A DNA stretch of 64,000 nt from Ardenticatena maritima. GTDB taxonomy: Bacteria > Chloroflexota > Anaerolineae > Ardenticatenales > Ardenticatenaceae. Below, in pieces: positions 1 to 64,000 of this stretch (within the stretch, counting starts at the first letter, position 1; every line of letters begins with the position of its first letter). The notes beneath the pieces were generated by a model that saw only the letters and a list, made by a program, of their open reading frames with translations, was not told where the DNA came from and ran no database searches. Both the position numbers and the translations under genes were made by a program. The stretch lies in contig NZ_LGKN01000006.1 in NCBI RefSeq assembly GCF_001306175.1, forward strand, positions 310,001 to 374,000. The letters are read 5' to 3'.

Positions 1-355
1 CCGCAATCTTTGGCACCGTGTGATCGTCAGCAGCTTCAACCCCACCGTGCTGGCACGCTTGCGCCTGGCGGCACCCCACCTCAAAGTAGGATTGCTCTAT
101 GCGCCCGACCTGCCGCTCCCATTGCGGCGTGCTTGGGCACGCCACCTCTTGCAGCCAGCGGCGTTGCACCCGCATCTCTCACAAGTGACCCCTGAGATGG
201 TAGCGAGAGCACACCGTCGCGGGCAACAGGTCAATGTCTGGACGGTGAACGACCCGGGGGAAATACGCCGCATGGCAATGCTTGGAGTGGACGCCATTAT
301 CACCGACGTCCCCGATGTTGCGAAAGCCGTCCTCGAAGAGGCTCACACTTCATAA
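1..355 (+). CDS. Glycerophosphodiester phosphodiesterase, C-terminal part (5' end outside window)
   Basis: The frame is open from the left edge, so this is the end of a longer gene. The residues resemble the last strands and helices of the GDPD TIM barrel: VIVSSFNP near the start, a VNVWTVND strand about two-thirds along, then GVDAIITDVPD. In this family these elements belong to the barrel that hydrolyses glycerophosphodiesters to glycerol-3-phosphate and an alcohol. The metal-binding N-terminal half is not in the window, so activity cannot be judged. Its stop codon overlaps the 3' end of the convergent MBL gene by 13 bases. Confidence 0.85.
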   Translation, partial: RNLWHRVIVSSFNPTVLARLRLAAPHLKVGLLYAPDLPLPLRRAWARHLLQPAALHPHLSQVTPEMVARAHRRGQQVNVWTVNDPGEIRRMAMLGVDAIITDVPDVAKAVLEEAHTS

Positions 356-1716
356 GTCACGCCACGCTCTGAGATGACGGCTTCACGCCCCAATTGCGTT
401 TGCAATGTCGCTTGCAACGCTTCCGGCGCGGGTGATTCACCATGCACGAGGAAGATTTTGCCATCACCCGTTGGGCGAACCCATTTCACCAGTTGCGGCT
501 CATCGGCATGCGCACTCAACCCCTCGATATTGGCGATACGCGCCCGCACAGCCACTCGCTCGCCGAAAATTTCCAACTCTTTCGCACCATCCAGCAATAA
601 GCGTCCATTCGTTCCTTCCGCCTGAAAGCCCACAAACAACACCCCGCACTCAGGACGCCACAGGTTGTTGTAGAGATGGCGCAAAATGCGCCCTCCGGTT
701 GCCATGCCGCTCCCCGCCATGATGACCGCACCCGACTCGATCGCATCAATGCGATACGATTCGCGCTGTGTGCGGGTCAACGTCAACCCAGGCCATGAGA
801 AGGGGTCTTCACCACGCATGATGACGCGCTTCACAGCCTCGCCCAATTGCTCGGGATAACGACGGTGCAGTTTCGTAAAATTGATGGCCAGCGGGCTATC
901 CAAAAAGGCGCGCACTTTGGGGATGCGGCGTTGCAAACTGAGTTCGCGTAAAATGAAAATGACATCTTGGGCACGTTCAAGCGCAAATGTCGGAATCAGG
1001 ACATTTCCCCCCTGGGTGATAATTTCAGTGATGAATGTGGCAATTTTTTCGATGGCTTGATCAAGCGGCTCATGCACCACCCCGCCATAGGTACTTTCCA
1101 GCAAGACCGCGTCGGCCTTGGTAGGGAGGTCGGGGTCGGGGACGACATGCTGCTCCCACGTTCCCACGTCGCCGCTGGCAATCAGTTTCTGATGGCGACC
1201 TTCGATTTCCACAAATGCAGACCCCAAAATATGCCCTGCATTGCGCAAGGTGATGGTGAGATGTTTGCCCAAACGAATAGGTTCGTCATAGCGCACACGC
1301 ACAAACAGGTCGAGCGTATCGAACACATCCTGCTCTGTGTAAAGCGGAGGGGGCACTTCGACGCCGGAGCGGCGTAAATGCTTTTCAGCGTTCAGGTAGT
1401 CTTCATGCTGAATACGCGCTGAATCCAGCAGGATGAAACGCGCCACATCGTAGGTGGGGCGTGTGGCGTAGATTGGCCCATCATACCCTTCGATGACAAG
1501 CATCGGAAGACGCCCGCAATGGTCCAGGTGTCCATGTGTCAGCACAACCGCGTCCAACGTGGTCGGGTCAAAGCCGAGCGGTTCGTAGTTCATGGTGACG
1601 ATGGGCGGCAACCCCTGAAACATCCCGCAGTCAATCAGAATGCGCTTGCCGTCAATCTCGACAAGGTGGCACGACCCCGTTACCGTCCCCGCCGCACCGT
1701 AGGATGTGATTTTCAT
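343..1716 (-). CDS. MBL-fold hydrolase with beta-CASP domain (RNase/CPSF-like)
   Basis: This 457-residue protein has the metallo-beta-lactamase HGHLDH zinc motif at residues 61-66 and a C-terminal SAHAD motif, the usual marks of beta-CASP proteins that cut RNA. The family includes CPSF73/YSH1-like nucleases acting in the cytoplasm. I start at the ATG at 1716: GAGG lies 7 bases upstream, and this start sits just inside the end of mutY. A TTG two codons upstream lacks better support. It is the last gene of the aidB-mutY-MBL group. The RNase assignment is from family knowledge; its substrate cannot be read from the sequence. Confidence 0.85.
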   Translation of the reverse strand: MKITSYGAAGTVTGSCHLVEIDGKRILIDCGMFQGLPPIVTMNYEPLGFDPTTLDAVVLTHGHLDHCGRLPMLVIEGYDGPIYATRPTYDVARFILLDSARIQHEDYLNAEKHLRRSGVEVPPPLYTEQDVFDTLDLFVRVRYDEPIRLGKHLTITLRNAGHILGSAFVEIEGRHQKLIASGDVGTWEQHVVPDPDLPTKADAVLLESTYGGVVHEPLDQAIEKIATFITEIITQGGNVLIPTFALERAQDVIFILRELSLQRRIPKVRAFLDSPLAINFTKLHRRYPEQLGEAVKRVIMRGEDPFSWPGLTLTRTQRESYRIDAIESGAVIMAGSGMATGGRILRHLYNNLWRPECGVLFVGFQAEGTNGRLLLDGAKELEIFGERVAVRARIANIEGLSAHADEPQLVKWVRPTGDGKIFLVHGESPAPEALQATLQTQLGREAVISERGVTYEV

Positions 1717-1718
1717 GG

Positions 1719-2831
1719 TCAATCCTCACTTTCTGCTGTCAGTTGTGCCGCACGCAAGGTAGCGATGATTTTGGCGTCGGTCGAAGGCCAGGCGAACGCA
1801 TCCAACTCATCTGGAAAGACCCACCGCCAATCGGCAACCCCTAACGCTTGCGGTTCGCCCCCCACATAGCGGCAATGAAACGCGTGCAAGGTAATTGAAA
1901 AGTGCGTGTAGGCGTGTTCTACCGTTGTCAGATGTTCGCCCACCTCAATTTCAATGCCCAATTCTTCGCGAATCTCCCGCCGCAGGCAGGCGTCTAGCGT
2001 TTCGCCTGCCTCACATTTGCCGCCGGGGAACTCCCACAAGCCCCCTAGCATCTTGTCATGAGGGCGCTGCGCAATCAGAAGTTGGCCGGCTTCGTTCCAG
2101 ATGAGCGCCGCCGTCACAAGGTAATGTGGGCGCTTGCCGCGTGCCCGACGGCGTGGCAGGTCGTGTTGGCGTTGGTGCGCCGCCGCCGCACAATGCGTCT
2201 GCACAGGACAGAGCAAACAACGGGGCGAGCGCGGTGTACAAATTTCTGCGCCCACATCCATCAGCGCCTGATTCCAATCGCCGGCACGCTGGGACGGCAC
2301 CAGCGCTTGGGCGATGTCATGAAGGAGGCGCGTCCCCTCAGGCGTGTTGATGGGTGTTTCCACAAGGCAGACGCGCGCCAACACACGCTTGAGATTGCCA
2401 TCGAGTGCCGCTACCGGCTCGCCGAACGCAATGCTGGCTATCGCTGCGGCTGTGTACGGTCCGACACCGGGCAATTTTTGCCATTCAGCAGCGGTACGCG
2501 GAAACCGCCCCTGCCGTTCTTCCACAATCACCTTGGCCGCCTTATGGAGATTGCGCGCGCGGCTGTAATAGCCTAATCCTTCCCACAGTTTGAGCACATC
2601 ATCCAACGAGGCTTCGGCCAGCGCCTGCACAGTGGGAAAACGCGCCATCCAGCGCGCAAAGTACTCAGCCACACGCGCCACCTGGGTTTGTTGGAGCATG
2701 ATTTCGCTGACCCAGATGGCGTAGGGGTCGCGCGTGCCTCGCCACGGCAAATCACGGCGGTGCGTGTCGTACCATTCCAGCAAAGCGCGGGCGAAACGCT
2801 CGGCGTTCGGCAGATGTTCCGCCCGCGCCAT
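1719..2831 (-). CDS. mutY: Adenine DNA glycosylase MutY with an intact C-terminal Nudix box
   Basis: MutY removes adenine mispaired with 8-oxoguanine. With the start used here (370 aa), catalytic Glu43 lies in SEIMLQQTQV, the helix-hairpin-helix in LPGVGPYTA near 120, catalytic Asp144 in LDGN, and the 4Fe-4S cysteines at 198, 205, 208 and 214 (C-x6-C-x2-C-x5-C). The C-terminal domain carries a complete Nudix box at about 271-293 (G-x5-E-x7-RE-x2-EE-x-G). Most MutY C-terminal domains keep the fold but lose these catalytic residues. The start at 2831 is the first ATG after the upstream gene ends; a longer reading would run into that gene. The ribosome site is weak, so the start is moderately sure. 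Confidence 0.92.
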   Translation of the reverse strand: MARAEHLPNAERFARALLEWYDTHRRDLPWRGTRDPYAIWVSEIMLQQTQVARVAEYFARWMARFPTVQALAEASLDDVLKLWEGLGYYSRARNLHKAAKVIVEERQGRFPRTAAEWQKLPGVGPYTAAAIASIAFGEPVAALDGNLKRVLARVCLVETPINTPEGTRLLHDIAQALVPSQRAGDWNQALMDVGAEICTPRSPRCLLCPVQTHCAAAAHQRQHDLPRRRARGKRPHYLVTAALIWNEAGQLLIAQRPHDKMLGGLWEFPGGKCEAGETLDACLRREIREELGIEIEVGEHLTTVEHAYTHFSITLHAFHCRYVGGEPQALGVADWRWVFPDELDAFAWPSTDAKIIATLRAAQLTAESED

Positions 2832-2845
2832 GTGGTCTTTCGCCG

Positions 2846-4600
2846 TCAAGATGTCACCGCCAGCGTGTCGGTCAATGGTGTGGTCAACCGGGCGAGGCGG
2901 GTTGTCCACTCGGCATCGCCCAGCGGGTCGTAACCAGGGACGAGGAAACGCTTGATGAACAAGCCGGCAACATCAGGCATATCTGTAGGCGCCCCCTGCT
3001 GAATATCCCATTGCGCACGGCGCAAAAGCAACGTCGCTTGTACCACGCGCATCAGGCGCTCCGTCAGGCGGCGGGCGTGGGCTTGCATCTGGTCGGTCGC
3101 TGTCAGCGCTACGCCCAGCGGCGGCAACACGGCTTCCAAAGCGGCTTCGGTGGAGCGCTTTTCGGCTGCCAGTGCGGGGGCATTGACTTCAGCCAACCAG
3201 GCGCGCAACGTCGCGACTACCGGTTCAACCAGATTGAGCCGCGCCAGGTCGCGCATGACTTGCAGCGCCAACACGTTCGGCGTGCCTTCCCAGTTTTCAA
3301 GCACCACCTGGTCGCGGTAGAGGCGCGGCAAGATCGAGAAGTCTTCAATCGCGCCGTTGCCGCCCAGCACATCAATCGCGCGGTGGACGGCTTCACTGGC
3401 GTCAACGGCGGTGATGTACTTGTTGGCATTCACCAAAAAGCGGAACACGGCTTTATCGGCAGGCGTGGCTAAACCATCGTCCAGGCGGTTGAAGATGGCC
3501 GTCAACGCCAGGGTAGACGCTAACGCCGCTTCGGTCAGGACGCGGATAAAAGCGAGGTTTTCCTGCACCATGGGGTAGCGGCGGATAGGCGCACCAAAGG
3601 CTTCGCGGTACGTCGCAAAGGTATCGGCTTCGATGAAGGCGCGCCGCATGATTCCCGCACATGCGAGCGCGTTCATCCAGCGCGAGGTGTTGAGCACCAG
3701 CCCCACGGCAATTTTGAAGCCCTGCGACAACTCACCAATAGGCCACGCCAGCGCGCCGTCGAAGTCGGTTTCGGCGCTGGCCATGAGCCGCGTACCAAGT
3801 TTGTCTTTCAGACGACGCACAAAGAAGCGGTTGAGCGAGCCATCGGGCAAACGGCGCGGCACGAGGAAACAGCCCAGCCCCTTTGTGCCGGCCGGCGCTC
3901 CCACTGGACGCGCGGTCATCAAAAACTGGTCAGCGTCAATCACGCTGCAGAACCATTTTTCGCCGGTAATACGCCACGCGCCGGGGTACTCGACAGCCGG
4001 CTCGGCGCGCACGATGTTCGCCCCTACATCGGAGCCCCCCTGAATTTCGGTGAGGAACTGCGCGCCACGGTGTGCGCGGTCGTAATCACGTTCGAGCAAG
4101 GGGGGCAAGTAGCGCGCTTTGAGGTCGTCGCTCCCGTGCTGTTGCAAAGCGCGGATAAGCCCCGCTGTGCAGGCAATGGGGCAGGCATGCCCACCTTCGC
4201 CTTCGTGGGTGAGCAGGTAGAACAACGCCGCCTGCTCAAAAAGCCGACCGGGGTCGCGCTGGACGGCAAGGATACCACTGCGCCAGATGTGACGGCCGGC
4301 TTCGTGGTAGTTGGGGTGGAACTGCACCGCTTCACACCGTTCACCAATGTGGGTGTAGCGTTCCAGGCGGGGCAAGTTCTCGCGCTGTTCGTTGACTTTC
4401 AGCAAAGGCCCAATCACCGTGGCCACGGTTTCGCCAAACGCACTGAACGCCTCTTCGTGGGCGTCAAGCGTTTCGCCCAAATAAAGGCGCAGCCAACGCT
4501 GAAAACTCGTGTCGCTGGTGTAGTAGTTGCGTGGTTTGGCGGCTTCCCACTGCTGCAACGCCTGGCGTCCCGGGTGTTGGGTTGGCTCGTACAGGGACAT
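2846..4600 (-). CDS. AidB-like acyl-CoA dehydrogenase family protein
   Basis: This 584-residue flavoprotein has the acyl-CoA dehydrogenase fold. The block FLTEIQGGSDVGAN followed by GEKWFCS resembles the AidB branch rather than the short-chain enzymes. A C-terminal NWEGTPNV block keeps the glutamate found at the catalytic position of the family. E. coli AidB belongs to the adaptive response to alkylation and binds DNA. Here the gene lies directly upstream of mutY (15-base gap), which fits a repair or stress role, but a metabolic acyl-CoA dehydrogenase cannot be excluded. The ATG at 4600 follows GGAGGATGAGCC, a strong ribosome site. Confidence 0.8.
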   Translation of the reverse strand: MSLYEPTQHPGRQALQQWEAAKPRNYYTSDTSFQRWLRLYLGETLDAHEEAFSAFGETVATVIGPLLKVNEQRENLPRLERYTHIGERCEAVQFHPNYHEAGRHIWRSGILAVQRDPGRLFEQAALFYLLTHEGEGGHACPIACTAGLIRALQQHGSDDLKARYLPPLLERDYDRAHRGAQFLTEIQGGSDVGANIVRAEPAVEYPGAWRITGEKWFCSVIDADQFLMTARPVGAPAGTKGLGCFLVPRRLPDGSLNRFFVRRLKDKLGTRLMASAETDFDGALAWPIGELSQGFKIAVGLVLNTSRWMNALACAGIMRRAFIEADTFATYREAFGAPIRRYPMVQENLAFIRVLTEAALASTLALTAIFNRLDDGLATPADKAVFRFLVNANKYITAVDASEAVHRAIDVLGGNGAIEDFSILPRLYRDQVVLENWEGTPNVLALQVMRDLARLNLVEPVVATLRAWLAEVNAPALAAEKRSTEAALEAVLPPLGVALTATDQMQAHARRLTERLMRVVQATLLLRRAQWDIQQGAPTDMPDVAGLFIKRFLVPGYDPLGDAEWTTRLARLTTPLTDTLAVTS

Positions 4601-4691
4601 GGCTCATCCTCCTCGGCTCTGGCTCGTCTGTGTTCGTATGGTACGCCGAAGCAGGATTTTTTCAAAGCAAAGTAAACAACATCACAGCCTT

Positions 4692-5789
4692 TCAGGGTTG
4701 CGAAGAGGCACTGCGTTGCCGCAGGTAGGTGAACCGCTCCAAAAATTCCATGAAACGCTGCCGCACAGCCGGTTCCAACATCCGCTGAACGCGCCGCCGT
4801 CCATTCTGAATCAGGCGTTCGCGCAAAGCCGTGTCATGCACCACAACGTCAATGAGTTCCGCCACGGCTTCAAAGTCCTTGCGGGTGAAGAGAATGCCCG
4901 CATCGCCGACAGTGTCAGGCACGGCGGCGGCGGCATACGCCACGATGGGCAATCCGCAATACATGCTTTCGATGAAGGGCTTGCCAAAGCCTTCGTGCTC
5001 GCTCATCGACACATAGACATCGGCGCTGCGGTAGAAGGTAACCAAATCCCGCTCGGGCACATGTTCAGTGAACCAGACCGAATCCCCCAAGCCAACGTCG
5101 AACGCCAGCCCACGCAACCATTGGCTGTAGGTGGGCAACCAGGATGAACCAACGAGGATAAGCCGCGCCTGGGGGCGAATGCGCTTGTAGAACCAGAGTA
5201 GTTTGATGAGGTCATCCTGGCGCTTGTTGGGCACCAGCCGCCCCACAAAGAGAAGATTGGGACCACGCTCACGCAGGCCGCGAGCAAGGTCGGGGTTGAT
5301 TGGCTGGTCGTAGGGTTCAGCATGCAACACGATGGGCAAAACGTCGGTCTGTTCATACCCGGCCTCGCGCAGTTCGCGCTCGTTGTAGGCGGAGTCGGCG
5401 ACGGCGAGAACGGTGTGAGCGCGCAACGTGTGCAATTGCGCACGCCCTTGCTCCAGTTGCGCTGCCAGGCGGGGGTCGAATGTGCGTACAAACGCGGGTG
5501 GTGTGATGTTGTGATAAACCATGAAAAGGGGCACGTTCCACGCGCATAAGGTCTCTGCAATTTCTGTGCCGATGCCATGGTGGTACATAATGCCTTCCTG
5601 CGCTTCCTCACGCCGCAGTTGTACCACAGAACGCACCTGGTTTTCGAGCAGCGGATGCACACTCTCGGCGAAAATATCCGAGTGAATACCGGCCTGGCGC
5701 AGCCAGCGCTGGATGAGAAACGCCTGGTCGGTAATCGCATCCCCCGGAGCCGCCCCCGCCAGACATTGATGCAAAACGCGCACACTCAT
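4692..5789 (-). CDS. Family-4 glycosyltransferase
   Basis: This 365-residue protein has the GT-B fold expected of GT4 enzymes. The N-terminal half handles the acceptor. The C-terminal half contains LLFVGRLVPNKRQDDLI and the EHEGFGKPFIESMYCGLPIVAY block, whose E-x7-E pattern binds the sugar nucleotide. It would add a sugar at the cytoplasmic face during surface-glycan assembly. Its ATG overlaps the stop of the upstream glycosyltransferase in an ATGA, and it is the last gene of the six-gene operon that begins at 11283. Donor and acceptor are unknown. Confidence 0.88.
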   Translation of the reverse strand: MSVRVLHQCLAGAAPGDAITDQAFLIQRWLRQAGIHSDIFAESVHPLLENQVRSVVQLRREEAQEGIMYHHGIGTEIAETLCAWNVPLFMVYHNITPPAFVRTFDPRLAAQLEQGRAQLHTLRAHTVLAVADSAYNERELREAGYEQTDVLPIVLHAEPYDQPINPDLARGLRERGPNLLFVGRLVPNKRQDDLIKLLWFYKRIRPQARLILVGSSWLPTYSQWLRGLAFDVGLGDSVWFTEHVPERDLVTFYRSADVYVSMSEHEGFGKPFIESMYCGLPIVAYAAAAVPDTVGDAGILFTRKDFEAVAELIDVVVHDTALRERLIQNGRRRVQRMLEPAVRQRFMEFLERFTYLRQRSASSQP

Positions 5790-6994
5790 TGCAGCTGCTC
5801 CCCAGAAGAAGATTGTTGCTTCCAGGCACGCAGAATACGCTCAAAACGCTCCACCACAACATCCCAGGTATAGTTACGTTGCACATACTCGCGCCCATTG
5901 CGTCCCATGCGGGCGGCTTCTTCGGGATGCGCGCGGAGCCATTCGATCGCCCCCACAAACTCGTCGTAGGTGCGGAACCACAGCCCCCCTTGTGCGCGGC
6001 GCACATGCCCCACCGTGACGGCACAATCGCCATGTACTAACACCGGGCGTCCCGCAAGCCATGATTCCATGATGGTGAGGGAAAAACTTTCATTCAAAGA
6101 AGGCTGGCACAAAGCAAGCGCGCCTGCATACGCGGCGGCTTTTTCCTCTTCAGAGACAAAACCGCGCACCACAAAAGCCGGGTGTTGAGGGGGCGTATAG
6201 GGACCTTTGCCGACAAGATGCAGGCGCAAATCCCCGCCTTGTTCGACATAGCGGCGAACATAGAGATAAAGCAGGGGCAAGTTTTTCCCTTCCTCGAACC
6301 TGCCAACATAGAGTAGGTCATGATAGGTGTTGTCATCAGCCCGAGAAGGTGATGGCAAGACAACCCCTTCCCCCAATACAGCCATCCGTTGAGGCGTATA
6401 GCGCAAAAGCGTTGTCAGCAAATCCGCCTCTTCCGGAGAATTCAACATGACCCCATAAACATTCTCCAACAGCAAACGGGTGGGAAGCATATACGCATAC
6501 GGTTCGTTATGTAAACATGGCCAGACGATAACTTTGTGTGGAGCCGACCATGCCGCAAAATGAGTCAACGCCATGGCATATGGCAACGCAACAAGCGCAT
6601 CGAAATGATCTGCATGCTGCATGATGTGTGCATACAGCGGCGCACTATGCGCCCCAGCGTCGAGCCAATCCCACGCTATATGCTCAGGGACACGCCCCCA
6701 TGTGGCCATGCGCACATCGGCATGCGCCCGCTTTTCGGGGGCCCAATGCGTGATGGGAAAGCGGTGCACGATGACGTCATTTTCGACCGTGCGTCCAGCA
6801 GGCAGGCTGTTTTCCCATGTGTAGTGGTCTTCTGCACACGTCGTCCAAACTTCGATGTGCCAACCACGCCGCGCACACGCTTCAGCAAAACCGCGCGCTT
6901 GTGATTCAGCACCACCCACAATGTGCGCGCCATAGCGCGGCACAATAACAGCCACACGCAGGTCTGTTCTCATGTCCATCTGCTCATGCTTCAC
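5786..6994 (-). CDS. Family-4 glycosyltransferase
   Basis: A 402-residue GT-B enzyme. The N-terminus has IVPRYGAHIVGGAESQARG, the glycine-rich acceptor-side loop typical of GT4. The C-terminal half has YVGRFEEGKNLPLLY and SLNESFSLTIMESWLAG, the donor-binding E-x7-E region. The start is a GTG at 6994 with GGAGAGG placed 6 bases upstream, although internal ATGs lie 15 and 21 bases further in. It overlaps the upstream coiled-coil gene by 11 bases and the downstream glycosyltransferase by 4, so the three are translated from one message. Confidence 0.87.
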   Translation of the reverse strand: MKHEQMDMRTDLRVAVIVPRYGAHIVGGAESQARGFAEACARRGWHIEVWTTCAEDHYTWENSLPAGRTVENDVIVHRFPITHWAPEKRAHADVRMATWGRVPEHIAWDWLDAGAHSAPLYAHIMQHADHFDALVALPYAMALTHFAAWSAPHKVIVWPCLHNEPYAYMLPTRLLLENVYGVMLNSPEEADLLTTLLRYTPQRMAVLGEGVVLPSPSRADDNTYHDLLYVGRFEEGKNLPLLYLYVRRYVEQGGDLRLHLVGKGPYTPPQHPAFVVRGFVSEEEKAAAYAGALALCQPSLNESFSLTIMESWLAGRPVLVHGDCAVTVGHVRRAQGGLWFRTYDEFVGAIEWLRAHPEEAARMGRNGREYVQRNYTWDVVVERFERILRAWKQQSSSGEQLQ

Positions 6995-7481
6995 CAGACG
7001 CCTCTCCTTGCGCCTCGAGCGCCTCCAAACGCGCTTCCATCTCCTGCACCTGCCGCCGCAAGGCCACGTTTTCCGCTACCAGACGATTGAGCACCCCCAC
7101 AATATGACGATTGATTTGAATTTGGTGTCCTATGACACGGCCCACGTAGAACAATACCAAATTGTGCGCTTCACGCCGCAGACGCGCCCACAATGGGCCT
7201 AAAAGAGGAATGCGCGTTGATGGGGAAGAAGCCAGCACAGGATCCAATGGAAACTCAAAATAGAGTGCATTCAGCAAACGCAAATGGTGGTAGAGATTGG
7301 CATCATGTGGAATATCGTCAGGCTCTTCGGGCATGCCCATGTCATCAAACGTGGGAAACTGCTGTTGCGGTTCGCCCAGCGCCGCTCGTCGCTCCGCGAT
7401 ACGCTGGCGAATCGTTTGCATGATTGCATCCACGTCTATCTCGGGATCTTGCACCACAAAAAGCGGCTCTTGTTCACTCAT
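6984..7481 (-). CDS. Helical, coiled-coil protein of a glycan operon, function unknown
   Basis: I do not recognise a named family. The 165 residues start with an acidic, proline-containing part, continue with an amphipathic region (LGPLWARLRREAHNLVLFY, then GHQIQINRH) and end in a heptad-patterned coiled coil rich in Glu, Arg and Leu. Similar membrane-skimming helix plus coiled-coil segments occur in proteins of O-antigen and glycan clusters, and a related tail ends the neighbouring family-2 glycosyltransferase. I infer a scaffold or membrane-recruiting role, unproven. The ATG at 7481 follows GGAGGAATCTC; it lies inside the end of the upstream gene (8-base overlap). Confidence 0.75.
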   Translation of the reverse strand: MSEQEPLFVVQDPEIDVDAIMQTIRQRIAERRAALGEPQQQFPTFDDMGMPEEPDDIPHDANLYHHLRLLNALYFEFPLDPVLASSPSTRIPLLGPLWARLRREAHNLVLFYVGRVIGHQIQINRHIVGVLNRLVAENVALRRQVQEMEARLEALEAQGEASGEA

Positions 7482-8715
7482 GAGATTCCTCCTCACCCTG
7501 TGCAGAATAGGCGATATCGTGAGCTAACCAGGAGAGTGCCTGCCGCACGCTCGCTAACTCAACCTGCATCCACTTAACGGCTTGTTGCAACTCAGCATTG
7601 ATGGCGTTTTGCTGCGAAATCAGCTGCTCATGTTCATACCGCCACAAGTGCGTATAAATCCACCAACGCAAGCGTTGCCGTAGGCGTTTCCAACGAGACG
7701 GCGACCACTCAGGGCGCGGCAAAGCCAATCTCGGCGGCTCTTGCGGCAGCATGAAGCGAAACGATTGCTCCGCCTGCCACGCCTGATTGGCAAGGAGCTG
7801 TAAAGCCCGCACCACATCAAAAACGGTCTGCTCGTCGGCTTGCCACTGCCGCCGCAAGAGGGTAGCCGCCTGCACCATAGCGGCCAGCCATGCTTGTTGC
7901 AGAGCATAGGGCGTATGCTGGTTCTGCCACAATTGTGCATCCGCCATTTCCGCTGGCATGGTCTCGGCCAACAAGCGTGCCGGCGGCATATGTTTCAACA
8001 AAAATCGCCAACGCCCCCGGTGATACGCAATCTCGCGGTGAGAAGCGCGACGCAATGCGCTCCCTTCCTGGTGCGTTCCTACAACATCAGGTGCATACCA
8101 AACGCGATACCCAGCGGCGCGAATACGAAAACACCAATCAACATCCTCATAGTAGGCAGGGTAAAAGCCTTCATCCAACCCACCGACACGTTCAAACACA
8201 TTGCGCCGCACCGCCAACAACGCCCCCGTCAGAAATTCAACCTCACGCGGCGTGTCGTATTGGCCTTCATCAGGTTCGCCCACGCCGTCATGCATACCAA
8301 ACGCCTGTGGCCAGAGCAGATAACCGCCCGCATGCTGTAAACGTCCGTCGGGGTAGCGCAATTTGCCGCCGACAACACCTCGCTCAGGCACATTCAATGC
8401 CGCAACGAGCCGTTCAATCGCATCAGGCGCCAGCAACACATCCTGATTGAGGAGCACCAACACGTCGCCACTTGCCGCCTGCAAGCCGGTGTTGCACGCC
8501 GCTGCAAAACCGCCGTTCACCGGTCGCCGAAGAAGCCGCACATGGGGGAACGATGTTTCCACCAACGCCGCGCCCTCATCGGTCGAAGCATCATCCACAA
8601 CAAGTATTTCAATCTGCTCGGCGATGGTTTGCGCCGCGAGATGCTTCAAGCAGTCGCCAATAAATGCAGCGCCATTCCAAAGCGGAACAATGACAGAGAC
8701 ACGATTTGCGTTCAT
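7474..8715 (-). CDS. Family-2 glycosyltransferase with C-terminal helical tail
   Basis: The first 250 residues are a GT-A fold of family 2: VSVIVPLWNGAAFI at the start, LVVDDASTDEG for the nucleotide, and VLVLLNQDVLL, where the Asp would coordinate the metal. EFLTGALLAVRR and YYEDVDWCFR resemble rhamnosyltransferase-like members. The last 100 residues are basic and helical, with a QQNAIN segment leading to a coiled coil like the one in the next gene. I begin at the ATG at 8715, which overlaps the upstream stop as ATGA; a longer reading would run 27 bases into that gene. Sugar specificity is not evident. Confidence 0.87.
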   Translation of the reverse strand: MNANRVSVIVPLWNGAAFIGDCLKHLAAQTIAEQIEILVVDDASTDEGAALVETSFPHVRLLRRPVNGGFAAACNTGLQAASGDVLVLLNQDVLLAPDAIERLVAALNVPERGVVGGKLRYPDGRLQHAGGYLLWPQAFGMHDGVGEPDEGQYDTPREVEFLTGALLAVRRNVFERVGGLDEGFYPAYYEDVDWCFRIRAAGYRVWYAPDVVGTHQEGSALRRASHREIAYHRGRWRFLLKHMPPARLLAETMPAEMADAQLWQNQHTPYALQQAWLAAMVQAATLLRRQWQADEQTVFDVVRALQLLANQAWQAEQSFRFMLPQEPPRLALPRPEWSPSRWKRLRQRLRWWIYTHLWRYEHEQLISQQNAINAELQQAVKWMQVELASVRQALSWLAHDIAYSAQGEEESHE

Positions 8716-10028
8716 CGCCATTTCTTCCACCACTGTTTCCACACCGATTTCTGCGCGGCTGGTTTCGCTTCTTCAACCGGCGTCAAACGCCACAAAGGCG
8801 GGGGCGCACGGCGCGGCGCACGACAAAACGCAATCAACGGCTGCGCCACACGTGACCACCGCAACGCCTCGCGCGCCTGGGCAAATCCTTCTGCACGGCG
8901 GCGGCGCTCCTCTTGAGGATGTTGCAACACACGCAGTAAAGCTTCAGCCAATGCGTTTTCATCCTCCGGTGGAACCACTTCGCCCAGCCCCCATGCCGCA
9001 ATGTGCTCGGACAAAGCGTCACCGCTGCTGACCACCATGGGCAAGCCAGCCCAAATGTAATCCAGAAGACGGGTGCGGAAGGCAAAATGGGTCTCGATAT
9101 GAGGACGATGGAGGGAAAGCCCCACATCGGCTTCCAGCAAATAGGCAGCACGCGCGGTATAAGGCACCCATTGTTCGACGAAGAGGACATGCGTATCGAG
9201 CAAGCCCAACTCAGCCGCCAACTGTTGCGCTGCTTGCAACGCCCGTGATTCAGGCACGGCCGGATTGGGATGACGCATGCCCGGAAAGACCAACCGCACG
9301 TTGGGCAGCTGCTCACGGAGCAACGCCACGGCGCGAATGGCTGTAAAGGGGTCAAGCCATTCCCACACACCGCCACCCCACACAATCACACGCGACCGGG
9401 CGTCAACAGCCGGGTGAACACCCCGCAGAAATGGGCGCGATGCGGGCGGGGGCGGTTCATCCGGCAAACCAAAGGGCACAAGCGCAACAAATGTGCGCAA
9501 TGTGGGGTCATTTTCGTAAAGTGTGGGGGTCAATCGCCCCCAAGCCGCCAACATGCCCAACCAGAAATCGCGCTGGCGCTCGCTCGCGCAGATGATGAAG
9601 TCAGCGCGTTGGAAAAGGCGCGCCAACAGTGAGACATCTTCGCGCATACGGCGCTGACGGACATCCAGAGCATGCGTGCGCCACCATTCCAGGTTTTCAA
9701 GCAAGAAAGGGTCGTAGGCGTCTGCCACAAGCGCGGTTCGCTCCGGCAAAATGTCGGCTATGCGTTGAAACCCAAACGCATCACAGACGACGACATCAGC
9801 GGCGGCAACGAAGGGATGCAAGGCGGTATCATCGCCGAAAGGCACGCTTGCTACGTGCAAAGAAGGTGGTGGTGGTACGGGAGGCTCAGCCAGTGGCGCA
9901 AGCAACGTGACCGTTGTATGTGCGGCCAACGTGCGCGCCAATTCCCACGCGCGAATACCAGGCCCCGCCATACGTGGCGCTACAATATCGTTGGCGAGCA
10001 TCAGGACGTGAGGGGAAGTGTCAGGCAT
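8712..10028 (-). CDS. Glycosyltransferase, GT-B/family-4-like
   Basis: A 438-residue protein beginning VLMLANDIVAPRMAGPGIRAWELA, which is the acceptor-side loop of GT4-like enzymes (GPGIR in place of the usual GGxxR). The C-terminal half has VIVWGGGVWEWLDPFTAI and a LDYIWAGLPMVVSSGD donor-side block. It fits a cytoplasmic sugar transferase of the same pathway as its neighbours. It overlaps the upstream ABC ATPase gene by 8 bases and the downstream gene by 4. The E-x7-E motif is less regular than in the other family-4 members here, so the exact subfamily is uncertain. Confidence 0.83.
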   Translation of the reverse strand: MPDTSPHVLMLANDIVAPRMAGPGIRAWELARTLAAHTTVTLLAPLAEPPVPPPPSLHVASVPFGDDTALHPFVAAADVVVCDAFGFQRIADILPERTALVADAYDPFLLENLEWWRTHALDVRQRRMREDVSLLARLFQRADFIICASERQRDFWLGMLAAWGRLTPTLYENDPTLRTFVALVPFGLPDEPPPPASRPFLRGVHPAVDARSRVIVWGGGVWEWLDPFTAIRAVALLREQLPNVRLVFPGMRHPNPAVPESRALQAAQQLAAELGLLDTHVLFVEQWVPYTARAAYLLEADVGLSLHRPHIETHFAFRTRLLDYIWAGLPMVVSSGDALSEHIAAWGLGEVVPPEDENALAEALLRVLQHPQEERRRRAEGFAQAREALRWSRVAQPLIAFCRAPRRAPPPLWRLTPVEEAKPAAQKSVWKQWWKKWR

Positions 10029-11283
10029 ACGATGAATGTTCCTCCGTACTGACCGCGAGCTCTGTGTTGTGTGCCCACGTTCCCCCCAGCGTCACCAGGC
10101 CAAACCGTTCGCGATGGTCGCCACGTGCCACCCGAAATGTGTACAAACGATCATGATAATCGAACATTTCGCTATCGTCGCGCGTGTGCGCTGAGACCGA
10201 GAGCACATACCCACCTTCAAGCAAGGGCAACGATGGAATGACATACTCCACCGCGCCACGCCCTTCAACGACACCGAGGTCTAATCCACCAAAGAAGGTG
10301 TTTGGGCCACAAACATGCGCCCCGTTCTGATGGTGAATTGCCAACCCAAAAACGGGCGACTGAATGGGCTCGTGCGCCACGTACACAAGCCGAATCGTCA
10401 TCGGTTCGCCGGTGAAAAACACATGACGCGCCTGCCCCGAACCATCCAGCAACTCAACCGCCTCAATGGTGATGCGGCCAGTCCCCCAGCGCTGCCCATC
10501 CGAGGCACCCGAAGGGGTTTGTACGCTGCGCAACGTCTCATCCCTGGCGGCAACAGCCGCGAGATAGTCACGCACCACTTGATGCGCGGCACCATCCGCC
10601 ACAACCTGCCCCTTTTCAAACCAAATGACCCGATCACACATCGTTTCCACAGCATTCAAATCATGCGTGACCAACACAATGGTAGTTCCCTTACGACGCA
10701 AGCGGGCAATATGGTCGAGGCATTTGTGTTGAAACGCTGCATCGCCTACCGCCAGCACTTCATCCACCACCAAAATCTCGGGGTCGAGGAAGACCGCCAC
10801 GGCAAACGCCAACCGTACAAACATCCCACTGGAATAATGCTTAACGGGCATATCAATGAATTGTTCCAATTCAGCAAAAGCAACAATATCATCAAGACGC
10901 TTGCGCATTTCATCTCGAGAAAACCCAAACAAAGCGCCATTCAAAAAGACATTTTCGCGCCCCGTCATTTCAGGGTGAAACCCCGTCCCCAGTTCGAGCA
11001 ACGCCGCTATACGGCCATTGACTTCCACTACACCGTGCGTCGGTTCCAAAATCCCCGTCATGAGTTTGAGCGTGGTGCTTTTGCCACTGCCATTTGGTCC
11101 AATCAAGCCCACCATCGAACCTTGCTCAATGGCAAACGACACATCGCGCAACGCCCAAAATTGCTCGCGTGGCTGGCGATGTCGCCGCACCAACGCAATA
11201 AACCGTTCCTGCCAGGTACGCCCGGCAGAACGATCAAGCCAAAAACGTTTGGAAACATTGCGAAATACCACAACAGCGGACAT
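10021..11283 (-). CDS. Wzt-type polysaccharide-export ABC ATPase with carbohydrate-recognition domain
   Basis: The first 250 of 420 residues form a nucleotide-binding domain: Walker A GPNGSGKST at 62-70, the polysaccharide-exporter signature YSSGM at 150-154 and Walker B LVVDEVLAVGD with Asp174/Glu175. About 270-420 form a beta-rich domain like the Wzt C-terminal domain, which recognises the finished glycan terminus. The partner is normally a Wzm permease, but none is adjacent or elsewhere in this window. It is the first gene of the six-gene minus-strand operon; AAAGGTG stands just upstream of the ATG, and a TATAAT lies about 40 bases further. Confidence 0.9.
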   Translation of the reverse strand: MSAVVVFRNVSKRFWLDRSAGRTWQERFIALVRRHRQPREQFWALRDVSFAIEQGSMVGLIGPNGSGKSTTLKLMTGILEPTHGVVEVNGRIAALLELGTGFHPEMTGRENVFLNGALFGFSRDEMRKRLDDIVAFAELEQFIDMPVKHYSSGMFVRLAFAVAVFLDPEILVVDEVLAVGDAAFQHKCLDHIARLRRKGTTIVLVTHDLNAVETMCDRVIWFEKGQVVADGAAHQVVRDYLAAVAARDETLRSVQTPSGASDGQRWGTGRITIEAVELLDGSGQARHVFFTGEPMTIRLVYVAHEPIQSPVFGLAIHHQNGAHVCGPNTFFGGLDLGVVEGRGAVEYVIPSLPLLEGGYVLSVSAHTRDDSEMFDYHDRLYTFRVARGDHRERFGLVTLGGTWAHNTELAVSTEEHSSYA

Positions 11284-11321
11284 GGAGCACCTTTCTTCTG
11301 CACCCTGTTTGGTGAGATTTG

Positions 11322-11327
11322 ATTATA
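11322..11327 (-). promoter_or_regulatory. Probable -10 box for the polysaccharide operon
   Basis: On the minus strand a perfect TATAAT lies 39 bases upstream of the Wzt-type gene start. The -35 region 16-18 bases further upstream (around CTTTCG) is a poor match, so this is a strong -10 with a weak -35. It is the only good candidate in the 190-base divergent gap with the Fur-family gene. Confidence 0.55.
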
Positions 11328-11417
11328 CCGACACCCGACGACATCGAAAGTCTTTGCCGCAAGCGAGCCCAATCAACCATGCGCCATCTCTTTGCCAGCG
11401 CCATCAATAAACGCTAT

Positions 11418-11445
11418 TTGTCAAAATATATTTTTAGTTTAGAAT
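11418..11445 (+). promoter_or_regulatory. Promoter of the Fur-family/P1B-4 ATPase operon
   Basis: TTGTCA at 11418-11423 and TAGAAT at 11440-11445 are separated by 16 bases, in a strongly AT-rich stretch that contrasts with its surroundings. Transcription would begin near 11452, shortly before the AGGAGG ribosome site at 11461. Confidence 0.6.
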
Positions 11446-11461
11446 GATTATTGATAACTAA
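11439..11461. promoter_or_regulatory. Candidate Fur/PerR-type operator over the -10 region
   Basis: The 23 bases run from TTAG to CTAA (outer inverted repeat of 4 bases) and contain the hexamer-like units GATTAT and TGATAA, resembling the GATAAT units of Fur boxes. They cover the -10 box and the expected start point, where a metal-dependent repressor would act. The match is partial, so autoregulation is an inference. Confidence 0.4.
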
Positions 11462-11473
11462 GGAGGGAAATTG

Positions 11474-11935
11474 ATGACACCAACAGCCGAGGACCAAGAA
11501 CTCATCCAGCGCCTACAAGCCGCCAACATGCGCGTTACCCCCCAGCGCCTGCTGGTATGGCGCACGGTGCGCGCCATGCGGGGACACCCAACAGCGCAAG
11601 ACGTCTATGCTCGCATTCATGCTGAACACCCCACCCTGGGGTTGGCGACCGTCTACAACACGCTCGACCTCTTCACGCAGTTGGGATTGTTGCGCGCCTT
11701 CGACACTGGCGGCGTGGTGCGCTACGACACACACACCGACGCCCACATCAACCTGATTTGCGACGTCTGTGGGCGTATCGAGGACATCCACATCCCTGAA
11801 AGCGCCACATGGCGGCGCATGATTGAAGAACAATCCGGGTACGAAGTGCATGGGCACATTTTCGACGTGCATGGACGTTGCCCAACCTGCCAAGCAGCCA
11901 ATCAGGAGGCAGACAATGACCACAAAGATGCTTGA
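11474..11935 (+). CDS. Fur-family metal/peroxide regulator, PerR-like
   Basis: A 153-residue cytoplasmic repressor with the N-terminal winged helix (VTPQRLLV, then GLATVYNTLDLF as recognition helix) and a C-terminal metal-binding dimerisation domain. Structural zinc cysteines occur as CDVC at 96-99 and CPTC at 136-139, the same numbering as in Bacillus PerR. Candidate sensing-site residues are His38, Asp85, His91 and Asp104, but the position of PerR His93 is Asn93. I choose the ATG at 11474, 7 bases after AGGAGG. Its stop lies 20 bases inside the metal-ATPase gene, which links its role to metal efflux. Whether it senses iron, peroxide or another metal is open. Confidence 0.88.
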   Translation: MTPTAEDQELIQRLQAANMRVTPQRLLVWRTVRAMRGHPTAQDVYARIHAEHPTLGLATVYNTLDLFTQLGLLRAFDTGGVVRYDTHTDAHINLICDVCGRIEDIHIPESATWRRMIEEQSGYEVHGHIFDVHGRCPTCQAANQEADNDHKDA

Positions 11936-13997
11936 ACACGAACGCCGGGACGAAGAACAAAGCCCCACCCCCTCTACCCCGGAACCTGAACCGTCGGAAG
12001 AAGCCGATGCGCCAGAGGGCGTCAATCCGCTGGAGGTGGCGTTGACCGCCATCTGTACGCTCTCTTTGGCGGTGGCGTGGGGCGGCGGGCAAATAGGGCT
12101 GTTGAGCGGCACACCGCAATTGGTGCTTTACATCATCGCGTACATCAGCGGCGGTTTCTTCGGCACTATCGAAGGGCTGAAAGCCCTGCGCCGCCTGGAA
12201 CTGAATGTTGATTTTCTGATGGTCTTAGCCGCCCTCGGCGCGGCGTCAATTGGTGAATGGGCGGAGGGCGCCACACTCTTGTTCCTCTTTTCGCTCAGCA
12301 ACACGCTGCAAAGTTACGCGCTCGACCGCAGCCGCAAAGCCATTCGGGCGCTCATGGACCTGCGCCCCGCCGAGGCGTTGGTACGCCGCCCCGATGGGCG
12401 CGAAGAACTGGTCCCCATCGAGCACTTGCGTATTGACGATATCGTCATTGTCAAGCCGGGCGAGCGTATCCCCATTGACGGTACGGTCATCGAAGGGACG
12501 TCGGTCGTTGACCAATCGCCCATCACCGGCGAAAGCATTCCCGTGACCAAAGAAATCGGCGATGAAGTCTTTGCGGGAACGCTCAACGGCCAAGGCGTGC
12601 TTGAAATTCGCGTGACACGACGCGCCGAAGACACGACATTGGCCAAAATCATCCAGATGGTCGAACAGGCGCAAACCCGCAAAGCCCCCACGCAACGCTT
12701 TCTGGAAGAATTTGAGCCACGCTACGCCACAGGTGTGGTGCTCATCACACTGGCGCTCATTGCCGTCCCCACCCTCATTCTGGGGCGACCATTCGATACA
12801 ACGTTCTACCGCGCGATGACCTTCCTCGTGGTCGCCTCGCCGTGCGCTCTTGTGATTAGCACACCCGCGTCTATCCTTTCAGCCATCGCCAACGCCGCCC
12901 GCAACGGCATTCTCTTCAAAGGCGGCGCATACCTGGAACAAGCCGCTACGCTCGACGCCGTTGCCTTCGACAAAACGGGCACACTCACTTATGGCCGCCC
13001 CCGTGTCACCAGCGTTGTGCCGGCGGCGGACGTGCTGGGCGACGCCTGGTTTGATGAAACATTGCTCGCCCAGTTGCAGCCCAAAGGCGTGGATGCACCG
13101 CTGGCACTGCCCCGCGAAGAGATTTTGCGCCTGGCGGCGAGTGCCGAACGCTACTCGGAGCACCCCTTGGGCGAAGCCATTGTGGAAGCGGCGCACGCCG
13201 AAGGGCTGCCGCTTGCCGACCCCGAAGAGACGCAAGCCGTCGTGGGCAAAGGCGTAGTGGCGGAAGTCGAAGGGCGCCAAATTCGCATTGGCAACCGCAA
13301 AATGGCGGACGAATTCGGCGAACTCTGGCCCATGCCGCTGCAACTGGAAGCCCGCCGACTGGAACAAGCAGGCAACACCGTGGTCTATGTGAGCGTGGAT
13401 GGGCACCCCGTGGGGTTGATTGCGCTCGCGGACACCATTCGTGAAGACGCCCGCACTACCATTGAGACACTCCGCGCGATGGGCGTCAAACGCATTGTGA
13501 TGCTCACGGGCGATTCGCGGCGCGTTGCCCAAGCCGTCGCCCGCGAGTTAGGCATTGTCGAAGTGTACGCCGAACTGTTGCCGCAAGACAAGGTGGCATT
13601 GGTGGAACGCCTGGCGCAGGAAAGCCACGTTGCCATGGTTGGCGACGGCGTCAACGACGCGCCCGCCATGGCTGTCAGCCACCTGGGGATTGCCATGGGC
13701 GCCGCCGGTACAGACGTCGCGCTGGAAACCGCCGACGTGGTACTCATGAGCGACGACCTGACCAAACTGCCCTATCTCATCGGGCTGGCGCGGCGCGCAC
13801 GGCGAATTGTGTGGCAAAACATTGCATTCAGCCTGGCGGTCATCCTCGTGCTCATCGCGTCCGTCTTTCTGGTGAACCTGCCCTTGCCGCTGGGTGTCGT
13901 CGGTCATGAAGGCAGTACACTCATCGTGGTTGCCAATGGGTTGCGCCTGCTCCGCACACCGCGCGAAAAAATTCTCGAAAGCGCCATGCGCTCGTAA
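11916..13997 (+). CDS. P1B-4-type heavy-metal efflux ATPase
   Basis: A 693-residue P-type ATPase. TGES is at 204-207 (actuator domain), SPC at 308-310 in a membrane helix, the phosphorylated Asp352 in DKTGT, SEHPLG in the nucleotide domain, GDGVND before the last helices and HEGST at about 664 in the last membrane segment. SPC together with HEG(G/S)T and the lack of an N-terminal metal-binding domain mark the P1B-4 subgroup, whose known members export cobalt or ferrous iron. The N-terminus is an acidic, proline-rich tail of about 35 residues. AGGAGG 6 bases before the ATG fixes the start. Overlap with the Fur-family gene implies co-transcription. Confidence 0.92.
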   Translation: MTTKMLEHERRDEEQSPTPSTPEPEPSEEADAPEGVNPLEVALTAICTLSLAVAWGGGQIGLLSGTPQLVLYIIAYISGGFFGTIEGLKALRRLELNVDFLMVLAALGAASIGEWAEGATLLFLFSLSNTLQSYALDRSRKAIRALMDLRPAEALVRRPDGREELVPIEHLRIDDIVIVKPGERIPIDGTVIEGTSVVDQSPITGESIPVTKEIGDEVFAGTLNGQGVLEIRVTRRAEDTTLAKIIQMVEQAQTRKAPTQRFLEEFEPRYATGVVLITLALIAVPTLILGRPFDTTFYRAMTFLVVASPCALVISTPASILSAIANAARNGILFKGGAYLEQAATLDAVAFDKTGTLTYGRPRVTSVVPAADVLGDAWFDETLLAQLQPKGVDAPLALPREEILRLAASAERYSEHPLGEAIVEAAHAEGLPLADPEETQAVVGKGVVAEVEGRQIRIGNRKMADEFGELWPMPLQLEARRLEQAGNTVVYVSVDGHPVGLIALADTIREDARTTIETLRAMGVKRIVMLTGDSRRVAQAVARELGIVEVYAELLPQDKVALVERLAQESHVAMVGDGVNDAPAMAVSHLGIAMGAAGTDVALETADVVLMSDDLTKLPYLIGLARRARRIVWQNIAFSLAVILVLIASVFLVNLPLPLGVVGHEGSTLIVVANGLRLLRTPREKILESAMRS

Positions 13998-14000
13998 GAA

Positions 14001-14026
14001 CGGGGCGGCGCATTGCCGCCCCGTTT
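14001..14026 (+). terminator. Terminator after the metal-ATPase gene
   Basis: A perfect 9-base stem (CGGGGCGGC with GCCGCCCCG) closes a five-base loop and is followed by TTT. It begins 4 bases after the stop codon. The short T run makes it moderately strong. Confidence 0.7.
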
Positions 14027-14044
14027 GCATATGACGCCAACGGC

Positions 14045-14072
14045 TTGTCTGCCATTGCAGGCTGGTTATAGT
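14045..14072 (+). promoter_or_regulatory. Promoter of the DUF4015 gene
   Basis: TTGTCT at 14045-14050 and TATAGT at 14067-14072, 16 bases apart, lie between the terminator of the previous gene and the start at 14117. Confidence 0.5.
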
Positions 14073-14116
14073 ATCGCCCGCATACTCAAACCTGACCCCA
14101 AAGAGGAACAACATCT

Positions 14117-15616
14117 ATGGCACTCCGTCGCATTTTGCTTGGGCTGATTGGATTGTTTCTGCTTTCAACCGGCGCGGTCGCGGCGGATGAAAGAGCGCCC
14201 ACACCCGCGCGCACAATTGAAATTCGCCTGTATGACGCTGAAACCGGCGCACCGCTTCACGCCGCCGCGGTATGGAGCGGCCCGCACGTTGCTCTGAGCA
14301 ACGCGGGGGGTGTGCGCTTGCCCTTGCCCCTTGCAAGTCGGCGCATTTTGGCGCTGGCGCCCGGTTATACGCCACGCGTCCTCTCCACGGCCGACATCAT
14401 CACATCGAACGAAGTGCGTTTGCACCCCACTACGCGCCACATGCAAATTGTTGACCGCAACTCAGGGCAGCCGCTTTCACGGGCGGTGGTGACGGACGGG
14501 CGTTTCGTGGCCTATAGCGACCTGAATGGGAATGTGTATCTGCCCGAAGGCGCACGCCCGCCCTTCATCGTGAAGCATGGGGGGCACCAACGAGTGGTAC
14601 TCGACGAATGGCCGAGCGGCGCGGTGGCGCTGGAACCGTTTTTCGCCCGCGGGATTTACGTCTCATACAATTTCCTCGGCGGTCCGCGCGAGCGGCTGAT
14701 TGACCTGCTCGACCGCGCCCAAGCGCTTGGCATCAACACCATCGTCCTGGACGCCAAAGGCGACCGCGCATGGCTCGCCTGGCAAAGCCAACACCCCGAC
14801 GCGGCGGCTTCCATGGTCGAAGGATACCCCACTGTGCCGTTGGAAGAAGCCTTGCAGTTGATGAAAGAACGCGGCTTCTACACTGTCGCGCGGGTTGTGG
14901 TCTTCAAGGATGATTTGCGCGCCCACGCCTTCCCCGACCTGGCGGTGCGCCGTGTCGATGGGAGTGTCTGGATTGACCGTGAGGGGTTGGGGTGGGTTGA
15001 CCCCGCCCGCCCCGAAAACTGGACCTACACCACCACGCTGGCGCGCGAACTGGCCGAAATGGGCTTCGACGAAATCAACCTCGACTACATTCGCTTCCCG
15101 ACCGACGGCAATCTGGGTGAAATCGCATGGGGGCGCGAGATTGACCAACAGCATCGCGTGAACGCCATTCGCTCGTTTTTGGCGGTCGTCAAGCATGCTG
15201 TTGACCCCACGCCGGCGCTACTGAGTGGCGATGTGTTTGGGCTGGTGCCTGCTGTACCACCCACCCACGATATGAACATTGGGCAAATTGTGGAAGAAAT
15301 GACGCGCTGGCTGGATATTTTCTGCCCGATGACCTACCCATCAACCTATGCGCCCGGCAACATGGGGGTGGAAAACCCCACCGGCCAGCCCTACGACGTG
15401 CTCTACCGCGCGACAAGCCAGGCGGTGGCGCGCAGTTTCGTCCCTGTGCGCCCCTGGTTGCAAGCGTACCCCTGGGGGCAATACTCGTATGAAGGGCCAA
15501 TGTTGCAAGCCCAGGTAGACGGCGCAATTGATGGGGGGGCGATTGGCTGGGTCTTCTGGCGAGCATCCGGGCAATACGACAACGTGTTTGCCTGGTTGGC
15601 GCAACAACAGCAATAG
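14117..15616 (+). CDS. Secreted DUF4015 putative glycoside hydrolase
   Basis: The 499 residues begin with a signal peptide (hydrophobic LLGLIGLFLL, likely cut after VAA near 22). Residues 30-170 are beta-rich, like carboxypeptidase-regulatory or adhesion repeats. From about 180 on is a TIM-barrel domain of the DUF4015 type: GINTIVLDAKGD, then DEINLDYIRFPTDG, with acidic residues at barrel-strand ends, and later DIFCPMTYPSTY. The family is predicted to be related to GH13-like hydrolases and no substrate is established. It is a single-gene unit between its own promoter and a strong terminator. Export and extracellular action are inferred from the signal peptide. Confidence 0.82.
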   Translation: MALRRILLGLIGLFLLSTGAVAADERAPTPARTIEIRLYDAETGAPLHAAAVWSGPHVALSNAGGVRLPLPLASRRILALAPGYTPRVLSTADIITSNEVRLHPTTRHMQIVDRNSGQPLSRAVVTDGRFVAYSDLNGNVYLPEGARPPFIVKHGGHQRVVLDEWPSGAVALEPFFARGIYVSYNFLGGPRERLIDLLDRAQALGINTIVLDAKGDRAWLAWQSQHPDAAASMVEGYPTVPLEEALQLMKERGFYTVARVVVFKDDLRAHAFPDLAVRRVDGSVWIDREGLGWVDPARPENWTYTTTLARELAEMGFDEINLDYIRFPTDGNLGEIAWGREIDQQHRVNAIRSFLAVVKHAVDPTPALLSGDVFGLVPAVPPTHDMNIGQIVEEMTRWLDIFCPMTYPSTYAPGNMGVENPTGQPYDVLYRATSQAVARSFVPVRPWLQAYPWGQYSYEGPMLQAQVDGAIDGGAIGWVFWRASGQYDNVFAWLAQQQQ

Positions 15617-15636
15617 CAGGCGGTTTTGGCAATCAA

Positions 15637-15665
15637 GCGGCGCATGGGCTTATGCGCCGCTTTTT
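15637..15665 (+). terminator. Strong intrinsic terminator after the DUF4015 gene
   Basis: A perfect 9-base stem (GCGGCGCAT with ATGCGCCGC) around a six-base loop is followed by TTTTT. The convergent transporter gene ends at 15666, immediately after the T run. Confidence 0.85.
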
Positions 15666-16577
15666 CTATGCCGCCTCAGCCGTGGTCTCGATGTCGCGCT
15701 GCAAAATCAGCACGCTCCCCAAAATACACACCCCGCCCAGAATCTGAAGCGCATCAATGCGCTGCCCCAACCAAAGCCACGCCAGCACCGTCCCAACCAC
15801 AGGCTCAATGGTCGCCAGAATGCTGGCTTGCCCAGGCAAGAGCCATTTGAGCCCCAGCGTGTAGAGTACATAACTGGCGGCGGTCGGTATCAGCCCCATG
15901 ATGAGAATCAACACGCCATGTGTGCGAAAGGCCGCAAGAATCGCCGGCGCATCACGCGCGACAATCGGCGTCAGAAAGAGCGCGCCAAACAGAAAGGCGA
16001 ACATCATCGCCGTGGTGGCTTCGTAACGGCGCAACGCCACCCGCCCAAACAGCCCCAACGTCGCATACGTCGCCGCGCTTCCCACCCCGACCAGCAAGCC
16101 CAAGAGTGTCACATGGCGCGCCGTCGCCGACCAGAGCCCCGCCACCAACGTGGAGCCAAGCAACACGAATACCAACGCTGCCACCTTCGCGCGGCTCATC
16201 GGTTCCCCGAACAAACGCCACGACGCCACCGCCACGAATGCCGGCGCTGTGTACAACAACACCACCGCCACAGGCACAGGGTTGATGTGCACCGACGTCG
16301 CATAGAGCACGAAAAACGCCGCCACGCTGAGAAACCCGTATGCTGCAAAAAAGGGAAGGTCGCGCCGGGCGACATGGAGCCAGGACGGCCGCCACACACG
16401 GGCAACAACCAGGAGCGTCAGCCCGCCCATGAGCGCCCGCAGAAAACTGATGTCAATGGCGGTGAGCGCCGTATCACGCTGCAAAATGTGCATGATGGGC
16501 CCCAACGTGCCCCAAAAAAGCGCCGCGCTGATGACACACAATGCACCAAGCCAGGTTCGCTGGGGAGTCTGTTGCAT
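15666..16577 (-). CDS. EamA/DMT-superfamily transporter
   Basis: A 303-residue integral membrane protein with about ten hydrophobic helices arranged as two EamA repeats: the first starts near WLGALCVISAALFWGTLGP, the second near VTLLGLLVGVGSAATYA. A loop with a PVAVVLLYTAPAF-type segment is typical of RhaT/EamA permeases. Members export or import metabolites such as amino acids; the substrate here is unknown. AAGGA 7 bases before the ATG supports the start. It is divergent from the next gene and stands alone. Confidence 0.87.
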   Translation of the reverse strand: MQQTPQRTWLGALCVISAALFWGTLGPIMHILQRDTALTAIDISFLRALMGGLTLLVVARVWRPSWLHVARRDLPFFAAYGFLSVAAFFVLYATSVHINPVPVAVVLLYTAPAFVAVASWRLFGEPMSRAKVAALVFVLLGSTLVAGLWSATARHVTLLGLLVGVGSAATYATLGLFGRVALRRYEATTAMMFAFLFGALFLTPIVARDAPAILAAFRTHGVLILIMGLIPTAASYVLYTLGLKWLLPGQASILATIEPVVGTVLAWLWLGQRIDALQILGGVCILGSVLILQRDIETTAEAA

Positions 16578-16705
16578 GGCGGTGTCCTTGATTGGTTGGG
16601 TTGATGTGCCAGTGTGGGAATAGTACGAAGAGGATACTGCAAGGCAAACATGCCAGCGCAGAGCGCAGAAAGCCCCACGTGTTGCCGCGCTCTCGCCTCT
16701 CTTCT

Positions 16706-16733
16706 TTGTCCCTTTTCAAGAGCGGGGTATCTT
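16706..16733 (+). promoter_or_regulatory. Promoter of the membrane-anchored protein gene
   Basis: TTGTCC at 16706-16711 and TATCTT at 16728-16733 are 16 bases apart, about 45 bases upstream of the chosen start at 16776. Confidence 0.4.
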
Positions 16734-16775
16734 TTCACCTGGAAACACATAGAACGAAACGGAGCCGAGAGACAA

Positions 16776-18014
16776 ATGCGTCTAGACAAACTCAACAAGA
16801 CACGTTTCATCCTGCTCGCCGTGCTGTTGGCGCTGGTCGTTCCACTGGCTGCGTCTGCTCAAGAAGGTGATGGAGTGATTGAGGTCAACGTACTGATGGG
16901 CACCGCTGATGTTGCGCTGCCCGAAAATCTTGAAGCGGAACTCCTGTTCCTGCCAAACGGGCAAGGGCCGCCCGTCATCACCTCCGCGCCACTCAACGCC
17001 GATGGGAGCGTCCGTTTTGAGGGGCTTGACACCGCCCCCCAACATGTCTATCTGGTGCGCGTCACCTACGAAGGACAACCCTATTTCAGCGAGTTGCTGC
17101 AATTCGCCGAAGGCGAAACCGCGCTGACAACCCACATCACGATTTACGCCCCCTCACGCGATTGGTCGGTCGTTGACGTCCAGCGCGTCAATATGATTCT
17201 CGATGTGAGCGACGGTCATTGGATTGTGGGGGCGCTCTACGCGTTGAACAACCCCACCGACCGCCTGCTGGTCGCTGACCAAAGCGAAGGCGGGTTCTTT
17301 ATTCCACTTCCGAGCAACGCCCAAGGGCTCACGTTCCAAGAACAAACGCTGCAAGAAGCCGCCGAGGTCACCCCCGACGGCGTGCGCGTGCGGATGACCC
17401 TGCCGCCGGGTGAAACGCCGCTCGTGCTTTCCTACGTCCTGCCCTACGCCGCCCCCGAACAGCGCCTGACCATCCCACTGCCGGGCAACGTGCCCAACAT
17501 GCGCGTCTTGGTGGTGGATTTGGGGCAAACCACAACAATCGAAGGCTTCTCACCAGAAGACCCCTTGCAAACGTCAGACGGTACCACGTACCAAAACTTT
17601 GTCGCCGACGACGCGCTTGCCACGTCGGGCGTGCAACTCGTTCTGCAAGGCTTGCCCGACCCATCCACACTGCCCCAAAGCCCCACACTCGAACCCATTG
17701 CTGCACCAGAAGAGACGCGCCCGCTCAGTGAGCGCCTGCCCGCCTGGACAGGACTGGTTGTGCTGGCGTTGGCACTGCTCGGCGTCGGGGTGTACGCCTG
17801 GCGAACGCCCGCCACTGCCACAGAAGAGACCTATCCGGCGCTCATTGCACGCCGCGATACGCTGGTGCAACAACTCGCCGACCTGGAAGACCGCTACGAA
17901 GCCCGCGAGATTGGTGAACAGGCATTCCGGCAGCAGTCCGCCACATTGCGCGAAGAATTGAAGCAAATCCTTCGCCGACTCCAACACCTCTCGCCACAAA
18001 ACAGACAGCCATAG
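16776..18014 (+). CDS. Exported, C-terminally anchored protein of unknown function
   Basis: No family name is certain. From the ATG at 16776 the 412 residues show a signal peptide (cut near AASAQ, residue 29), about 290 residues of beta-rich sequence resembling transthyretin-like or carboxypeptidase-regulatory folds, a single membrane helix (LVVLALALLGVGVYAW) near 340 and a cytoplasmic, heptad-rich tail. The tail pattern of a short coiled coil followed by YEAREIGEQAFRQQ is also seen in membrane proteins of cytochrome-c maturation clusters. No cytochrome gene is nearby. Longer starts upstream lack a signal peptide at their N-terminus, so I reject them. The function remains open. Confidence 0.7.
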   Translation: MRLDKLNKTRFILLAVLLALVVPLAASAQEGDGVIEVNVLMGTADVALPENLEAELLFLPNGQGPPVITSAPLNADGSVRFEGLDTAPQHVYLVRVTYEGQPYFSELLQFAEGETALTTHITIYAPSRDWSVVDVQRVNMILDVSDGHWIVGALYALNNPTDRLLVADQSEGGFFIPLPSNAQGLTFQEQTLQEAAEVTPDGVRVRMTLPPGETPLVLSYVLPYAAPEQRLTIPLPGNVPNMRVLVVDLGQTTTIEGFSPEDPLQTSDGTTYQNFVADDALATSGVQLVLQGLPDPSTLPQSPTLEPIAAPEETRPLSERLPAWTGLVVLALALLGVGVYAWRTPATATEETYPALIARRDTLVQQLADLEDRYEAREIGEQAFRQQSATLREELKQILRRLQHLSPQNRQP

Positions 18015-18048
18015 CCCCGCGCAATGCCACCGCAACCAGGGCTCTCAC

Positions 18049-18077
18049 GTGCGGCGCACCTGACAAGTGCGCCGCAC
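18049..18077 (+). terminator. Hairpin after the anchored-protein gene
   Basis: A perfect 11-base inverted repeat (GTGCGGCGCAC with GTGCGCCGCAC) with a seven-base loop lies 35 bases after the stop. The following bases, ACCATTTCT, form only a weak T tail, so termination is probable but not certain. Confidence 0.55.
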
Positions 18078-18098
18078 ACCATTTCTCGCCAACCCAAT

Positions 18099-18127
18099 TT
18101 GAACCAAACCCATCTCTCCCCTATAAT
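18099..18127 (+). promoter_or_regulatory. Promoter of the stand-alone glycosyltransferase gene
   Basis: TTGAAC at 18099-18104 and a perfect TATAAT at 18122-18127, exactly 17 bases apart. This is one of the best promoter matches in the window. Confidence 0.7.
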
Positions 18128-18173
18128 CGCCAACGCTTTCAAGCCTGTCGAACATGCATAAGGACGTGTACAC

Positions 18174-19457
18174 ATGGCTTCCAGGATACGCCCGACGTCC
18201 GAAGCCCTTTCCAAAACCGAGTCTGAACCATCACACGCAACGTCGCTCCAACCGCATAAAACGCCTACCACTACCCATCAAATTCTCATGCTGGCGCCCA
18301 CCATGTTCTTCGCCGATTATGGGTGCCATGTGCGCATCTACGAAGAAGCCATCGCCTTGCGCGCCCTGGGGCACACCATTCGCATCCTCGCCTACCCCAA
18401 CGGGCGCGACATCGGCGGCTTGACTGTGCGGCGCTCGCCCGGTGTTCCCTTCAACTACCGCGTAGTGGTAGGCTCATCCAAACACAAAATCTACCTCGAC
18501 GCCCTGCTCGGGCTCACATCATTGCATGAAGTTTTTGCCAACACCCCCACGCTCATTCACGCCCATCTGCACGAAGGGGCGCTCATCGGCTCCGTCCTGG
18601 CGCGCGTGCGCCGTTTGCCGCTCATCTTCGACTTTCAGGGCAGTATGACGGCCGAAATGATTGACCACGGCTTCCTGAAACGCAACAGCCCGTTCTACCG
18701 CCTGCTCTGGCAACTCGAAAAGTGGATTGACCATCAACCTGACGCCATTCTCACCAGCTCACACAATGCCGCCGACCTGCTCATTCACACCTTTGGCGTT
18801 CCCGCCAACCGCATCTACCCCGTACCCGATTGCGTCAACACCGACATCTTCCGCCCACGCACCAAAGAAGACGCTGACGAGATAAAAACGCTCAAACAGC
18901 GCCTGGGCATTCCCGCCGACCGCATTGTCATCACCTATCTTGGGCTGCTGGCGGAATACCAGGGTACCGGCCTGCTTCTGGAAGCGGCTCAACGCATCCT
19001 GCACGAACGGCGCGACGTCCATTTCCTGATTATGGGCTACCCCAACGAACCGCTTTATCGCCAGCGCGCCCATGCGTTGGGTATCCAGGAGCATGTGACC
19101 TTCACAGGGCGTATGCCCTACGAAGACGCACCGCGCTATTTGCGCATTGGCGACATTGCTGTTGCGCCAAAGATGAGCGCCACCGAAGGCAGCGGCAAAT
19201 TGCTCAACTACATGGCAACAGCTCTGCCAACCGTCGCTTTTGATACGCCCGTTAGCCGCGAATATTTGGGCGAGTGGGGCGTCTATGCCGAACCATTCTC
19301 GGCGGAATCGTTTGCGCGCGCGCTGCTCGACCTCTTGGAGACACCCCATGAATGGCCTATCCTGGGCAATGCGCTCCGGCGGCGCGTGCAAGAACGCTTC
19401 TCCTGGGACCAAGCCGCCCGCTTCATCACATCGGTCTATGAGCGGGTTTTGCGCTGA
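18174..19457 (+). CDS. Family-4 glycosyltransferase (stand-alone)
   Basis: A 427-residue GT-B protein. The first 35 residues are a polar extension, then ILMLAPTMFFADYGCHVRIYEEA begins the acceptor-side domain. VITYLGLLAEYQGTGLLL opens the donor-side domain, and MSATEGSGKLLNYMATALPTVAF is the sugar-nucleotide site, where a SGKLLNYMA form replaces the more common E-x7-E block. AAGGA stands 9 bases before the ATG. It has its own promoter and no glycan genes next to it; substrate unknown. A start at a later ATG would remove the polar extension and cannot be excluded. Confidence 0.85.
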   Translation: MASRIRPTSEALSKTESEPSHATSLQPHKTPTTTHQILMLAPTMFFADYGCHVRIYEEAIALRALGHTIRILAYPNGRDIGGLTVRRSPGVPFNYRVVVGSSKHKIYLDALLGLTSLHEVFANTPTLIHAHLHEGALIGSVLARVRRLPLIFDFQGSMTAEMIDHGFLKRNSPFYRLLWQLEKWIDHQPDAILTSSHNAADLLIHTFGVPANRIYPVPDCVNTDIFRPRTKEDADEIKTLKQRLGIPADRIVITYLGLLAEYQGTGLLLEAAQRILHERRDVHFLIMGYPNEPLYRQRAHALGIQEHVTFTGRMPYEDAPRYLRIGDIAVAPKMSATEGSGKLLNYMATALPTVAFDTPVSREYLGEWGVYAEPFSAESFARALLDLLETPHEWPILGNALRRRVQERFSWDQAARFITSVYERVLR

Positions 19458-19470
19458 ACAAGAGAAGCAT

Positions 19471-19498
19471 TTGGCGTTGCCTTTCATCTGCATATAAT
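19471..19498 (+). promoter_or_regulatory. Promoter of secG
   Basis: TTGGCG at 19471-19476 and a perfect TATAAT at 19493-19498, 16 bases apart, about 40 bases before the GTG start of secG. Confidence 0.6.
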
Positions 19499-19539
19499 CC
19501 AGCCCAACCCTGAGGGTATGGTTGAAGGAGGAAGGTTCC

Positions 19540-19761
19540 GTGCTGACGGCAATTTACATCGCATTATTACTCGTTTCCATTGGGTTGATCGTCGTTGTGT
19601 TGATGCAAGCCAAGGGCTCCGGACTTGGCGGCATTTTTGGCAGCGACCCCGGTGTCTACAAAACGCGCCGTGGTGTTGAAAAGACCATTTTCAACCTGAC
19701 GATTGTGCTGGCTGTTCTCTTCCTGGCGCTCGACATGCTGGCTGTGTTGCTGTCCAGTTAA
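19540..19761 (+). CDS. secG: Protein-export membrane protein SecG
   Basis: SecG is the small accessory subunit of the SecYEG channel. From the GTG at 19540 the protein is 73 residues, with two membrane helices (IALLLVSIGLIVVVLMQ and LTIVLAVLFLALDMLAVLL) flanking a loop with GSGLGGIFGS, the conserved SecG loop. GGAGG lies 8 bases upstream of the GTG. A TTG 18 bases earlier overlaps the ribosome site and is rejected. A strong terminator follows, so secG is its own unit although an anchored peptide-binding gene lies right after it. Confidence 0.93.
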   Translation: MLTAIYIALLLVSIGLIVVVLMQAKGSGLGGIFGSDPGVYKTRRGVEKTIFNLTIVLAVLFLALDMLAVLLSS

Positions 19762-19783
19762 ATGCGGCAGAAGTGATTGCCCG

Positions 19784-19810
19784 GCGCGCGCCTTCGGGCG
19801 CGTGCTTTTT
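19784..19810 (+). terminator. Intrinsic terminator of secG
   Basis: A nine-base stem with one G-T pair (GCGCGCGCC with GGCGCGTGC) and a TTCG tetraloop is followed by TTTTT. It ends 26 bases before the next gene start, so some read-through may feed that gene. Confidence 0.88.
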
Positions 19811-19836
19811 ATGTCAAAAAGGGGTGTGCCAACCCA

Positions 19837-21534
19837 ATGATTCAACATTTGCGCTGGCAAATTCTCATTGCGGTCCTTGGTGTCGCGGCGCTCTTCATCA
19901 CGCTCCTGGCGGCGGCTGACCGCGTACAAATCACATTTGTGCCGCAACCAGGCGGCGCCTACACCGAAGGCGTCGTCGGCGCGCCCGGCAACCTCAACCC
20001 GCTCTTCTTCCAAACACAAACCGACCGCGACATCGGCGCGCTTGTGTTCCGCGGGCTCACGCAGGTTGCCGAAAACGGGCAAATCTTGCCCGATATGGCA
20101 CGCTCCTGGGAGATCAGCGAAGACGGCCTCACCTACACCTTCTCCCTGCGCGACGACATCTTCTGGCACGACGGCGCGCCCTTCACCGCTGACGACGTCG
20201 CCTTCACCATTACCACCATCCAGCATCCCGATTTTGCCGCCGCCGGTGGGCGCATGGATTTGGTTGAGCAGTGGCGCGATATTCAAGTCGAAGTGGTTGA
20301 TCCGCTCACCGTGCGCTTTACCCTTCCCGCACCGTTTGCGCCCTTCCTCTCCTTCACCACCACGCCCATTGTGCCCCGCCACCTGCTTGAAAACGTCAAC
20401 ATCTTCGCCATGCCGCAAACATCGCTCAGCCGCGCCCCCGTCGGCACAGGCCCCTGGAAAGTGGCCGACGTGCAAGCCGACCGCATTGTGCTCACGCCGC
20501 ACACCGATTTTTACGGCTACTTCGACAGTGGGCGCTTGCCCTATCTCGAATCGGTCATTTTGCGCTTCTACCCCGCCGCCGAAGCCCTTTTGCCCGCGTA
20601 TGAAGCGGAGGAAGTGCTCGGCGTTGCCGAGGTGCCCCTCAGCGACCTGGACAAGGCGCTGGCGGATGAAACGCTCAACCTGTACAGCACGCTCCTGGCG
20701 GAATACACTATGGTCGTCTTCAACCTGGACCGCCCCTACTTTGCCGACACACGTGTCCGCCAGGCGCTCCTCTACGGGCTCGACCGCCAGGCGCTCATTG
20801 ACGAGGTGTTGCAAGGGCAAGGGATTGTTGCACACAGCCCCTACATGCCCACCCACTGGGCATACGACCCCACCATCCCGCCGTATGAATACAATCCCAC
20901 CAAAGCCCGCGAACTGCTCAACCAGGCCGGCTGGCGCGACACAGACCGCGATGGCGTGCGCGACAAGGATGGCGTTGCCCTGCAATTTGGATTGCTGACC
21001 AACCAGGAAAACCCACTCCAAATTGCGCTTGTGGAAGCCATGAGCCGCCAATGGGAAGAGATTGGGGTACGCGCTGTGCCGATGAAAGTCGGGTTTTCGG
21101 GGTTGGCGGAAGATTTTCTGCGCCCGCGCTCGTTCGACGCCGTGCTGTTGCGCTTCACCAACGTGCCCCCCGACCCCGACCTGTACTCGCTCTGGCATTC
21201 CAGCCAAATGTCGGAGAATGGGCAAAACTGGGCGGGCTGGAACAACCCGCGCGCCGACGAATTGCTTGAAGAAGGGCGGCGCACGCTCGACCAAAATGCG
21301 CGGCGCGCCATTTACAGCGAGTTTCAGCAAGTCTTTGCCGCCGAGGTGCCTTCCATCTTGCTTTACATCCCTGTCTACACCTACGGCGTTGACCAGCGCC
21401 TGCGCGACGTGCAAATCGCCCCACTGTGGCAAACCGGCGACCGTTTCAAAACGCTGGACCGCTGGTACATGTACGTCCAACGCCAACTCGTCACGCCCAC
21501 ACCAAACAACGCCACCAACCAGTCTGAACCATGA
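19837..21534 (+). CDS. Peptide/solute-binding protein of ABC type, N-terminally anchored, no partner genes
   Basis: A 565-residue family-5 extracellular solute-binding protein. After an N-terminal hydrophobic helix (ILIAVLGVAALFITLLAA) without a lipobox cysteine, the domain begins near GAPGNLNPLFF. The block ILPDMARSWEISEDGLTYTF and a DGAPFTADDV segment are characteristic. Such proteins usually feed a DppBCDF-type importer, but no permease or ATPase gene is next to it. The start at 19837 puts the anchor helix at the N-terminus; longer readings would include the secG terminator. An AAGGGG is 11 bases upstream. The next membrane-protein gene overlaps its stop in an ATGA. Confidence 0.85.
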   Translation: MIQHLRWQILIAVLGVAALFITLLAAADRVQITFVPQPGGAYTEGVVGAPGNLNPLFFQTQTDRDIGALVFRGLTQVAENGQILPDMARSWEISEDGLTYTFSLRDDIFWHDGAPFTADDVAFTITTIQHPDFAAAGGRMDLVEQWRDIQVEVVDPLTVRFTLPAPFAPFLSFTTTPIVPRHLLENVNIFAMPQTSLSRAPVGTGPWKVADVQADRIVLTPHTDFYGYFDSGRLPYLESVILRFYPAAEALLPAYEAEEVLGVAEVPLSDLDKALADETLNLYSTLLAEYTMVVFNLDRPYFADTRVRQALLYGLDRQALIDEVLQGQGIVAHSPYMPTHWAYDPTIPPYEYNPTKARELLNQAGWRDTDRDGVRDKDGVALQFGLLTNQENPLQIALVEAMSRQWEEIGVRAVPMKVGFSGLAEDFLRPRSFDAVLLRFTNVPPDPDLYSLWHSSQMSENGQNWAGWNNPRADELLEEGRRTLDQNARRAIYSEFQQVFAAEVPSILLYIPVYTYGVDQRLRDVQIAPLWQTGDRFKTLDRWYMYVQRQLVTPTPNNATNQSEP

Positions 21535-21941
21535 CGCACCGACGAGAACGCCGACGCGGCGCGCCACCTTTGCACCAGCGCCCCATGCTGGCGCTGACAA
21601 CTATGGCGCTGGCGGGGCTTGCTTCCGGGCTCCTGCTCATCACCCTCGTGCGGAGCCGCCCCCCCACAACCTTCAACATCATTCTGATGATGGGGCTGCT
21701 CCTCATCAACGGGACATCCGTCGGCGCGCTCATCAGTTGGGCGCTGCACCGCCGCCTTCACCGCTCTTTGCAAACCTTGCGCCTCATGCGACAGGGGCTT
21801 TGGGTCGGCATTCTGCTGGTCTGCTACGCGCTCCTGCAACTGCTGCGCAACCTGAACGGTGTTGTGGCGCTTGCGCTCTTCCTGGTCTTCGCCGCCGCAG
21901 AAGCCTTCTTCCTGCTTCGTGAACGAGACACCAGACGGTAA
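21531..21941 (+). CDS. Small four-helix membrane protein, function unknown
   Basis: The 136 residues contain four hydrophobic segments: LALTTMALAGLASGLLLITLV, IILMMGLLLINGTSVGALI, LWVGILLVCYALLQLL and VVALALFLVFAAAEAFFLL. The start is basic and the end is charged, with a positive-inside pattern. No family is recognised. The ATG overlaps the stop of the solute-binding gene and the DUF92 gene starts 8 bases after its end, so the three are probably co-transcribed. Nothing in the sequence shows a binding site or catalytic motif. Confidence 0.75.
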   Translation: MTHRRERRRGAPPLHQRPMLALTTMALAGLASGLLLITLVRSRPPTTFNIILMMGLLLINGTSVGALISWALHRRLHRSLQTLRLMRQGLWVGILLVCYALLQLLRNLNGVVALALFLVFAAAEAFFLLRERDTRR

Positions 21942-21949
21942 ATCGCGCT

Positions 21950-22795
21950 ATGGCGCCCATGCTCTGGCCTGAACCGCTGCTCTGGCGTATCGCCTTGGGG
22001 GCAGGGTGTGCCGCGCTCATTGCGCTGGCGGCTTTGCGGCAAGGTGCACTCACACGCGACGGCGCTCTTGCCGCGACGCTGCTCGGCGCGGTCGTTTTCG
22101 CCTTTGGCGGCTGGGCGTGGGCGGTGCTCGTCGTGGTCTTCTTTGTCAGCAGTTCTGCGCTCTCCTTCCTGCGGCAGCGGTTGCGCCCGGACATTGCCCC
22201 CAATGCCGCGAAAGGCGCACGCCGCGACGCCGCGCAAGTCCTGGCAAATGGGGGCTGGCTGCTCCTGTGGGCGCTCGCCAACGCACGCTGGCCACACCCT
22301 GCATGGAGCATGGCGGCGCTGGGCACGCTGGCAACCGCCGCCGCCGACACCTGGGCAACCGAGATTGGCTTGCTCAGCCCGCTCCCCCCGCGCTTCATCC
22401 TCGATGGGCGTGAAGTGCCCCCCGGCACGAATGGCGGTATCACGCCGTTAGGGTTGTTGGCGTCGGCAACCGCGGGGCTTTTGCTGGGGTTTGCGGCGGC
22501 GCTGCTGGCACTGCTGGGCGGTGTGCGTGTGCCCTTCGCGCCAGGGTGGTTGACGCTTCTGGGGGGCGTTGTGGGGGCATGCGGCGCGCTGGTTGATAGC
22601 CTGCTCGGCGCAACGCTGCAAGGCGTGTTCTTCTGTCCGCACTGTGGCGAAGAGACCGAGCACCGTCTTCATCACTGCGGAACCCCCACCCGACACCTAC
22701 GCGGGTGGGCGTGGTGCAATAACGACGCCGTCAACGCGCTCGCTTCACTCGCCGGCAGTCTGCTCGCCCTGCTCATGGTGCGCCCCTTCCTCTGA
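21950..22795 (+). CDS. DUF92 (TMEM19-like) integral membrane protein
   Basis: This 281-residue protein has the DUF92 pattern: GALTRDGALAATLLGAVVF, a helix pair, then ADTWATEIG and ATAGLLLGF with GALVDSLLGATLQ near the end. The family includes the plant phytyl-phosphate kinase VTE6, so a prenyl-phosphate or lipid phosphate role is possible but not shown. A CPHC...HHCG stretch at about 230-245 looks like a small zinc-binding knuckle. Its last 51 bases overlap the convergent rimI gene. Earlier candidate starts are excluded by the previous stop. Confidence 0.85.
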   Translation: MAPMLWPEPLLWRIALGAGCAALIALAALRQGALTRDGALAATLLGAVVFAFGGWAWAVLVVVFFVSSSALSFLRQRLRPDIAPNAAKGARRDAAQVLANGGWLLLWALANARWPHPAWSMAALGTLATAAADTWATEIGLLSPLPPRFILDGREVPPGTNGGITPLGLLASATAGLLLGFAAALLALLGGVRVPFAPGWLTLLGGVVGACGALVDSLLGATLQGVFFCPHCGEETEHRLHHCGTPTRHLRGWAWCNNDAVNALASLAGSLLALLMVRPFL

Positions 22796-23389
22796 AACGT
22801 GGGGCGCGATATTGAACATCTCCCGCGTGAATGTGTGGCGCGCCAATTCCTGCGCCAATTGACGCCGCCGCGTTGCCAACGCCGCTTGCACTTCGGGGCT
22901 GTTCGCGTGAAACAAAGTCATCAGCAAGGCGTCCGTTCCATCGCGGTAGTAGCGCTTGCGCCGCCCCACCACCTCAAAGCCATACTTGCGATAGAGCGCC
23001 TGCGCCGGCGCATTGTCCACGCGCACTTCCAGCGTGACCAGCGTTGCGCCGCGGGCGGTGCCGTCGTCAATCGCATGCAACAACAACCACTCTCCCAAAT
23101 GCCGCCGTCGCCATTGGGGATGCACGGCGATGGTTGAAATGTGCTGTTCGTCGGCAATCAGCCAATACCCCACATAGCCAATCACCGGCGGCGGCCGACG
23201 CAACACCCCGCCCCACGCACGGGGCGGCACGGGGCGCAACACCCAATAGGTGGCGAGCGAGTTGCGCAATTCTTGCTCGTAGCCCTGCGCCGACCAGGGC
23301 GTGGGAAACGAAAGGTGCTCTATCGCCAGCACAGAGGCGATGTCCTCCGCACGGAGCGGTGCAATGGTGTAGGGGACGGCGTCGCTCAT
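22745..23389 (-). CDS. rimI: Ribosomal-protein alanine N-acetyltransferase RimI-like
   Basis: A GNAT-fold acetyltransferase of 214 residues. ISTIAVHPQWRRRHLGEWLL is the acetyl-CoA binding segment (Q/R-x-x-G/A), followed by VTLEVRVDNAPAQALYRKYGF, the usual RimI end of the fold. RimI acetylates the N-terminal alanine of ribosomal protein S18. The gene is directly downstream of tsaB: stop and start share a base, giving TAATG. This rimI-tsaB neighbourhood is common in bacteria and supports the name. The C-terminal extension after ALLMTLFHANSPE is longer than usual and overlaps DUF92. Confidence 0.86.
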   Translation of the reverse strand: MSDAVPYTIAPLRAEDIASVLAIEHLSFPTPWSAQGYEQELRNSLATYWVLRPVPPRAWGGVLRRPPPVIGYVGYWLIADEQHISTIAVHPQWRRRHLGEWLLLHAIDDGTARGATLVTLEVRVDNAPAQALYRKYGFEVVGRRKRYYRDGTDALLMTLFHANSPEVQAALATRRRQLAQELARHTFTREMFNIAPHVSEEGAHHEQGEQTAGE

Positions 23390-24063
23390 TAGGAAGCCCC
23401 TTCGGGTATGTGCAGGTAGAACGGCGCGAGCGTATCCACATCGTCATGCTCGCCCCGCTGGAAACGTTCCAGCGCCATGAACGCCAGCACACTGGGACGC
23501 CGCACGTTGAACGGTGGCGGCACAAACCGCACCCAACGCCCGCCCCGTTCTTTCAGCACGGCTTGCTCCTGCGCCCCCAATTCGCCCACAAAGCGCATGG
23601 GCTGTTGCACATCCTCCACCAGTTGCGGCAAGCGCGCCAATTGCGGCTCACCCACCGGTCGCCAGCGGTCGGGCGCTTCGCGGCGATACGTGGCAAAGGC
23701 ATAACGCCCACGCCCCGCCCGCAAGACAGCCCGCACCGGCGTTTCACCGTAAAAATGCGGAAACGCGCACACATCCAGCGTGGGAATGGCCACAACAGGA
23801 ATGCCCAATGCGGCGGCAAACCCCTTCGCCAAACTCAACCCAATGCGCAAACCGGTAAACGAGCCTGGTCCCCGCGTGACAGCCACGCCCTCCAAATCGT
23901 CGGGCGCAACCCCCGCCTGGCGCAACGCCTGATCAATCATCGGCGCGGTATGCTGGGTGTGGCGCAACCCCGCCGACCACGTGTATTCCACCAGCACCTC
24001 GTCTTCACGCACCAGCGCCACCCCCGCCTGGCGCGTGGCTGTGTCAATTGCCAGAATCAGCAT
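23389..24063 (-). CDS. tsaB: tRNA threonylcarbamoyladenosine biosynthesis protein TsaB
   Basis: TsaB is a non-catalytic ASKHA-fold partner of TsaD in making t6A on tRNA. The 224 residues start LILAIDTATRQAGVAL, the first ATPase-like motif, and contain VTRGPGSFTGLRIGLSLAKG, the strongest family signature. AAGGGGGAAACC precedes the ATG. It lies 11 bases after tsaE in a tsaE-tsaB-rimI group; tsaD and tsaC are not in the window. The C-terminal part is typical for the family in length. Confidence 0.93.
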   Translation of the reverse strand: MLILAIDTATRQAGVALVREDEVLVEYTWSAGLRHTQHTAPMIDQALRQAGVAPDDLEGVAVTRGPGSFTGLRIGLSLAKGFAAALGIPVVAIPTLDVCAFPHFYGETPVRAVLRAGRGRYAFATYRREAPDRWRPVGEPQLARLPQLVEDVQQPMRFVGELGAQEQAVLKERGGRWVRFVPPPFNVRRPSVLAFMALERFQRGEHDDVDTLAPFYLHIPEGAS

Positions 24064-24074
24064 GGTTTCCCCCT

Positions 24075-24569
24075 TCAGCGTCCAAATGCGGCTTGTCGAA
24101 AAGCATGCAGTAAGCGCAGCGCGCGTTCTCCCACCGGTTTCATAATCACGCGCCGCTTGGCGTCGTCGGCGTGCTCAAAACGAATCCACATCCCCTCTGG
24201 GAACCAATCGGCGGCTTTTTCAGCCCATTCCACCGCCACCACGCCGTCGCCCCGTTCCATGTACTCTTCCAAGCCCACGGTTTCCAATTCCGCCTCGCTG
24301 TTCAAGCGGTACAGGTCGGCATGGTAGAGCGGGATACGTCCCTCGGGATACTCGCTCACCAGCGTAAACGTCGGGCTTCGCACCGGGCGTTGTACCCCCA
24401 AGCCGCGCGCCAGCCCCTGCACAAAATGCGTTTTTCCTGCGCCAAGTGTTCCCGTCAGCAGGATAATGTCGCCTGGTTCCAACAACTGCGCCAGACGCGC
24501 CCCCAAACGGCGCGTCTGTTCGGGGCTATGGCTGAAAAAATCAAGCGTGTTGGGTTCAATGACGGGCAT
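24075..24569 (-). CDS. tsaE: tRNA threonylcarbamoyladenosine biosynthesis ATPase TsaE
   Basis: A 164-residue P-loop ATPase of the t6A pathway, which resets the TsaBD complex. Walker A is GTLGAGKT at about 40-47, followed by SPTFTLVSEY and the LYHADLYRL block that is diagnostic of TsaE. The end carries VVAVEWAEKAADWFP. AGGAGTAAGCC stands right before the ATG. It is first in the minus-strand tsaE-tsaB-rimI operon. Confidence 0.94.
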   Translation of the reverse strand: MPVIEPNTLDFFSHSPEQTRRLGARLAQLLEPGDIILLTGTLGAGKTHFVQGLARGLGVQRPVRSPTFTLVSEYPEGRIPLYHADLYRLNSEAELETVGLEEYMERGDGVVAVEWAEKAADWFPEGMWIRFEHADDAKRRVIMKPVGERALRLLHAFRQAAFGR

Positions 24570-24618
24570 GGCTTACTCCTGCTGGTTCATCTGCTTTCAC
24601 ACATCGCAAACTGCGCAC

Positions 24619-24624
24619 ATTATA
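24619..24624 (-). promoter_or_regulatory. Probable -10 box of the tsaE operon
   Basis: A perfect TATAAT on the minus strand, 49 bases upstream of the tsaE start, in the 144-base divergent gap. The -35 region is weak, as for the polysaccharide operon promoter. Confidence 0.5.
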
Positions 24625-24654
24625 CCCGTTTTGAGGGGAGAGGGTACTTGTTTG

Positions 24655-24682
24655 TTGCCGCCGAATGGCCGTTGCATATCAT
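24655..24682 (+). promoter_or_regulatory. Candidate promoter of the HIT hydrolase gene
   Basis: TTGCCG at 24655-24660 and TATCAT at 24677-24682, 16 bases apart, about 30 bases before the start codon at 24714. Confidence 0.4.
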
Positions 24683-24713
24683 ACTCGCGATTGTGTGTGA
24701 GAAGGAGTGAGAC

Positions 24714-25214
24714 ATGGACCATTTATGGACACCCTGGCGTATGGCGTACATTCTCTCAAAGAAAGAGCCTGGTTGCCCGTTTTGTGCGGCGCTCGCCGAA
24801 AACCGCGACGCCGAGACGTTTGTCCTCTGGCGAGGGGCGCATTGCTTTCTCATTCTCAACCGCTACCCCTACAACAACGGGCACATCATGCTGTTGCCCA
24901 ACCGCCACATTGCCGACATTACCGAATTGAATGACGACGAACGCCGCGAGTGGATGCTTCTCCTCGATGCGGCGGTACGCGCTCTGCGTGAAGCGTTCAA
25001 CCCCCACGGCTTCAACATCGGCATCAATCTGGGGGAAGCCGCCGGTGCAGGCATTGCCGCGCATCTGCATTTGCACATTGTGCCCCGCTGGGAAGGCGAC
25101 ACCAACTACATGACCGTCACCGCCAACACGCGCACCATTCCCGAACTGCTGCATGACACATGGGCGCGCCTGCGTCCCATTCTCGAACGTCTGCTGACAC
25201 CTTCAACTAACTAA
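24714..25214 (+). CDS. HIT-family nucleotide hydrolase
   Basis: A 166-residue histidine-triad protein. His117, His119 and His121 form H-L-H-L-H, the catalytic triad that attacks nucleotide phosphoanhydrides, in AAHLHLHIVPRW. A CPFC pair at 21-24 could hold zinc, as in several HIT proteins. The domain order matches Fhit/Ap4A phosphorylase-like bacterial HITs that cleave dinucleoside polyphosphates or AMP-amines; the substrate cannot be read off. AAGGAGTGAGAC precedes the ATG. The GH36 gene begins 17 bases after its stop. Confidence 0.9.
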   Translation: MDHLWTPWRMAYILSKKEPGCPFCAALAENRDAETFVLWRGAHCFLILNRYPYNNGHIMLLPNRHIADITELNDDERREWMLLLDAAVRALREAFNPHGFNIGINLGEAAGAGIAAHLHLHIVPRWEGDTNYMTVTANTRTIPELLHDTWARLRPILERLLTPSTN

Positions 25215-25231
25215 CCGGCACGGAGTGATTC

Positions 25232-26752
25232 ATGCACTTGCTCTCTTTCCCCACCGCCACGCTCGCCGTTCACGGCGGCGAACCGCACGCCCTGGCGGAA
25301 CACGCCGCCCGCTTGCACGGGCGCACGCTCACACTCGTTCACCCCTTCGGCGACGCGCCCTTCTATCGGCACGGGTGGCACTCCTGGAGCGTGGCATCCT
25401 GGTTCGCGCCGGACGCCCCCCCGCTGACGCCGCGCCCCCGTGTGCGCTGGCCCATGCTCGACGACCCCGCACTGCTCGCCCAGGGCGGGCACATCAGTTG
25501 CGACGTGGCGCTGGCAAGCGCCGGCGAGGGGCGCGTTCTGCTGGTGGGGGCGTGTACGCCCGGCGGCCGCATCACGCTGGAGGGCGACGTGTGGCGGCTC
25601 GAACACCCCCACGGCGGTCCCTGGCTGGTGCTGGTGGATGAAGAAACGCGCGCCTGGGAAACCTACACCCAACACATCGCCGCGCAGATGGGCGCACGTG
25701 GGCAGACGCCTGCGCCGCGCGTCTGGTGTTCGTGGTATTCGTTCTACCGCGAGATTGACGCCGACCGCCTGCACGCCGTCATCCATCATTGGCGCGGCTG
25801 GCCGTTCGATGTGATCCAGATTGACGACGGCTGGCAACGTGCCATTGGTGATTGGGACGCCAACGAACGCTTCCCCGACGGCATGGCGGCGCTTGCCAAA
25901 ACCATTCACGCCCACGGCTTCCGCGCGGGGTTGTGGCTGGCGCCCTTCATCGTGCATGAAGCCTCGCACCTGTTCGCCGAGCATCCCGATTGGCTGGTGC
26001 ATGATGAAGAGGGGCGCCCCGTGGTGGCGGGCAACAACTGGGGCGGGCACTTCTACGCGCTGGACACGACCCACCCCGAAGCGCAAACCTGGCTCCGCGA
26101 GACATTCCACCGTGTCGCCGCCTGGGGCTACGACTACCTGAAACTCGATTTCCTCTACGCCGCCGCGCTCCCCGGCAAACGCCACACCCCCATGCCGCGC
26201 GAAGACGCCTATCGCCTGGGGGTGCGCCTCATCCGCGAGACGGTGGAAGCCGTGCACGCCGAACGCACCTACATCCTGGCGTGTGGCGCGCCCATTCTGG
26301 CGTCCGTGGGGCTGGTGGACGGCATCCGCGTGGGACCCGACGTTGCGCCTTTCTGGCAAAGTGAAGACCGCGCCGTCTGGCTGGGCGATTGGACTGGTCC
26401 CGCGACGCAAAACGCCATCGCCACCACGCTCCACCGGCTTTGGCTGCGCCCCTTGTTGCACACCGACCCCGACGTCGCCTATTTCCGCACACGCTACAAC
26501 CTGCTCTCGCCGACGCAAAAAGAACACCTGCAAGCCCTCGCGCACATCGCCGGGTTTCTCGCCACATCGGACCCCCTTCCCTGGCTGAGCGAAGATGAAC
26601 AAGCCGCGTTGCGGACGTTTCTCACCACCACACCCCGCATCGAGCAGGTAGGGCGCTACACGTTCCGCCTGGACGGTCGGCTTGTGGATTTCAGCGCCGC
26701 CTTGCAGGGCTGGCTGACAACGCCTGAAGGCGTTTCGCGCTTTCCCCTGTGA
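25232..26752 (+). CDS. Alpha-galactosidase-like glycoside hydrolase, family 36/31 clan (GH-D)
   Basis: The 506-residue protein lacks a signal peptide and should act in the cytoplasm. Its barrel has IQIDDGWQ at 196-202, the nucleophile candidate Asp306 in YLKLDF and the acid/base candidate Asp370 in RVGPD, an arrangement of the GH36 melibiase group. This is shorter than typical full-length GH36 enzymes (about 700 residues), with a reduced N-terminal beta domain. No sugar transporter gene is adjacent. It may be co-transcribed with the HIT gene. GH36 is the best call; the exact substrate (raffinose-family sugars or other alpha-galactosides) is unproven. Confidence 0.85.
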   Translation: MHLLSFPTATLAVHGGEPHALAEHAARLHGRTLTLVHPFGDAPFYRHGWHSWSVASWFAPDAPPLTPRPRVRWPMLDDPALLAQGGHISCDVALASAGEGRVLLVGACTPGGRITLEGDVWRLEHPHGGPWLVLVDEETRAWETYTQHIAAQMGARGQTPAPRVWCSWYSFYREIDADRLHAVIHHWRGWPFDVIQIDDGWQRAIGDWDANERFPDGMAALAKTIHAHGFRAGLWLAPFIVHEASHLFAEHPDWLVHDEEGRPVVAGNNWGGHFYALDTTHPEAQTWLRETFHRVAAWGYDYLKLDFLYAAALPGKRHTPMPREDAYRLGVRLIRETVEAVHAERTYILACGAPILASVGLVDGIRVGPDVAPFWQSEDRAVWLGDWTGPATQNAIATTLHRLWLRPLLHTDPDVAYFRTRYNLLSPTQKEHLQALAHIAGFLATSDPLPWLSEDEQAALRTFLTTTPRIEQVGRYTFRLDGRLVDFSAALQGWLTTPEGVSRFPL

Positions 26753-26842
26753 TCCGATTAGGTGCGCGCTAACGTCTTCACTATACTTGATGAGACCCCG
26801 CCGCATCTCATGAACAACACGAAGCGTGCCAAGGAGCCGAAT

Positions 26843-27805
26843 ATGGAGAGCGTCCAACAACTTGTCGAACGTGTCCGCGCCAACGTGGGGCGTGTCATTC
26901 TGGGGAAAGAACCACAACTCGAACTCGCCATCATCGCCCTTTTGTGCGAAGGGCATGTGCTCATCGAAGACGTGCCCGGTGTGGGCAAAACCATGTTGGC
27001 AAAGGCGCTTGCCACCAGTATCGGCTGCTCGTTCAAGCGCATTCAATTCACGCCGGATTTGCTCCCCAGCGACGTGACGGGGGTCTCGGTTTTCAACCAA
27101 AAAACACAAGAGTTTGAATTTCGCCCCGGTCCCATCATGGCAAACATCGTCTTGACCGACGAAATCAACCGCGCCACGCCCAAAACGCAATCGGCGCTGT
27201 TGGAAGCCATGGAAGAACGCCAAGTGACCGTTGACGGGCAAACCTACCACCTGCCGCGCCCGTTCATGGTCCTGGCGACGCAAAACCCCATCGAGTACGA
27301 AGGCACTTTCCCCCTTCCCGAAGCCCAACTCGACCGCTTTTTGGTGCGCATTCAACTGGGCTACCCATCCCCCGGTGAAGAAGTCAACATGCTGACATCA
27401 CAACAACGCGCCCACCCCATCGAATCGCTCCAGGCGGTGGCGTCAACCGAAGACATCATCGCAGCGCAACGCGCCGTGCGAGAGGTGTACGTTGATGAGT
27501 TGGTGAAGGAATACATCGTCGCGCTGGTCAACGCCACACGCGAACATGAGGACGTCTATCTGGGCGCAAGCCCGCGCGGCTCGCTGGCGCTCTACCACGC
27601 GGCGCAAGCCTTGGCGGCGGCGCGCGGTCGCGATTTCGTCACCCCCGACGACGTGAAGGAACTCGCGCACGCCACGCTGGCGCACCGCATCATCATCACA
27701 CCGGCGGCGCGCATCAAAGACACGACACCCGCCGACATTGTGGACGCCGTGCTGAAAAAAGTGCCCGTACCAGGCGGCGCGACAACCGCGCGCCTGCGGC
27801 GGTAG
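26843..27805 (+). CDS. MoxR-type AAA+ ATPase
   Basis: A 320-residue AAA+ protein. Walker A is DVPGVGKT, Walker B ends in LTDEINRA, and the MoxR sequence [22 protein letters not shown] is present. MoxR ATPases act as chaperones that insert cofactors or mature partner proteins. The partner is probably the DUF58 protein encoded 9 bases downstream, as these two families usually pair. AAGGAG stands 6 bases before the ATG at 26843; a longer reading begins 81 bases upstream without a ribosome site. A TATACT at 26782-26787 may be its -10 box. Confidence 0.92.
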
Positions 27806-27814
27806 GAGGCTCAC

Positions 27815-29083
27815 ATGCGCCGGAGTCTCGTGCTGGCGTTGCTGGTGGTGGTGTTGGGCGTCGCCGCCGTCCAAACCGGTCGCCGCCTGCTCTTCAACCT
27901 CACGTATCTGCTGGGCGCGACGCTTGTGCTTTCGTTCATCTGGGCGTGGAGCAACGCCCACTTTTTTGCCCTGCAACGCATCAGCACATCCACCCGCAGC
28001 CAGGTGGGGCGCTTGTTTGAAGAACGGTTCATCGTGCGCAACACCGGCTGGCTCCCCAAACTCTGGCTGGAAGTCCGCGACAACTCCACACTGCCCAACC
28101 ACCGCGCGGGGCGTGTGGTGCATTCCATCATGCCGCGCCAGGCGCGCGGCTGGTCGGTCAAAACGCTCTGCATCCAACGCGGGCGCTTTCGGCTGGGACC
28201 CATGGAAGTCGTCACCAGCGACCCATTCGGCTTCTTCACCTTCACCCGCGCCATCCCGCACACATCAACCCTCATCGTCTATCCCGCCACGTTCGACCTG
28301 CCCACGTTTGAACCACCGCGCGGGCATCTCATCGGCGGCGAATCGCTCTATCGGCGCACCCACCACATCACGCCCAACGTCGCCGGCGTGCGCGACTACC
28401 AGCCGGGCGATAGTTTCAACCGCATTCACTGGCGCACCACCGCCCGCACCGGGCGGCTCATGGTCAAAGAATTCGAGGAAGACCCCACCGCCGACGTCTG
28501 GCTGGTGGTGGATATGGAAGCGAGCACGCGCGCGGTTGCGCAAGAATACGCCGATTTTCTGGCGTTTCACCCCAACGTGTGGCAACCGGCACTGCCCGAA
28601 CCGATTTTGCCCAGCAGTGAAGAGTACATCATCACCGCGGCGGCTTCGATTGCACGCTACTTCATCAATCAGAAACGCCCCGTTGGGCTGGTCGCCCATG
28701 CGCAAGAACGCTTTGTCTTGCAACCCGACCGGGGACCCCGCCAAATGCGCCGCCTGCTGGAACATCTCGCCGTCATCCGCGCCGAAGGACGCACGCCCCT
28801 GCACCACACGCTGGCGCTGGAAGATATGTTCTTCACGCGCGGGACAACGCTCATTGTCTGCACCGCCTCGCCTTCCGAGGAATGGGTGCAAGCATTGAGC
28901 CTGTTGCGTCGGCGCGGTGTGCGCCCGCTGGCAGTGGTGGTGGACGCGCACTCATTCGACCCAAGCCGCATGCGCCCCGACGCCGTCATCGCCGCGCTGC
29001 GCGTCGCCGGCATTCCAGCCTACCACCTTCAGCGGGGCGATGATTTTGCCGCCGCGTTGGGACACCGCGCCGCCGTCACCTAA
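27815..29083 (+). CDS. DUF58 domain membrane protein
   Basis: A 422-residue protein with two N-terminal hydrophobic segments (LVLALLVVVLGVAAV and LTYLLGATLVLSFIWAW) and a long cytoplasmic part. The DUF58 core VRDYQPGDSFNRIHW, followed by TTARTGRLMVKEFEE, lies near residue 190-225. After it is a VWA-like fold whose first strand has VWLVVDMEAS, in place of the common DxSxS metal site. It is paired with MoxR and is usually a substrate of it. A role in envelope or stress maturation is likely by family association only. Confidence 0.88.
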   Translation: MRRSLVLALLVVVLGVAAVQTGRRLLFNLTYLLGATLVLSFIWAWSNAHFFALQRISTSTRSQVGRLFEERFIVRNTGWLPKLWLEVRDNSTLPNHRAGRVVHSIMPRQARGWSVKTLCIQRGRFRLGPMEVVTSDPFGFFTFTRAIPHTSTLIVYPATFDLPTFEPPRGHLIGGESLYRRTHHITPNVAGVRDYQPGDSFNRIHWRTTARTGRLMVKEFEEDPTADVWLVVDMEASTRAVAQEYADFLAFHPNVWQPALPEPILPSSEEYIITAAASIARYFINQKRPVGLVAHAQERFVLQPDRGPRQMRRLLEHLAVIRAEGRTPLHHTLALEDMFFTRGTTLIVCTASPSEEWVQALSLLRRRGVRPLAVVVDAHSFDPSRMRPDAVIAALRVAGIPAYHLQRGDDFAAALGHRAAVT

Positions 29084-29104
29084 TCCCCAGCAAGGAGAGG
29101 CGTC

Positions 29105-29737
29105 ATGGAGACCCTGTTGCCGCTGAGTGAGTATGTGAAACTCTTTGCCGGTTTGATGGCTGTTGTGAGTATTCCGGGCAATCTGCCTGTCTTTCTCGCC
29201 TTCACCCGCGATTTGTCGCCCGCCGAGCGCGACCAGGTCGCGCTTTTGACCGCGCTGACCGTCGCCATTGCCATGCTTGCCTTCAACTTCTTCGGCACGC
29301 TGATTCTGGACGTGTTTGGCATCTCCATTGATTCCTTCCGCATTGCCGGCGGGATTTTGTTGCTGATGACGGGGCTGGCGATGATGAACGCCGGCGGCGA
29401 ACCGGTTGAGCCGACCACCAACGCCGCCGACCGTGTTTCGGTGGGGATTGTGCCGCTGGGTATTCCGCTGCTCTCCGGTCCCGGTGCCATGAGCACCGTC
29501 ATTGTCTATGCGAACAGCCTCAACACGCCAGCGCACCGCCTGGCGGTGGCGCTGGTCATCATCGTGCTGGCGAGCCTCATTTTCATCACGTTTCGGCTGG
29601 CGCACCGCGCCGGCATGGTGTTGGGACCCACCAGCATGCAGGTGTTCAACCGCGTCATGGGGCTGATTTTGGCGGCAATTGCGGTTGAATTCATGATGAG
29701 CGGAATTGGGGCGTACTTTCCCGGCTTGCGCGGGTGA
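29105..29737 (+). CDS. MarC/UPF0056 family membrane protein
   Basis: A 210-residue integral membrane protein with six predicted helices. Typical blocks are KLFAGLMAVVSIPGNLPVFL at the start, IAGGILLLMTGLAMM in the middle and VPLGIPLLSGPGAMSTVIVY, the strongest MarC signature. The physiological substrate of the family is not settled; it was once tied to multiple antibiotic resistance. The gene begins 21 bases after DUF58 and may share its message. A hairpin without a T tail follows. Confidence 0.88.
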   Translation: METLLPLSEYVKLFAGLMAVVSIPGNLPVFLAFTRDLSPAERDQVALLTALTVAIAMLAFNFFGTLILDVFGISIDSFRIAGGILLLMTGLAMMNAGGEPVEPTTNAADRVSVGIVPLGIPLLSGPGAMSTVIVYANSLNTPAHRLAVALVIIVLASLIFITFRLAHRAGMVLGPTSMQVFNRVMGLILAAIAVEFMMSGIGAYFPGLRG

Positions 29738-29745
29738 AACAACCA

Positions 29746-29776
29746 GGGGCGACGCTGCCCACATCCGCGTCGCCCC
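29746..29776. terminator. Hairpin between the convergent MarC and ABC_ATPase genes
   Basis: A perfect 10-base inverted repeat (GGGGCGACGC with GCGTCGCCCC) spans the 45-base convergent gap. No T run follows on either strand, so it may terminate weakly or stabilise the mRNA ends. Confidence 0.45.
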
Positions 29777-29782
29777 CGCCCA

Positions 29783-31513
29783 TCAACGCTCTTCCGCGGC
29801 GTCCGCCTGCCGCACGCGCAAGGTGCGCAGGCGATTGAGCGCCGCCGCAAATTCATGTGGGCGAAACGCCGCAAACCACCCCACCCGTCGGCGGTCGAGC
29901 AGGTCCAGCCCTTCGCGTTCGATATCCGCAAAAAGCGCCTCGATGATTTCGCGCAGGGTGCGCGTGCCGTCCATGTAGTGCTCACGGGCATAGAGCAGCG
30001 CCGCGGCAATCGCCTCGGTTTGCGAGGTATCCACCACCTGCTCAACAGCGCTCAGGTCAATGTCATGCCGCCCAAACTGAATGTGGTGCATGCCGCGCAC
30101 TTTCACTTTGGCGTCGGCGCGCCCTTTCGAGGGGTCTATGCTCTTGGGCAACGGAATGCGCGGGATGACATCGCCAAAATGCTCGCCCCCCTCAGCCACA
30201 CGCCCGGTGGGAAAGCGCCGCACAATCTCGCGGGCGGCTTCGGTGGCGTCCCACGGCGTATAGGCGTGCATGGCAATCACGCAATCGGCAACGTCGAAAT
30301 AATCCCCGCTTCCGCCCACCACAATGACCGTGCTCACCCCGCGCTCCTCGTAGAGTTGGCGCACCTTGTCAATGAAGGGCGTAATCGGTTCGGCGTCTTT
30401 GGCGATGAGCGCTTGCATGCGGTGGTCGCGAATCATGAAGTTGGTCGCCGAGGTATCCTCGTCAATCAGCAGAAGCGACGTGCCCACTTCCAACGCTTCC
30501 ATGATATTCGCCGCCTGGCTGGTGGAGCCGCTGGCGTTGTCGGTTTCAAAATTGGCGGTGGATTGCCCAAAGGGCAAGTTGTCAATGAAGGGGCGAATGT
30601 TCACACCCGTGATACGGCGGCCATCTTCGGCGCGAATTTTCACCGCATCGCCCACCGTGATGACAAATTCGCGCCCATCGCCGGGAATGTGGTTGTACAC
30701 CCCCCGCTCCAACGCCCGCAAGAGCGTGCTTTTGCCGTGGTAGCCGCCCCCCACAATCAGCGTGACGCCGCGGCGAATGCCCATGCCCGTCAGCGGTCCG
30801 TGGTTGGGAAGATTGACCTGCACGCGCAAACTGTCGGGCGATTGAAAGGGCACCACACGCTTGCCCGTCAGCGGGCGTTCATCTACCCCCGAACGGCGCG
30901 GCAAAATCGCCCCATCGGCCACGAACGCCACCAAGCCCATCTCCGGCAAGTGGGCGCGCAGCCAATCGGCGTCTTCGTTCACGTCGGCGTAGCGTTTGAC
31001 TTCGGCGGGGTCGTAGGCAGCGAAGAAGAGCGCCCCGCGCACAACCGCCGGCACATCGTGCAACAAGAGGGCAATGGCTTCGCGCCCCAAAATGGTGCGC
31101 CCACGCGCCGGCAAGCCCACCGCAAAACGGCATTCCACGCCCTCAGTCGTCACCTTGACGGCGGTGATGGGGAGCATTTCTTGCCCCGGCGCATCAATCG
31201 AAATCAAGCCGCTTTTGCCGCTTCCGCGCCGACGGTCTTGTTCGCGCGCCAGTTCGCCAAAGCGACGCGCCAGCAGGTTCGCCACACCCACCGCGCGGCT
31301 GGGCGTGGCGTAGGCGTGGGCGGGGAAGTGCGCCACCGCTTGCGGCACCACAACCCGCAAGCGGCTGGGCGCGGCAAAGGGGTCGCCCTGCACGTGGTCA
31401 ATGAAGAGTGTGAAGGTGTCAAACTGGTACGCGCCGGCGATGTCCTTGTAGGCTTTGTAGCCTCGCCCATCGAGACGGCGCAAAAGACGTTCCAACTCGT
31501 TCGCCTGCTGCAT
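29783..31513 (-). CDS. ABC_ATPase-family P-loop protein (PF09818-like)
   Basis: A 576-residue soluble ATPase of the predicted ABC-class family. Its P-loop is the unusual GGGYHGKST inside TLIVGGGYHGKSTLLRAL, Walker B is LLLIDEDTSATN and there is a GSTSQAANIMEA signature-like segment. No membrane helices are present. The family is widespread but its function is unknown. GGAGGAACAAGCG precedes the ATG at 31513; a longer reading starts in the terminator of the sugar operon and is rejected. It stands alone on the minus strand, downstream of that terminator. Confidence 0.85.
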   Translation of the reverse strand: MQQANELERLLRRLDGRGYKAYKDIAGAYQFDTFTLFIDHVQGDPFAAPSRLRVVVPQAVAHFPAHAYATPSRAVGVANLLARRFGELAREQDRRRGSGKSGLISIDAPGQEMLPITAVKVTTEGVECRFAVGLPARGRTILGREAIALLLHDVPAVVRGALFFAAYDPAEVKRYADVNEDADWLRAHLPEMGLVAFVADGAILPRRSGVDERPLTGKRVVPFQSPDSLRVQVNLPNHGPLTGMGIRRGVTLIVGGGYHGKSTLLRALERGVYNHIPGDGREFVITVGDAVKIRAEDGRRITGVNIRPFIDNLPFGQSTANFETDNASGSTSQAANIMEALEVGTSLLLIDEDTSATNFMIRDHRMQALIAKDAEPITPFIDKVRQLYEERGVSTVIVVGGSGDYFDVADCVIAMHAYTPWDATEAAREIVRRFPTGRVAEGGEHFGDVIPRIPLPKSIDPSKGRADAKVKVRGMHHIQFGRHDIDLSAVEQVVDTSQTEAIAAALLYAREHYMDGTRTLREIIEALFADIEREGLDLLDRRRVGWFAAFRPHEFAAALNRLRTLRVRQADAAEER

Positions 31514-31557
31514 CGCTTGTTCCTCCTGCGGCTCTGGTTCATGGTCGGGGCTACCAT

Positions 31558-31590
31558 ATAAAAAAGCCGCCGATACGCAATTCGGCGGCT
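31558..31590 (-). terminator. Terminator of the LacI-controlled sugar operon
   Basis: On the minus strand a perfect 9-base stem (AGCCGCCGA with TCGGCGGCT) with an eight-base loop is followed by six T. It begins 21 bases after the GH42 stop and clearly ends the seven-gene operon. Confidence 0.88.
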
Positions 31591-31611
31591 CTACCAGCAA
31601 CAACCAAACCC

Positions 31612-33651
31612 CTACACGATGAGAATGCGCACATCCAGCGGGGGAACGGGGATGTCGCCGCCCACAGGTGCGCCGCTCAATGCATCTTTGCCTTTGACAG
31701 GCAAGAACACGCGCGCGACTTGTTCCGTCCAGTTGCAGATGAAGAGGTAGCGCCCTTCTTCACCCTGCCGCGAGGCAACCGTGACCCCGTCGGGAATCGT
31801 CAACAAGCGCGCAACATGCGCCCGGTCGAGCCAATGGGGCACAAACGTATCCAACAGGGCGCGCGACGGCCACACACCCACGTATGTCACCAGCCCTTTC
31901 CCGACAACGTGCTCGGTCATGGCAGCGTGGGGCGCCAATGGGCTGGTGGTGTAGAAGCCCACCGGCGCGGCTGTTTCCGGTGTCAGGGCTTCCGCCCACA
32001 GGTGGATGGGGGTTTCGTGCAAATGGTCGAAACGGGCGCGGTAGGTTGTTGTCGGCGGCAGGCTGTGCCAGGCTTCTACCCGCGCCCCCACCAATGCCCG
32101 CAACGCGCCCGGCAAAGGCGCTTCCGTCACCAAATTGGTGGGGGTCTTGAAGCCCGAACGCACCCCCAACACCAGGTGCCCGCCCTGGGCAACATAGGCG
32201 TGCAAATGGGCGGCGAGCGCGTCATCTACCAGGTAGAGCGTCGGCGCAATCACCAACTTGTAGCGTGAGAGGTCGGCGCGCGGTGCGACGATATCCACGT
32301 CCACGCCGGCGCGGCGCAAAGCGCGGTAATACGCGCCAAAATGGCGCCAGTAGCGAAACTCGCGATGGTGCGGTTGCAGATCCAGCGCCCACAAGTCATC
32401 ATACGCCAGAAGCATGGCAACCTCGGCGGGCGTTTGGGTGGCTTGCAGGCGTTCCAGCAAGGCGCGTTCGGCTTGCAAACGGCGCACTACATGCCAGCCG
32501 TCGGCGGGTTCGCCGTCGTGGCGCAGCAAGCCGCTGTGGAACTGTTCCTGCGCATAACGCACGGCACGCCAGCGAAAATAGACAAGGGCGTCCGCACCAT
32601 GCGCCACCGCCTGCCACGACCAAAGCCGAATGACGGCGGGACGCGGTGCCTGGTTGTAGAAGCCCCAATTGATGAAACCGCACTGCTGCTCCATCACCCA
32701 GAAGGGTTTGTTCTGCAATCCGCGCATCACATCGTGCGCCATTTCGGTGATGAAGGGGTCGCCTGTGTCGTAGGCGTGGGGCGGCGGGGTTTCATCAGGG
32801 GTGTAGACTTTTTCCGACCAGCGGTCTTCATGCCCGGTCGGATAACTGTCCCACGTGATGAAGTCAAGCGGTTGGGCGAGCGCGTGGTAGTCAATTTCAT
32901 CAAACAAGCCCATGAAGTTATGCGTGATGAAGCGCCCTTCGGGGAGAAGGGGGCGCAAAACGTCAATCTGGCGCTGTTGGTACGCCACCCACGCATCGGA
33001 CATGAAGCGGTAGTAATCGAGTACGTGGCTGGGGTTTGGCGTGGAGACGGTGAGAATGGGCGCGCCAATCTGCTCCCACGCCGTGTAGCGCTGAGACCAG
33101 AAGTCTGCGCCCCAGGCGTCATTGAGAGCATCCAGCGAGCCGTAGCGCGCCTGCAACCAGCGCCGAAAGGCGGCGACGCAATTGGGGCAATAACAGCGGG
33201 TGCTGCGTCCGCCGCCCCATTCGTTGTCCAACTGCCAGCCGATGACGGCGGGGTGTGCGCCGTAGCGTTCGCCAAGCACGCGCACAATGCGTTCGGTTTC
33301 AGCGTGAAAGCCGGCATGGTTGGGGCACACATGCCGCCGCGAGCCAAAAGCGCGCCGCCGCCCCTGGTCGTCCACGGGAAGCATGTCGGGGTAGCGTTGC
33401 ACAAGCCACGCCGGCGGTGCGGCGGTGGGGGTGCACATGATGATGCGAAAGCCTTCCTGGGCGAACAACTCAACGGCGCGGTCGAGCCAGTCAAACGTGT
33501 AGTCGCCGGGAGCAGGTTCCATCTGCGCCCAGGCAAATTCCGCAAGGCGCACCGTGTCAATGCCCGCCTCGCGCATGAGGCGGGCATCGGTCGCCCAGCG
33601 TGTTTCAGGCCAATGTTCGGGATAATACGCGACGCCAAACGTGGTGCTCAT
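31612..33651 (-). CDS. Beta-galactosidase, family GH42
   Basis: A 679-residue GH42 enzyme without a signal peptide, so probably cytoplasmic. GVAYYPEHWPE begins the barrel. The acid/base candidate is Glu144 in LDNEWG and the nucleophile candidate is Glu321 in VMEQQ. Cys109 and Cys153, 155 and 158 match the zinc-binding cysteines known from thermophilic GH42 enzymes. It is last in the operon that also carries a sugar importer, a glycerol-kinase-like kinase and a phosphatase, so the imported compound is probably a beta-galactoside. Its start overlaps the kinase stop as ATGA. Confidence 0.93.
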   Translation of the reverse strand: MSTTFGVAYYPEHWPETRWATDARLMREAGIDTVRLAEFAWAQMEPAPGDYTFDWLDRAVELFAQEGFRIIMCTPTAAPPAWLVQRYPDMLPVDDQGRRRAFGSRRHVCPNHAGFHAETERIVRVLGERYGAHPAVIGWQLDNEWGGGRSTRCYCPNCVAAFRRWLQARYGSLDALNDAWGADFWSQRYTAWEQIGAPILTVSTPNPSHVLDYYRFMSDAWVAYQQRQIDVLRPLLPEGRFITHNFMGLFDEIDYHALAQPLDFITWDSYPTGHEDRWSEKVYTPDETPPPHAYDTGDPFITEMAHDVMRGLQNKPFWVMEQQCGFINWGFYNQAPRPAVIRLWSWQAVAHGADALVYFRWRAVRYAQEQFHSGLLRHDGEPADGWHVVRRLQAERALLERLQATQTPAEVAMLLAYDDLWALDLQPHHREFRYWRHFGAYYRALRRAGVDVDIVAPRADLSRYKLVIAPTLYLVDDALAAHLHAYVAQGGHLVLGVRSGFKTPTNLVTEAPLPGALRALVGARVEAWHSLPPTTTYRARFDHLHETPIHLWAEALTPETAAPVGFYTTSPLAPHAAMTEHVVGKGLVTYVGVWPSRALLDTFVPHWLDRAHVARLLTIPDGVTVASRQGEEGRYLFICNWTEQVARVFLPVKGKDALSGAPVGGDIPVPPLDVRILIV

Positions 33652-35153
33652 TGTTCCACTCCTGTGTGGGCTGTGTGCGAGCGAAAACAGGCCACGGCTT
33701 CAATGGCGGATTGCCAGCGGGCATAGGCGGCATCACGCTGATGGTCGTTCCATTCGGGTAGAAAAACGGTTTCGCCTTCAGGGAGCGGCGGGAGCGTCTC
33801 CATACGCCACCAGCCCGCCCCCATACCGGCGAGCAACGCCGCGCCGCGCGCTGCCATTTCGGTGAAGGCGGGACGCACAACGGGCAAGCCGGTCGTATCC
33901 GCAAGAATCTGGCAGGCGATATCACTGCGCGCAATTCCCCCATCTACCGAAAGCCGTTCGATAGCGAGGTCTGTTTCGCGCTGCATCGTTTCGAGAATGG
34001 CGCGCACTTGAAAGCCGATGGCTTCGAGGAAAGCGCGGGCGATATGCGCGCGCGTCGTCCCCAGTGTGAGCCCCAAAATCGTGCCGCGGGCTTCTCGGTC
34101 GTGGTAGGGCACGTTCAAACCGGTGAAGGCGGGCACAAAAACAACGCCGCCGCTGTCGGCGACCTGGGCGGCAAAGCGGCTGACGTCGGCGTCTTCGTCA
34201 AACATGCGGGCATTGGTGCGAAGCCAGCGAATGCCTGCGCCGGTGACGGTGGTATCGGCTTCAAGGCAGTAGGTGGGCGTTTCAGCCAGACGCCAGGCAA
34301 AGTAGGTGTTGACACCGCGCACGTAGGGGGCTTGCTGACCGGTGAAGACATTGACGAACGTGGCTGTGCCATGCGTGCATTTGGCTTGCCCTGGGGCGTG
34401 GGCGCCATGCCCAAACAGGGCGGCTTGTTGGTCGCCCAGCATTGCCAGCACAGGCACCGCCGCCTCACCAATCTGCAAAGCACCGAATTCGTGCACGGTG
34501 GGGCGTGGCGTCGGCAACGCTGTGTGCGGTACGCCCACCCAGTCGAGCAGGGCGTCCCAATACGTGTTGTGTCGGAAATCGTACACCCCCAGCGCCTGCA
34601 CCAGCGAGACATCCATAGCGTGCTCGGCGGGTGTTCCAAGGGCGTGGACGAGATACGCCGCCGAAAGCCCCACCCGCAAACGCCCATCGAGCGCGGCACG
34701 GCGCACGTCGGGTTGGTGGCGCATACGCCACGCCAGGTGCAAGGCGGCGCTGTAGGGTCCGGGGGGATACCCCAGGCGATAATCGGCTTCGCTCAGGAAA
34801 GGCGTTCGCGCCAGTTCGTCCAACAGGGGGATTGTGCGTAAATCCTGCCAGGAGATGGCGTTTGCCAGCGGTTCGCCGCTCTGGGCGTCCCACACAAAAT
34901 CGGTGTTGCGCTGGCAGGCAATGCCGCACGCCACAATTTGCCGGGGGGTTGCGCCCGCCTGTTCCAGGGCGATGGCAATCGCACGGCGCACGCCTTCGGC
35001 GACCTCGTGCGGACGTTGTTCCACGTGGTTGGGATGGGGTGTTTGCCCGTAGAGGGGCTGGTAGCCATAGCCGCGCGGTTGCCCGTCGGTGTCAAGCAAG
35101 AGCGCACGGCTTCCGCTTGTTCCCTGGTCAATTCCGAGGATGTAGGTCTCCAT
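33648..35153 (-). CDS. FGGY carbohydrate kinase, glycerol-kinase-like with altered substrate residue
   Basis: A 501-residue FGGY kinase closest in pattern to GlpK: ILGIDQGTSGSRALLLD at the start, LGDQQAALFG with catalytic-base candidate Asp241, and KCTHGTATFVN. In E. coli GlpK an Arg-Glu pair binds the glycerol hydroxyls; here the same segment reads CQRNTDFVWD, so the Glu is Asn83. A substrate other than glycerol, or a glycerol derivative, is therefore likely. It lies in the GH42/ABC sugar operon, 32 bases after the HAD gene. The ribosome site is poor, so the start is moderately sure. Confidence 0.85.
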   Translation of the reverse strand: METYILGIDQGTSGSRALLLDTDGQPRGYGYQPLYGQTPHPNHVEQRPHEVAEGVRRAIAIALEQAGATPRQIVACGIACQRNTDFVWDAQSGEPLANAISWQDLRTIPLLDELARTPFLSEADYRLGYPPGPYSAALHLAWRMRHQPDVRRAALDGRLRVGLSAAYLVHALGTPAEHAMDVSLVQALGVYDFRHNTYWDALLDWVGVPHTALPTPRPTVHEFGALQIGEAAVPVLAMLGDQQAALFGHGAHAPGQAKCTHGTATFVNVFTGQQAPYVRGVNTYFAWRLAETPTYCLEADTTVTGAGIRWLRTNARMFDEDADVSRFAAQVADSGGVVFVPAFTGLNVPYHDREARGTILGLTLGTTRAHIARAFLEAIGFQVRAILETMQRETDLAIERLSVDGGIARSDIACQILADTTGLPVVRPAFTEMAARGAALLAGMGAGWWRMETLPPLPEGETVFLPEWNDHQRDAAYARWQSAIEAVACFRSHTAHTGVEQ

Positions 35154-35185
35154 AGCGCGTTGTCAGTATCCTTGATGCAAGATGA

Positions 35186-36007
35186 TCAATCGGCGATGGT
35201 ATCCGCTAAAGGCGTTTCGCGCAACAAGTCGGCGAGTTCGGTAATCACATAGGTTGGTTGCACAGGCGAGTGCGCCACTGTTTCGGCGTCGGTTGCGCCG
35301 GTGAGCGTCAACGCCGAGGGCATACCGGCGTCCAGCCCCATACGCACGTCCGTTTCCAGGCGGTCGCCGACCATCAGGCAGGCGTCCGGTGGGCGTTGGA
35401 CAAGGCGCAAGATGGTTTCAATCATGTAGCGCGATGGTTTGCCCACGACCGCTTCGACAGTGCGCCCCGTGCTGGCTTCCAGCGCGGCAATGACGGCGGC
35501 GGCGTCGGGTTGTCCACCGCCGGGCACAGGGCAATAGCGGTCGGCGTTGGTGGCAAAAAAGCGCGCGCCATTGCGCAGGGCGTCGAACCCGATTTGCAGT
35601 TTGCGGTAGTCGAATGTGCGGTCGAAACTGGCGATGACGGCGTCAATACGTTGTGGGTCGTCGCAGAGTTCAAAGCCGGCGGCACGCAGGGTGCGGCACA
35701 ATGGTTCTTCGCCGATGACGAAAAGACGCCCGTTCGGCAGTTCATGCCGCAAAAAATCCACCAGCACAACGGTGGAATTGATCACGTCTTCGGGGGGCGT
35801 CGGGACGCCCAGGCGGGTGAGTTTCTGGGCATACTCTTCGCGTGTGCGCGTGGGGTTGTTGGAGACAAAGAGCACACGCCGCCCATGAGCACGGAGCGCA
35901 TGCAAGGTTTCGCCTGCGGTGGGAAGCAGGGCGTCGCCCAAATAGACCGTGCCATCGAGGTCGAAGATGTAGACGTCGTAGAGGCGTTTCGGCCGACGAA
36001 TGATCAT
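35186..36007 (-). CDS. HAD-IIA (NagD-like) phosphatase
   Basis: A 273-residue HAD hydrolase of class IIA. Motif I is FDLDGTVYLG (nucleophile Asp and acid/base Asp), motif II is VSNNPTRT, the Lys of motif III is in VVGKPS, and motif IV is MVGDRLETD. Members dephosphorylate small phosphates such as nucleotides, glycerol phosphate or sugar phosphates. It overlaps the permease stop as ATGA and precedes the FGGY kinase, which suggests it handles a phosphorylated product of the same pathway or removes excess sugar phosphate. Confidence 0.9.
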   Translation of the reverse strand: MIIRRPKRLYDVYIFDLDGTVYLGDALLPTAGETLHALRAHGRRVLFVSNNPTRTREEYAQKLTRLGVPTPPEDVINSTVVLVDFLRHELPNGRLFVIGEEPLCRTLRAAGFELCDDPQRIDAVIASFDRTFDYRKLQIGFDALRNGARFFATNADRYCPVPGGGQPDAAAVIAALEASTGRTVEAVVGKPSRYMIETILRLVQRPPDACLMVGDRLETDVRMGLDAGMPSALTLTGATDAETVAHSPVQPTYVITELADLLRETPLADTIAD

Positions 36008-36846
36008 TTCACTGCTCCCAGCGTCAACCCGCGAATGAAGTAGCGTTGCAGGGCAAGGAAGACGATGACGGTCGGCAAGGTTGCCAGCAACGCCCCCGCG
36101 ACGATGACCGTCCAGTCGGTAACGTATTGTCCCTGCAAGGTCGCCAGCCCCGCCGTGACGGGTTTGAGCGATTCGCGCTGAATGAGGACGAGCGCCCAGA
36201 GAAAATCGTTGAAAATCCAGGTAAATTCGAGGGTGGCAAGCGCCGCCAACGCGGGTTTGGTGAGCGGGAGCATAATTTGCCAGAAAATGCGGAATTCATT
36301 GCACCCATCAACACGGGCGGCGTCCAGAATGTCTTGGGGGACGGTGCGCATGTAGTTGCGCAAAACGAACGTGCAAAATCCCAGCTGGAATGAGGTGTGG
36401 AAGAGAATGAGCCCCCAGTAGGTGTCATAGAGCCCCAGGGCGTCCGTCAAGCGGAACACCGGCAACAATAAAATTTGGAAGGGGAGCATCATGCCGCCGA
36501 CAAAGACAAAGAGCAGGAAACGGTCGCCTCGAAAGCGGAAACGCGCCAACGCATAGGCCGCCATAGAGGAAAGGAAGAGCGTTCCCACGAGTGAGGGCAG
36601 GGTGATGATGAAGCTGTTGGGCAAATAGCGGCTCAACCCACCGCGCCGCCACGCTTCGACAAAGTTTTGCAGGGTGATGTCGCGCGGCAAGCTCCAAAAG
36701 CCGTATGTCAGAATCTCATTGAACGGACGCAACGCCGTCAGAACGGCACTGATGACGGGAATCAGCCACAACACGGTCATCAGGATGAGCAACGCGTAAA
36801 TGAGCGTTTGTTGCCAAAAACGGCGCTGATGCTGAGACGAAATCAT
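36004..36846 (-). CDS. Carbohydrate ABC importer permease, MalG type
   Basis: A 280-residue inner-membrane permease with six hydrophobic helices. The EAA loop, the docking site for the ATPase, is at AARVDGCNEFRIFWQIMLPL. The N-terminal helix ALLILMTVLWLIPVISAVLTAL is typical for the MalG/UgpE branch. It pairs with the MalF-type permease just upstream (15-base gap). No ATPase gene is in the operon, so it probably uses a shared MsmK/UgpC-like ATPase encoded elsewhere. GGGGAG is about 7 bases before the ATG. Confidence 0.92.
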   Translation of the reverse strand: MISSQHQRRFWQQTLIYALLILMTVLWLIPVISAVLTALRPFNEILTYGFWSLPRDITLQNFVEAWRRGGLSRYLPNSFIITLPSLVGTLFLSSMAAYALARFRFRGDRFLLFVFVGGMMLPFQILLLPVFRLTDALGLYDTYWGLILFHTSFQLGFCTFVLRNYMRTVPQDILDAARVDGCNEFRIFWQIMLPLTKPALAALATLEFTWIFNDFLWALVLIQRESLKPVTAGLATLQGQYVTDWTVIVAGALLATLPTVIVFLALQRYFIRGLTLGAVK

Positions 36847-36861
36847 GAGCAGGCTCCCCTC

Positions 36862-37785
36862 TCAGTATTCCAGTTCATCACGCATGACGATAATCAGGTA
36901 GAAGAAGATGAAGACGGCGCTAATCAGAAAGAGCACGACGGCAATCGCCGAGCCGTAGCCCATGCGGTAGTTGTTAAAGGCTTCGATGTACATGAAGTTG
37001 GCTAACACGTTGGACGAATTGTACGGGCCGCCGCGCGTCATGATGTAGACCAGGTCGAACGCGCGCAAAGAGTCAATGATGCTGATGACGATGACCACGA
37101 TCGTGACCGGTTGCAAAAGCGGCAGAATCACTTTCCAGAAGGTTTGCCACTCGCTTGCGCCATCCACGTAAGCGGCGTCGGCAAGCGTGGGGTCAATACT
37201 TTGCATGCCGGCGAGGTAGAGAATCATCACATAGCCGGTTTGCCGCCAAATACCCGCCACGATAATCGCCCAAAGAACCGTTTTTTCGTTGCTCAACCAC
37301 CCCATGGCGAGATTGTCCAGCCCGACAGCACGCAAGGTGGTGTTGATCAGCCCACCGGCGGGATGATACAGCCAGCCCCAAATCAGCCCGACAACGACGA
37401 GCGAGAGCACCATGGGGGCGAAAAAGGCGACTTTGAAAAACCACGCGCCCTTGATTTGGCGATTGAGGAGCGCCGCCAATGTCAACCCCAAAAAGACGGG
37501 GATGGTGATAAATGCGCCAATCCATTTGAGATTGTTCGTCAAGGATTTCCAAAAAACAGGGTCGTCTAACAGGCGAGCATAATTTTTCAAGCCAATAAAC
37601 GTGGGGGCGGTCAAGCCGTCCCACGATGTAAAACTCAAATAAAACGAGTACAGCATGGGTCCAATCACCCAAACGGTGTAAAGCGTCAACGGCAACGCCA
37701 GAAAGGCATACGGTATCAGGCGCTCGCGAAGGGGTTTCCCACGTTTGGCGCGTGTTTGCTGGGCGGGCAGGGTTGAGACACTCAT
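36862..37785 (-). CDS. Carbohydrate ABC importer permease, MalF/UgpA type
   Basis: A 307-residue permease with six helices and an EAA loop at AAYVDGASEWQTFWKVILPL. The N-terminal sequence YAFLALPLTLYTVWVIGPML matches the UgpA/MalF branch. GGAGGAGTGT stands directly before the ATG at 37785; a longer reading is rejected. It is the third gene of the LacI-controlled operon and would form a heterodimeric channel with the following MalG-type protein. Confidence 0.92.
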   Translation of the reverse strand: MSVSTLPAQQTRAKRGKPLRERLIPYAFLALPLTLYTVWVIGPMLYSFYLSFTSWDGLTAPTFIGLKNYARLLDDPVFWKSLTNNLKWIGAFITIPVFLGLTLAALLNRQIKGAWFFKVAFFAPMVLSLVVVGLIWGWLYHPAGGLINTTLRAVGLDNLAMGWLSNEKTVLWAIIVAGIWRQTGYVMILYLAGMQSIDPTLADAAYVDGASEWQTFWKVILPLLQPVTIVVIVISIIDSLRAFDLVYIMTRGGPYNSSNVLANFMYIEAFNNYRMGYGSAIAVVLFLISAVFIFFYLIIVMRDELEY

Positions 37786-37848
37786 ACACTCCTCCTGAAC
37801 GCGGGGGTATGCAGGCGACGCCCGCATACCCCCTTCTCTTGATGGCGC

Positions 37849-39201
37849 TTATTGCGATTCGGCGAAGATTTCCTGGCGCGCCTTTTCAAGGTCCGCCAGA
37901 ATATCGTCAATGCGATCGGGGTTCGCCCAGAATTCCATGAACCCGTTCATGCCCTTGTCCGCCATGGGCGGCGTCGTGTCGCGGTCGTAGAACTGCGCCA
38001 CGTAATCGGCTTCCTGAATCATCTTGATGCCCTTTTGCTGGACGGGCGTGTACACCGAGATGTCTACGTCGCCGTTGGTGGCGAGGCGTCCCAGCGTGCG
38101 GGCGAAGTATTCCTGCACTTCGGCGGAACCGACGAAGGCGATGAACTCCTTGGCGGTGTCCGGGTGCGGCGCGTTCGCTGGGATGAAGTAGCCATCCGTC
38201 GGCGCGTCTTCGCCAATGGGCACATTGGGGTCAATGATGGGGAAGCGGAAGAAGTCCAGGTCGTTTTCGAGTTCATCCGGGAAACTGTCGCGGATGAAGT
38301 CGCCCATGAGGTACATGGCGGCGTCGCCCTGAATCATGAAAGTCAACGCTTCCTGCCACGAGTAGGCCGAGGCGTCTTCGATGAAGCAGTTGTGGTCGAA
38401 GAGTTGCTTCCAGTAGTCGAACACCTGGCGCACGCGCGGGTCGTCGTAGCGTTCCTTGCCTTCCATCAGGTTGATGTGGAATTCAGGACCATTGACGCGC
38501 ATGTTGATGTAGTCAAACCAGGCGGCCGCCGTCCAGCGATATTTGGTGCCAATGGTGATGGGCGTAATGCCGTTGGCGGAAAGCGTATCACACGCGGCGA
38601 GCAGTTCATCCCACGTTTGGGGCGGGGTGATTCCGTACTGCTCGAAGATGGACGGGCGGTAGTAAATCGCCCACCAGTACCAGGATGTGGGCACGAAGTA
38701 TTGGCGATCGCCGACACTGCTCAACGCCACAAAGCCCTTGGGATAGGACTCCAACCAGCCCTGTTCCTGCCAGACGTCGCTAATGTCCATCACCTGCCCA
38801 TTGTTGACGAAGAAGCGCAAGCGGTTGCCGGCAAACCAGGTCAGCACGTCGGGCGGGCTGGACGAGGTGAGGTAAGCGCGGATGGCTTGCTTGAAGTCTT
38901 CGTGCGCGACAATACTGTGAATGACTTCGACATCCGGATGCTTTTCCTTGAACATTTGGACGAGTTCTTCGTCCGCTTTGCGCGGCGTGGGGTCGCCCAT
39001 GTACGAGTTGTACACAAGGATACGGGTCGGTTTGACAACTTCTTTTTCAACGACTTTGGTGACTTCTTTTTCGATAACAGTCGGTTCGGCGGGTTGCGCT
39101 TCTTCCTGCTGGCCGGTGGATTCACCGCCGCCACAGGCAGCCAGCGCGATGAGCAAGATGCTCAACAATGCAAACAACAGACGACGAGACGAACGGAACA
39201 T
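37849..39201 (-). CDS. Sugar-binding lipoprotein of the ABC importer
   Basis: A 450-residue family-1 extracellular solute-binding protein. The lipobox IALAAC puts the lipidated cysteine at residue 23, so it is tethered outside the membrane. The mature protein starts with an acidic, low-complexity linker, then KPTRILVYNSYMG and the binding-protein fold (TWFAGNRLRFFV, FIRDSFPDELEN). GGAGGAGAATT precedes the ATG at 39201. It is the first structural gene after the LacI regulator and probably sets the specificity of the system. A beta-galactoside is inferred from the GH42 gene. Confidence 0.9.
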   Translation of the reverse strand: MFRSSRRLLFALLSILLIALAACGGGESTGQQEEAQPAEPTVIEKEVTKVVEKEVVKPTRILVYNSYMGDPTPRKADEELVQMFKEKHPDVEVIHSIVAHEDFKQAIRAYLTSSSPPDVLTWFAGNRLRFFVNNGQVMDISDVWQEQGWLESYPKGFVALSSVGDRQYFVPTSWYWWAIYYRPSIFEQYGITPPQTWDELLAACDTLSANGITPITIGTKYRWTAAAWFDYINMRVNGPEFHINLMEGKERYDDPRVRQVFDYWKQLFDHNCFIEDASAYSWQEALTFMIQGDAAMYLMGDFIRDSFPDELENDLDFFRFPIIDPNVPIGEDAPTDGYFIPANAPHPDTAKEFIAFVGSAEVQEYFARTLGRLATNGDVDISVYTPVQQKGIKMIQEADYVAQFYDRDTTPPMADKGMNGFMEFWANPDRIDDILADLEKARQEIFAESQ

Positions 39202-39224
39202 AATTCTCCTCCCATACATACAGT

Positions 39225-39246
39225 TGACCATTGGTCAGCGAGACCA
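39225..39246. promoter_or_regulatory. Cluster of TGACCA half-sites upstream of the sugar operon
   Basis: Two inverted repeats share a half-site: TGACCA-T-TGGTCA (39225-39237) and TGGTC-AGCGA-GACCA (39232-39246). They lie 24 bases upstream of the binding-protein start, in the 103-base gap after the LacI-type gene. They are candidates for control of the operon by that regulator or by another factor. No good promoter was found beside them. Confidence 0.45.
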
Positions 39247-39282
39247 GAACAACAAACATCTTTGACACGTCGGTGTGCCCCT

Positions 39283-39299
39283 GGTGATGCGCTATCACC
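39283..39299. promoter_or_regulatory. Small inverted repeat after the LacI-type gene
   Basis: GGTGAT-GCGCT-ATCACC is a perfect 6-base inverted repeat just after the regulator stop. Without a T run on the minus strand it is more likely an operator or weak hairpin than an efficient terminator. Confidence 0.35.
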
Positions 39300-39304
39300 C
39301 CCTT

Positions 39305-40372
39305 TCAGGTATGTGTTTTGGTGGAAGTGTCTGCTGGTTGCGGTGCGGGTCCGGTGGAATGGCGCACAATCAACTCGGCAGGCAGAACAAGCGCGCGAGT
39401 GATTGGTTCATACCCTTTCATGAGGTCAAACAACAAGCGCGCGGCTTGTTGCCCCATTTGCAATGTTGGCTGGCTGATAGTGGTCAATGGCGGCTCGAAG
39501 GATTCCGCCAGCGGGATATTGTCGAAGCCAATGACAGAGACATCGTCCGGAACACGGTAGCCCGCTTCTTTGAGGTAGCGAATCGCACCAATCGCCATGC
39601 GGTCGTTGAGGGCGAAGATGGCGGTGGGCGGCTCGGGACGATTCATGAGTTCACGCGCCCCCTTGTATCCACTTCGCGAGGTGAAGTCGCCATAGACAAC
39701 AAGGCTGGGCTCAAGCGTGATACCATGTTCGCGCAATGTCCGCTCGATACCGCGCAACCGGTCTTCAACGGCAATCACTGTGTGTTCAGGGCCGCTAATC
39801 ACGCCGATGCGACGATGCCCCAGGCTCAGCAGGTGCAAAGTGCCCAAGCGCGCACCGCCGAGGTCGTCGGCATGCACACAGTAGATGTCGGCGTTGCGCA
39901 CACCATAGCCCAGCACCACACAGGGCAAGCCTTGCTCTTTGAGAATATCTAGCCCCTGTGCGGTGAGTACCGTCTCGACGACAATCACGCCATCTACAAA
40001 ACCTGTGCGCGCTACGCGCTCATAGGCGGAGAGGTCATTGCGCGCACGCCCGGTAGAGAGAAGCAGGGAATAATCGCGTTTGTTGGCTTCGTCATCCACG
40101 CCGGCGATGAATTGAAGCAAATGCGGGTCAGAGAAGAGGTAATCAGCCGTGTAGGGGACGACGATACCGATGACATTGGCGCGGCCACGCGCCAGGGAGC
40201 GGGCGGCTTCGTTGGGGCGATAACCTAACGCCTCGATAGCCGCCTGGACACGCTGACGGGTTTCATCGGCGACACGGGGGTCGTTGTTGATGACGCGCGA
40301 GACTGTTTGGCGCGAGACGCCGGCATGGTCGGCTACATCTTGAAGTGTCACCCGTCGTTTCGATGCGCCCAT
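39305..40372 (-). CDS. LacI-family transcriptional regulator of the sugar operon
   Basis: A 355-residue repressor. The helix-turn-helix is at VTLQDVADHAGVSRQTVSRV with the hinge helix around NEAARSLARG, followed by a periplasmic-binding-protein-like sensor domain (IGIVVPYTADYLFSDP, IFALNDRMAIGAI, VSVIGFDNIPLAES). It would repress the operon until a sugar or sugar phosphate binds. I use the ATG at 40372; the longer reading would begin inside the promoter. A perfect TTGACA promoter and a TGTGA-TCACA palindrome upstream suggest autoregulation. Confidence 0.92.
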   Translation of the reverse strand: MGASKRRVTLQDVADHAGVSRQTVSRVINNDPRVADETRQRVQAAIEALGYRPNEAARSLARGRANVIGIVVPYTADYLFSDPHLLQFIAGVDDEANKRDYSLLLSTGRARNDLSAYERVARTGFVDGVIVVETVLTAQGLDILKEQGLPCVVLGYGVRNADIYCVHADDLGGARLGTLHLLSLGHRRIGVISGPEHTVIAVEDRLRGIERTLREHGITLEPSLVVYGDFTSRSGYKGARELMNRPEPPTAIFALNDRMAIGAIRYLKEAGYRVPDDVSVIGFDNIPLAESFEPPLTTISQPTLQMGQQAARLLFDLMKGYEPITRALVLPAELIVRHSTGPAPQPADTSTKTHT

Positions 40373-40407
40373 GCGCCCCCCTTTGGCTTCGCTCAATACA
40401 CAAGTTG

Positions 40408-40421
40408 TGTGACCGCTCACA
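40408..40421. promoter_or_regulatory. Candidate LacI-family operator for autoregulation
   Basis: On the minus strand the sequence reads TGTGAGCGGTCACA: perfect 5-base arms around a centre with CG, as in many LacI-family operators. It lies just downstream of the expected start of transcription, a good position for a repressor. The inner bases are not perfectly symmetrical. Confidence 0.5.
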
Positions 40422-40433
40422 TGAGATGCGCAC

Positions 40434-40463
40434 AATGTATCACAAAACAGGTTACGTTGTCAA
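40434..40463 (-). promoter_or_regulatory. Promoter of the LacI-type regulator and sugar operon
   Basis: On the minus strand a perfect TTGACA at 40463-40458 and TACATT at 40439-40434 are separated by 18 bases. Transcription would start near 40427, about 55 bases before the regulator start. Confidence 0.6.
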
Positions 40464-40533
40464 GAGGCAAATTGGGCAATTTTTGCAACAGATTTCCCCA
40501 ACGCCTGCATTCGTCTTTTTCACCAGTTGCGAG

Positions 40534-40566
40534 TATACTTTGGGCTCGGCCGCGAGGCCGATTTTT
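40534..40566 (+). promoter_or_regulatory. typA -10 box followed at once by a hairpin and T run
   Basis: TATACT at 40534-40539 is a good -10 box. The expected start near 40546 is followed directly by a perfect inverted repeat TCGGCC-GCGA-GGCCGA and TTTTTT, ending at 40566, some 35 bases before typA. The -35 region is poor. The hairpin with T run looks like a terminator in the 5' leader, so it could be an attenuator or a 5' stabiliser. Confidence 0.45.
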
Positions 40567-40600
40567 TATGCATTGACATGAAGGAATGAGAGCAGGCAGT

Positions 40601-42430
40601 ATGACGACACGACGAACCGACTTGCGCAACATTGCGATTATTGCTCACGTTGACCATGGCAAGACCACACTGGTGGATGCCATGCTGCGGCAAGCCCGCG
40701 TCTTCCGCGAAAACCAGGCGGTGCGTGAGCGTGTGCTGGACTCAAACGACCTGGAACGTGAGCGCGGTATTACCATTCTCGCGAAAAACACCGCCATCCG
40801 ATGGAATGGCGTCAAAATCAACATTGTGGATACACCGGGGCACGCTGATTTTGGGGGCGAGGTGGAGCGCGTCCTCAACATGGTGGATGGTGTGCTGTTG
40901 CTGGTGGATGCGGTTGAAGGTCCGATGCCACAAACACGCTTTGTGCTCCGCAAGGCATTGGAATTGGGGCACAAAGCGGTGGTCGTTATCAACAAAATGG
41001 ACCGCCCGAATGCCCGCCCCGATTGGGTCGTGGATCAAACGTTTGATTTGTTTGTGGACTTGGGCGCGACAGATGAGCAAGCCGACTTCACGGTGGTGTA
41101 TACCAACGCCCTGACCGGGCAAGCCAGCCTGACGCCTGAGGCGCTGGGTCCTGACTTGACGCCGCTTTTTGAAGCGATTCTTGCATTACCCGCGCCAGAG
41201 GTGCGCCCTGAAGAACCTTTGCAACTGCTCGTCACCAGCCTTGACTACGATGATTACAAAGGGCGCATTGCTATCGGGCGTCTGCACAGCGGCACATTGC
41301 GGCGCGCGCAAGAAGTGGCCTTGGGGCGCCCCGACACCGACTTGCGGCGCGGCAAGGTGGCGGAGTTGTTTGTGTTCGAGAATTTAGGCCGCCATGCTGT
41401 GGATGAAGCCGCCGCCGGCGAGATTGTGGCCGTCACCGGGCTTCCCGATGTCCAAATTGGCGAGACGATTACGGATGTGGATACGCCGCGTTTGCTTCCC
41501 CCTATCGCGGTGGAAGAGCCGACTGTGCGTATGGCGTTCATGGTCAATACCAGCCCTTTCGCCGGACGTGAAGGACAATACGTCACCAGCCGCGTCATTC
41601 GCGAGCGTCTCTTGCGCGAGTTGGAGCGCAATGTGGCGTTGCGTGTGGAAGAGACGGAGAACGCGGACACGTTCCTTGTGAGCGGGCGAGGCGAGTTGCA
41701 CCTGGCAATTCTCATCGAAACGATGCGGCGCGAAGGGTATGAGTTTGCTGTGGGGCGTCCACAGGTGATTTACCGGGAAATTGACGGTGTGTTGCATGAA
41801 CCGTTTGAAGAGGTGTTCATCGAGGTGCACGAAGATTTTGTGGGCGCTGTGGTGGAGATGCTGGGGAAACGGCGCGGCCAAATGCTTGATATGACGAGCG
41901 CCGCCCAAGACGGCACGGTTTCATTGCGCTATCTGGTGCCCACACGCGGCTTGCTTGGTTTTCGCAGCCGTTTTCTGACGGCGACACGCGGTACCGGCAT
42001 TTTGCATAGCGTCTTCCATGGCTATCTTCCTTGGGCGGGCGACATGGAAGTGCGCGAAACCGGCTCGCTGGTGGCCTATGAAACGGGTGTGACAACGAGT
42101 TATGCGCTCAACAATGCGCAAGAACGCGGCACATTGTTCGTCGGTCCTGGCGAAGAGGTGTACGCAGGGCAAATTGTGGGGCAGCATTCGCGCCCAGGGG
42201 ATTTGCTCATCAACGTCTGCAAGAAGAAGCATGTCACAAACCATCGGCGTGCTTTTGCCGAAGAAGGTATTTTGCTGACGCCACCCGTCCGCTTCACTCT
42301 GGATGAAGCCATCGAATACATTGGCGATGATGAAATAGTGGAGGTCACACCGCAGAGTATTCGTTTGCGCAAGAAAGAGTTGGATGCTGAAAAGCGCCAG
42401 AAAGCGGCGAAAGCGTTGCGGGCTGGGTAG
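40601..42430 (+). CDS. typA: GTPase TypA/BipA
   Basis: TypA is a ribosome-binding GTPase related to EF-G, needed under stress and at low temperature. The 609 residues start [20 protein letters not shown], with the P-loop at AHVDHGKTT, the G2 region [15 protein letters not shown] and NKMD. Domains III and V follow, and the C-terminal TypA domain contains [16 protein letters not shown] start at 40601, where typical family members begin; another ATG 15 bases upstream sits too close to AAGGA to use it. It is a single-gene unit followed directly by a glycan cluster. Confidence 0.95.
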
Positions 42431-42442
42431 GTGAGGGCGCTT

Positions 42443-43684
42443 GTGAAGGTTTGCTTGCTGGCTTCAACGTATCCCCGTTTTCCGGGGGATGGTGCGGGGC
42501 GCTTTATGCACTCCATCGCTGAAGCACTGGTGCGCCAAGGGCATGACGTACATGCTGTCATCCCGTATCACCCCGCTATTCGCCCACAGCCCGGTGTCGT
42601 CCAGATTCACCCATTCCGGTATATCTGGCCAGATCGCTGGGCGATCATGGGATATGCGCAAGCCATGCACAGCGATAGAGCCCTCAACAAAGGCGCATAT
42701 CTCCTCGCTCCGCTTTTCTTCGCCAGCGCCTTCTACAAACTGCTTCGGTTGCATGCTATTCATCACTTTGACATTATCCACGCCCATTGGGTCATCCCTA
42801 ACGCACCAATGGCGGCTTTGTTCTCACGCTTGAAAAATGTTCCACTCATCATCACCCTGCACGGGTCGGACATCTTTGTCGCACGTAAAAATGCGCTCTT
42901 GGGCGCAATAGCTGGCGCATGCTTCAAACAAGCCAGTGCCGTCACGGCTTGTAGCCCGCAACTGTATGAAGGTGCATTGGCACTTGGCGCCAGCCCTCAA
43001 CGAACCCACCTCCTGCTATGGGGGGCGGATCCTGAGCGATTCGACCCGCAACGTGCCCCTTCGCAGATATCACTGCGTGAAAAACTTGGATTACCGTCGC
43101 ATGCCCCCATTGTGTTGAGTTTAGGGCGTCTCGTGAAGAAAAAAGGGGTCGAATATCTTGTGCAAGCCATTCCCTATGTGCGCGAGCATATCCCCGATGT
43201 TTTGGTTGTTATTGCAGGCGACGGTCCGGAACGCTCACACCTCGCACAATTGGCTCTTCATCTGGGTGTACAAGCGCATGTGCACTTCGTAGGGGCTGTA
43301 CCATGGCATGAAGTGCCTGCGTATTTGCACACTTGCGATGTGTTCGTTGTCCCATCGGTCGTGGATGAAAGCGGCAATCTGGATGGACTACCGACCACCA
43401 TTCTCGAAGCGATGGCGGCTGCAAAACCCGTTGTGGCAACTGATGTTGCCGGCATTCCTCTCGTTGTAGAACACGAAAAAAACGGCTTACTTGTGCCGCA
43501 ACGCGACCCACAAGCTCTGGCAACAGCCCTAGTTGACTTGTTGCGTCATGCAGACAAACGTCACCGCCTTGGTATAGCGGCTCGCCAACGGGTGGAAGTA
43601 GAGCTCAATTGGGATAACGTCGCACGCTTTTTTACGGGGTTGTACAACGAGGCAGTACGAGGTCAATCTCATGCCCATGTTTGA
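42443..43684 (+). CDS. Family-4 glycosyltransferase
   Basis: A GT-B enzyme of about 413 residues. VKVCLLASTYPRFPGDGAGRF is the acceptor-side start, PIVLSLGRLVKKKGVEYLV the donor-side domain start, and VPSVVDESGNLDGLPTTILE the substrate block, ending with EAMAAAKPVVATDV. I prefer the GTG at 42443, 7 bases after GAGG; a GTG at 42431 touches the typA stop. It opens a plus-strand cluster of overlapping glycosyltransferase and methyltransferase genes whose base composition is visibly lower in GC than typA. It overlaps the next gene by 14 bases. Confidence 0.87.
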   Translation: MKVCLLASTYPRFPGDGAGRFMHSIAEALVRQGHDVHAVIPYHPAIRPQPGVVQIHPFRYIWPDRWAIMGYAQAMHSDRALNKGAYLLAPLFFASAFYKLLRLHAIHHFDIIHAHWVIPNAPMAALFSRLKNVPLIITLHGSDIFVARKNALLGAIAGACFKQASAVTACSPQLYEGALALGASPQRTHLLLWGADPERFDPQRAPSQISLREKLGLPSHAPIVLSLGRLVKKKGVEYLVQAIPYVREHIPDVLVVIAGDGPERSHLAQLALHLGVQAHVHFVGAVPWHEVPAYLHTCDVFVVPSVVDESGNLDGLPTTILEAMAAAKPVVATDVAGIPLVVEHEKNGLLVPQRDPQALATALVDLLRHADKRHRLGIAARQRVEVELNWDNVARFFTGLYNEAVRGQSHAHV

Positions 43685-44387
43685 ACAAGCGTATGCACCA
43701 CGCTGGCGCAAAGCGCTCAAAATCAAAACGATTTTGCAAGATGCATATCCCAACGATCTTCGCCAAGCCAGGGTGCTGGACATTGGTTGCGGCAATGGCG
43801 CCATCACAAACGCTCTCGCTCCCGATGTTGCCACTATTGTGGGGACGGACATTGATGGAACGCTCATCGCTGAAGCGTATGCACATGCGGCGCCCAACGC
43901 TACATTTTTACAGAGTGATGGAGCAGCGCTCCCATTTGCTGATGAACAATTCGACATTGTGATATGTGCGCAAGTGTACGAACATGCGCATGACCGCCCA
44001 GCCCTTGTACGCGAAATTGAACGCGTATTACGTCCGGGGGGATATTGTTTCTTCAGTGGTCCCAACAAACTTGCTGTTTTGGAAGAGCACTATTGGCTTC
44101 CCTTTCTCTCCTGGTTGCCGCAATCTATTGCAGATGCCTATGTACGCATCACAGGACGAGGAGATGAATATGACGTTTGGCCAATGACGTACTGGCAATT
44201 ACGCCAGCTATGGCGCCGCTTTACAATCCTTGACTATACCCCCAAGCTCTTGCATGCACCGCAGCGATTTGGCGTCGAAGACGAGTTGGGACGTCTGCAT
44301 ATCCTGACACGCCTACCTTTTGCTTTTTGGCGATTTATGGCACCTTTTCTGCCAAATTTCAACTGGGTGTTGGTGAAACAATCATGA
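43671..44387 (+). CDS. SAM-dependent methyltransferase (class I)
   Basis: The 238 residues hold a Rossmann-fold methyltransferase: VLDIGCGNGAITNAL is motif I binding SAM, GTDIDGTLI the acidic loop, and FDIVICAQVYEHAHD with LVREIERVLRPGGYC motifs typical of Methyltransf_11. GAGG is 8 bases before the ATG. The gene overlaps its neighbours on both sides. Being inside a glycan cluster, it may methylate a sugar or a lipid carrier; the substrate is not evident. Confidence 0.86.
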   Translation: MPMFEQAYAPRWRKALKIKTILQDAYPNDLRQARVLDIGCGNGAITNALAPDVATIVGTDIDGTLIAEAYAHAAPNATFLQSDGAALPFADEQFDIVICAQVYEHAHDRPALVREIERVLRPGGYCFFSGPNKLAVLEEHYWLPFLSWLPQSIADAYVRITGRGDEYDVWPMTYWQLRQLWRRFTILDYTPKLLHAPQRFGVEDELGRLHILTRLPFAFWRFMAPFLPNFNWVLVKQS

Positions 44388-45196
44388 GTACGCCAAACGA
44401 TTTACAACCACCAGCAGTGCCGCCCGAAAAATATACACGCGATTATTTTGAGCAATGGTGCCACGGGGCGGATGAGTTCCGCACAAGTGGGGGAACACTT
44501 CTCCCCAAACGCTTACGCATTCCGCTCGATATTGCTAACGTCCAAACCCACCATCGTGTACTTGATATTGGCTGCGGGCGTGGCGAAGTCGCTTTGCACT
44601 GCGCCCAACGTGGTGCGCTCGTGTGGAGCATTGATTACGCCGCCGCGGCAATTGAATTAGCAGAAGAATCTCTCGCGCATGTGGAAAGCAGCGTGCGCAC
44701 ACGTATCAAATTGATGCAAGCAGATGCACGCGCCTTGCCTTTCGATGACGCAAGTATGGATGTTGCCTTCATGCTAGATGTTGTCGAACATTTGACACCG
44801 CCCGAACTCGATCAAGCACTGCAAGAAGTGTGGCGTGTTCTCCGGCCAGGCGGCATTCTCATCGTCCATACCATGCCCAATTTGTGGTACTACGCCGTCG
44901 GATACCAGCTGTACCGATTGGTACAATGCATACGTGGTGTGCATCTGCCAGCCGACCCACGCGATCGCTGGCCATTCAAAGACGTACACGTGAATGAACA
45001 GACCCCCCTCTCACTCTGGCGCACGCTCCGCCGCAATGGTTTCATCACGCGGGTTTGGTTGCAAAGCACCCAATCATATGCGTATGAGTCCAATCCGATC
45101 GTACGCCTAGGTATGGAAACCTTCGTGCGAATCCCCTTCATCAATTTGGTGTTTTGCAACGATATTTTTGCACTCGCCCGTAAACCAGGAGTATAA
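44384..45196 (+). CDS. SAM-dependent methyltransferase (class I)
   Basis: A 270-residue protein with motif I at VLDIGCGRGEVALHC, the acidic loop in WSIDYAAAAI and later VAFMLDVVEHLTPPEL, VWRVLRPGGIL. The C-terminal 100 residues form an extra domain. The ATG overlaps the previous stop as ATGA, which is why the longer reading upstream is rejected. It resembles the previous gene in type only, so the two may methylate different positions of the same glycan. Specificity unknown. Confidence 0.86.
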   Translation: MSTPNDLQPPAVPPEKYTRDYFEQWCHGADEFRTSGGTLLPKRLRIPLDIANVQTHHRVLDIGCGRGEVALHCAQRGALVWSIDYAAAAIELAEESLAHVESSVRTRIKLMQADARALPFDDASMDVAFMLDVVEHLTPPELDQALQEVWRVLRPGGILIVHTMPNLWYYAVGYQLYRLVQCIRGVHLPADPRDRWPFKDVHVNEQTPLSLWRTLRRNGFITRVWLQSTQSYAYESNPIVRLGMETFVRIPFINLVFCNDIFALARKPGV

Positions 45197-45200
45197 GCCC

Positions 45201-46313
45201 ATGCGGATTGCTATTGAAGCATTGGGGATTCATTTTTATGGTGGCGGGCGAACAGCCACCATCAATTTACTCCAAGCCCTTTTCGCGCTTGACACGCGCA
45301 ATGAATATCTCTTGTTCCTAAGCCAACCAGAACCAGATTTGTTGGCTCCTCATGTGCGCCAGCACATTGCGCCCGTCAAGAATCGTTTTGCGATGCGCCT
45401 TTGGGCACAAGCCATGTTGCCGAGGCTTACTCGTTCCTGCGATCTCGTGCATTTCGTCAAAAACCTTGGCGTTTTTGGGTTGCGAGTGCCTTTCGTTGTC
45501 ACTGTCTATGACATGACAACTTTGCTTTATCCTGAACTCTTTCCCAAACTCGATGTGTGGTATTGGCGTACCATTGAAAAGCGAACACTTTGGGACGCTG
45601 CAAAAGTTATTGCTATTTCACATCAAACAGCAAGGGACATTCACCATTTCTACGGACTGCCCCTCGATCGTATTGAAGTGATTTACCCAGCCTGTGGGCG
45701 ACATTTCCAACCCGCCTCTCCCGAAGACATCGCCCGTGTGCGTCAGGCATATCGTCTTCCGGAAGCATACGTCCTCCACGTCGGACGAATTGATCCCAAA
45801 AAAAACATTCCCCTTCTAATTGAAGCCTTTGCCCGCTTTCGTCAACAAACAGGCTTTCCTGGTACATTGGTCCTTGTTGGGGAACAATACAAAAAAAAGC
45901 CAGATCTAAGCATTTATGACAAAATCGCCTCACTTCAGCTGAATGATGCCGTCCAACTGCTCGGTCCTGTTCCGGACCAAGATTTGCCGGCTATCTATTC
46001 GGGGGCAACTGTTGCAGCCTTGCCTTCAGTGCATGAAGGGTTTGGGCTTGTTGCGCTGGAAGCCCTCTCGTGTGGGACTCCGTTGATTGTGAACCAGGCC
46101 GGCGCCGTAACCGAGGTTGTTGCAGATGCTGCGCTTATCATGGAAGAAAGCACCCCAGAATGTTTAGCGCAATTACTTGAACACGTTTGGCGTTCGCCCG
46201 ATATTCGCGAATCTCTACGTCTTGCGGGACTCAAACGCGCTCAATCTTTTTCGTGGGAAAAAATGGCCCAGCAAACACTGGCCGTGTATGAGGCTGTTGG
46301 GAGACAACGATGA
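45201..46313 (+). CDS. Family-4 glycosyltransferase (WbaZ/mannosyltransferase-like)
   Basis: A 370-residue GT-B enzyme. RIAIEALGIHFYGGGRTATI carries the GGGR acceptor-side loop. YVLHVGRIDPKKNIPLLIEA begins the donor-side domain, and ALPSVHEGFGLVALEALSCG holds the E-x7-E donor site. Its style (IDPKKNI and SVHEGFG) resembles mannosyl- or rhamnosyltransferases of O-antigen clusters. AGGAG lies 9 bases before the ATG at 45201. It overlaps the following methyltransferase as ATGA. Confidence 0.88.
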   Translation: MRIAIEALGIHFYGGGRTATINLLQALFALDTRNEYLLFLSQPEPDLLAPHVRQHIAPVKNRFAMRLWAQAMLPRLTRSCDLVHFVKNLGVFGLRVPFVVTVYDMTTLLYPELFPKLDVWYWRTIEKRTLWDAAKVIAISHQTARDIHHFYGLPLDRIEVIYPACGRHFQPASPEDIARVRQAYRLPEAYVLHVGRIDPKKNIPLLIEAFARFRQQTGFPGTLVLVGEQYKKKPDLSIYDKIASLQLNDAVQLLGPVPDQDLPAIYSGATVAALPSVHEGFGLVALEALSCGTPLIVNQAGAVTEVVADAALIMEESTPECLAQLLEHVWRSPDIRESLRLAGLKRAQSFSWEKMAQQTLAVYEAVGRQR

Positions 46314-47029
46314 AAACGCAACAACGCGCACACACAAAAGAAGAAATCATTGCAACATACAATGCGATGTACACTCAACCAGGCAAATTACGCGACGCCG
46401 CAGCCTTGTATCGCTGGGTGCTTGACCTGCTATCACCTCAAAAAGGTGCACAACTCCTGGATGTCGCATGTGGTGAAGGGGTCCTTGTGCGCCTCGCAGA
46501 AGCTCGCGGGGTTCATGCAATCGGTATAGATGTTGCATGGCGCGCGGCCATCATTGCGCAACAAAGTACGTGCGGGCGCATTATAGTTGGCGAAGGAGAA
46601 GCACTACCCTTCCCAGACGCAACATTTGATTTTGTCACCAACTTAGGCAGTCTCGAACACTTCATTGATCCCGAACAAGGTGTACAAGAGATGCGGCGCG
46701 TGCTCAAACCTGGTGGAGTGGCTGCCGTTCTTCTTCCAAATAGTTATTACCTCGCCGACATTATCTGGCATGTGTGGCGTACTGGATATGGCCCCAATCA
46801 TAAACAGCCACTCGAACGCTTTGCAACCTTCGGTGAGTGGCGCGATATGCTCGAAGCAGGTGGATTCCATGTTGAAAAAGGTCTGAAATACAATTTTTTG
46901 TTTCCACGTTCACGTGAAGATTGGCAATGGTATTTTCAACATCCACGCAAGTTTCTTTATCTGGCCGTAGCGCCTTTGATGCCGTTTCATCTTTCATACA
47001 GTTTTCTTTACATTTGCCGCGCCCTATGA
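46310..47029 (+). CDS. SAM-dependent methyltransferase (class I)
   Basis: A 239-residue methyltransferase: LLDVACGEGVLVRLA is motif I, followed by GIDVAWRAAII, FDFVTNLGSLEHFIDPEQG and MRRVLKPGGVAAVL. It resembles Methyltransf_11 enzymes that alkylate glycans or lipids. Start and stop both overlap the neighbours in ATGA junctions, so it belongs to the same message. The C-terminal part contains hydrophobic residues near the end (FHLSYSFLYI) that may touch the membrane. Confidence 0.85.
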   Translation: MKTQQRAHTKEEIIATYNAMYTQPGKLRDAAALYRWVLDLLSPQKGAQLLDVACGEGVLVRLAEARGVHAIGIDVAWRAAIIAQQSTCGRIIVGEGEALPFPDATFDFVTNLGSLEHFIDPEQGVQEMRRVLKPGGVAAVLLPNSYYLADIIWHVWRTGYGPNHKQPLERFATFGEWRDMLEAGGFHVEKGLKYNFLFPRSREDWQWYFQHPRKFLYLAVAPLMPFHLSYSFLYICRAL

Positions 47030-47961
47030 AACGCCAACACGTTTTGAAGCGTTTTGCTTTCCCTTTTGTATCCCGCCAATCTCTGCGACGTATTGCGCAA
47101 GGATTTGTTCTCCTTGCCAGTCTGCTCTACCTCGCACATAACCTCCAGCCCTTACTGCAATATGGCTGGACATTTACGTGGCGCTGGTCGTTTTTGGCAC
47201 TAGCATGGACATTCACATTTGCCGCAATCTGGCTAGGAGCCATTGGCTGGTGGCACATGTTACGTGCGCTCCTTCCTGCGCCACAAATTTCATTACTTCA
47301 AGCTGCGGACATCCACTTGAAATCTAACCTGGCCAAATACCTGCCAGGTTATGCCTGGCAACTGGTTGGCAAAGCGTATTTAGCGCGGGCGCAGGCTGTT
47401 CCGCCCAAAGTGTTGAGTTTTGCCATGACTCTGGAATTGGGCGCCATCCTAGGTTCAGGGGCTGTTTTGGCTGCCGGCACGAGTTTCTTCTATTCATTTC
47501 CATTGCCCACATCACTTCTTGTCTTCATTCGTGCGGTAGGAGGTATTGCCTTCATCCTCCTCATCACATTGCCTTTCTTGTGGTCGATTGTCTTACATAA
47601 ATGGGAGATTCCCAACCTCTCCATGCAACGCTACTGGCTTGCCGTGCTTGCCATGGCGACAGGATGGCTTTGCTTTGGCATAGGTTTTTGGGCACTGGCA
47701 GCAACATTACAACCTGTTGCCTTGAATATGCTGCCTCATTTCATTTTCATAGTCGTTGGCGCGTTCTCAGTCAGCCTGGCTGTTTTATTCGTTCCAGGTG
47801 GTATTGGCGTGCGCGAAAGTGTCATCACCTTTTTACTCTCACCACTTTTAGGGGCTTCGGCTGCTGTCATGGTCGCAACACTTTCGCGCATTCTCCTCAT
47901 AACTGGCGAATGCGTGGCTGTAGCCTCACTTCTTCCTTGGCGCTCGTCCAAAAGCACCTAA
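47026..47961 (+). CDS. Lysylphosphatidylglycerol synthase/flippase-like membrane protein (UPF0104)
   Basis: A 311-residue membrane protein with about eight hydrophobic helices. LLYLAHNLQPLLQ, then SFLALAWTFTFAAIWLGAIG and LFVPGGIGVRESVITF match the UPF0104/AglD-like family that shares the MprF flippase domain. Members have been linked to moving lipid-linked compounds or to lipid-linked glycosyl transfer. It lacks the MprF synthase domain. The ATG overlaps the preceding methyltransferase. I infer a role in moving or finishing a lipid-linked glycan at the membrane; this is not proven. Confidence 0.8.
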   Translation: MKRQHVLKRFAFPFVSRQSLRRIAQGFVLLASLLYLAHNLQPLLQYGWTFTWRWSFLALAWTFTFAAIWLGAIGWWHMLRALLPAPQISLLQAADIHLKSNLAKYLPGYAWQLVGKAYLARAQAVPPKVLSFAMTLELGAILGSGAVLAAGTSFFYSFPLPTSLLVFIRAVGGIAFILLITLPFLWSIVLHKWEIPNLSMQRYWLAVLAMATGWLCFGIGFWALAATLQPVALNMLPHFIFIVVGAFSVSLAVLFVPGGIGVRESVITFLLSPLLGASAAVMVATLSRILLITGECVAVASLLPWRSSKST

Positions 47962-48009
47962 TCCTCTTCCTCACCCATCAATACTCCTGGTAATACTCCG
48001 CATGTGGTA

Positions 48010-48038
48010 TTGTTTTTGACACATAAAAACGATATAGT
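48010..48038 (+). promoter_or_regulatory. Promoter of the repeat-protein gene
   Basis: TTGTTT at 48010-48015 and TATAGT at 48033-48038 are 17 bases apart, with a transcription start expected near 48045. This AT-rich gap separates the repeat-protein gene from the glycan operon. Confidence 0.55.
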
Positions 48039-48043
48039 GTCAA
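48016..48043. promoter_or_regulatory. Inverted repeat across the promoter of the repeat-protein gene
   Basis: TTGACAC at 48016-48022 and GTGTCAA at 48037-48043 are perfect 7-base inverted repeats 14 bases apart. They lie within the spacer and over the end of the -10 box, a position where a dimeric regulator could block or help RNA polymerase. Confidence 0.45.
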
Positions 48044-48085
48044 TACCCGTTGTTAACCAATTGATCTTTTTGAGGAGGTTTTCGC

Positions 48086-49534
48086 ATGACTAAATTATCT
48101 CGTTTGCTGGCGCTCACGTTGGCGTTGGCGCTTGTGCTCGGCGTTGGGTATGCCGCCTATGCCGCTGGGCCTGCTGGTTCCTGGGCAAGCGGTATCGCCT
48201 GTGTCAACCTGGATAGCGCCAATGATGCTTCAATTACCCTGACGTTCTACCCACAAGATAGTGGTTCAGCCGCACTCAGCTACGCGGACACGATTCCTGC
48301 TGGTGCCAGCAAGAACTACTACACACCCTCTACGCCGCCAGGCGTTCCCAGTGGGTTCTTGGGGTCGGTTGTCGTTGCATCGAGCACTCCTGTTTCGTGC
48401 AGCGTGAATACGCAAAAGCAAAGCGCCGGCACCCAAAGCGACCCCTATCGCATTGGTACAAGTGCGGGCGTCTCAGAGGCCGAAGCCGCCCCCACGATGT
48501 ACGCTCCACAAGTGATGAAAAACCTTGCTGGCTGGAATTCGTACATCGCCGTCCAGAACACAGATTCGGTTGATACCAGCGTGACAGTCACATACAAAGA
48601 TGCCAATGGGAATACAGTCGCTGGTGCGACCGAAACCGTTACTATCCCGGCACAAAGCACCCACATCTTTTACCAGGACAGCAACGCTGGTCTGCCCAAT
48701 AATTTCATTGGCGCGGCCACCATTTCGGCTGACAACGGCACATCGAAATTGGCCGTGGTGGTCAACTTCTACAACGACGGCTCCACCTCCAGCAAAGCAC
48801 AACTGCACTCGTACAACGGCTTTGCCAGCGGCGCCAACACGCTCTATGTACCGCGCGTTGTACGCAACTTCTACGGCTACAACAGCGGTCTGAGTATCCA
48901 AAACATTGGCGCGAGCGACACAACGGTGAAAGTGACCTTCAACTTCGCGGGCAACACCTATACGTATACATCCGGCGCTATTGCACCTGGAGCCGCTCTC
49001 GCCATTTATGCACCCAATATGTCCGAGTTGAGCGGTGTGGACAGCCTGCCGCAAAGCCAGCGCTTTGGTAGCGCCGTGATCGAAGTGCTGTCGGGTGGTC
49101 CCGTTGTTGCGATCGTCAACGAAGATAATCGCGGTGGAGCGGGTGTCCCCGCCGAACGCGCTGGTCAGGGTTCGACGTACAATGCTATCCCCGCCGGCTC
49201 GGAAACGAACACGGTCTTCTTTGCCCAGATTGCACGTAACGCGGGTGGCGTCTTCTCGGGTGGTTTCCAAGTTGCCAACACCACGAGCACCAATGGGACT
49301 TGCAGCATCTCGTATGCGGGCGCTTCAGCCGCTGATGAAACCGGCGTCTCCTTGCCGGCAAATGGCTCGATTGCTCGCTATGCTCCCAGCGTCGCCAACC
49401 TGCCCGATGGCTTCAACGGTGCAGTAACGGTCACCTGTGATGTGCCAATCGTTGGTATCTCGAACTTGGCTGTCAATCCAGGTTCGGGGCGCTACGGTGA
49501 CAGTTTCACCCAGGGCAACGGTCTCAACCAATAA
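48086..49534 (+). CDS. Exported protein with four tandem beta-sandwich repeats
   Basis: The 482 residues begin with a signal peptide (LLALTLALALVLGVGYAAYA). The mature protein is built from four related repeats of about 90-110 residues at roughly 28-115, 136-235, 248-350 and 370-480. Each runs from a hydrophobic strand with N-x-D/G, to a VTVTY or ITLTF strand, an IPAG/APGA turn and a GFxGS or NFIGAA strand. The composition is rich in Ser, Thr, Ala, Gly and Asn with few Lys. No catalytic motif or anchor is visible. A strong AGGAGG, its own promoter and a very stable terminator suggest high expression. I infer a secreted or cell-surface structural protein. Confidence 0.75.
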   Translation: MTKLSRLLALTLALALVLGVGYAAYAAGPAGSWASGIACVNLDSANDASITLTFYPQDSGSAALSYADTIPAGASKNYYTPSTPPGVPSGFLGSVVVASSTPVSCSVNTQKQSAGTQSDPYRIGTSAGVSEAEAAPTMYAPQVMKNLAGWNSYIAVQNTDSVDTSVTVTYKDANGNTVAGATETVTIPAQSTHIFYQDSNAGLPNNFIGAATISADNGTSKLAVVVNFYNDGSTSSKAQLHSYNGFASGANTLYVPRVVRNFYGYNSGLSIQNIGASDTTVKVTFNFAGNTYTYTSGAIAPGAALAIYAPNMSELSGVDSLPQSQRFGSAVIEVLSGGPVVAIVNEDNRGGAGVPAERAGQGSTYNAIPAGSETNTVFFAQIARNAGGVFSGGFQVANTTSTNGTCSISYAGASAADETGVSLPANGSIARYAPSVANLPDGFNGAVTVTCDVPIVGISNLAVNPGSGRYGDSFTQGNGLNQ

Positions 49535-49557
49535 CCCTGTCACCGGTACCGACATGG

Positions 49558-49591
49558 CAACAGGCCACCCCGTAAACGGGGTGGCCTGTTG
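49558..49591 (+). terminator. Very stable hairpin after the repeat-protein gene
   Basis: A perfect 15-base stem (CAACAGGCCACCCCG with its complement) with a TAAA loop. It follows the stop by 24 bases. The T run is poor (GATTGTCAATCTC), but the stem is long enough to end transcription or protect the mRNA. Confidence 0.7.
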
Positions 49592-49671
49592 ATTGTCAAT
49601 CTCTTAAACTCATGCTATTGTCGCCGCTATGCACAAACCCCACACCAAAAAATAAATCGTCAAGGTGGCAT

Positions 49672-50145
49672 ATGCAACGACAATACAAACTTTCTAGCAT
49701 TATTTGCATACTTTTTTTACTGATAGCATGTCAGGCAAAGACAACATCTGTCCCGACAAAAACAACCAGTAGTGAGCCACAAAATACGTTTGTTGTTCCC
49801 ACACCCACACAAAAAACCGGCGTCGTTACGGGTCAATTACTGACACCTGGTCCTGGGGGACAACCCTACATCGCGACGCTCTATCTCGCAACATTTGTGT
49901 ATCCGCAGGGGAACGCAGAAGCCCCGCCACTCATCTCATTTTCAGAAGAAACCTCCTTGCAAGGCGTACAGGATCCCACAACCGGCCGTTTCTATTTTGC
50001 TGATGTCCCCCCAGGAAAATACGCTATCATTATCTGGACGCCGGTTGTCAGTATGCCACTTCGCGATGCCGAATCGAACACAGAAATTACGTTTGAAGTC
50101 AAAGCCGGGGAAGTAACAGACTTGGGAGTCATTGCAATTCCATGA
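49672..50145 (+). CDS. Small lipoprotein with a beta-rich domain
   Basis: A 157-residue protein with a lipobox: the hydrophobic helix IICILFLLIAC ends in the lipidated cysteine 20. A Thr/Ser-rich linker with SVPTKTTSSEPQNTFVVPTP leads to a carboxypeptidase-regulatory-like beta domain (GVVTGQLLTPGPGGQPY, then GRFYFADVPPGKYAIIIW). Such domains often bind or display sugars or proteins; the function here is unknown. AAGGTGG precedes the ATG at 49672. It overlaps the next methyltransferase as ATGA, so the two share a message. Confidence 0.75.
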   Translation: MQRQYKLSSIICILFLLIACQAKTTSVPTKTTSSEPQNTFVVPTPTQKTGVVTGQLLTPGPGGQPYIATLYLATFVYPQGNAEAPPLISFSEETSLQGVQDPTTGRFYFADVPPGKYAIIIWTPVVSMPLRDAESNTEITFEVKAGEVTDLGVIAIP

Positions 50146-50801
50146 GTTGGTTGAAAAAGATATATCTGGATCCCGCAAGCCAACATGAAGAATCCTGGAA
50201 AACTGCTTTGGCACAACTGGCACAACGCCCAGGCATTCTTCTAGATTTAGGCGGGGGCACTCCTTTTCAAGGGTACATTCGCGCTGAGATGATTGGCCCC
50301 CAAACAGACTATTTTTCTCTCGATATTCGCGAATCGGCCGCGCCACACATTGTAGGCGATGTAATGTGTTTGCCCTTTCGAGATGAAAGTGTGGATAACA
50401 TTCTTTGTAATGCTGTTTTGGAGCATATTCCCAATCCCCAACAGGCAATTGATGAAATGTACCGTGTGCTGAAACCTGGTGGCTCTGCTTACGTTGGTGT
50501 ACCCTTCATTTACCCATATCATGACGATATTGATTATTTTCGCTTTTCCGATACAGCTTTGCAGCATATGTTTTCACATTTTCGGGATGTTCGTATTGAA
50601 CCAATGGGCGATTATGTTTTCACGACCACACTTTTTTTGACCGGATTTACATTCCCCATCGCCATGCACCTTGGATGGCTCACAAACCCGCTCCGTTGGA
50701 TATTGAAAACAAGCCAGCGCATCACTGGCACCTTCCAACGGCGCTATCAACGTGGCTTAACACGCAGTCCTGTGGGCTGGTACGTGTACGCCACAAAATA
50801 A
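50142..50801 (+). CDS. SAM-dependent methyltransferase (class I), reduced motif I
   Basis: A 219-residue methyltransferase of the Methyltransf_11 type. LLDLGGGTPFQGYIRAEM is motif I with G-G-G in place of GxGxG, then VDNILCNAVLEHIPNPQQ and MYRVLKPGGSAYVGVP. These small, wide-pocket enzymes often act on lipid-linked glycans. It is translationally coupled to the lipoprotein gene. It is the last gene of the AT-rich plus-strand cluster and converges on the histidine-kinase fusion gene, whose stop lies 2 bases away. Confidence 0.82.
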   Translation: MSWLKKIYLDPASQHEESWKTALAQLAQRPGILLDLGGGTPFQGYIRAEMIGPQTDYFSLDIRESAAPHIVGDVMCLPFRDESVDNILCNAVLEHIPNPQQAIDEMYRVLKPGGSAYVGVPFIYPYHDDIDYFRFSDTALQHMFSHFRDVRIEPMGDYVFTTTLFLTGFTFPIAMHLGWLTNPLRWILKTSQRITGTFQRRYQRGLTRSPVGWYVYATK

Positions 50802-50803
50802 TC

Positions 50804-52429
50804 CTACCCCTCTTCCTCCGCTATCAGCGAGCGCCTGCGCGGCGCAACACGCGGATGCGGGAGCTCTACTTCAATGCGTAATCCCCCCTCAGGGACATTC
50901 GTCAACTTTAAGCGCCCACCTAAAAGCGCCACCCGCTCACTCATCCCCAATAACCCAAAATGCCCATCACGCGCTAATGCCGATAAGTCAAAATCCTCAG
51001 GCAAGCCTTGTCCATTGTCAGCAATCGTCAACAAAATTGTGCGCGGCGAGTTGTGGACCAACGTAATGTGCACTTCTGTTGCATCAGCATGCTTGCGGAC
51101 GTTGCTCAAACTTTCCTGCACGATGCGGAAAATCGAAAGCTCAATATGCTCAGGCAAGCGCGCCACATCTTCACTGATTGCCAGTTTGACCAGAATCCCC
51201 GTTCGTTGGCTCCATTCACGCGCATAGGAGTGCAATGCCGCTCGTAATCCCAAACTGTCAATCGTTGGCGGGCGCAAATTGCTGCAAATGCGCCGCAACT
51301 CCTCTACCATGAAACGAATACCCTGACGAATGTCCTCCAATTCGGCAATCACGTAGGCTGGATTGTCCACATGCTCATCGAGTTCTTCCAACTGGTAGTT
51401 CAAACTCAGCAGGTCTTGAATGATTTGATCATGTAATTCGCGCGCCAGCCGCTTGCGCTCCTCTTCGCGCTCGGTGAGCAAACGCCGCTGCGCCGCTTGT
51501 AAAGCCGCGTTGGCCTCATCCAGCGCTTCAATTTGGCGCGCCAATTGCTCCACCAATTGCTGGTTGAGGGTGCCTTGCGCCGCCAGATTTTGTTCAAGTA
51601 ACATCTGTTTGTGGCGCAACTGTTCAGCCTGCGCGCGCGCCTGATAATAACTGTCCAACGCCCAAATAGCGGGCGTCAACTCGTCTTTACGCGGCGCCCC
51701 AACCATTTCAGCCACAATTTCTTCACGTGTCGTCTCATCTGTGCGGTGCTCGGCAACGACTTCGCCCTCTCGCAAAGTAATAATGCGGTCAGTGACGGCA
51801 AACAGGTGTTCCAGGTTCTTACTGGCAAATAACACCGCCGCCCCCTGGCGTTGCCATTCCTGCACCAGTTGAAGCAAGCGTTGCTGATACGTATAACTCA
51901 ACACACGCGTCGCTTCATCAATGTACACCAACCGTGCCGGCTCCAACAAAGCACGCGCAATGACCAACAATTGCCGCTGCTCGCTCGATAAATTCACCAC
52001 AGGCTCATCGAGCGAGGGGAAAACCACCCCCAAACGCGCCAAAACCTCACGCGCACGGGCATGCATTTCCCACCGGTTCGGCAAGCGAAAGAGCCAAAGC
52101 CGCGCCCGCCGTCCTGCTTCGCGCCCCAAGAAGATATTACTGAGGACATCCAGTGAATCCACAACAAACGGCTCTTCAAACAACACCTCGATACCCAGCG
52201 CCGGCGCCTGAAAAGGGAACGTCAGAGGGCGTCCATCGAAGAGAAGAGTGCCACTTGTTGGCGCACTCACCCCCGCCAGAATATCAGCAAGCACGCTTTT
52301 CCCTGCGCCGCTCCGCCCCGCTATCCCAACAACTTCGCCAGGATACACATCAAACGAGACCCGTCGCAACGCCGCCAGCGAACCGAAGGTTTTGGTGAGC
52401 GCATGCACGCGCAAAATTGGTTCACGCAT
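50804..52429 (-). CDS. ABC ATPase domain fused to a NarL-type histidine kinase
   Basis: A soluble 541-residue protein with two joined modules. Residues 1-245 are an ABC ATPase domain paralogous to the neighbouring transporter ATPase: Walker A GRSGAGKS at 38-45, Asp171/Glu172 of Walker B, but Q-loop Gln is Glu85, the LSGGQ signature is LSSEQ at 147-151 and the H-loop His is Lys204. About 255-320 is a coiled coil. Residues 320-540 are a kinase of the HisKA_3/HATPase type: His333 in RELHDQIIQDL, N-box Glu439/Asn443, IADNGQGLP and GLLGMSERV. No membrane segment is present. The start at 52429 begins with the ATPase; a promoter lies just upstream. I propose sensing through the importer; no characterised example comes to mind. 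Confidence 0.88.
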   Translation of the reverse strand: MREPILRVHALTKTFGSLAALRRVSFDVYPGEVVGIAGRSGAGKSVLADILAGVSAPTSGTLLFDGRPLTFPFQAPALGIEVLFEEPFVVDSLDVLSNIFLGREAGRRARLWLFRLPNRWEMHARAREVLARLGVVFPSLDEPVVNLSSEQRQLLVIARALLEPARLVYIDEATRVLSYTYQQRLLQLVQEWQRQGAAVLFASKNLEHLFAVTDRIITLREGEVVAEHRTDETTREEIVAEMVGAPRKDELTPAIWALDSYYQARAQAEQLRHKQMLLEQNLAAQGTLNQQLVEQLARQIEALDEANAALQAAQRRLLTEREEERKRLARELHDQIIQDLLSLNYQLEELDEHVDNPAYVIAELEDIRQGIRFMVEELRRICSNLRPPTIDSLGLRAALHSYAREWSQRTGILVKLAISEDVARLPEHIELSIFRIVQESLSNVRKHADATEVHITLVHNSPRTILLTIADNGQGLPEDFDLSALARDGHFGLLGMSERVALLGGRLKLTNVPEGGLRIEVELPHPRVAPRRRSLIAEEEG

Positions 52430-52463
52430 GGGGGTTCCCCACAGGTTTGGATCGTTATCGTCT

Positions 52464-52492
52464 ATTGTACCCGGCCCACAAAACAGCAACAA
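52464..52492 (-). promoter_or_regulatory. Promoter of the ABC-histidine kinase gene
   Basis: On the minus strand TTGTTG (52492-52487) and TACAAT (52469-52464) are 17 bases apart, about 35 bases before the start at 52429. The -35 box lies inside one arm of the hairpin at 52487-52513. Confidence 0.6.
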
Positions 52493-52513
52493 GGCTCACA
52501 GTGAGCCTTGTTG
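52487..52513 (-). terminator. Hairpin between permease and kinase genes
   Basis: CAACAAGGCTCA and TGAGCCTTGTTG form a perfect 12-base stem with a CAG loop. On the minus strand it is followed closely by TTTT within CTGTTTTG. It separates the importer genes from the kinase gene and also contains the kinase -35 box. Confidence 0.65.
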
Positions 52514-52549
52514 TCGGCAAAAGGCGCTTGTTCAGCACAACAGATTTGC

Positions 52550-53785
52550 TTATCCAAGCCCTGATTGAGCGCGGTTTCGCCGTGAAATCGCATCAACAAG
52601 GACGGCAACTAACAGCACCAACCCCGTCACCACAAATTTGACGCCCGAACTGAGCCCCAGCAAGCCCATGCCGTTTTCCACGCTTGCAATGACCAGCGCC
52701 CCCAAAACCGCGCTGGACACACGCCCACTCCCACCAAACAGGCTTGTCCCGCCAATGACCGCCGCCGCAATCGCATTCAGCAACAAGTTTCCACCCCCTG
52801 CCGCCGTATCCACCGAACGCAATCGGGACGCCAGAATAATCCCGCCTAACGCCGCCATCACGCTCGACAACATGAAGACAATCACACGAATCCGCTCCAC
52901 TGCAATCCCGGCACGCCGCGCCGCCTCTTTGTTCCCCCCGACGGCATACACGTATCGCCCAAACGGGGTCCGATTGGCAACGAATGAGAGAATCGCCAGG
53001 AAAACCAGCAATAACACGCCTACAAATGGTACGCCGCGATCTTGGTTGGCGACATAGACGGCGACCACCACTAGCCCCCCTAACCCCGCCAACTGCGCTA
53101 GCACAATCGGTAGCGGCGTCGTTGGCAAACCATGGCGCACACGCGTTTGCACATAGCGAATACGCATCAGGGCAAACCATGCAAAAGCCACAATCGCAAT
53201 ACTCCACCCCCACAGTGGCGGCAAAAAGTAATTGGCAATGCCAATCACCACTTTATCTTGAATAATGACCGTGCCGGCGCCGCCAATCATCATCAACACA
53301 ACACCATTCCATGCCAACAACCCCGCCAATGTGACCACAAATGAAGGAACCTGGAAGCGCGTAATAATCAACCCCTGCAACAAGCCAATGCCGGCCGCCA
53401 CCAATACCCCTGCGCCAATGGCGGCAAACCAAGGCCAATTGTAGGGTGCTTTCAAAAGCAGCGTCATGGTGACAGCCGCCACGGCGCTCACATAACCAAT
53501 TGAAAGGTCAATTTCGCCAAGCAACAAAACAAAAACAACGCCATACGCAATCGTGGTAATCCCCGCCATCTGAACAATCAGGTTCACGAAGTTGCGCGCC
53601 GTCAGAAAGTTTTCATTCTGTGATTGGAAAATGACGGCAATCACGATCAACCCCAACACAATGGGCAACGATCCCAAATCCCCCGCGCTCACTCGCTTGA
53701 AGTATGTGCGCAAATAGTCCCCCACGCTGAGAGTGGGCTGTGCTGCCATCAAGCCATTGGCGGGGCTTCTTTCATTGGCGGTCAT
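52550..53785 (-). CDS. Xylose/ribose-type ABC importer permease (XylH-like)
   Basis: A 411-residue permease of the BPD_transp_2 type with about ten hydrophobic helices: the first is LPIVLGLIVIAVIFQSQN, and LLGEIDLSIGYVSAVAAVTM is the characteristic early motif. Later GGNKEAARRAGIAVERIRV and AAVIGGTSLFGGSGRVSSAV are the family loops near the ATPase docking site. A long loop from 205 to 260 is typical of XylH. Its start overlaps the ATPase stop as ATGA. A homodimer is usual for this family, giving two docking sites for ATPase domains. Confidence 0.93.
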   Translation of the reverse strand: MTANERSPANGLMAAQPTLSVGDYLRTYFKRVSAGDLGSLPIVLGLIVIAVIFQSQNENFLTARNFVNLIVQMAGITTIAYGVVFVLLLGEIDLSIGYVSAVAAVTMTLLLKAPYNWPWFAAIGAGVLVAAGIGLLQGLIITRFQVPSFVVTLAGLLAWNGVVLMMIGGAGTVIIQDKVVIGIANYFLPPLWGWSIAIVAFAWFALMRIRYVQTRVRHGLPTTPLPIVLAQLAGLGGLVVVAVYVANQDRGVPFVGVLLLVFLAILSFVANRTPFGRYVYAVGGNKEAARRAGIAVERIRVIVFMLSSVMAALGGIILASRLRSVDTAAGGGNLLLNAIAAAVIGGTSLFGGSGRVSSAVLGALVIASVENGMGLLGLSSGVKFVVTGLVLLVAVLVDAISRRNRAQSGLG

Positions 53786-54552
53786 TTTCCAACCTCCATC
53801 CCAGGCACATGCGACAACTTGCCAGCCGTAATCGCATGCACCACTTCTTGCTGTGTCGTTTCAGCCGTGACATACTGGGCAACCCGTTGCCCCAGCCGCA
53901 AGACGGTAATACGATCGGCAACCTCAAAGATATCGTGCAAATTGTGCGAAATCAAGATGACACCAATCCCCTGGTCGGCAAGGCGGCGCACCAAATCAAG
54001 CACCTGACGCGTTTGCGCCACCCCAAGAGCAGCCGTCGGCTCATCCAGAATGACGAGGCGCGAATTGCGCATGATGGCTTTCGCAATCGCCACCGCCTGC
54101 CGCTGCCCCCCAGAGAGGCTCGCCACAGGCAAACGCACGGAACGCAACGTCGTGACTGACAGGGAATCAAGCGTTGCAAGGCACTCTTTCTCCATCGCAT
54201 CCTCATCCAGCCGCCAGCCCCATTTCACCTTTTCGCGCCCCAAAAACATGTTGGCAACCACATCCAGATTGTCCGCCAACGCCAAATCCTGATAGACAAC
54301 CTCAATCCCCAAGGCGGCGGCATCTCGCGGCGAATGAATCTCGACTTTACGCCCATCGAAGTAAATGTCGCCTTCATCAAATGTATGAATACCCGCAATG
54401 CCCTTGATGAGGGTGGATTTTCCCGCGCCGTTGTCTCCCACCAACGCCATCACTTCCCCCGCGCGGACCTCAAAATCAACCTTGGAAAGGGCTTGCACAG
54501 CGCCAAATCGTTTGGAAACACCTTTCAATTCCAGCAATGGTCGCTCGCCCAT
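53782..54552 (-). CDS. Single-domain ATPase of the xylose-type ABC importer
   Basis: A 256-residue ATPase with all canonical motifs: Walker A GDNGAGKST, Q-loop VVYQD, signature LSGGQRQ, Walker B LVILDEPTAAL and H-loop ISHN. E. coli RbsA and XylG contain two such domains in tandem (about 500 residues); this gene encodes only one. Single-domain forms such as FrcA exist. A degenerate relative is fused to the kinase encoded at 50804-52429. The alignment around FLGRE runs without gaps between the two. AAAGGAG precedes the ATG. A hairpin separates it from the binding-protein gene. Confidence 0.92.
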   Translation of the reverse strand: MGERPLLELKGVSKRFGAVQALSKVDFEVRAGEVMALVGDNGAGKSTLIKGIAGIHTFDEGDIYFDGRKVEIHSPRDAAALGIEVVYQDLALADNLDVVANMFLGREKVKWGWRLDEDAMEKECLATLDSLSVTTLRSVRLPVASLSGGQRQAVAIAKAIMRNSRLVILDEPTAALGVAQTRQVLDLVRRLADQGIGVILISHNLHDIFEVADRITVLRLGQRVAQYVTAETTQQEVVHAITAGKLSHVPGMEVGK

Positions 54553-54590
54553 GCGACAACTCCTTTTGCGTTTTCATTGTGCGCCTCTCT

Positions 54591-54620
54591 GGTGGGGGGC
54601 GTTTGCCCGCGCCCCCCACC
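54591..54620. promoter_or_regulatory. Hairpin between the binding-protein and ATPase genes
   Basis: GGTGGGGGGC and GCCCCCCACC form a perfect 10-base stem with a ten-base loop in the 93-base gap. Without a T run it probably protects the upstream mRNA or partly stops transcription, allowing more binding protein than ATPase to be made. Confidence 0.5.
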
Positions 54621-54645
54621 TGTGTGAGGAAAGGCACTCAGCCGC

Positions 54646-55752
54646 TTAGCGGTCTGCCGGGCAATACTGCTCGAATTCTCCCACACAAATTTCATCCCAT
54701 GTGCGGAAGCCGTCAGCAATCACCGTTTCGGCGATATTGTCTTTGGTCACGGCAACAGGCGTCAGTTTGACGAACGGAATATCGTTTTGCCCATTGTTGA
54801 TGGTGGCGTTCGCAATCGCCGAGACATCTTCACCACGCAGCAGGCGAATAGCGGCATCGGCGGCGGCTTCTGCTTCCAAGCGGATAGGCTTGTACACCGT
54901 CATCGTCTGCCACCCCGAAAGAATGTTCTGGATACCGCCAACGGTAGCATCCTGCCCACTAAGGGGCACCGGCCCCAAGCCCTGGCTCTTCAACGCTGAA
55001 ATGACCGAGTTCGCCAAGCCGTCATTTGCCGCAAAGACAGCGTCCACATCTCCACCCGCATCGGTCAAAATCTGCTCGAAGATGACGAGGGCTTGCTGGT
55101 TATCCCAATCCGGTACAGCCTGGTCGGCGACCAGTTCCCACGCGCCGGAGTCGTAGTAGGGCTTGGCAACTGAATAGTACCCTTCGCGAAAGAGTGTTGC
55201 GTTGTTATCGGTGGGGGAACCATTGAGTTGTACCACACGCTTCGGATTGTCAGGGAGTGCGTTGATGATAGGTTCCAGCGTGCGCCCCATCAACTCACCC
55301 ACCGCCACGTTGTCAAAACTGACATACAAATCGGCGCCAGGACCCTCAATCGTGAGACGGTCGTAGTCAATCACTTTCACGCCGGCTTCCCGCGCCTGTG
55401 CAATAATGGCGGCGCCACTCCCGCTATCCAGGTTGACCAACAAAATCACTTTTGCGCCGTTCGTGATGGCTTGTTCCGCCTGTGTCTGCTGGACACGCGC
55501 ATCACCCTCGGCGTTCACAATCGTGTACTTGACGCCTGCGGCTTCAAAAGCCTGCTCGAAATAGCGGCGGTCGTCGTTTTCCCAGCGCGCCGATGAAGCA
55601 CTATCGGGGAGCAAAACCGCAATGCTTCCCTCCATGCTTTCGCTACTGCCTGCTTCCTGGTTGCCGCTCTCTTCAGAAGATGAGCCGCCACCGCACGCTG
55701 TGAACGCCAACAACAACACCAGCATGACCAAAAGACTCGCCAATTTTCGCAT
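54646..55752 (-). CDS. XylF-like sugar-binding lipoprotein
   Basis: A 368-residue Peripla_BP_4 lipoprotein. The lipidated cysteine is residue 20 after LLLAFTA. The pattern YDRLTIEGPGADLYVSFDN, then GSPTDNNATLFREGYYSV, SGQDATVGGIQNILSG and MTVYKP matches the D-xylose-binding XylF branch strongly. The linker after the lipid is Gly/Ser/Glu-rich. GGAGGAGAGAATC precedes the ATG. It is the first gene of the importer set, divergent from the response regulator. The sugar is probably D-xylose or a close pentose, by family resemblance only. Confidence 0.92.
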   Translation of the reverse strand: MRKLASLLVMLVLLLAFTACGGGSSSEESGNQEAGSSESMEGSIAVLLPDSASSARWENDDRRYFEQAFEAAGVKYTIVNAEGDARVQQTQAEQAITNGAKVILLVNLDSGSGAAIIAQAREAGVKVIDYDRLTIEGPGADLYVSFDNVAVGELMGRTLEPIINALPDNPKRVVQLNGSPTDNNATLFREGYYSVAKPYYDSGAWELVADQAVPDWDNQQALVIFEQILTDAGGDVDAVFAANDGLANSVISALKSQGLGPVPLSGQDATVGGIQNILSGWQTMTVYKPIRLEAEAAADAAIRLLRGEDVSAIANATINNGQNDIPFVKLTPVAVTKDNIAETVIADGFRTWDEICVGEFEQYCPADR

Positions 55753-55922
55753 GATTCTCTCCTCCCAAGAGGTTGACGATTGAAAAAGCCCTCAAACGAC
55801 AGCACGCCCAGCAAGAAGCATTTTCAGTGCAGGTCTCACCTCCCTTCACGCGCTCCGCGGTTTCATGTTCCATGCTATCCTCCGCAAGGCGCACATTCAA
55901 CCCCTCATCCCCCCTGTGCCCA

Positions 55923-55938
55923 TAGGGGAAATCCCCTA
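55923..55938. promoter_or_regulatory. 7-2-7 inverted repeat, NarL-family binding-site geometry
   Basis: TAGGGGA-AA-TCCCCTA is a perfect pair of 7-base inverted half-sites with a 2-base spacer, the arrangement bound by NarL and NarP dimers. It is in the 271-base divergent region between the binding-protein gene and the response-regulator gene, about 67 bases upstream of the expected regulator transcript start. It could serve the neighbouring regulator. Confidence 0.6.
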
Positions 55939-55961
55939 CACGTATGCGGGGTTTCACACCG

Positions 55962-55991
55962 TTGGCATTTGCATGACGAAATCGGTATACT
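55962..55991 (+). promoter_or_regulatory. Promoter of the response-regulator gene
   Basis: TTGGCA at 55962-55967 and TATACT at 55986-55991, 18 bases apart. Transcription would start near 55998, about 26 bases before the ATG and downstream of the inverted repeat. Confidence 0.65.
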
Positions 55992-56023
55992 GCCCAGAGA
56001 AGTGTCAGGAAGGAGGGGAGAAA

Positions 56024-57073
56024 ATGCACAATCCCGTGCATGTCCTTGTCGCCGACGACCACGAGGTTGTACGAGCGGGCATTGCCAATGCACTCAACGA
56101 AATGGCGCATGTTCGCGTCGTCGCCGAGGTGGGGAGCGGTACTGAATTATTCGAGGCGCTTCAGCGTTTTCAGCCCAACGTGCTCTTACTCGACATTGCC
56201 ATGCCCCACTTTGACCCGCTGCGTGATATTCCGCTCATTCGCCAAACATACCCCCATCTGAAAATTCTCGTGGTCAGCGCCTACGATGACGACATGTACG
56301 TGCAGGGGCTTTTACGCGCAGGTGTGCATGGCTACCACCTCAAAGACCAGCCATTGAGCACGCTGCAAACCGCTATCACGCAAATTTTGCGTGGGGAACG
56401 CTGGTTGTCGGGGCGGCTCATCAACAAACTGGTGGACGCTTCCCCACCCCCACGGTCCCCGCTCCTGACTGACCGTCAGCGGGAAATTTTGCGCCTTTTG
56501 CAACAAGGGCTCGACAACTGTTCCATCGCCCGCCAAATGGGCGTAAGCGTCAAAACCGTCGAAAACCATCTCACACGCCTCTACCGGCGCTTGGGCGTGC
56601 AAAGCCGTCTGGAAGCCGTCCACTATGTGAACGAACACCCAGAACTGCTAGCCGAACCGGTCTCCTCTGCGCCCACCAGCCCGCCATTGCCCACCGCCCC
56701 ACCCTCCGACCTGGTTGTGCTCGTCGTGGACGACAACCACCGCTACCGCCAGCGCTTACAACGCATTGTGCGCAAAATCGCTCCCGGTGCGTTGGTGTGT
56801 GAAGCCGCCTCACTGGCGCAAGCCGCGCACATGGCAAAACGTTTCCAGCCAAGGTTGGCGTTGGTGGATGTGGTTCTTGGAGATGAAAGCGGTATCGAAG
56901 GGGTGCGACGCATCAAGCAAGCATCACCCCACACCCGCGTGGTGCTCATCAGCGCCTATCCCGACCGCGAGTTTCACCGTTCAGGCATCGCCGCTGGTGC
57001 GGTCGCCTTCCTCGACAAAAAAGACCTCGACGCCGACGCGCTGCGCCTGGTGATTGAAGACGCCGCCCGCTAG
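56024..57073 (+). CDS. Response regulator with receiver-HTH-receiver order
   Basis: A 349-residue regulator. Receiver 1 (1-125): Asp11/Asp12, phosphoacceptor Asp57 in LLLDIAMP, Lys107. A LuxR/NarL-type helix-turn-helix at about 145-205: LTDRQREILRLLQQG and VSVKTVENHLTRLYRRLGV. A Pro-rich linker of about 25 residues leads to receiver 2 (230-349): Asp236/Asp237, Asp282 in LALVDVVLG, Ser310 and Lys332/333. A receiver after the DNA-binding domain is unusual for NarL-type proteins. GGAGGGGAGAAA precedes the ATG at 56024; longer readings run through the promoter. The likely kinase partner is the ABC-fused kinase. Confidence 0.9.
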   Translation: MHNPVHVLVADDHEVVRAGIANALNEMAHVRVVAEVGSGTELFEALQRFQPNVLLLDIAMPHFDPLRDIPLIRQTYPHLKILVVSAYDDDMYVQGLLRAGVHGYHLKDQPLSTLQTAITQILRGERWLSGRLINKLVDASPPPRSPLLTDRQREILRLLQQGLDNCSIARQMGVSVKTVENHLTRLYRRLGVQSRLEAVHYVNEHPELLAEPVSSAPTSPPLPTAPPSDLVVLVVDDNHRYRQRLQRIVRKIAPGALVCEAASLAQAAHMAKRFQPRLALVDVVLGDESGIEGVRRIKQASPHTRVVLISAYPDREFHRSGIAAGAVAFLDKKDLDADALRLVIEDAAR

Positions 57074-58194
57074 CCGCGCAACGCCAGCGCTTCCGCATAC
57101 ATGGCTTCTACCCGCGCCACCATCTGCGCCACATCGAACTCTTGCAGCGCACGCTGCCGCGCAGCCGACGCCATGGCGCGCCGCATGTGCGGTTGACGCA
57201 CCAGCGTGTTGACGGCTTCCGCCAGCGCCGACGGATCGCGCGGGGGCACCACCAACCCCGTGACACCATGCTGGTTGACCCACGACGTCCCCGTGCCCAC
57301 CTCGGTGGTGATGAGCGGCAACCCCGCCGCCATGGCTTCCAGCAACACCGTGCCAAACGCTTCACTCCGCGCCGACGCCGGCAACACGAACACATCCGCC
57401 GCATGGTAGAAGGCGGGCAACTGCTCATCGGGCACTTCGCCCACAAAATGCACCCGTTCATGCACACCGGCTTCATGGGCAACGGTGCGCCACGTGTTCA
57501 ACATGGGTCCTTCACCCACAATGAGCAAACGCGCCTCTGCAATCGCCGGCAACGCCCGCAACAGCCAATCCACCCCCTTGTAGTAGCGCAGTTTCCCCAC
57601 AAACAAGAGCAACGGCGCGCCATCGGGCGCATAACGCCGACGCACCGCCGCCACCGCCGCCCCATCCGCCTGGGTGAAACGCGCCGTCTCAATGCCAAGC
57701 GGCACGATGCGCACACGCTCCCGAAACCGCTGCAAAACGGGGCTTGTTTCAGCATAGCGGGGGCTGGTCGCCAAAATGCGGTCGGCTTTGGCGAGCGCGC
57801 GCTGCATCAGCGGCGCATAGAGTTTGAGCCACCCCTGCTGGCGCACAACGTCGCTGTGGTAGGTGAGCACCGTTGCGCGTGCGCGCCCAAACAGCCAATA
57901 GGCCACTTCCGCCACGGGGTAGGGAAAATGCAGATGCGCCACATCGGGACGCAATCGCCGCAATACAAGCGGAAACGCGACGCTGAGCGGAGCGCTCGCC
58001 ACTGTGGCAAGCCGCCCCGCTTTGATGATTTCGACGCCGTTGCGCACCTCGCGCCGTGTACGGGGCGTGGGGTCTGTCACCAGCACGGTGACACGATGCC
58101 CACGTGCGGCTTGCGCTTCGGCAAGTAGTTTGATGTGGTTTTCGATACCGCCCAACACGGGGAAGTAGTCTTTGTAGAGATGCAGAATGTGCAT
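57070..58194 (-). CDS. Family-4 glycosyltransferase
   Basis: A canonical 374-residue GT-B enzyme. ILHLYKDYFPVLGGIENHI is the acceptor-side start with GG-x-E, PLLLFVGKLRYYKGVDWLL the donor-side start, and PASARSEAFGTVLLEAMAAG the E-x7-E donor site. It probably acts on a lipid-linked or surface glycan. Its stop overlaps that of the convergent response-regulator gene by 4 bases. It begins 2 bases after the end of the upstream helical protein gene, and GGAG lies about 10 bases before the ATG. Confidence 0.9.
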   Translation of the reverse strand: MHILHLYKDYFPVLGGIENHIKLLAEAQAARGHRVTVLVTDPTPRTRREVRNGVEIIKAGRLATVASAPLSVAFPLVLRRLRPDVAHLHFPYPVAEVAYWLFGRARATVLTYHSDVVRQQGWLKLYAPLMQRALAKADRILATSPRYAETSPVLQRFRERVRIVPLGIETARFTQADGAAVAAVRRRYAPDGAPLLLFVGKLRYYKGVDWLLRALPAIAEARLLIVGEGPMLNTWRTVAHEAGVHERVHFVGEVPDEQLPAFYHAADVFVLPASARSEAFGTVLLEAMAAGLPLITTEVGTGTSWVNQHGVTGLVVPPRDPSALAEAVNTLVRQPHMRRAMASAARQRALQEFDVAQMVARVEAMYAEALALRG

Positions 58195-58196
58195 GG

Positions 58197-59084
58197 CTAC
58201 GCGTCTCCATACCAGGCGTTCAACACGTAAATCGCCTGCGCCGTCAACCAGCGGCTGAACGCGCCTTCGGCTTCCAGCGGGGCGGCGGCGGCTTCGTAGC
58301 GGCTCGCGGCGAGATACCAGCCGGCGCGCGCATCGGCATGTTGCGCGGCTTCAATTGCCGCCACCCACGCACCCAGCCGCGCATCACGCACCCCCAGTTC
58401 CAGCAACACGCGCGTGGCAAACAGCAGGTCGGGCTGGTCGAAGATGGGCGCGCCAAAGCGCCGCCAGCGCGATGGCACATGCGCATCGAGTGCCAGCAAG
58501 GCGTCCGCCACCAACGCCACCAAATCGGCGGGCGGTGTTGCCAGCCATGTGAGCACATAGGCGGCTTGTGCGAGCCAGTCGGCGCGTTCAGCGGGAGACT
58601 GCGGCCAAGCGCGTTGGCGCAAGGTGGTGAACAGGTGCGCCAGCCGCATCTGCACACGTTCATCGGATTCAAAACCAAACGCCAGCGGCACAGAAAGCAC
58701 AAGGGCGTTCAGGTTGATGGGCGCATCATCGGGGATGGCGTCGGGGGGTGGCGCGTTGGTCAAAAGCCAGTCGGTCGCCGCCGCCAAATGCTCGTCGTAG
58801 CACCGCATCTCGAATTCGGCGAGCAGGCGCAAGCGCCAGAGCGGGGCGGTGTAGCGCGGTTCCCAGATGGGCGTCGCAGGCGGGGGTGTCTGTTCGTCAG
58901 GCAAGCGGGCAATCTGCGCACGCCCCCACGGCCAGGCGCACAGGGCGTTTTGGGCTTCGCGCAGAACGCGGCTCGGTCGTTCGCGCCCAATCAGGCGGCG
59001 CAGCATGAACACCCTCGCAGGCGGGTGTTCGTCATCCAATGGGTGGTAGAATGGTCGTCCGCGCAAGTGCGTCCACCAGGGCAT
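58197..59084 (-). CDS. Alpha-helical protein of unknown function
   Basis: The 295 residues are nearly all helical, rich in Trp, Arg, Ala and Leu, with no signal peptide or membrane helix. Regular hydrophobic helices such as LALDAHVPSRWRRFG and LLFATRVLLELGVRDARLGA suggest an alpha-solenoid or toroid fold, but I recognise no named family or catalytic residue. It lies between a glycosyltransferase and a secreted GH-like protein, hence may support glycan work. GGAGCACGAACC stands directly before the ATG, a convincing start. The DNA is very GC-rich. Confidence 0.7.
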   Translation of the reverse strand: MPWWTHLRGRPFYHPLDDEHPPARVFMLRRLIGRERPSRVLREAQNALCAWPWGRAQIARLPDEQTPPPATPIWEPRYTAPLWRLRLLAEFEMRCYDEHLAAATDWLLTNAPPPDAIPDDAPINLNALVLSVPLAFGFESDERVQMRLAHLFTTLRQRAWPQSPAERADWLAQAAYVLTWLATPPADLVALVADALLALDAHVPSRWRRFGAPIFDQPDLLFATRVLLELGVRDARLGAWVAAIEAAQHADARAGWYLAASRYEAAAAPLEAEGAFSRWLTAQAIYVLNAWYGDA

Positions 59085-59151
59085 GGTTCGTGCTCCGCAG
59101 TTGGTTGGGTTCGGCGCAAGACCTTACCGCGATTTGCGTTTCGAGCAAACG

Positions 59152-61446
59152 CTAGCGCACCACCAGCGGCAAGAAGTGGTGTTGCGGACGCACGTTTTCG
59201 CCCACCCACAGCCAATCAATTTGCACGAGTGTGCCGACATCGGGGGCGGAAACACTGAGAAGCAGAGGCGTCCCACGCCACGCGCTCAACGGGTGCACGA
59301 TTGTGCGCCATTCCCCCGCTGTTCCGCTTCCTTCAAACACCACCACAGGCGCACGGCGCACCCCATCAAGCGGCAAAATGCTGACACGCACACGCCCGCG
59401 CTCACTGCGATAGCGCATGCGCAACAGCGGTTCGTGCGCCTCGGCGGGAATGGTCAGCCGCTGTCCGATACTGCTTCCCCCCGGCATGTGGAGCACCATG
59501 CCCACGTTGGGCACGCGCAGGCGATAGGGGCGGTCAGTAGAAGCGGTCCAGGCGTCGTCGGGATGCTCGAAATCGCTATCGCGCAGCCAGCCCCCTTTGA
59601 GGGGCGGGGTGAGAGCGCCCAGGTCGGTTGTTTGCCCATTTTCAAGCGTGAGCACGCGCCGCACACCCAATGAAGGCGCTTCAAGCAGATGACGACCGGC
59701 GGGCACGGTATCGAAGGCAAACGTGCCGTTGGCGTCGGTGAGCGTGCAGGCGGTGCGCAGGCAAACGGGTTCATGCGGGAGCGGGCGGTCGGCAAAATCA
59801 ACCAGGCGACCAAAGAGACGCGCGCCGATGAAGGTTTCTGCCATGGGGGTATCGTTGGGTGGCACAAGCGAGCGGTTGCCGTTGGCGTCCACCGCCATCA
59901 CGCGGAAGCCGTAGCGGTGCCCCGATTCGCCGCGCACGACGGCGCGCGGTTCGGTGGTGCTGGTGTAGCGCACCCACGCGCCGTCGTCGGCGCGCACTTC
60001 CACCTCGTAAGCGACAATGGGCACATTGCCGGGATGCGACGCATGCCAGGTCAGTGTGATGGCGGTCGAGGCGCTGAGCGCGGGCAACGGCTGCATTTCC
60101 ACCAGGGGGCGGCTGGGGTCGGGGGCGCGTTCAACCAAAAAGAGCGGCGAGCCGCCGATGGTGGGCTGGCTTTCTTCGGGCAAGGCGGTAGCGGCGTCGA
60201 ATGTGAGCAGGTAGCCCGCCCCAGGTTGCGCCGTCAGGCGGAGTTCGCGCCCGTCGGGGGTGCTGAGGGTGGCTTGCGCCGCGACAGCAGGCACCCACAC
60301 AGCGACGGGCTGGGGGGCGGTGTTCCAGATGACGCGGATATGCTCATCGTTGCCGCGCCGAAAGGTGGTGATGAGCAAATCGCCCACTTGTTCACGCGAG
60401 ACAAAGCGCGCATGGCTGAGCCAGCGGGCGGTGGTCGCGTAGGCGGTGTAGCCGGGGCGAATGACGCCGTCGTTGCTCACCAGGCCAAAACGCTCGTCCA
60501 TGTCCGAATCATCAAGCCGAAAGACAAACACCCGTTCGACGCCCGCCGCGAAGGCGTTGGTGAAGGCTTGCACAATGAAGGCGGCTTGTTGGGCGGGCGT
60601 TCCGTAGCCGCGCATGGGCGTAACGGGATGCCCGCCAATCCCCCAGACCGGCAAGTTGGTTTCATTCACCCAGATGGGTTTGTCGCCCATGCCATACCGT
60701 GCCAGCAGGTCGCGCACCCATTCTGTGCGGGTTGTCAGATTGTCGGGGTGGGTGTACCAGTGCCAGGCGGAAATGTCGAAGAAGAAGCCATTTTGGGCGG
60801 CGTCGGGCATGGTGTGCAGGGCTTGCAACACCCCTTCGGCAAAGCCCGGATTCACCCAGTGCGCCATGCCCGCCATGATGATTGTGGCGTTGGGGTCGGC
60901 GGCGCGGATGGCGCGGGCGGCGACCGCCAGCAGTTGGGCGTACTGGGCGGGCGAACCGTCCCAATAGATGGCGAGGTCGGGCTCGTTGAAGATTTCATAC
61001 GACGCGACTTGTCCCCGATAGCGTTCGGCGACGGCAAAAACGAACCGCCCCCAGAAGTTCGCGGGGTCGTCCCAGGGGCGGTCGAGATTGTTCGGCACCC
61101 ACTTGTAGCCCACCAGCCGCGCCCAGGGGGGCGGCGCATGCACAATCACGCTCACCTCGAAGCCGGCGTTGCGGTAGGCGCGGATGGCGGCGTCGGTTTC
61201 GCGCCAGTCAAACAGACCGGGCGCCGGCTCGACGTCCCACCAGTTCACCTGATAGCGGATTGTGCGCGCCCCGGCGGCATACGCCAGCCCCAGCCAGGGC
61301 TCGCGGGGCGGCACAAGCACCAACCCAAAACGGGGGTCGCCGTCGGCGGGGGCTTGGGCGGCGACGGGTGCGGCGGCGTCGCGCCCCAGCAGGAAGAAGC
61401 AGACCAGCGCCGACGCCAACAAGTGGGCGAAGCGTCGCATGGGCAT
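59152..61446 (-). CDS. Secreted clan-A glycoside hydrolase-like multidomain protein
   Basis: A 764-residue protein. Signal peptide 1-31 ends at AAQA. Residues 38-385 form a TIM barrel with two acidic candidates: Glu155 in IFNEPDL (acid/base) and Glu262 in WVNETNL (nucleophile), as in GH5/GH39-type clan A. From about 450 comes a fibronectin-III-like domain, then a carboxypeptidase-regulatory-like one (LTDANGTFAFDTVPAGRHLL) and a C-terminal carbohydrate-binding-like beta domain. It is probably exported and attacks or remodels a polysaccharide. The start at 61446 shares a base with the previous stop (TGATG); an ATG two codons later is possible. Confidence 0.82.
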   Translation of the reverse strand: MPMRRFAHLLASALVCFFLLGRDAAAPVAAQAPADGDPRFGLVLVPPREPWLGLAYAAGARTIRYQVNWWDVEPAPGLFDWRETDAAIRAYRNAGFEVSVIVHAPPPWARLVGYKWVPNNLDRPWDDPANFWGRFVFAVAERYRGQVASYEIFNEPDLAIYWDGSPAQYAQLLAVAARAIRAADPNATIIMAGMAHWVNPGFAEGVLQALHTMPDAAQNGFFFDISAWHWYTHPDNLTTRTEWVRDLLARYGMGDKPIWVNETNLPVWGIGGHPVTPMRGYGTPAQQAAFIVQAFTNAFAAGVERVFVFRLDDSDMDERFGLVSNDGVIRPGYTAYATTARWLSHARFVSREQVGDLLITTFRRGNDEHIRVIWNTAPQPVAVWVPAVAAQATLSTPDGRELRLTAQPGAGYLLTFDAATALPEESQPTIGGSPLFLVERAPDPSRPLVEMQPLPALSASTAITLTWHASHPGNVPIVAYEVEVRADDGAWVRYTSTTEPRAVVRGESGHRYGFRVMAVDANGNRSLVPPNDTPMAETFIGARLFGRLVDFADRPLPHEPVCLRTACTLTDANGTFAFDTVPAGRHLLEAPSLGVRRVLTLENGQTTDLGALTPPLKGGWLRDSDFEHPDDAWTASTDRPYRLRVPNVGMVLHMPGGSSIGQRLTIPAEAHEPLLRMRYRSERGRVRVSILPLDGVRRAPVVVFEGSGTAGEWRTIVHPLSAWRGTPLLLSVSAPDVGTLVQIDWLWVGENVRPQHHFLPLVVR

Positions 61447-61856
61447 CAGGCGTCCGGTTTCTTCTCGCACAATTCAATCAGCACGCCGTGCGCGCTTTTG
61501 GGGTGAATGAACGCCAGGCGTTTGCCTTTGGCGCCAATGCGCGGCGTTTCGTCAATCAGTTGCAAACCGCGCGCCTGGCATTCGGCCAGCGCCGCTTCCA
61601 AATCCGGCACGGCAAAGCAGATGTGGTGCATCCCTGGTCCACGTTTTTGCAGGAACTTGCCCACCGGTGTTTCCTCGCCGAGCGGCACCAGCAACTCAAT
61701 GTCGGCGTTGCCGCCATGCAGAAAGAGAACGCGCGTGCCTTGTTCGGGCACAGTTTCATCGTGCGTCACGGTCAAGCCCAGGATGTCGCGCCAGATGTGC
61801 AGGGCTTCGTCCAGGTCGGCAACCGCCAGGCCAATGTGGTCAATGTGGTCGAGCAT
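61446..61856 (-). CDS. mce: Methylmalonyl-CoA epimerase
   Basis: A 136-residue vicinal-oxygen-chelate protein. HIDHIGLAVADLDEAL opens the first half, MHHICFAVPDLEAALAE the second, and IELLVPLGE and the C-terminal HGVLIELCEKK carry conserved glutamates; histidines in DHIG and MHHI are the expected metal ligands. It interconverts D- and L-methylmalonyl-CoA in propionate metabolism. Mutase genes are not present in the window. I choose the ATG at 61856, placed 9 bases after GGAGG; two more ATGs lie upstream but too close to the ribosome site. Confidence 0.88.
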   Translation of the reverse strand: MLDHIDHIGLAVADLDEALHIWRDILGLTVTHDETVPEQGTRVLFLHGGNADIELLVPLGEETPVGKFLQKRGPGMHHICFAVPDLEAALAECQARGLQLIDETPRIGAKGKRLAFIHPKSAHGVLIELCEKKPDA

Positions 61857-61880
61857 GTGCATCATCCTCCGAAGTTGGTT

Positions 61881-62543
61881 TCAAATGCCGATGTGCGGCA
61901 CAAGCACCTGTATGGCTTCTTCCGGCGTCGGTGTCAAGACGTAGGCGTCCTGGATATCATCGTACTGGATGAGCAGTTCATACGGGTCGCGCAAGCGTTC
62001 GCGCACCTGCTCTAGAATGCGTTGCAGGTGGGGGCGCACGTCGTCGGGTGAACGGTTCGCCCATAACTGGTTGACCAGGTGCGGCACTGGAACGGGAACA
62101 CCACGCTGTTCCCACAACGCGCGCAACGTCTTCACTTGGAGCGGGGTCAGTGGTGGAATAAGCGGCTCGCCGTTGAGCAGAACGCGCCCGCGCACCGCGT
62201 CAAAGTGCATCTCCGGCAATGGCAATGCCGGCACGGGCAATTGCTTTTGCGGGTCGAATACAAGGAAATAGGTGCGCCCAATGCGCACCGTATCGCCATG
62301 CTGCAACGGCGCTTCCTGGTCCACGCGGGTTTCGTTGCGCCAAGTGCCGTTGGCGCTCCCCAGGTCGCGCACAATCCACCCACCCGCGCCGTCGGGTTCA
62401 AGCCAGCAATGTTGGCGCGAGACAAAGCGTTCACCAATGACGATATCACTTTGGGGGTCGCGTCCAATCAGCCAGGGGCGCGCGTCCAGAACAAACGTGC
62501 GCGCCCGCAACGGTGGGTTGAGTCCGACAAGTACAAGTGGCAT
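61881..62543 (-). CDS. FHA domain joined to a winged-helix domain
   Basis: A 220-residue cytoplasmic protein. Residues 1-95 form an FHA domain that binds phosphothreonine: WLIGRDPQSDIVIG, VSRQH and DLGSANGTW are the classic motifs. About 115-210 form an OmpR/PhoB-like winged helix with LTPLQVKTLRALWEQRGV and HLVNQLWA. EmbR of mycobacteria has the opposite order (winged helix, BTAD, FHA). I infer that a Ser/Thr kinase signal controls DNA binding. It precedes the epimerase gene by 24 bases, is divergent from the Wzz-like gene and may control it. CAGGAAACAGCC precedes the ATG. Confidence 0.82.
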   Translation of the reverse strand: MPLVLVGLNPPLRARTFVLDARPWLIGRDPQSDIVIGERFVSRQHCWLEPDGAGGWIVRDLGSANGTWRNETRVDQEAPLQHGDTVRIGRTYFLVFDPQKQLPVPALPLPEMHFDAVRGRVLLNGEPLIPPLTPLQVKTLRALWEQRGVPVPVPHLVNQLWANRSPDDVRPHLQRILEQVRERLRDPYELLIQYDDIQDAYVLTPTPEEAIQVLVPHIGI

Positions 62544-62601
62544 GGCTGTTTCCTGTCTCTTTCAATGGCTGATGAACACAAACGCGACATTTGTTTTCAT
62601 A

Positions 62602-62610
62602 AGTATAGCA
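62602..62610 (-). promoter_or_regulatory. Extended -10 promoter of the FHA gene
   Basis: The minus strand reads TGCTATACT, a TATACT box with the TG of an extended -10 one base upstream, about 60 bases before the FHA start. The -35 region is weak, as expected for this type. Confidence 0.5.
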
Positions 62611-62642
62611 CAATCCGCCGATTTGCACGCCCCAAGGGAAAG

Positions 62643-62660
62643 CGCCAAATCAAATTGGCG
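62643..62660. promoter_or_regulatory. Inverted repeat over the -35 box of the Wzz-like gene
   Basis: CGCCAA and TTGGCG are perfect 6-base inverted repeats with 6 bases between, and the right arm includes the -35 box at 62655. It is a candidate operator, possibly for the divergently encoded FHA-winged-helix protein. Confidence 0.45.
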
Positions 62661-62683
62661 TGTCTTCTTGCCCGTGCTAGAAT
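62655..62683 (+). promoter_or_regulatory. Promoter of the Wzz-like/CpsD-like operon
   Basis: TTGGCG at 62655-62660 and TAGAAT at 62678-62683, exactly 17 bases apart, about 88 bases upstream of the Wzz-like gene. Confidence 0.6.
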
Positions 62684-62770
62684 GTGCGCGCACGGCGAGC
62701 CGCAAGGCCCGCCCTTTTCTTGCCAGACCCCAACGCATCGCGTGGGGAACGCACAAGGAGGATGTTTGGT

Positions 62771-63493
62771 ATGGAATGGCGAGATTATTGGCGCATCATC
62801 GTGCGGCGCGGCTGGATTGTCGTCTTGCTGGCGCTGCTGACGGGGGGCGCCGCTTACATGATGAGCAAAGCGCAAACACCGCAATACCGTTCGTCGGTGC
62901 GGATTAGCGTTATGCCGGCGCGCCTTGACTGGGGCTTGCAGCAGACGGTCAAGCAGGTGATGCGCAACTACGCCCAACGCATCAAATCGGTGCAAATGGC
63001 GCAGACGGTTGCCGCCGAGCACCAATTAGACCTTTCGCCCTACGACCTGGCGGCAAAAATCACCGTCAGCCCCATCGAGTCGGACTTGCTGTTGCAGGTG
63101 GATGTGGTGGACACCGACCCGATGATGACGCAGAAGATTGCCAACGCGGTCGCCGAGGAGTTTGTGGCTGAAATCAAAGCCTTCAACCAGGAACAGCGCA
63201 AAGAAGACCGCGTGGATGTTTCCATTCTGGAATACGCCGGACCCGGCACACTCTTCCGCCCACGCCCCACCATCAACGCGATTGCCGGGGCGTTGCTGGG
63301 GGTTGTCATTGGCGGCTTGATTGTGCTGGCGCTCGAATTCATGGACAACACCATCAAGACCAGTGAGGACATCAAGCGCTATGTGGGCGCCAACGTCATG
63401 GTGCTGGGGAAAATTCCCCCCGCGGCTGACTTGCACGCCGTCAGCGAGCATGCGCCCCGCGCAACACGCCGACCCGCGTTGCGGCGATCCTGA
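62771..63493 (+). CDS. Wzz-type polysaccharide chain-length/co-polymerase protein
   Basis: A 240-residue membrane protein with two membrane helices: WIVVLLALLTGGAAYMM near 19-36 and AGALLGVVIGGLIVLALEF near 177-197. Between them is an external alpha/beta domain (SSVRISVMPARLDWGLQ, AVAEEFVAEIKAFN). After the second helix comes TIKTSEDIKRYVG, typical for Wzz/Wzc-like proteins. It would set chain length or assist export of a polysaccharide. AGGAGG lies 9 bases before the ATG. A CpsD-like gene follows 23 bases later. Confidence 0.86.
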   Translation: MEWRDYWRIIVRRGWIVVLLALLTGGAAYMMSKAQTPQYRSSVRISVMPARLDWGLQQTVKQVMRNYAQRIKSVQMAQTVAAEHQLDLSPYDLAAKITVSPIESDLLLQVDVVDTDPMMTQKIANAVAEEFVAEIKAFNQEQRKEDRVDVSILEYAGPGTLFRPRPTINAIAGALLGVVIGGLIVLALEFMDNTIKTSEDIKRYVGANVMVLGKIPPAADLHAVSEHAPRATRRPALRRS

Positions 63494-63516
63494 TACTCGA
63501 CAAGAGGTGATGATTG

Positions 63517-64000
63517 ATGAGTACACGCACGTCTTCGCTCAATCTCGTAACCGTCAAAGAACCGAACTCCGCGGCGGCGGAAGCCTATCGGCGGTTGCGT
63601 ACCAATCTGGAATTTGCCGCTCTGACGGGCAAGATTGAAACGCTGGTTGTCGCGGCGCCCGGTCCCGGTGAAGGCGCCACCATCACGGCGGCGAATCTGG
63701 CGGTGGTGCTGGCGCAAGCCAACAAGCGCGTCATTCTGGTGGACGCCGATTTGCGCCACCCCAGCCTACACACCATCTTTGGGCTCCCGCTTGAACCGGG
63801 GCTGACCGACATGATGCGCCGCCCCGAACTGCTGGATGAACCGCCGCTTCAACCCACCGGCGTGGAAGGGTTGTGGGTGCTAACCAGCGGCGGCACGCCG
63901 CCCAACCCCGCCGAATTGATTGCCTCGCCCCAAATGCGCGCCATCATCGAAGCCTTGCGCGAACGCGCCGACATGGTGATTTTCGACGCGCCGCCCGTCG
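63517..64000 (+). CDS. CpsD/BY-kinase-like protein with altered Walker A, 3' end outside window
   Basis: At least 161 residues of a P-loop protein of the bacterial tyrosine-kinase type: PNSAAAEAYRRLRTNLEF is the family start, ILVDADLRHPSLH the Walker A' and MVIFDAPPV the Walker B, cut by the window edge. The Walker A, normally GPGEGKST, reads GPGEGATIT, so the essential lysine is alanine. The partner is the Wzz-like protein encoded just before. Whether it still phosphorylates itself is doubtful. AGAGGTG is 7 bases before the ATG. Confidence 0.85.
   Translation, partial: MSTRTSSLNLVTVKEPNSAAAEAYRRLRTNLEFAALTGKIETLVVAAPGPGEGATITAANLAVVLAQANKRVILVDADLRHPSLHTIFGLPLEPGLTDMMRRPELLDEPPLQPTGVEGLWVLTSGGTPPNPAELIASPQMRAIIEALRERADMVIFDAPPV

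Follow-up and report, generated by a model that had tools for sequence, protein, structure and literature searches.

The closest described counterparts of the locus presented here come from two fields, the control of nitrate genes and the control of sugar import. In Staphylococcus, the response regulator NreC has the operator consensus TAGGG-N4-CCCTA, a formula that we did not find in the open-licence full-text literature. Its sites are GC-rich palindromes at nar, nir and narT (PMC8139620). NarL of Escherichia coli recognizes a 7-2-7 operator, TACYYMT-N2-AKRRGTA (an engineered narG site reads TACCCCTAAAGGGGTA), and represses from high-affinity sites of this kind at frdA (PMC4549865), and it acts as an activator from single sites whose centres lie at -44.5, -67.5 and -77.5 (PMC7419079). 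Two-component systems can also control sugar importers via membrane sensors, the examples being XylFII-LytS (PMC9769921) and CuaD-CuaS-CuaR (PMC10384115), whose kinases are membrane proteins that read an extracellular binding protein.

Here, we describe a locus in a 64,000-nt stretch of DNA from Ardenticatena maritima (the window) that resembles XylFII-LytS and CuaDSR in placing a two-component system beside a sugar ABC importer, which in those cases is controlled by it. The importer genes and the response regulator (RR) gene diverge from a short palindrome, and the features are as follows:

50804-52492, minus strand: ABC ATPase fused to a histidine kinase (ABC_tran, HisKA_3, HATPase_c); likely start ATG at 52429
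52550-53785, minus strand: importer permease, BPD_transp_2, GguB-like (domain search)
53782-54552, minus strand: importer ATPase, a single ABC domain with canonical motifs (domain search)
54646-55752, minus strand: sugar-binding lipoprotein-like protein, Peripla_BP_4, XylF/ChvE-like, below equivalog cut-offs
55872-55900, minus strand: predicted weak importer promoter TTGAAT-N17-TAGCAT, consensus match 8/12
55901-55906, minus strand: candidate half-site GAGGGG, at +16, about one helical turn beyond the next; directly abuts the predicted importer -35
55911-55916, minus strand: candidate half-site CAGGGG, at +6 from the dyad in the direction of the importer genes, where 32/40 relatives have TAGGGG at up to one mismatch
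55923-55938, no strand: putative operator dyad TAGGGG-AAAT-CCCCTA (sequence match and conservation)
55962-55991, plus strand: predicted RR promoter TTGGCA-N18-TATACT, 10/12 of a sigma-70-like consensus, 0.1 expected per shuffle
56024-57073, plus strand: response regulator, REC-LuxR/GerE-REC, 349 aa (domain search, AlphaFold, alignment of relatives)

A Peripla_BP_4 binding protein, an ABC ATPase and a BPD_transp_2 permease occur together, which is the make-up of a CUT2 importer, and all three belong to the same families as in CUT2/monosaccharide importers such as XylFGH and ChvE-GguAB; in contrast to these, the ATPase has one domain and not a tandem, and a further ABC domain is fused to the kinase. 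Since the binding protein reaches 248 bits against TIGR02634 (XylF, D-xylose), below the equivalog cut-off of 389.55, no substrate is assigned. The RR is composed of an N-terminal receiver, a LuxR/GerE DNA-binding domain (PF00196, E 3.6e-18), for which the best solved relatives are VraR, DevR and NarL, and a second, C-terminal receiver, and its AlphaFold model has the same layout (mean pLDDT 87.7). The phospho-acceptors D57 and D282 and both receiver lysines are invariant in 84/84 RRs from the relatives described below, in which both receivers are apparently functional. In the recognition helix, E180 and T184 are invariant (84/84) and N181 is kept in 83/84; variation in this helix had no significant association with the presence of a site (p = 0.085).

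The kinase sets the locus apart from XylFII-LytS and CuaDSR, as it has no predicted membrane or outer domain (no membrane segment was found in the fusion by hydropathy, the highest 19-residue mean being 1.44) and is joined to an ABC ATPase. All 28 fusions scanned contain ABC_tran, HisKA_3 and HATPase_c, and the fusion adjoins sugar importers across Chloroflexota, in 59/84 loci on the contigs available. The H-box histidine and the following aspartate are invariant in 59/59 fusions, so the kinase looks active, and this histidine together with D57 and D282 of the RR provides the residue pairing of a two-component system. Within the ABC domain the Walker A lysine is kept in 57/59, the signature LSGG has become LSxE in 59/59, the Walker B glutamate is Asp in 37/59 and Glu in 17/59, and none of the 59 retains the switch histidine, a pattern that points to a degenerate, pseudo-ABC domain. 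The predicted fold comprises the ABC domain, a long helical part and the catalytic part of the kinase (mean pLDDT 80.1, lower in the helices), and its best matches in the PDB do not extend beyond the ABC part. No description of an ABC ATPase-histidine kinase fusion in Chloroflexi was found in the open-licence full-text literature, and the fusion is likely the more novel part of the locus. The fused ABC domain could be the partner of the single-domain importer ATPase of the window, although this is not a general rule, because other fusions have full tandem ATPases for neighbours (open frames of about 500 codons).

A preliminary description of this DNA had pointed out a perfect 7-2-7 inverted repeat with a good promoter for the RR gene downstream of it. 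Both are found, the repeat as TAGGGGAAATCCCCTA with 7-base arms around AA and the promoter at the position listed above. Its assignment of the repeat to the NarL type fares less well: the 7-2-7 geometry applies to the window and is not conserved among 40 relatives with a site, in which TAGGGG and CCCCTA are separated by 3 bases in 2 loci, 4 in 23 and 5 in 15, and the order of the G and C tracts is the opposite of NarL's. With the E. coli system, the locus shares a NarL/GerE-family regulator, a 16-bp dyad, TA ends, four-base G/C tracts (in the window site) and tandem extra half-sites, and the dyad of the window, about 67 bp upstream of the predicted RR start, may be set beside the NarL activation sites at -44.5, -67.5 and -77.5 (PMC7419079). 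The differences are that the tracts are swapped between the arms (TAGGGG...CCCCTA), the heptamer being TAGGGGA and not TACYYMT/TACCCCT, that the gap between the arms varies from 3 to 5 among the Chloroflexota relatives and that the site goes with a sugar importer, not with nitrate genes, usually at one to two sites per genome. The likeness to NreC extends to the arm letters and their polarity and to a HisKA_3-type kinase with a LuxR-type regulator. However, the window dyad reads TAGGG-N6-CCCTA, which by the formula given above means an arm longer by one G/C pair and a different spacing, there are no nitrate or oxygen genes, and the regulator has a second receiver.

A perfect 7-2-7 repeat by itself is weak evidence and unremarkable. 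Eight of them are present in the window, which is what could be said for a chance palindrome between two genes, and what raises the dyad above chance is its conservation. TAGGGGAAATCCCCTA has no other match in the window at up to 2 mismatches (0.01 expected). The genome scan for the 16-mer proposed in the preliminary description gave one exact copy in 3.56 Mb, the window site, which is also the only A/T-centred site of this genome. The next-best copy, TCGGGGAAATCCCCGA, falls within a coding sequence of 1258 codons, which from a reading of its sequence we take to be DNA polymerase III alpha-like, and it was discarded as a second operator and regarded as a chance copy. A different palindrome, CGCATCAATGCG, occurs twice in the window, at 740 and 15748, both within long open frames, and has 5 exact copies in the genome.

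For the comparison across genomes, an alignment of four regulators was used to scan 84,980 genomes, so that the compared loci were gathered by the presumed DNA-binding protein itself. The scan gave 80 loci, all with Chloroflexota titles, in which the RR gene usually has importer genes of these families and the ATPase-kinase fusion for neighbours. In 84 non-redundant Chloroflexota loci, we then counted TAGGGG-N3..5-CCCCTA within 250 nt upstream of the RR. A site with at most one mismatch is found in 40/84 loci, against 0.1 in shuffled sequences and 0.18 for permuted-arm palindromes, and an exact site in 24/84, against 0 in both controls; the loci are kin, so that shuffle controls overstate their independence, and the RR proteins are mostly only about 50-65% identical. 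That sequence and position are kept at this degree of divergence, together with the shuffle and permuted-arm controls, leads us to reject the chance palindrome, to which we give next to no weight. The preliminary description had staked its reading on the repeat being conserved with the same gene pair, and it is: 30/37 divergent binding-protein/RR pairs have a site at up to one mismatch and 34/37 at up to two. In L043 and L049, too, the left neighbour, at first 'unknown', proved to be a divergent binding-protein gene. Across 1.01 Mb, 49/53 sites are placed just upstream of the RR and/or the binding-protein gene. A close match by the RR is missing from more than half of the 84 loci, partly owing to a binding-protein gene that is elsewhere or off the contig, many contigs stopping before it. 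Comparison of the sequences thus identifies the dyad as a conserved, evidently regulatory site tied to the neighbouring RR and importer. One locus without the TAGGGG dyad, L069, has the palindrome ACGACT-NN-AGTCGT twice upstream of its RR (-205 and -177, 28 bp apart), possibly a changed operator. Among cultured relatives, Chloroflexus islandicus (L103) and Ornatilinea apprima (L107) have the locus, the latter with a degenerate site.

The arrangement of further half-sites is polar. An extra TAGGGG (up to one mismatch) starting 5-8 nt beyond the dyad is found on the importer side in 32/40 loci and on the RR side in 0/40 (mean of 1.6 in shuffled sequences). Weaker peaks follow near 16-18, 28-31 and 36-39 nt, spaced by about one or two helical turns. 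Moreover, eight loci in which the RR and binding-protein genes are not neighbours (L048, L050, L077, L093, L099, L103, L184, L194) have the site in front of the binding-protein gene and not in front of the RR. Since the half-sites extend from the dyad in the importer direction only and rearranged loci keep the site at the binding-protein gene, the importer appears to be its main target, and autoregulation of the RR is probably a secondary role. The preliminary description had proposed that one site serves both the importer and the regulator; a conserved site tied to both agrees with this, and it is the emphasis that shifts towards the importer. Tandem operator-like dyads were seen in two loci (L109:8186-8216 and L114:8917-8947), TAGGGGAAATCCCCCTA being followed almost directly by TAGGGG...CCCCCA.

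All promoter calls are consensus matches only, and on this basis the importer -10 of the window starts 53 bp from the dyad centre. On the RR side, TATAAT/CATAAT starts 50-55 bp from the centre in 15/40 loci (55 in the window), which would place the dyad centre near -63 to -67 of the start predicted from the -10. A half-site that abuts a -35-like hexamer, as in the window, is also present in L072, L098, L106, L061 and L128, and one base away in L043.

The link between site and regulator was also examined genome-wide with the A/T-centred site in 396 genomes of the host's class, 62 with the RR and 334 without. It is present in 26/62 genomes with the RR and in 18/334 without it (Fisher p 9.5e-13). 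By our count, the 26 positive RR genomes contain 30 sites, 20 of them within about 200 bp of the RR gene and 4 at the binding-protein gene belonging to the RR locus (G325, G357, G387 and the second site of G192; in G387 the contig end truncates the gene). A further 3 precede genes for other sugar-binding proteins, of the SBP_bac_1 type (G277, on one side of a ROK gene, G108 and G150), and 3 are without explanation. This placement indicates a system that is mostly local and that has a small additional regulon in some genomes. Relating copies of the site to sugar genes, as the preliminary description suggested, showed second and further copies at other sugar-binding-protein genes in some relatives. 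In six RR-less genomes with a site that were inspected (G355, G326, G336, G294, G280 and G166), no link to sugar genes was shown, and these off-locus sites were treated as background. A genome without an RR ortholog, G171, has 23 copies of TAGGGG-(C/T)(AAA/TTT)(A/G)-CCCCTA, perhaps a repeat family. Neither the single genome sampled from the same genus nor those from the same family yielded the RR, from which the system appears patchy, by loss or transfer.

We propose, with a probability of about 0.78, that the REC-LuxR-REC regulator encoded next to the dyad uses it as its operator, is paired with the ABC-fused kinase and activates the CUT2-type importer and its own gene. In this model, a signal from the importer or its substrate would reach the cytoplasmic HisKA_3-type kinase, fused to a degenerate ABC ATPase, which would phosphorylate the RR. 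The phosphorylated RR would dimerize on TAGGGG-N3..5-CCCCTA and spread over the helically phased half-sites towards the importer promoter, the last half-site in the window abutting the -35, and this array would activate the sugar importer genes, and the dyad, on its opposite flank, would also serve the RR in the control of its own gene. The sequences show the conservation of the site, its co-occurrence with the RR, the polarity of the array and the way in which the site follows the importer promoter. The RR is the probable dyad-binding protein as judged from sequence, and activation is the sign of control suggested by position. We infer that the kinase responds to the transporter's state, and likewise what its ABC domain senses.

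Two other readings of a functional site have to be weighed against this one, and they differ from it in the sign of control and in the protein that binds. The same RR, phosphorylated or not, could sit on the array and block the importer promoter, so that induction would consist of its release. A protein bound up to the importer -35, which the half-sites reach in the window and in about six relatives, could occlude the promoter, and NarL represses from its high-affinity 7-2-7 sites at frdA (PMC4549865); however, the sites are upstream of the predicted promoters and not over them, and a dyad near -63 to -67 on the RR side of typical loci suits activation, so that we consider repression unlikely. 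Less likely still is that the dyad belongs to a different regulator, for example a LacI/ROK sugar repressor encoded elsewhere, with the RR gene merely a co-regulated neighbour. Sugar-importer operators are often LacI/ROK sites, one off-locus site adjoins a ROK gene (L179) and the site goes with the binding-protein gene and not with the RR. Against these points stand the scarcity of the site in RR-less genomes (18/334 versus 26/62) and the combination of a dyad with tandem half-sites in helical phase, which is typical of NarL-family response regulators, and an incidental look at the examined loci revealed no LacI/ROK gene.

Activation of the importer by the neighbouring RR would add a defined operator, a regulator and an unusual kinase to what is known of a large phylum that is mostly uncultured and little studied as to the control of sugar import, and the site is usable for target prediction, as some genomes contain further copies at other sugar-binding-protein genes. 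More tentatively, and with somewhat less than even odds, the locus may represent a form of transport-coupled signalling special to Chloroflexota, in which the pseudo-ABC kinase pairs with the importer ATPase or permease, reads transporter activity directly from the cytoplasm and hands phosphate on to a regulator whose two receivers both work and which oligomerizes in helical phase along the array next to the importer promoter. With this locus one can test whether nutrient sensing by a histidine kinase can rest on being part of, or docked on, the motor of an ABC importer, and not on an outer domain.
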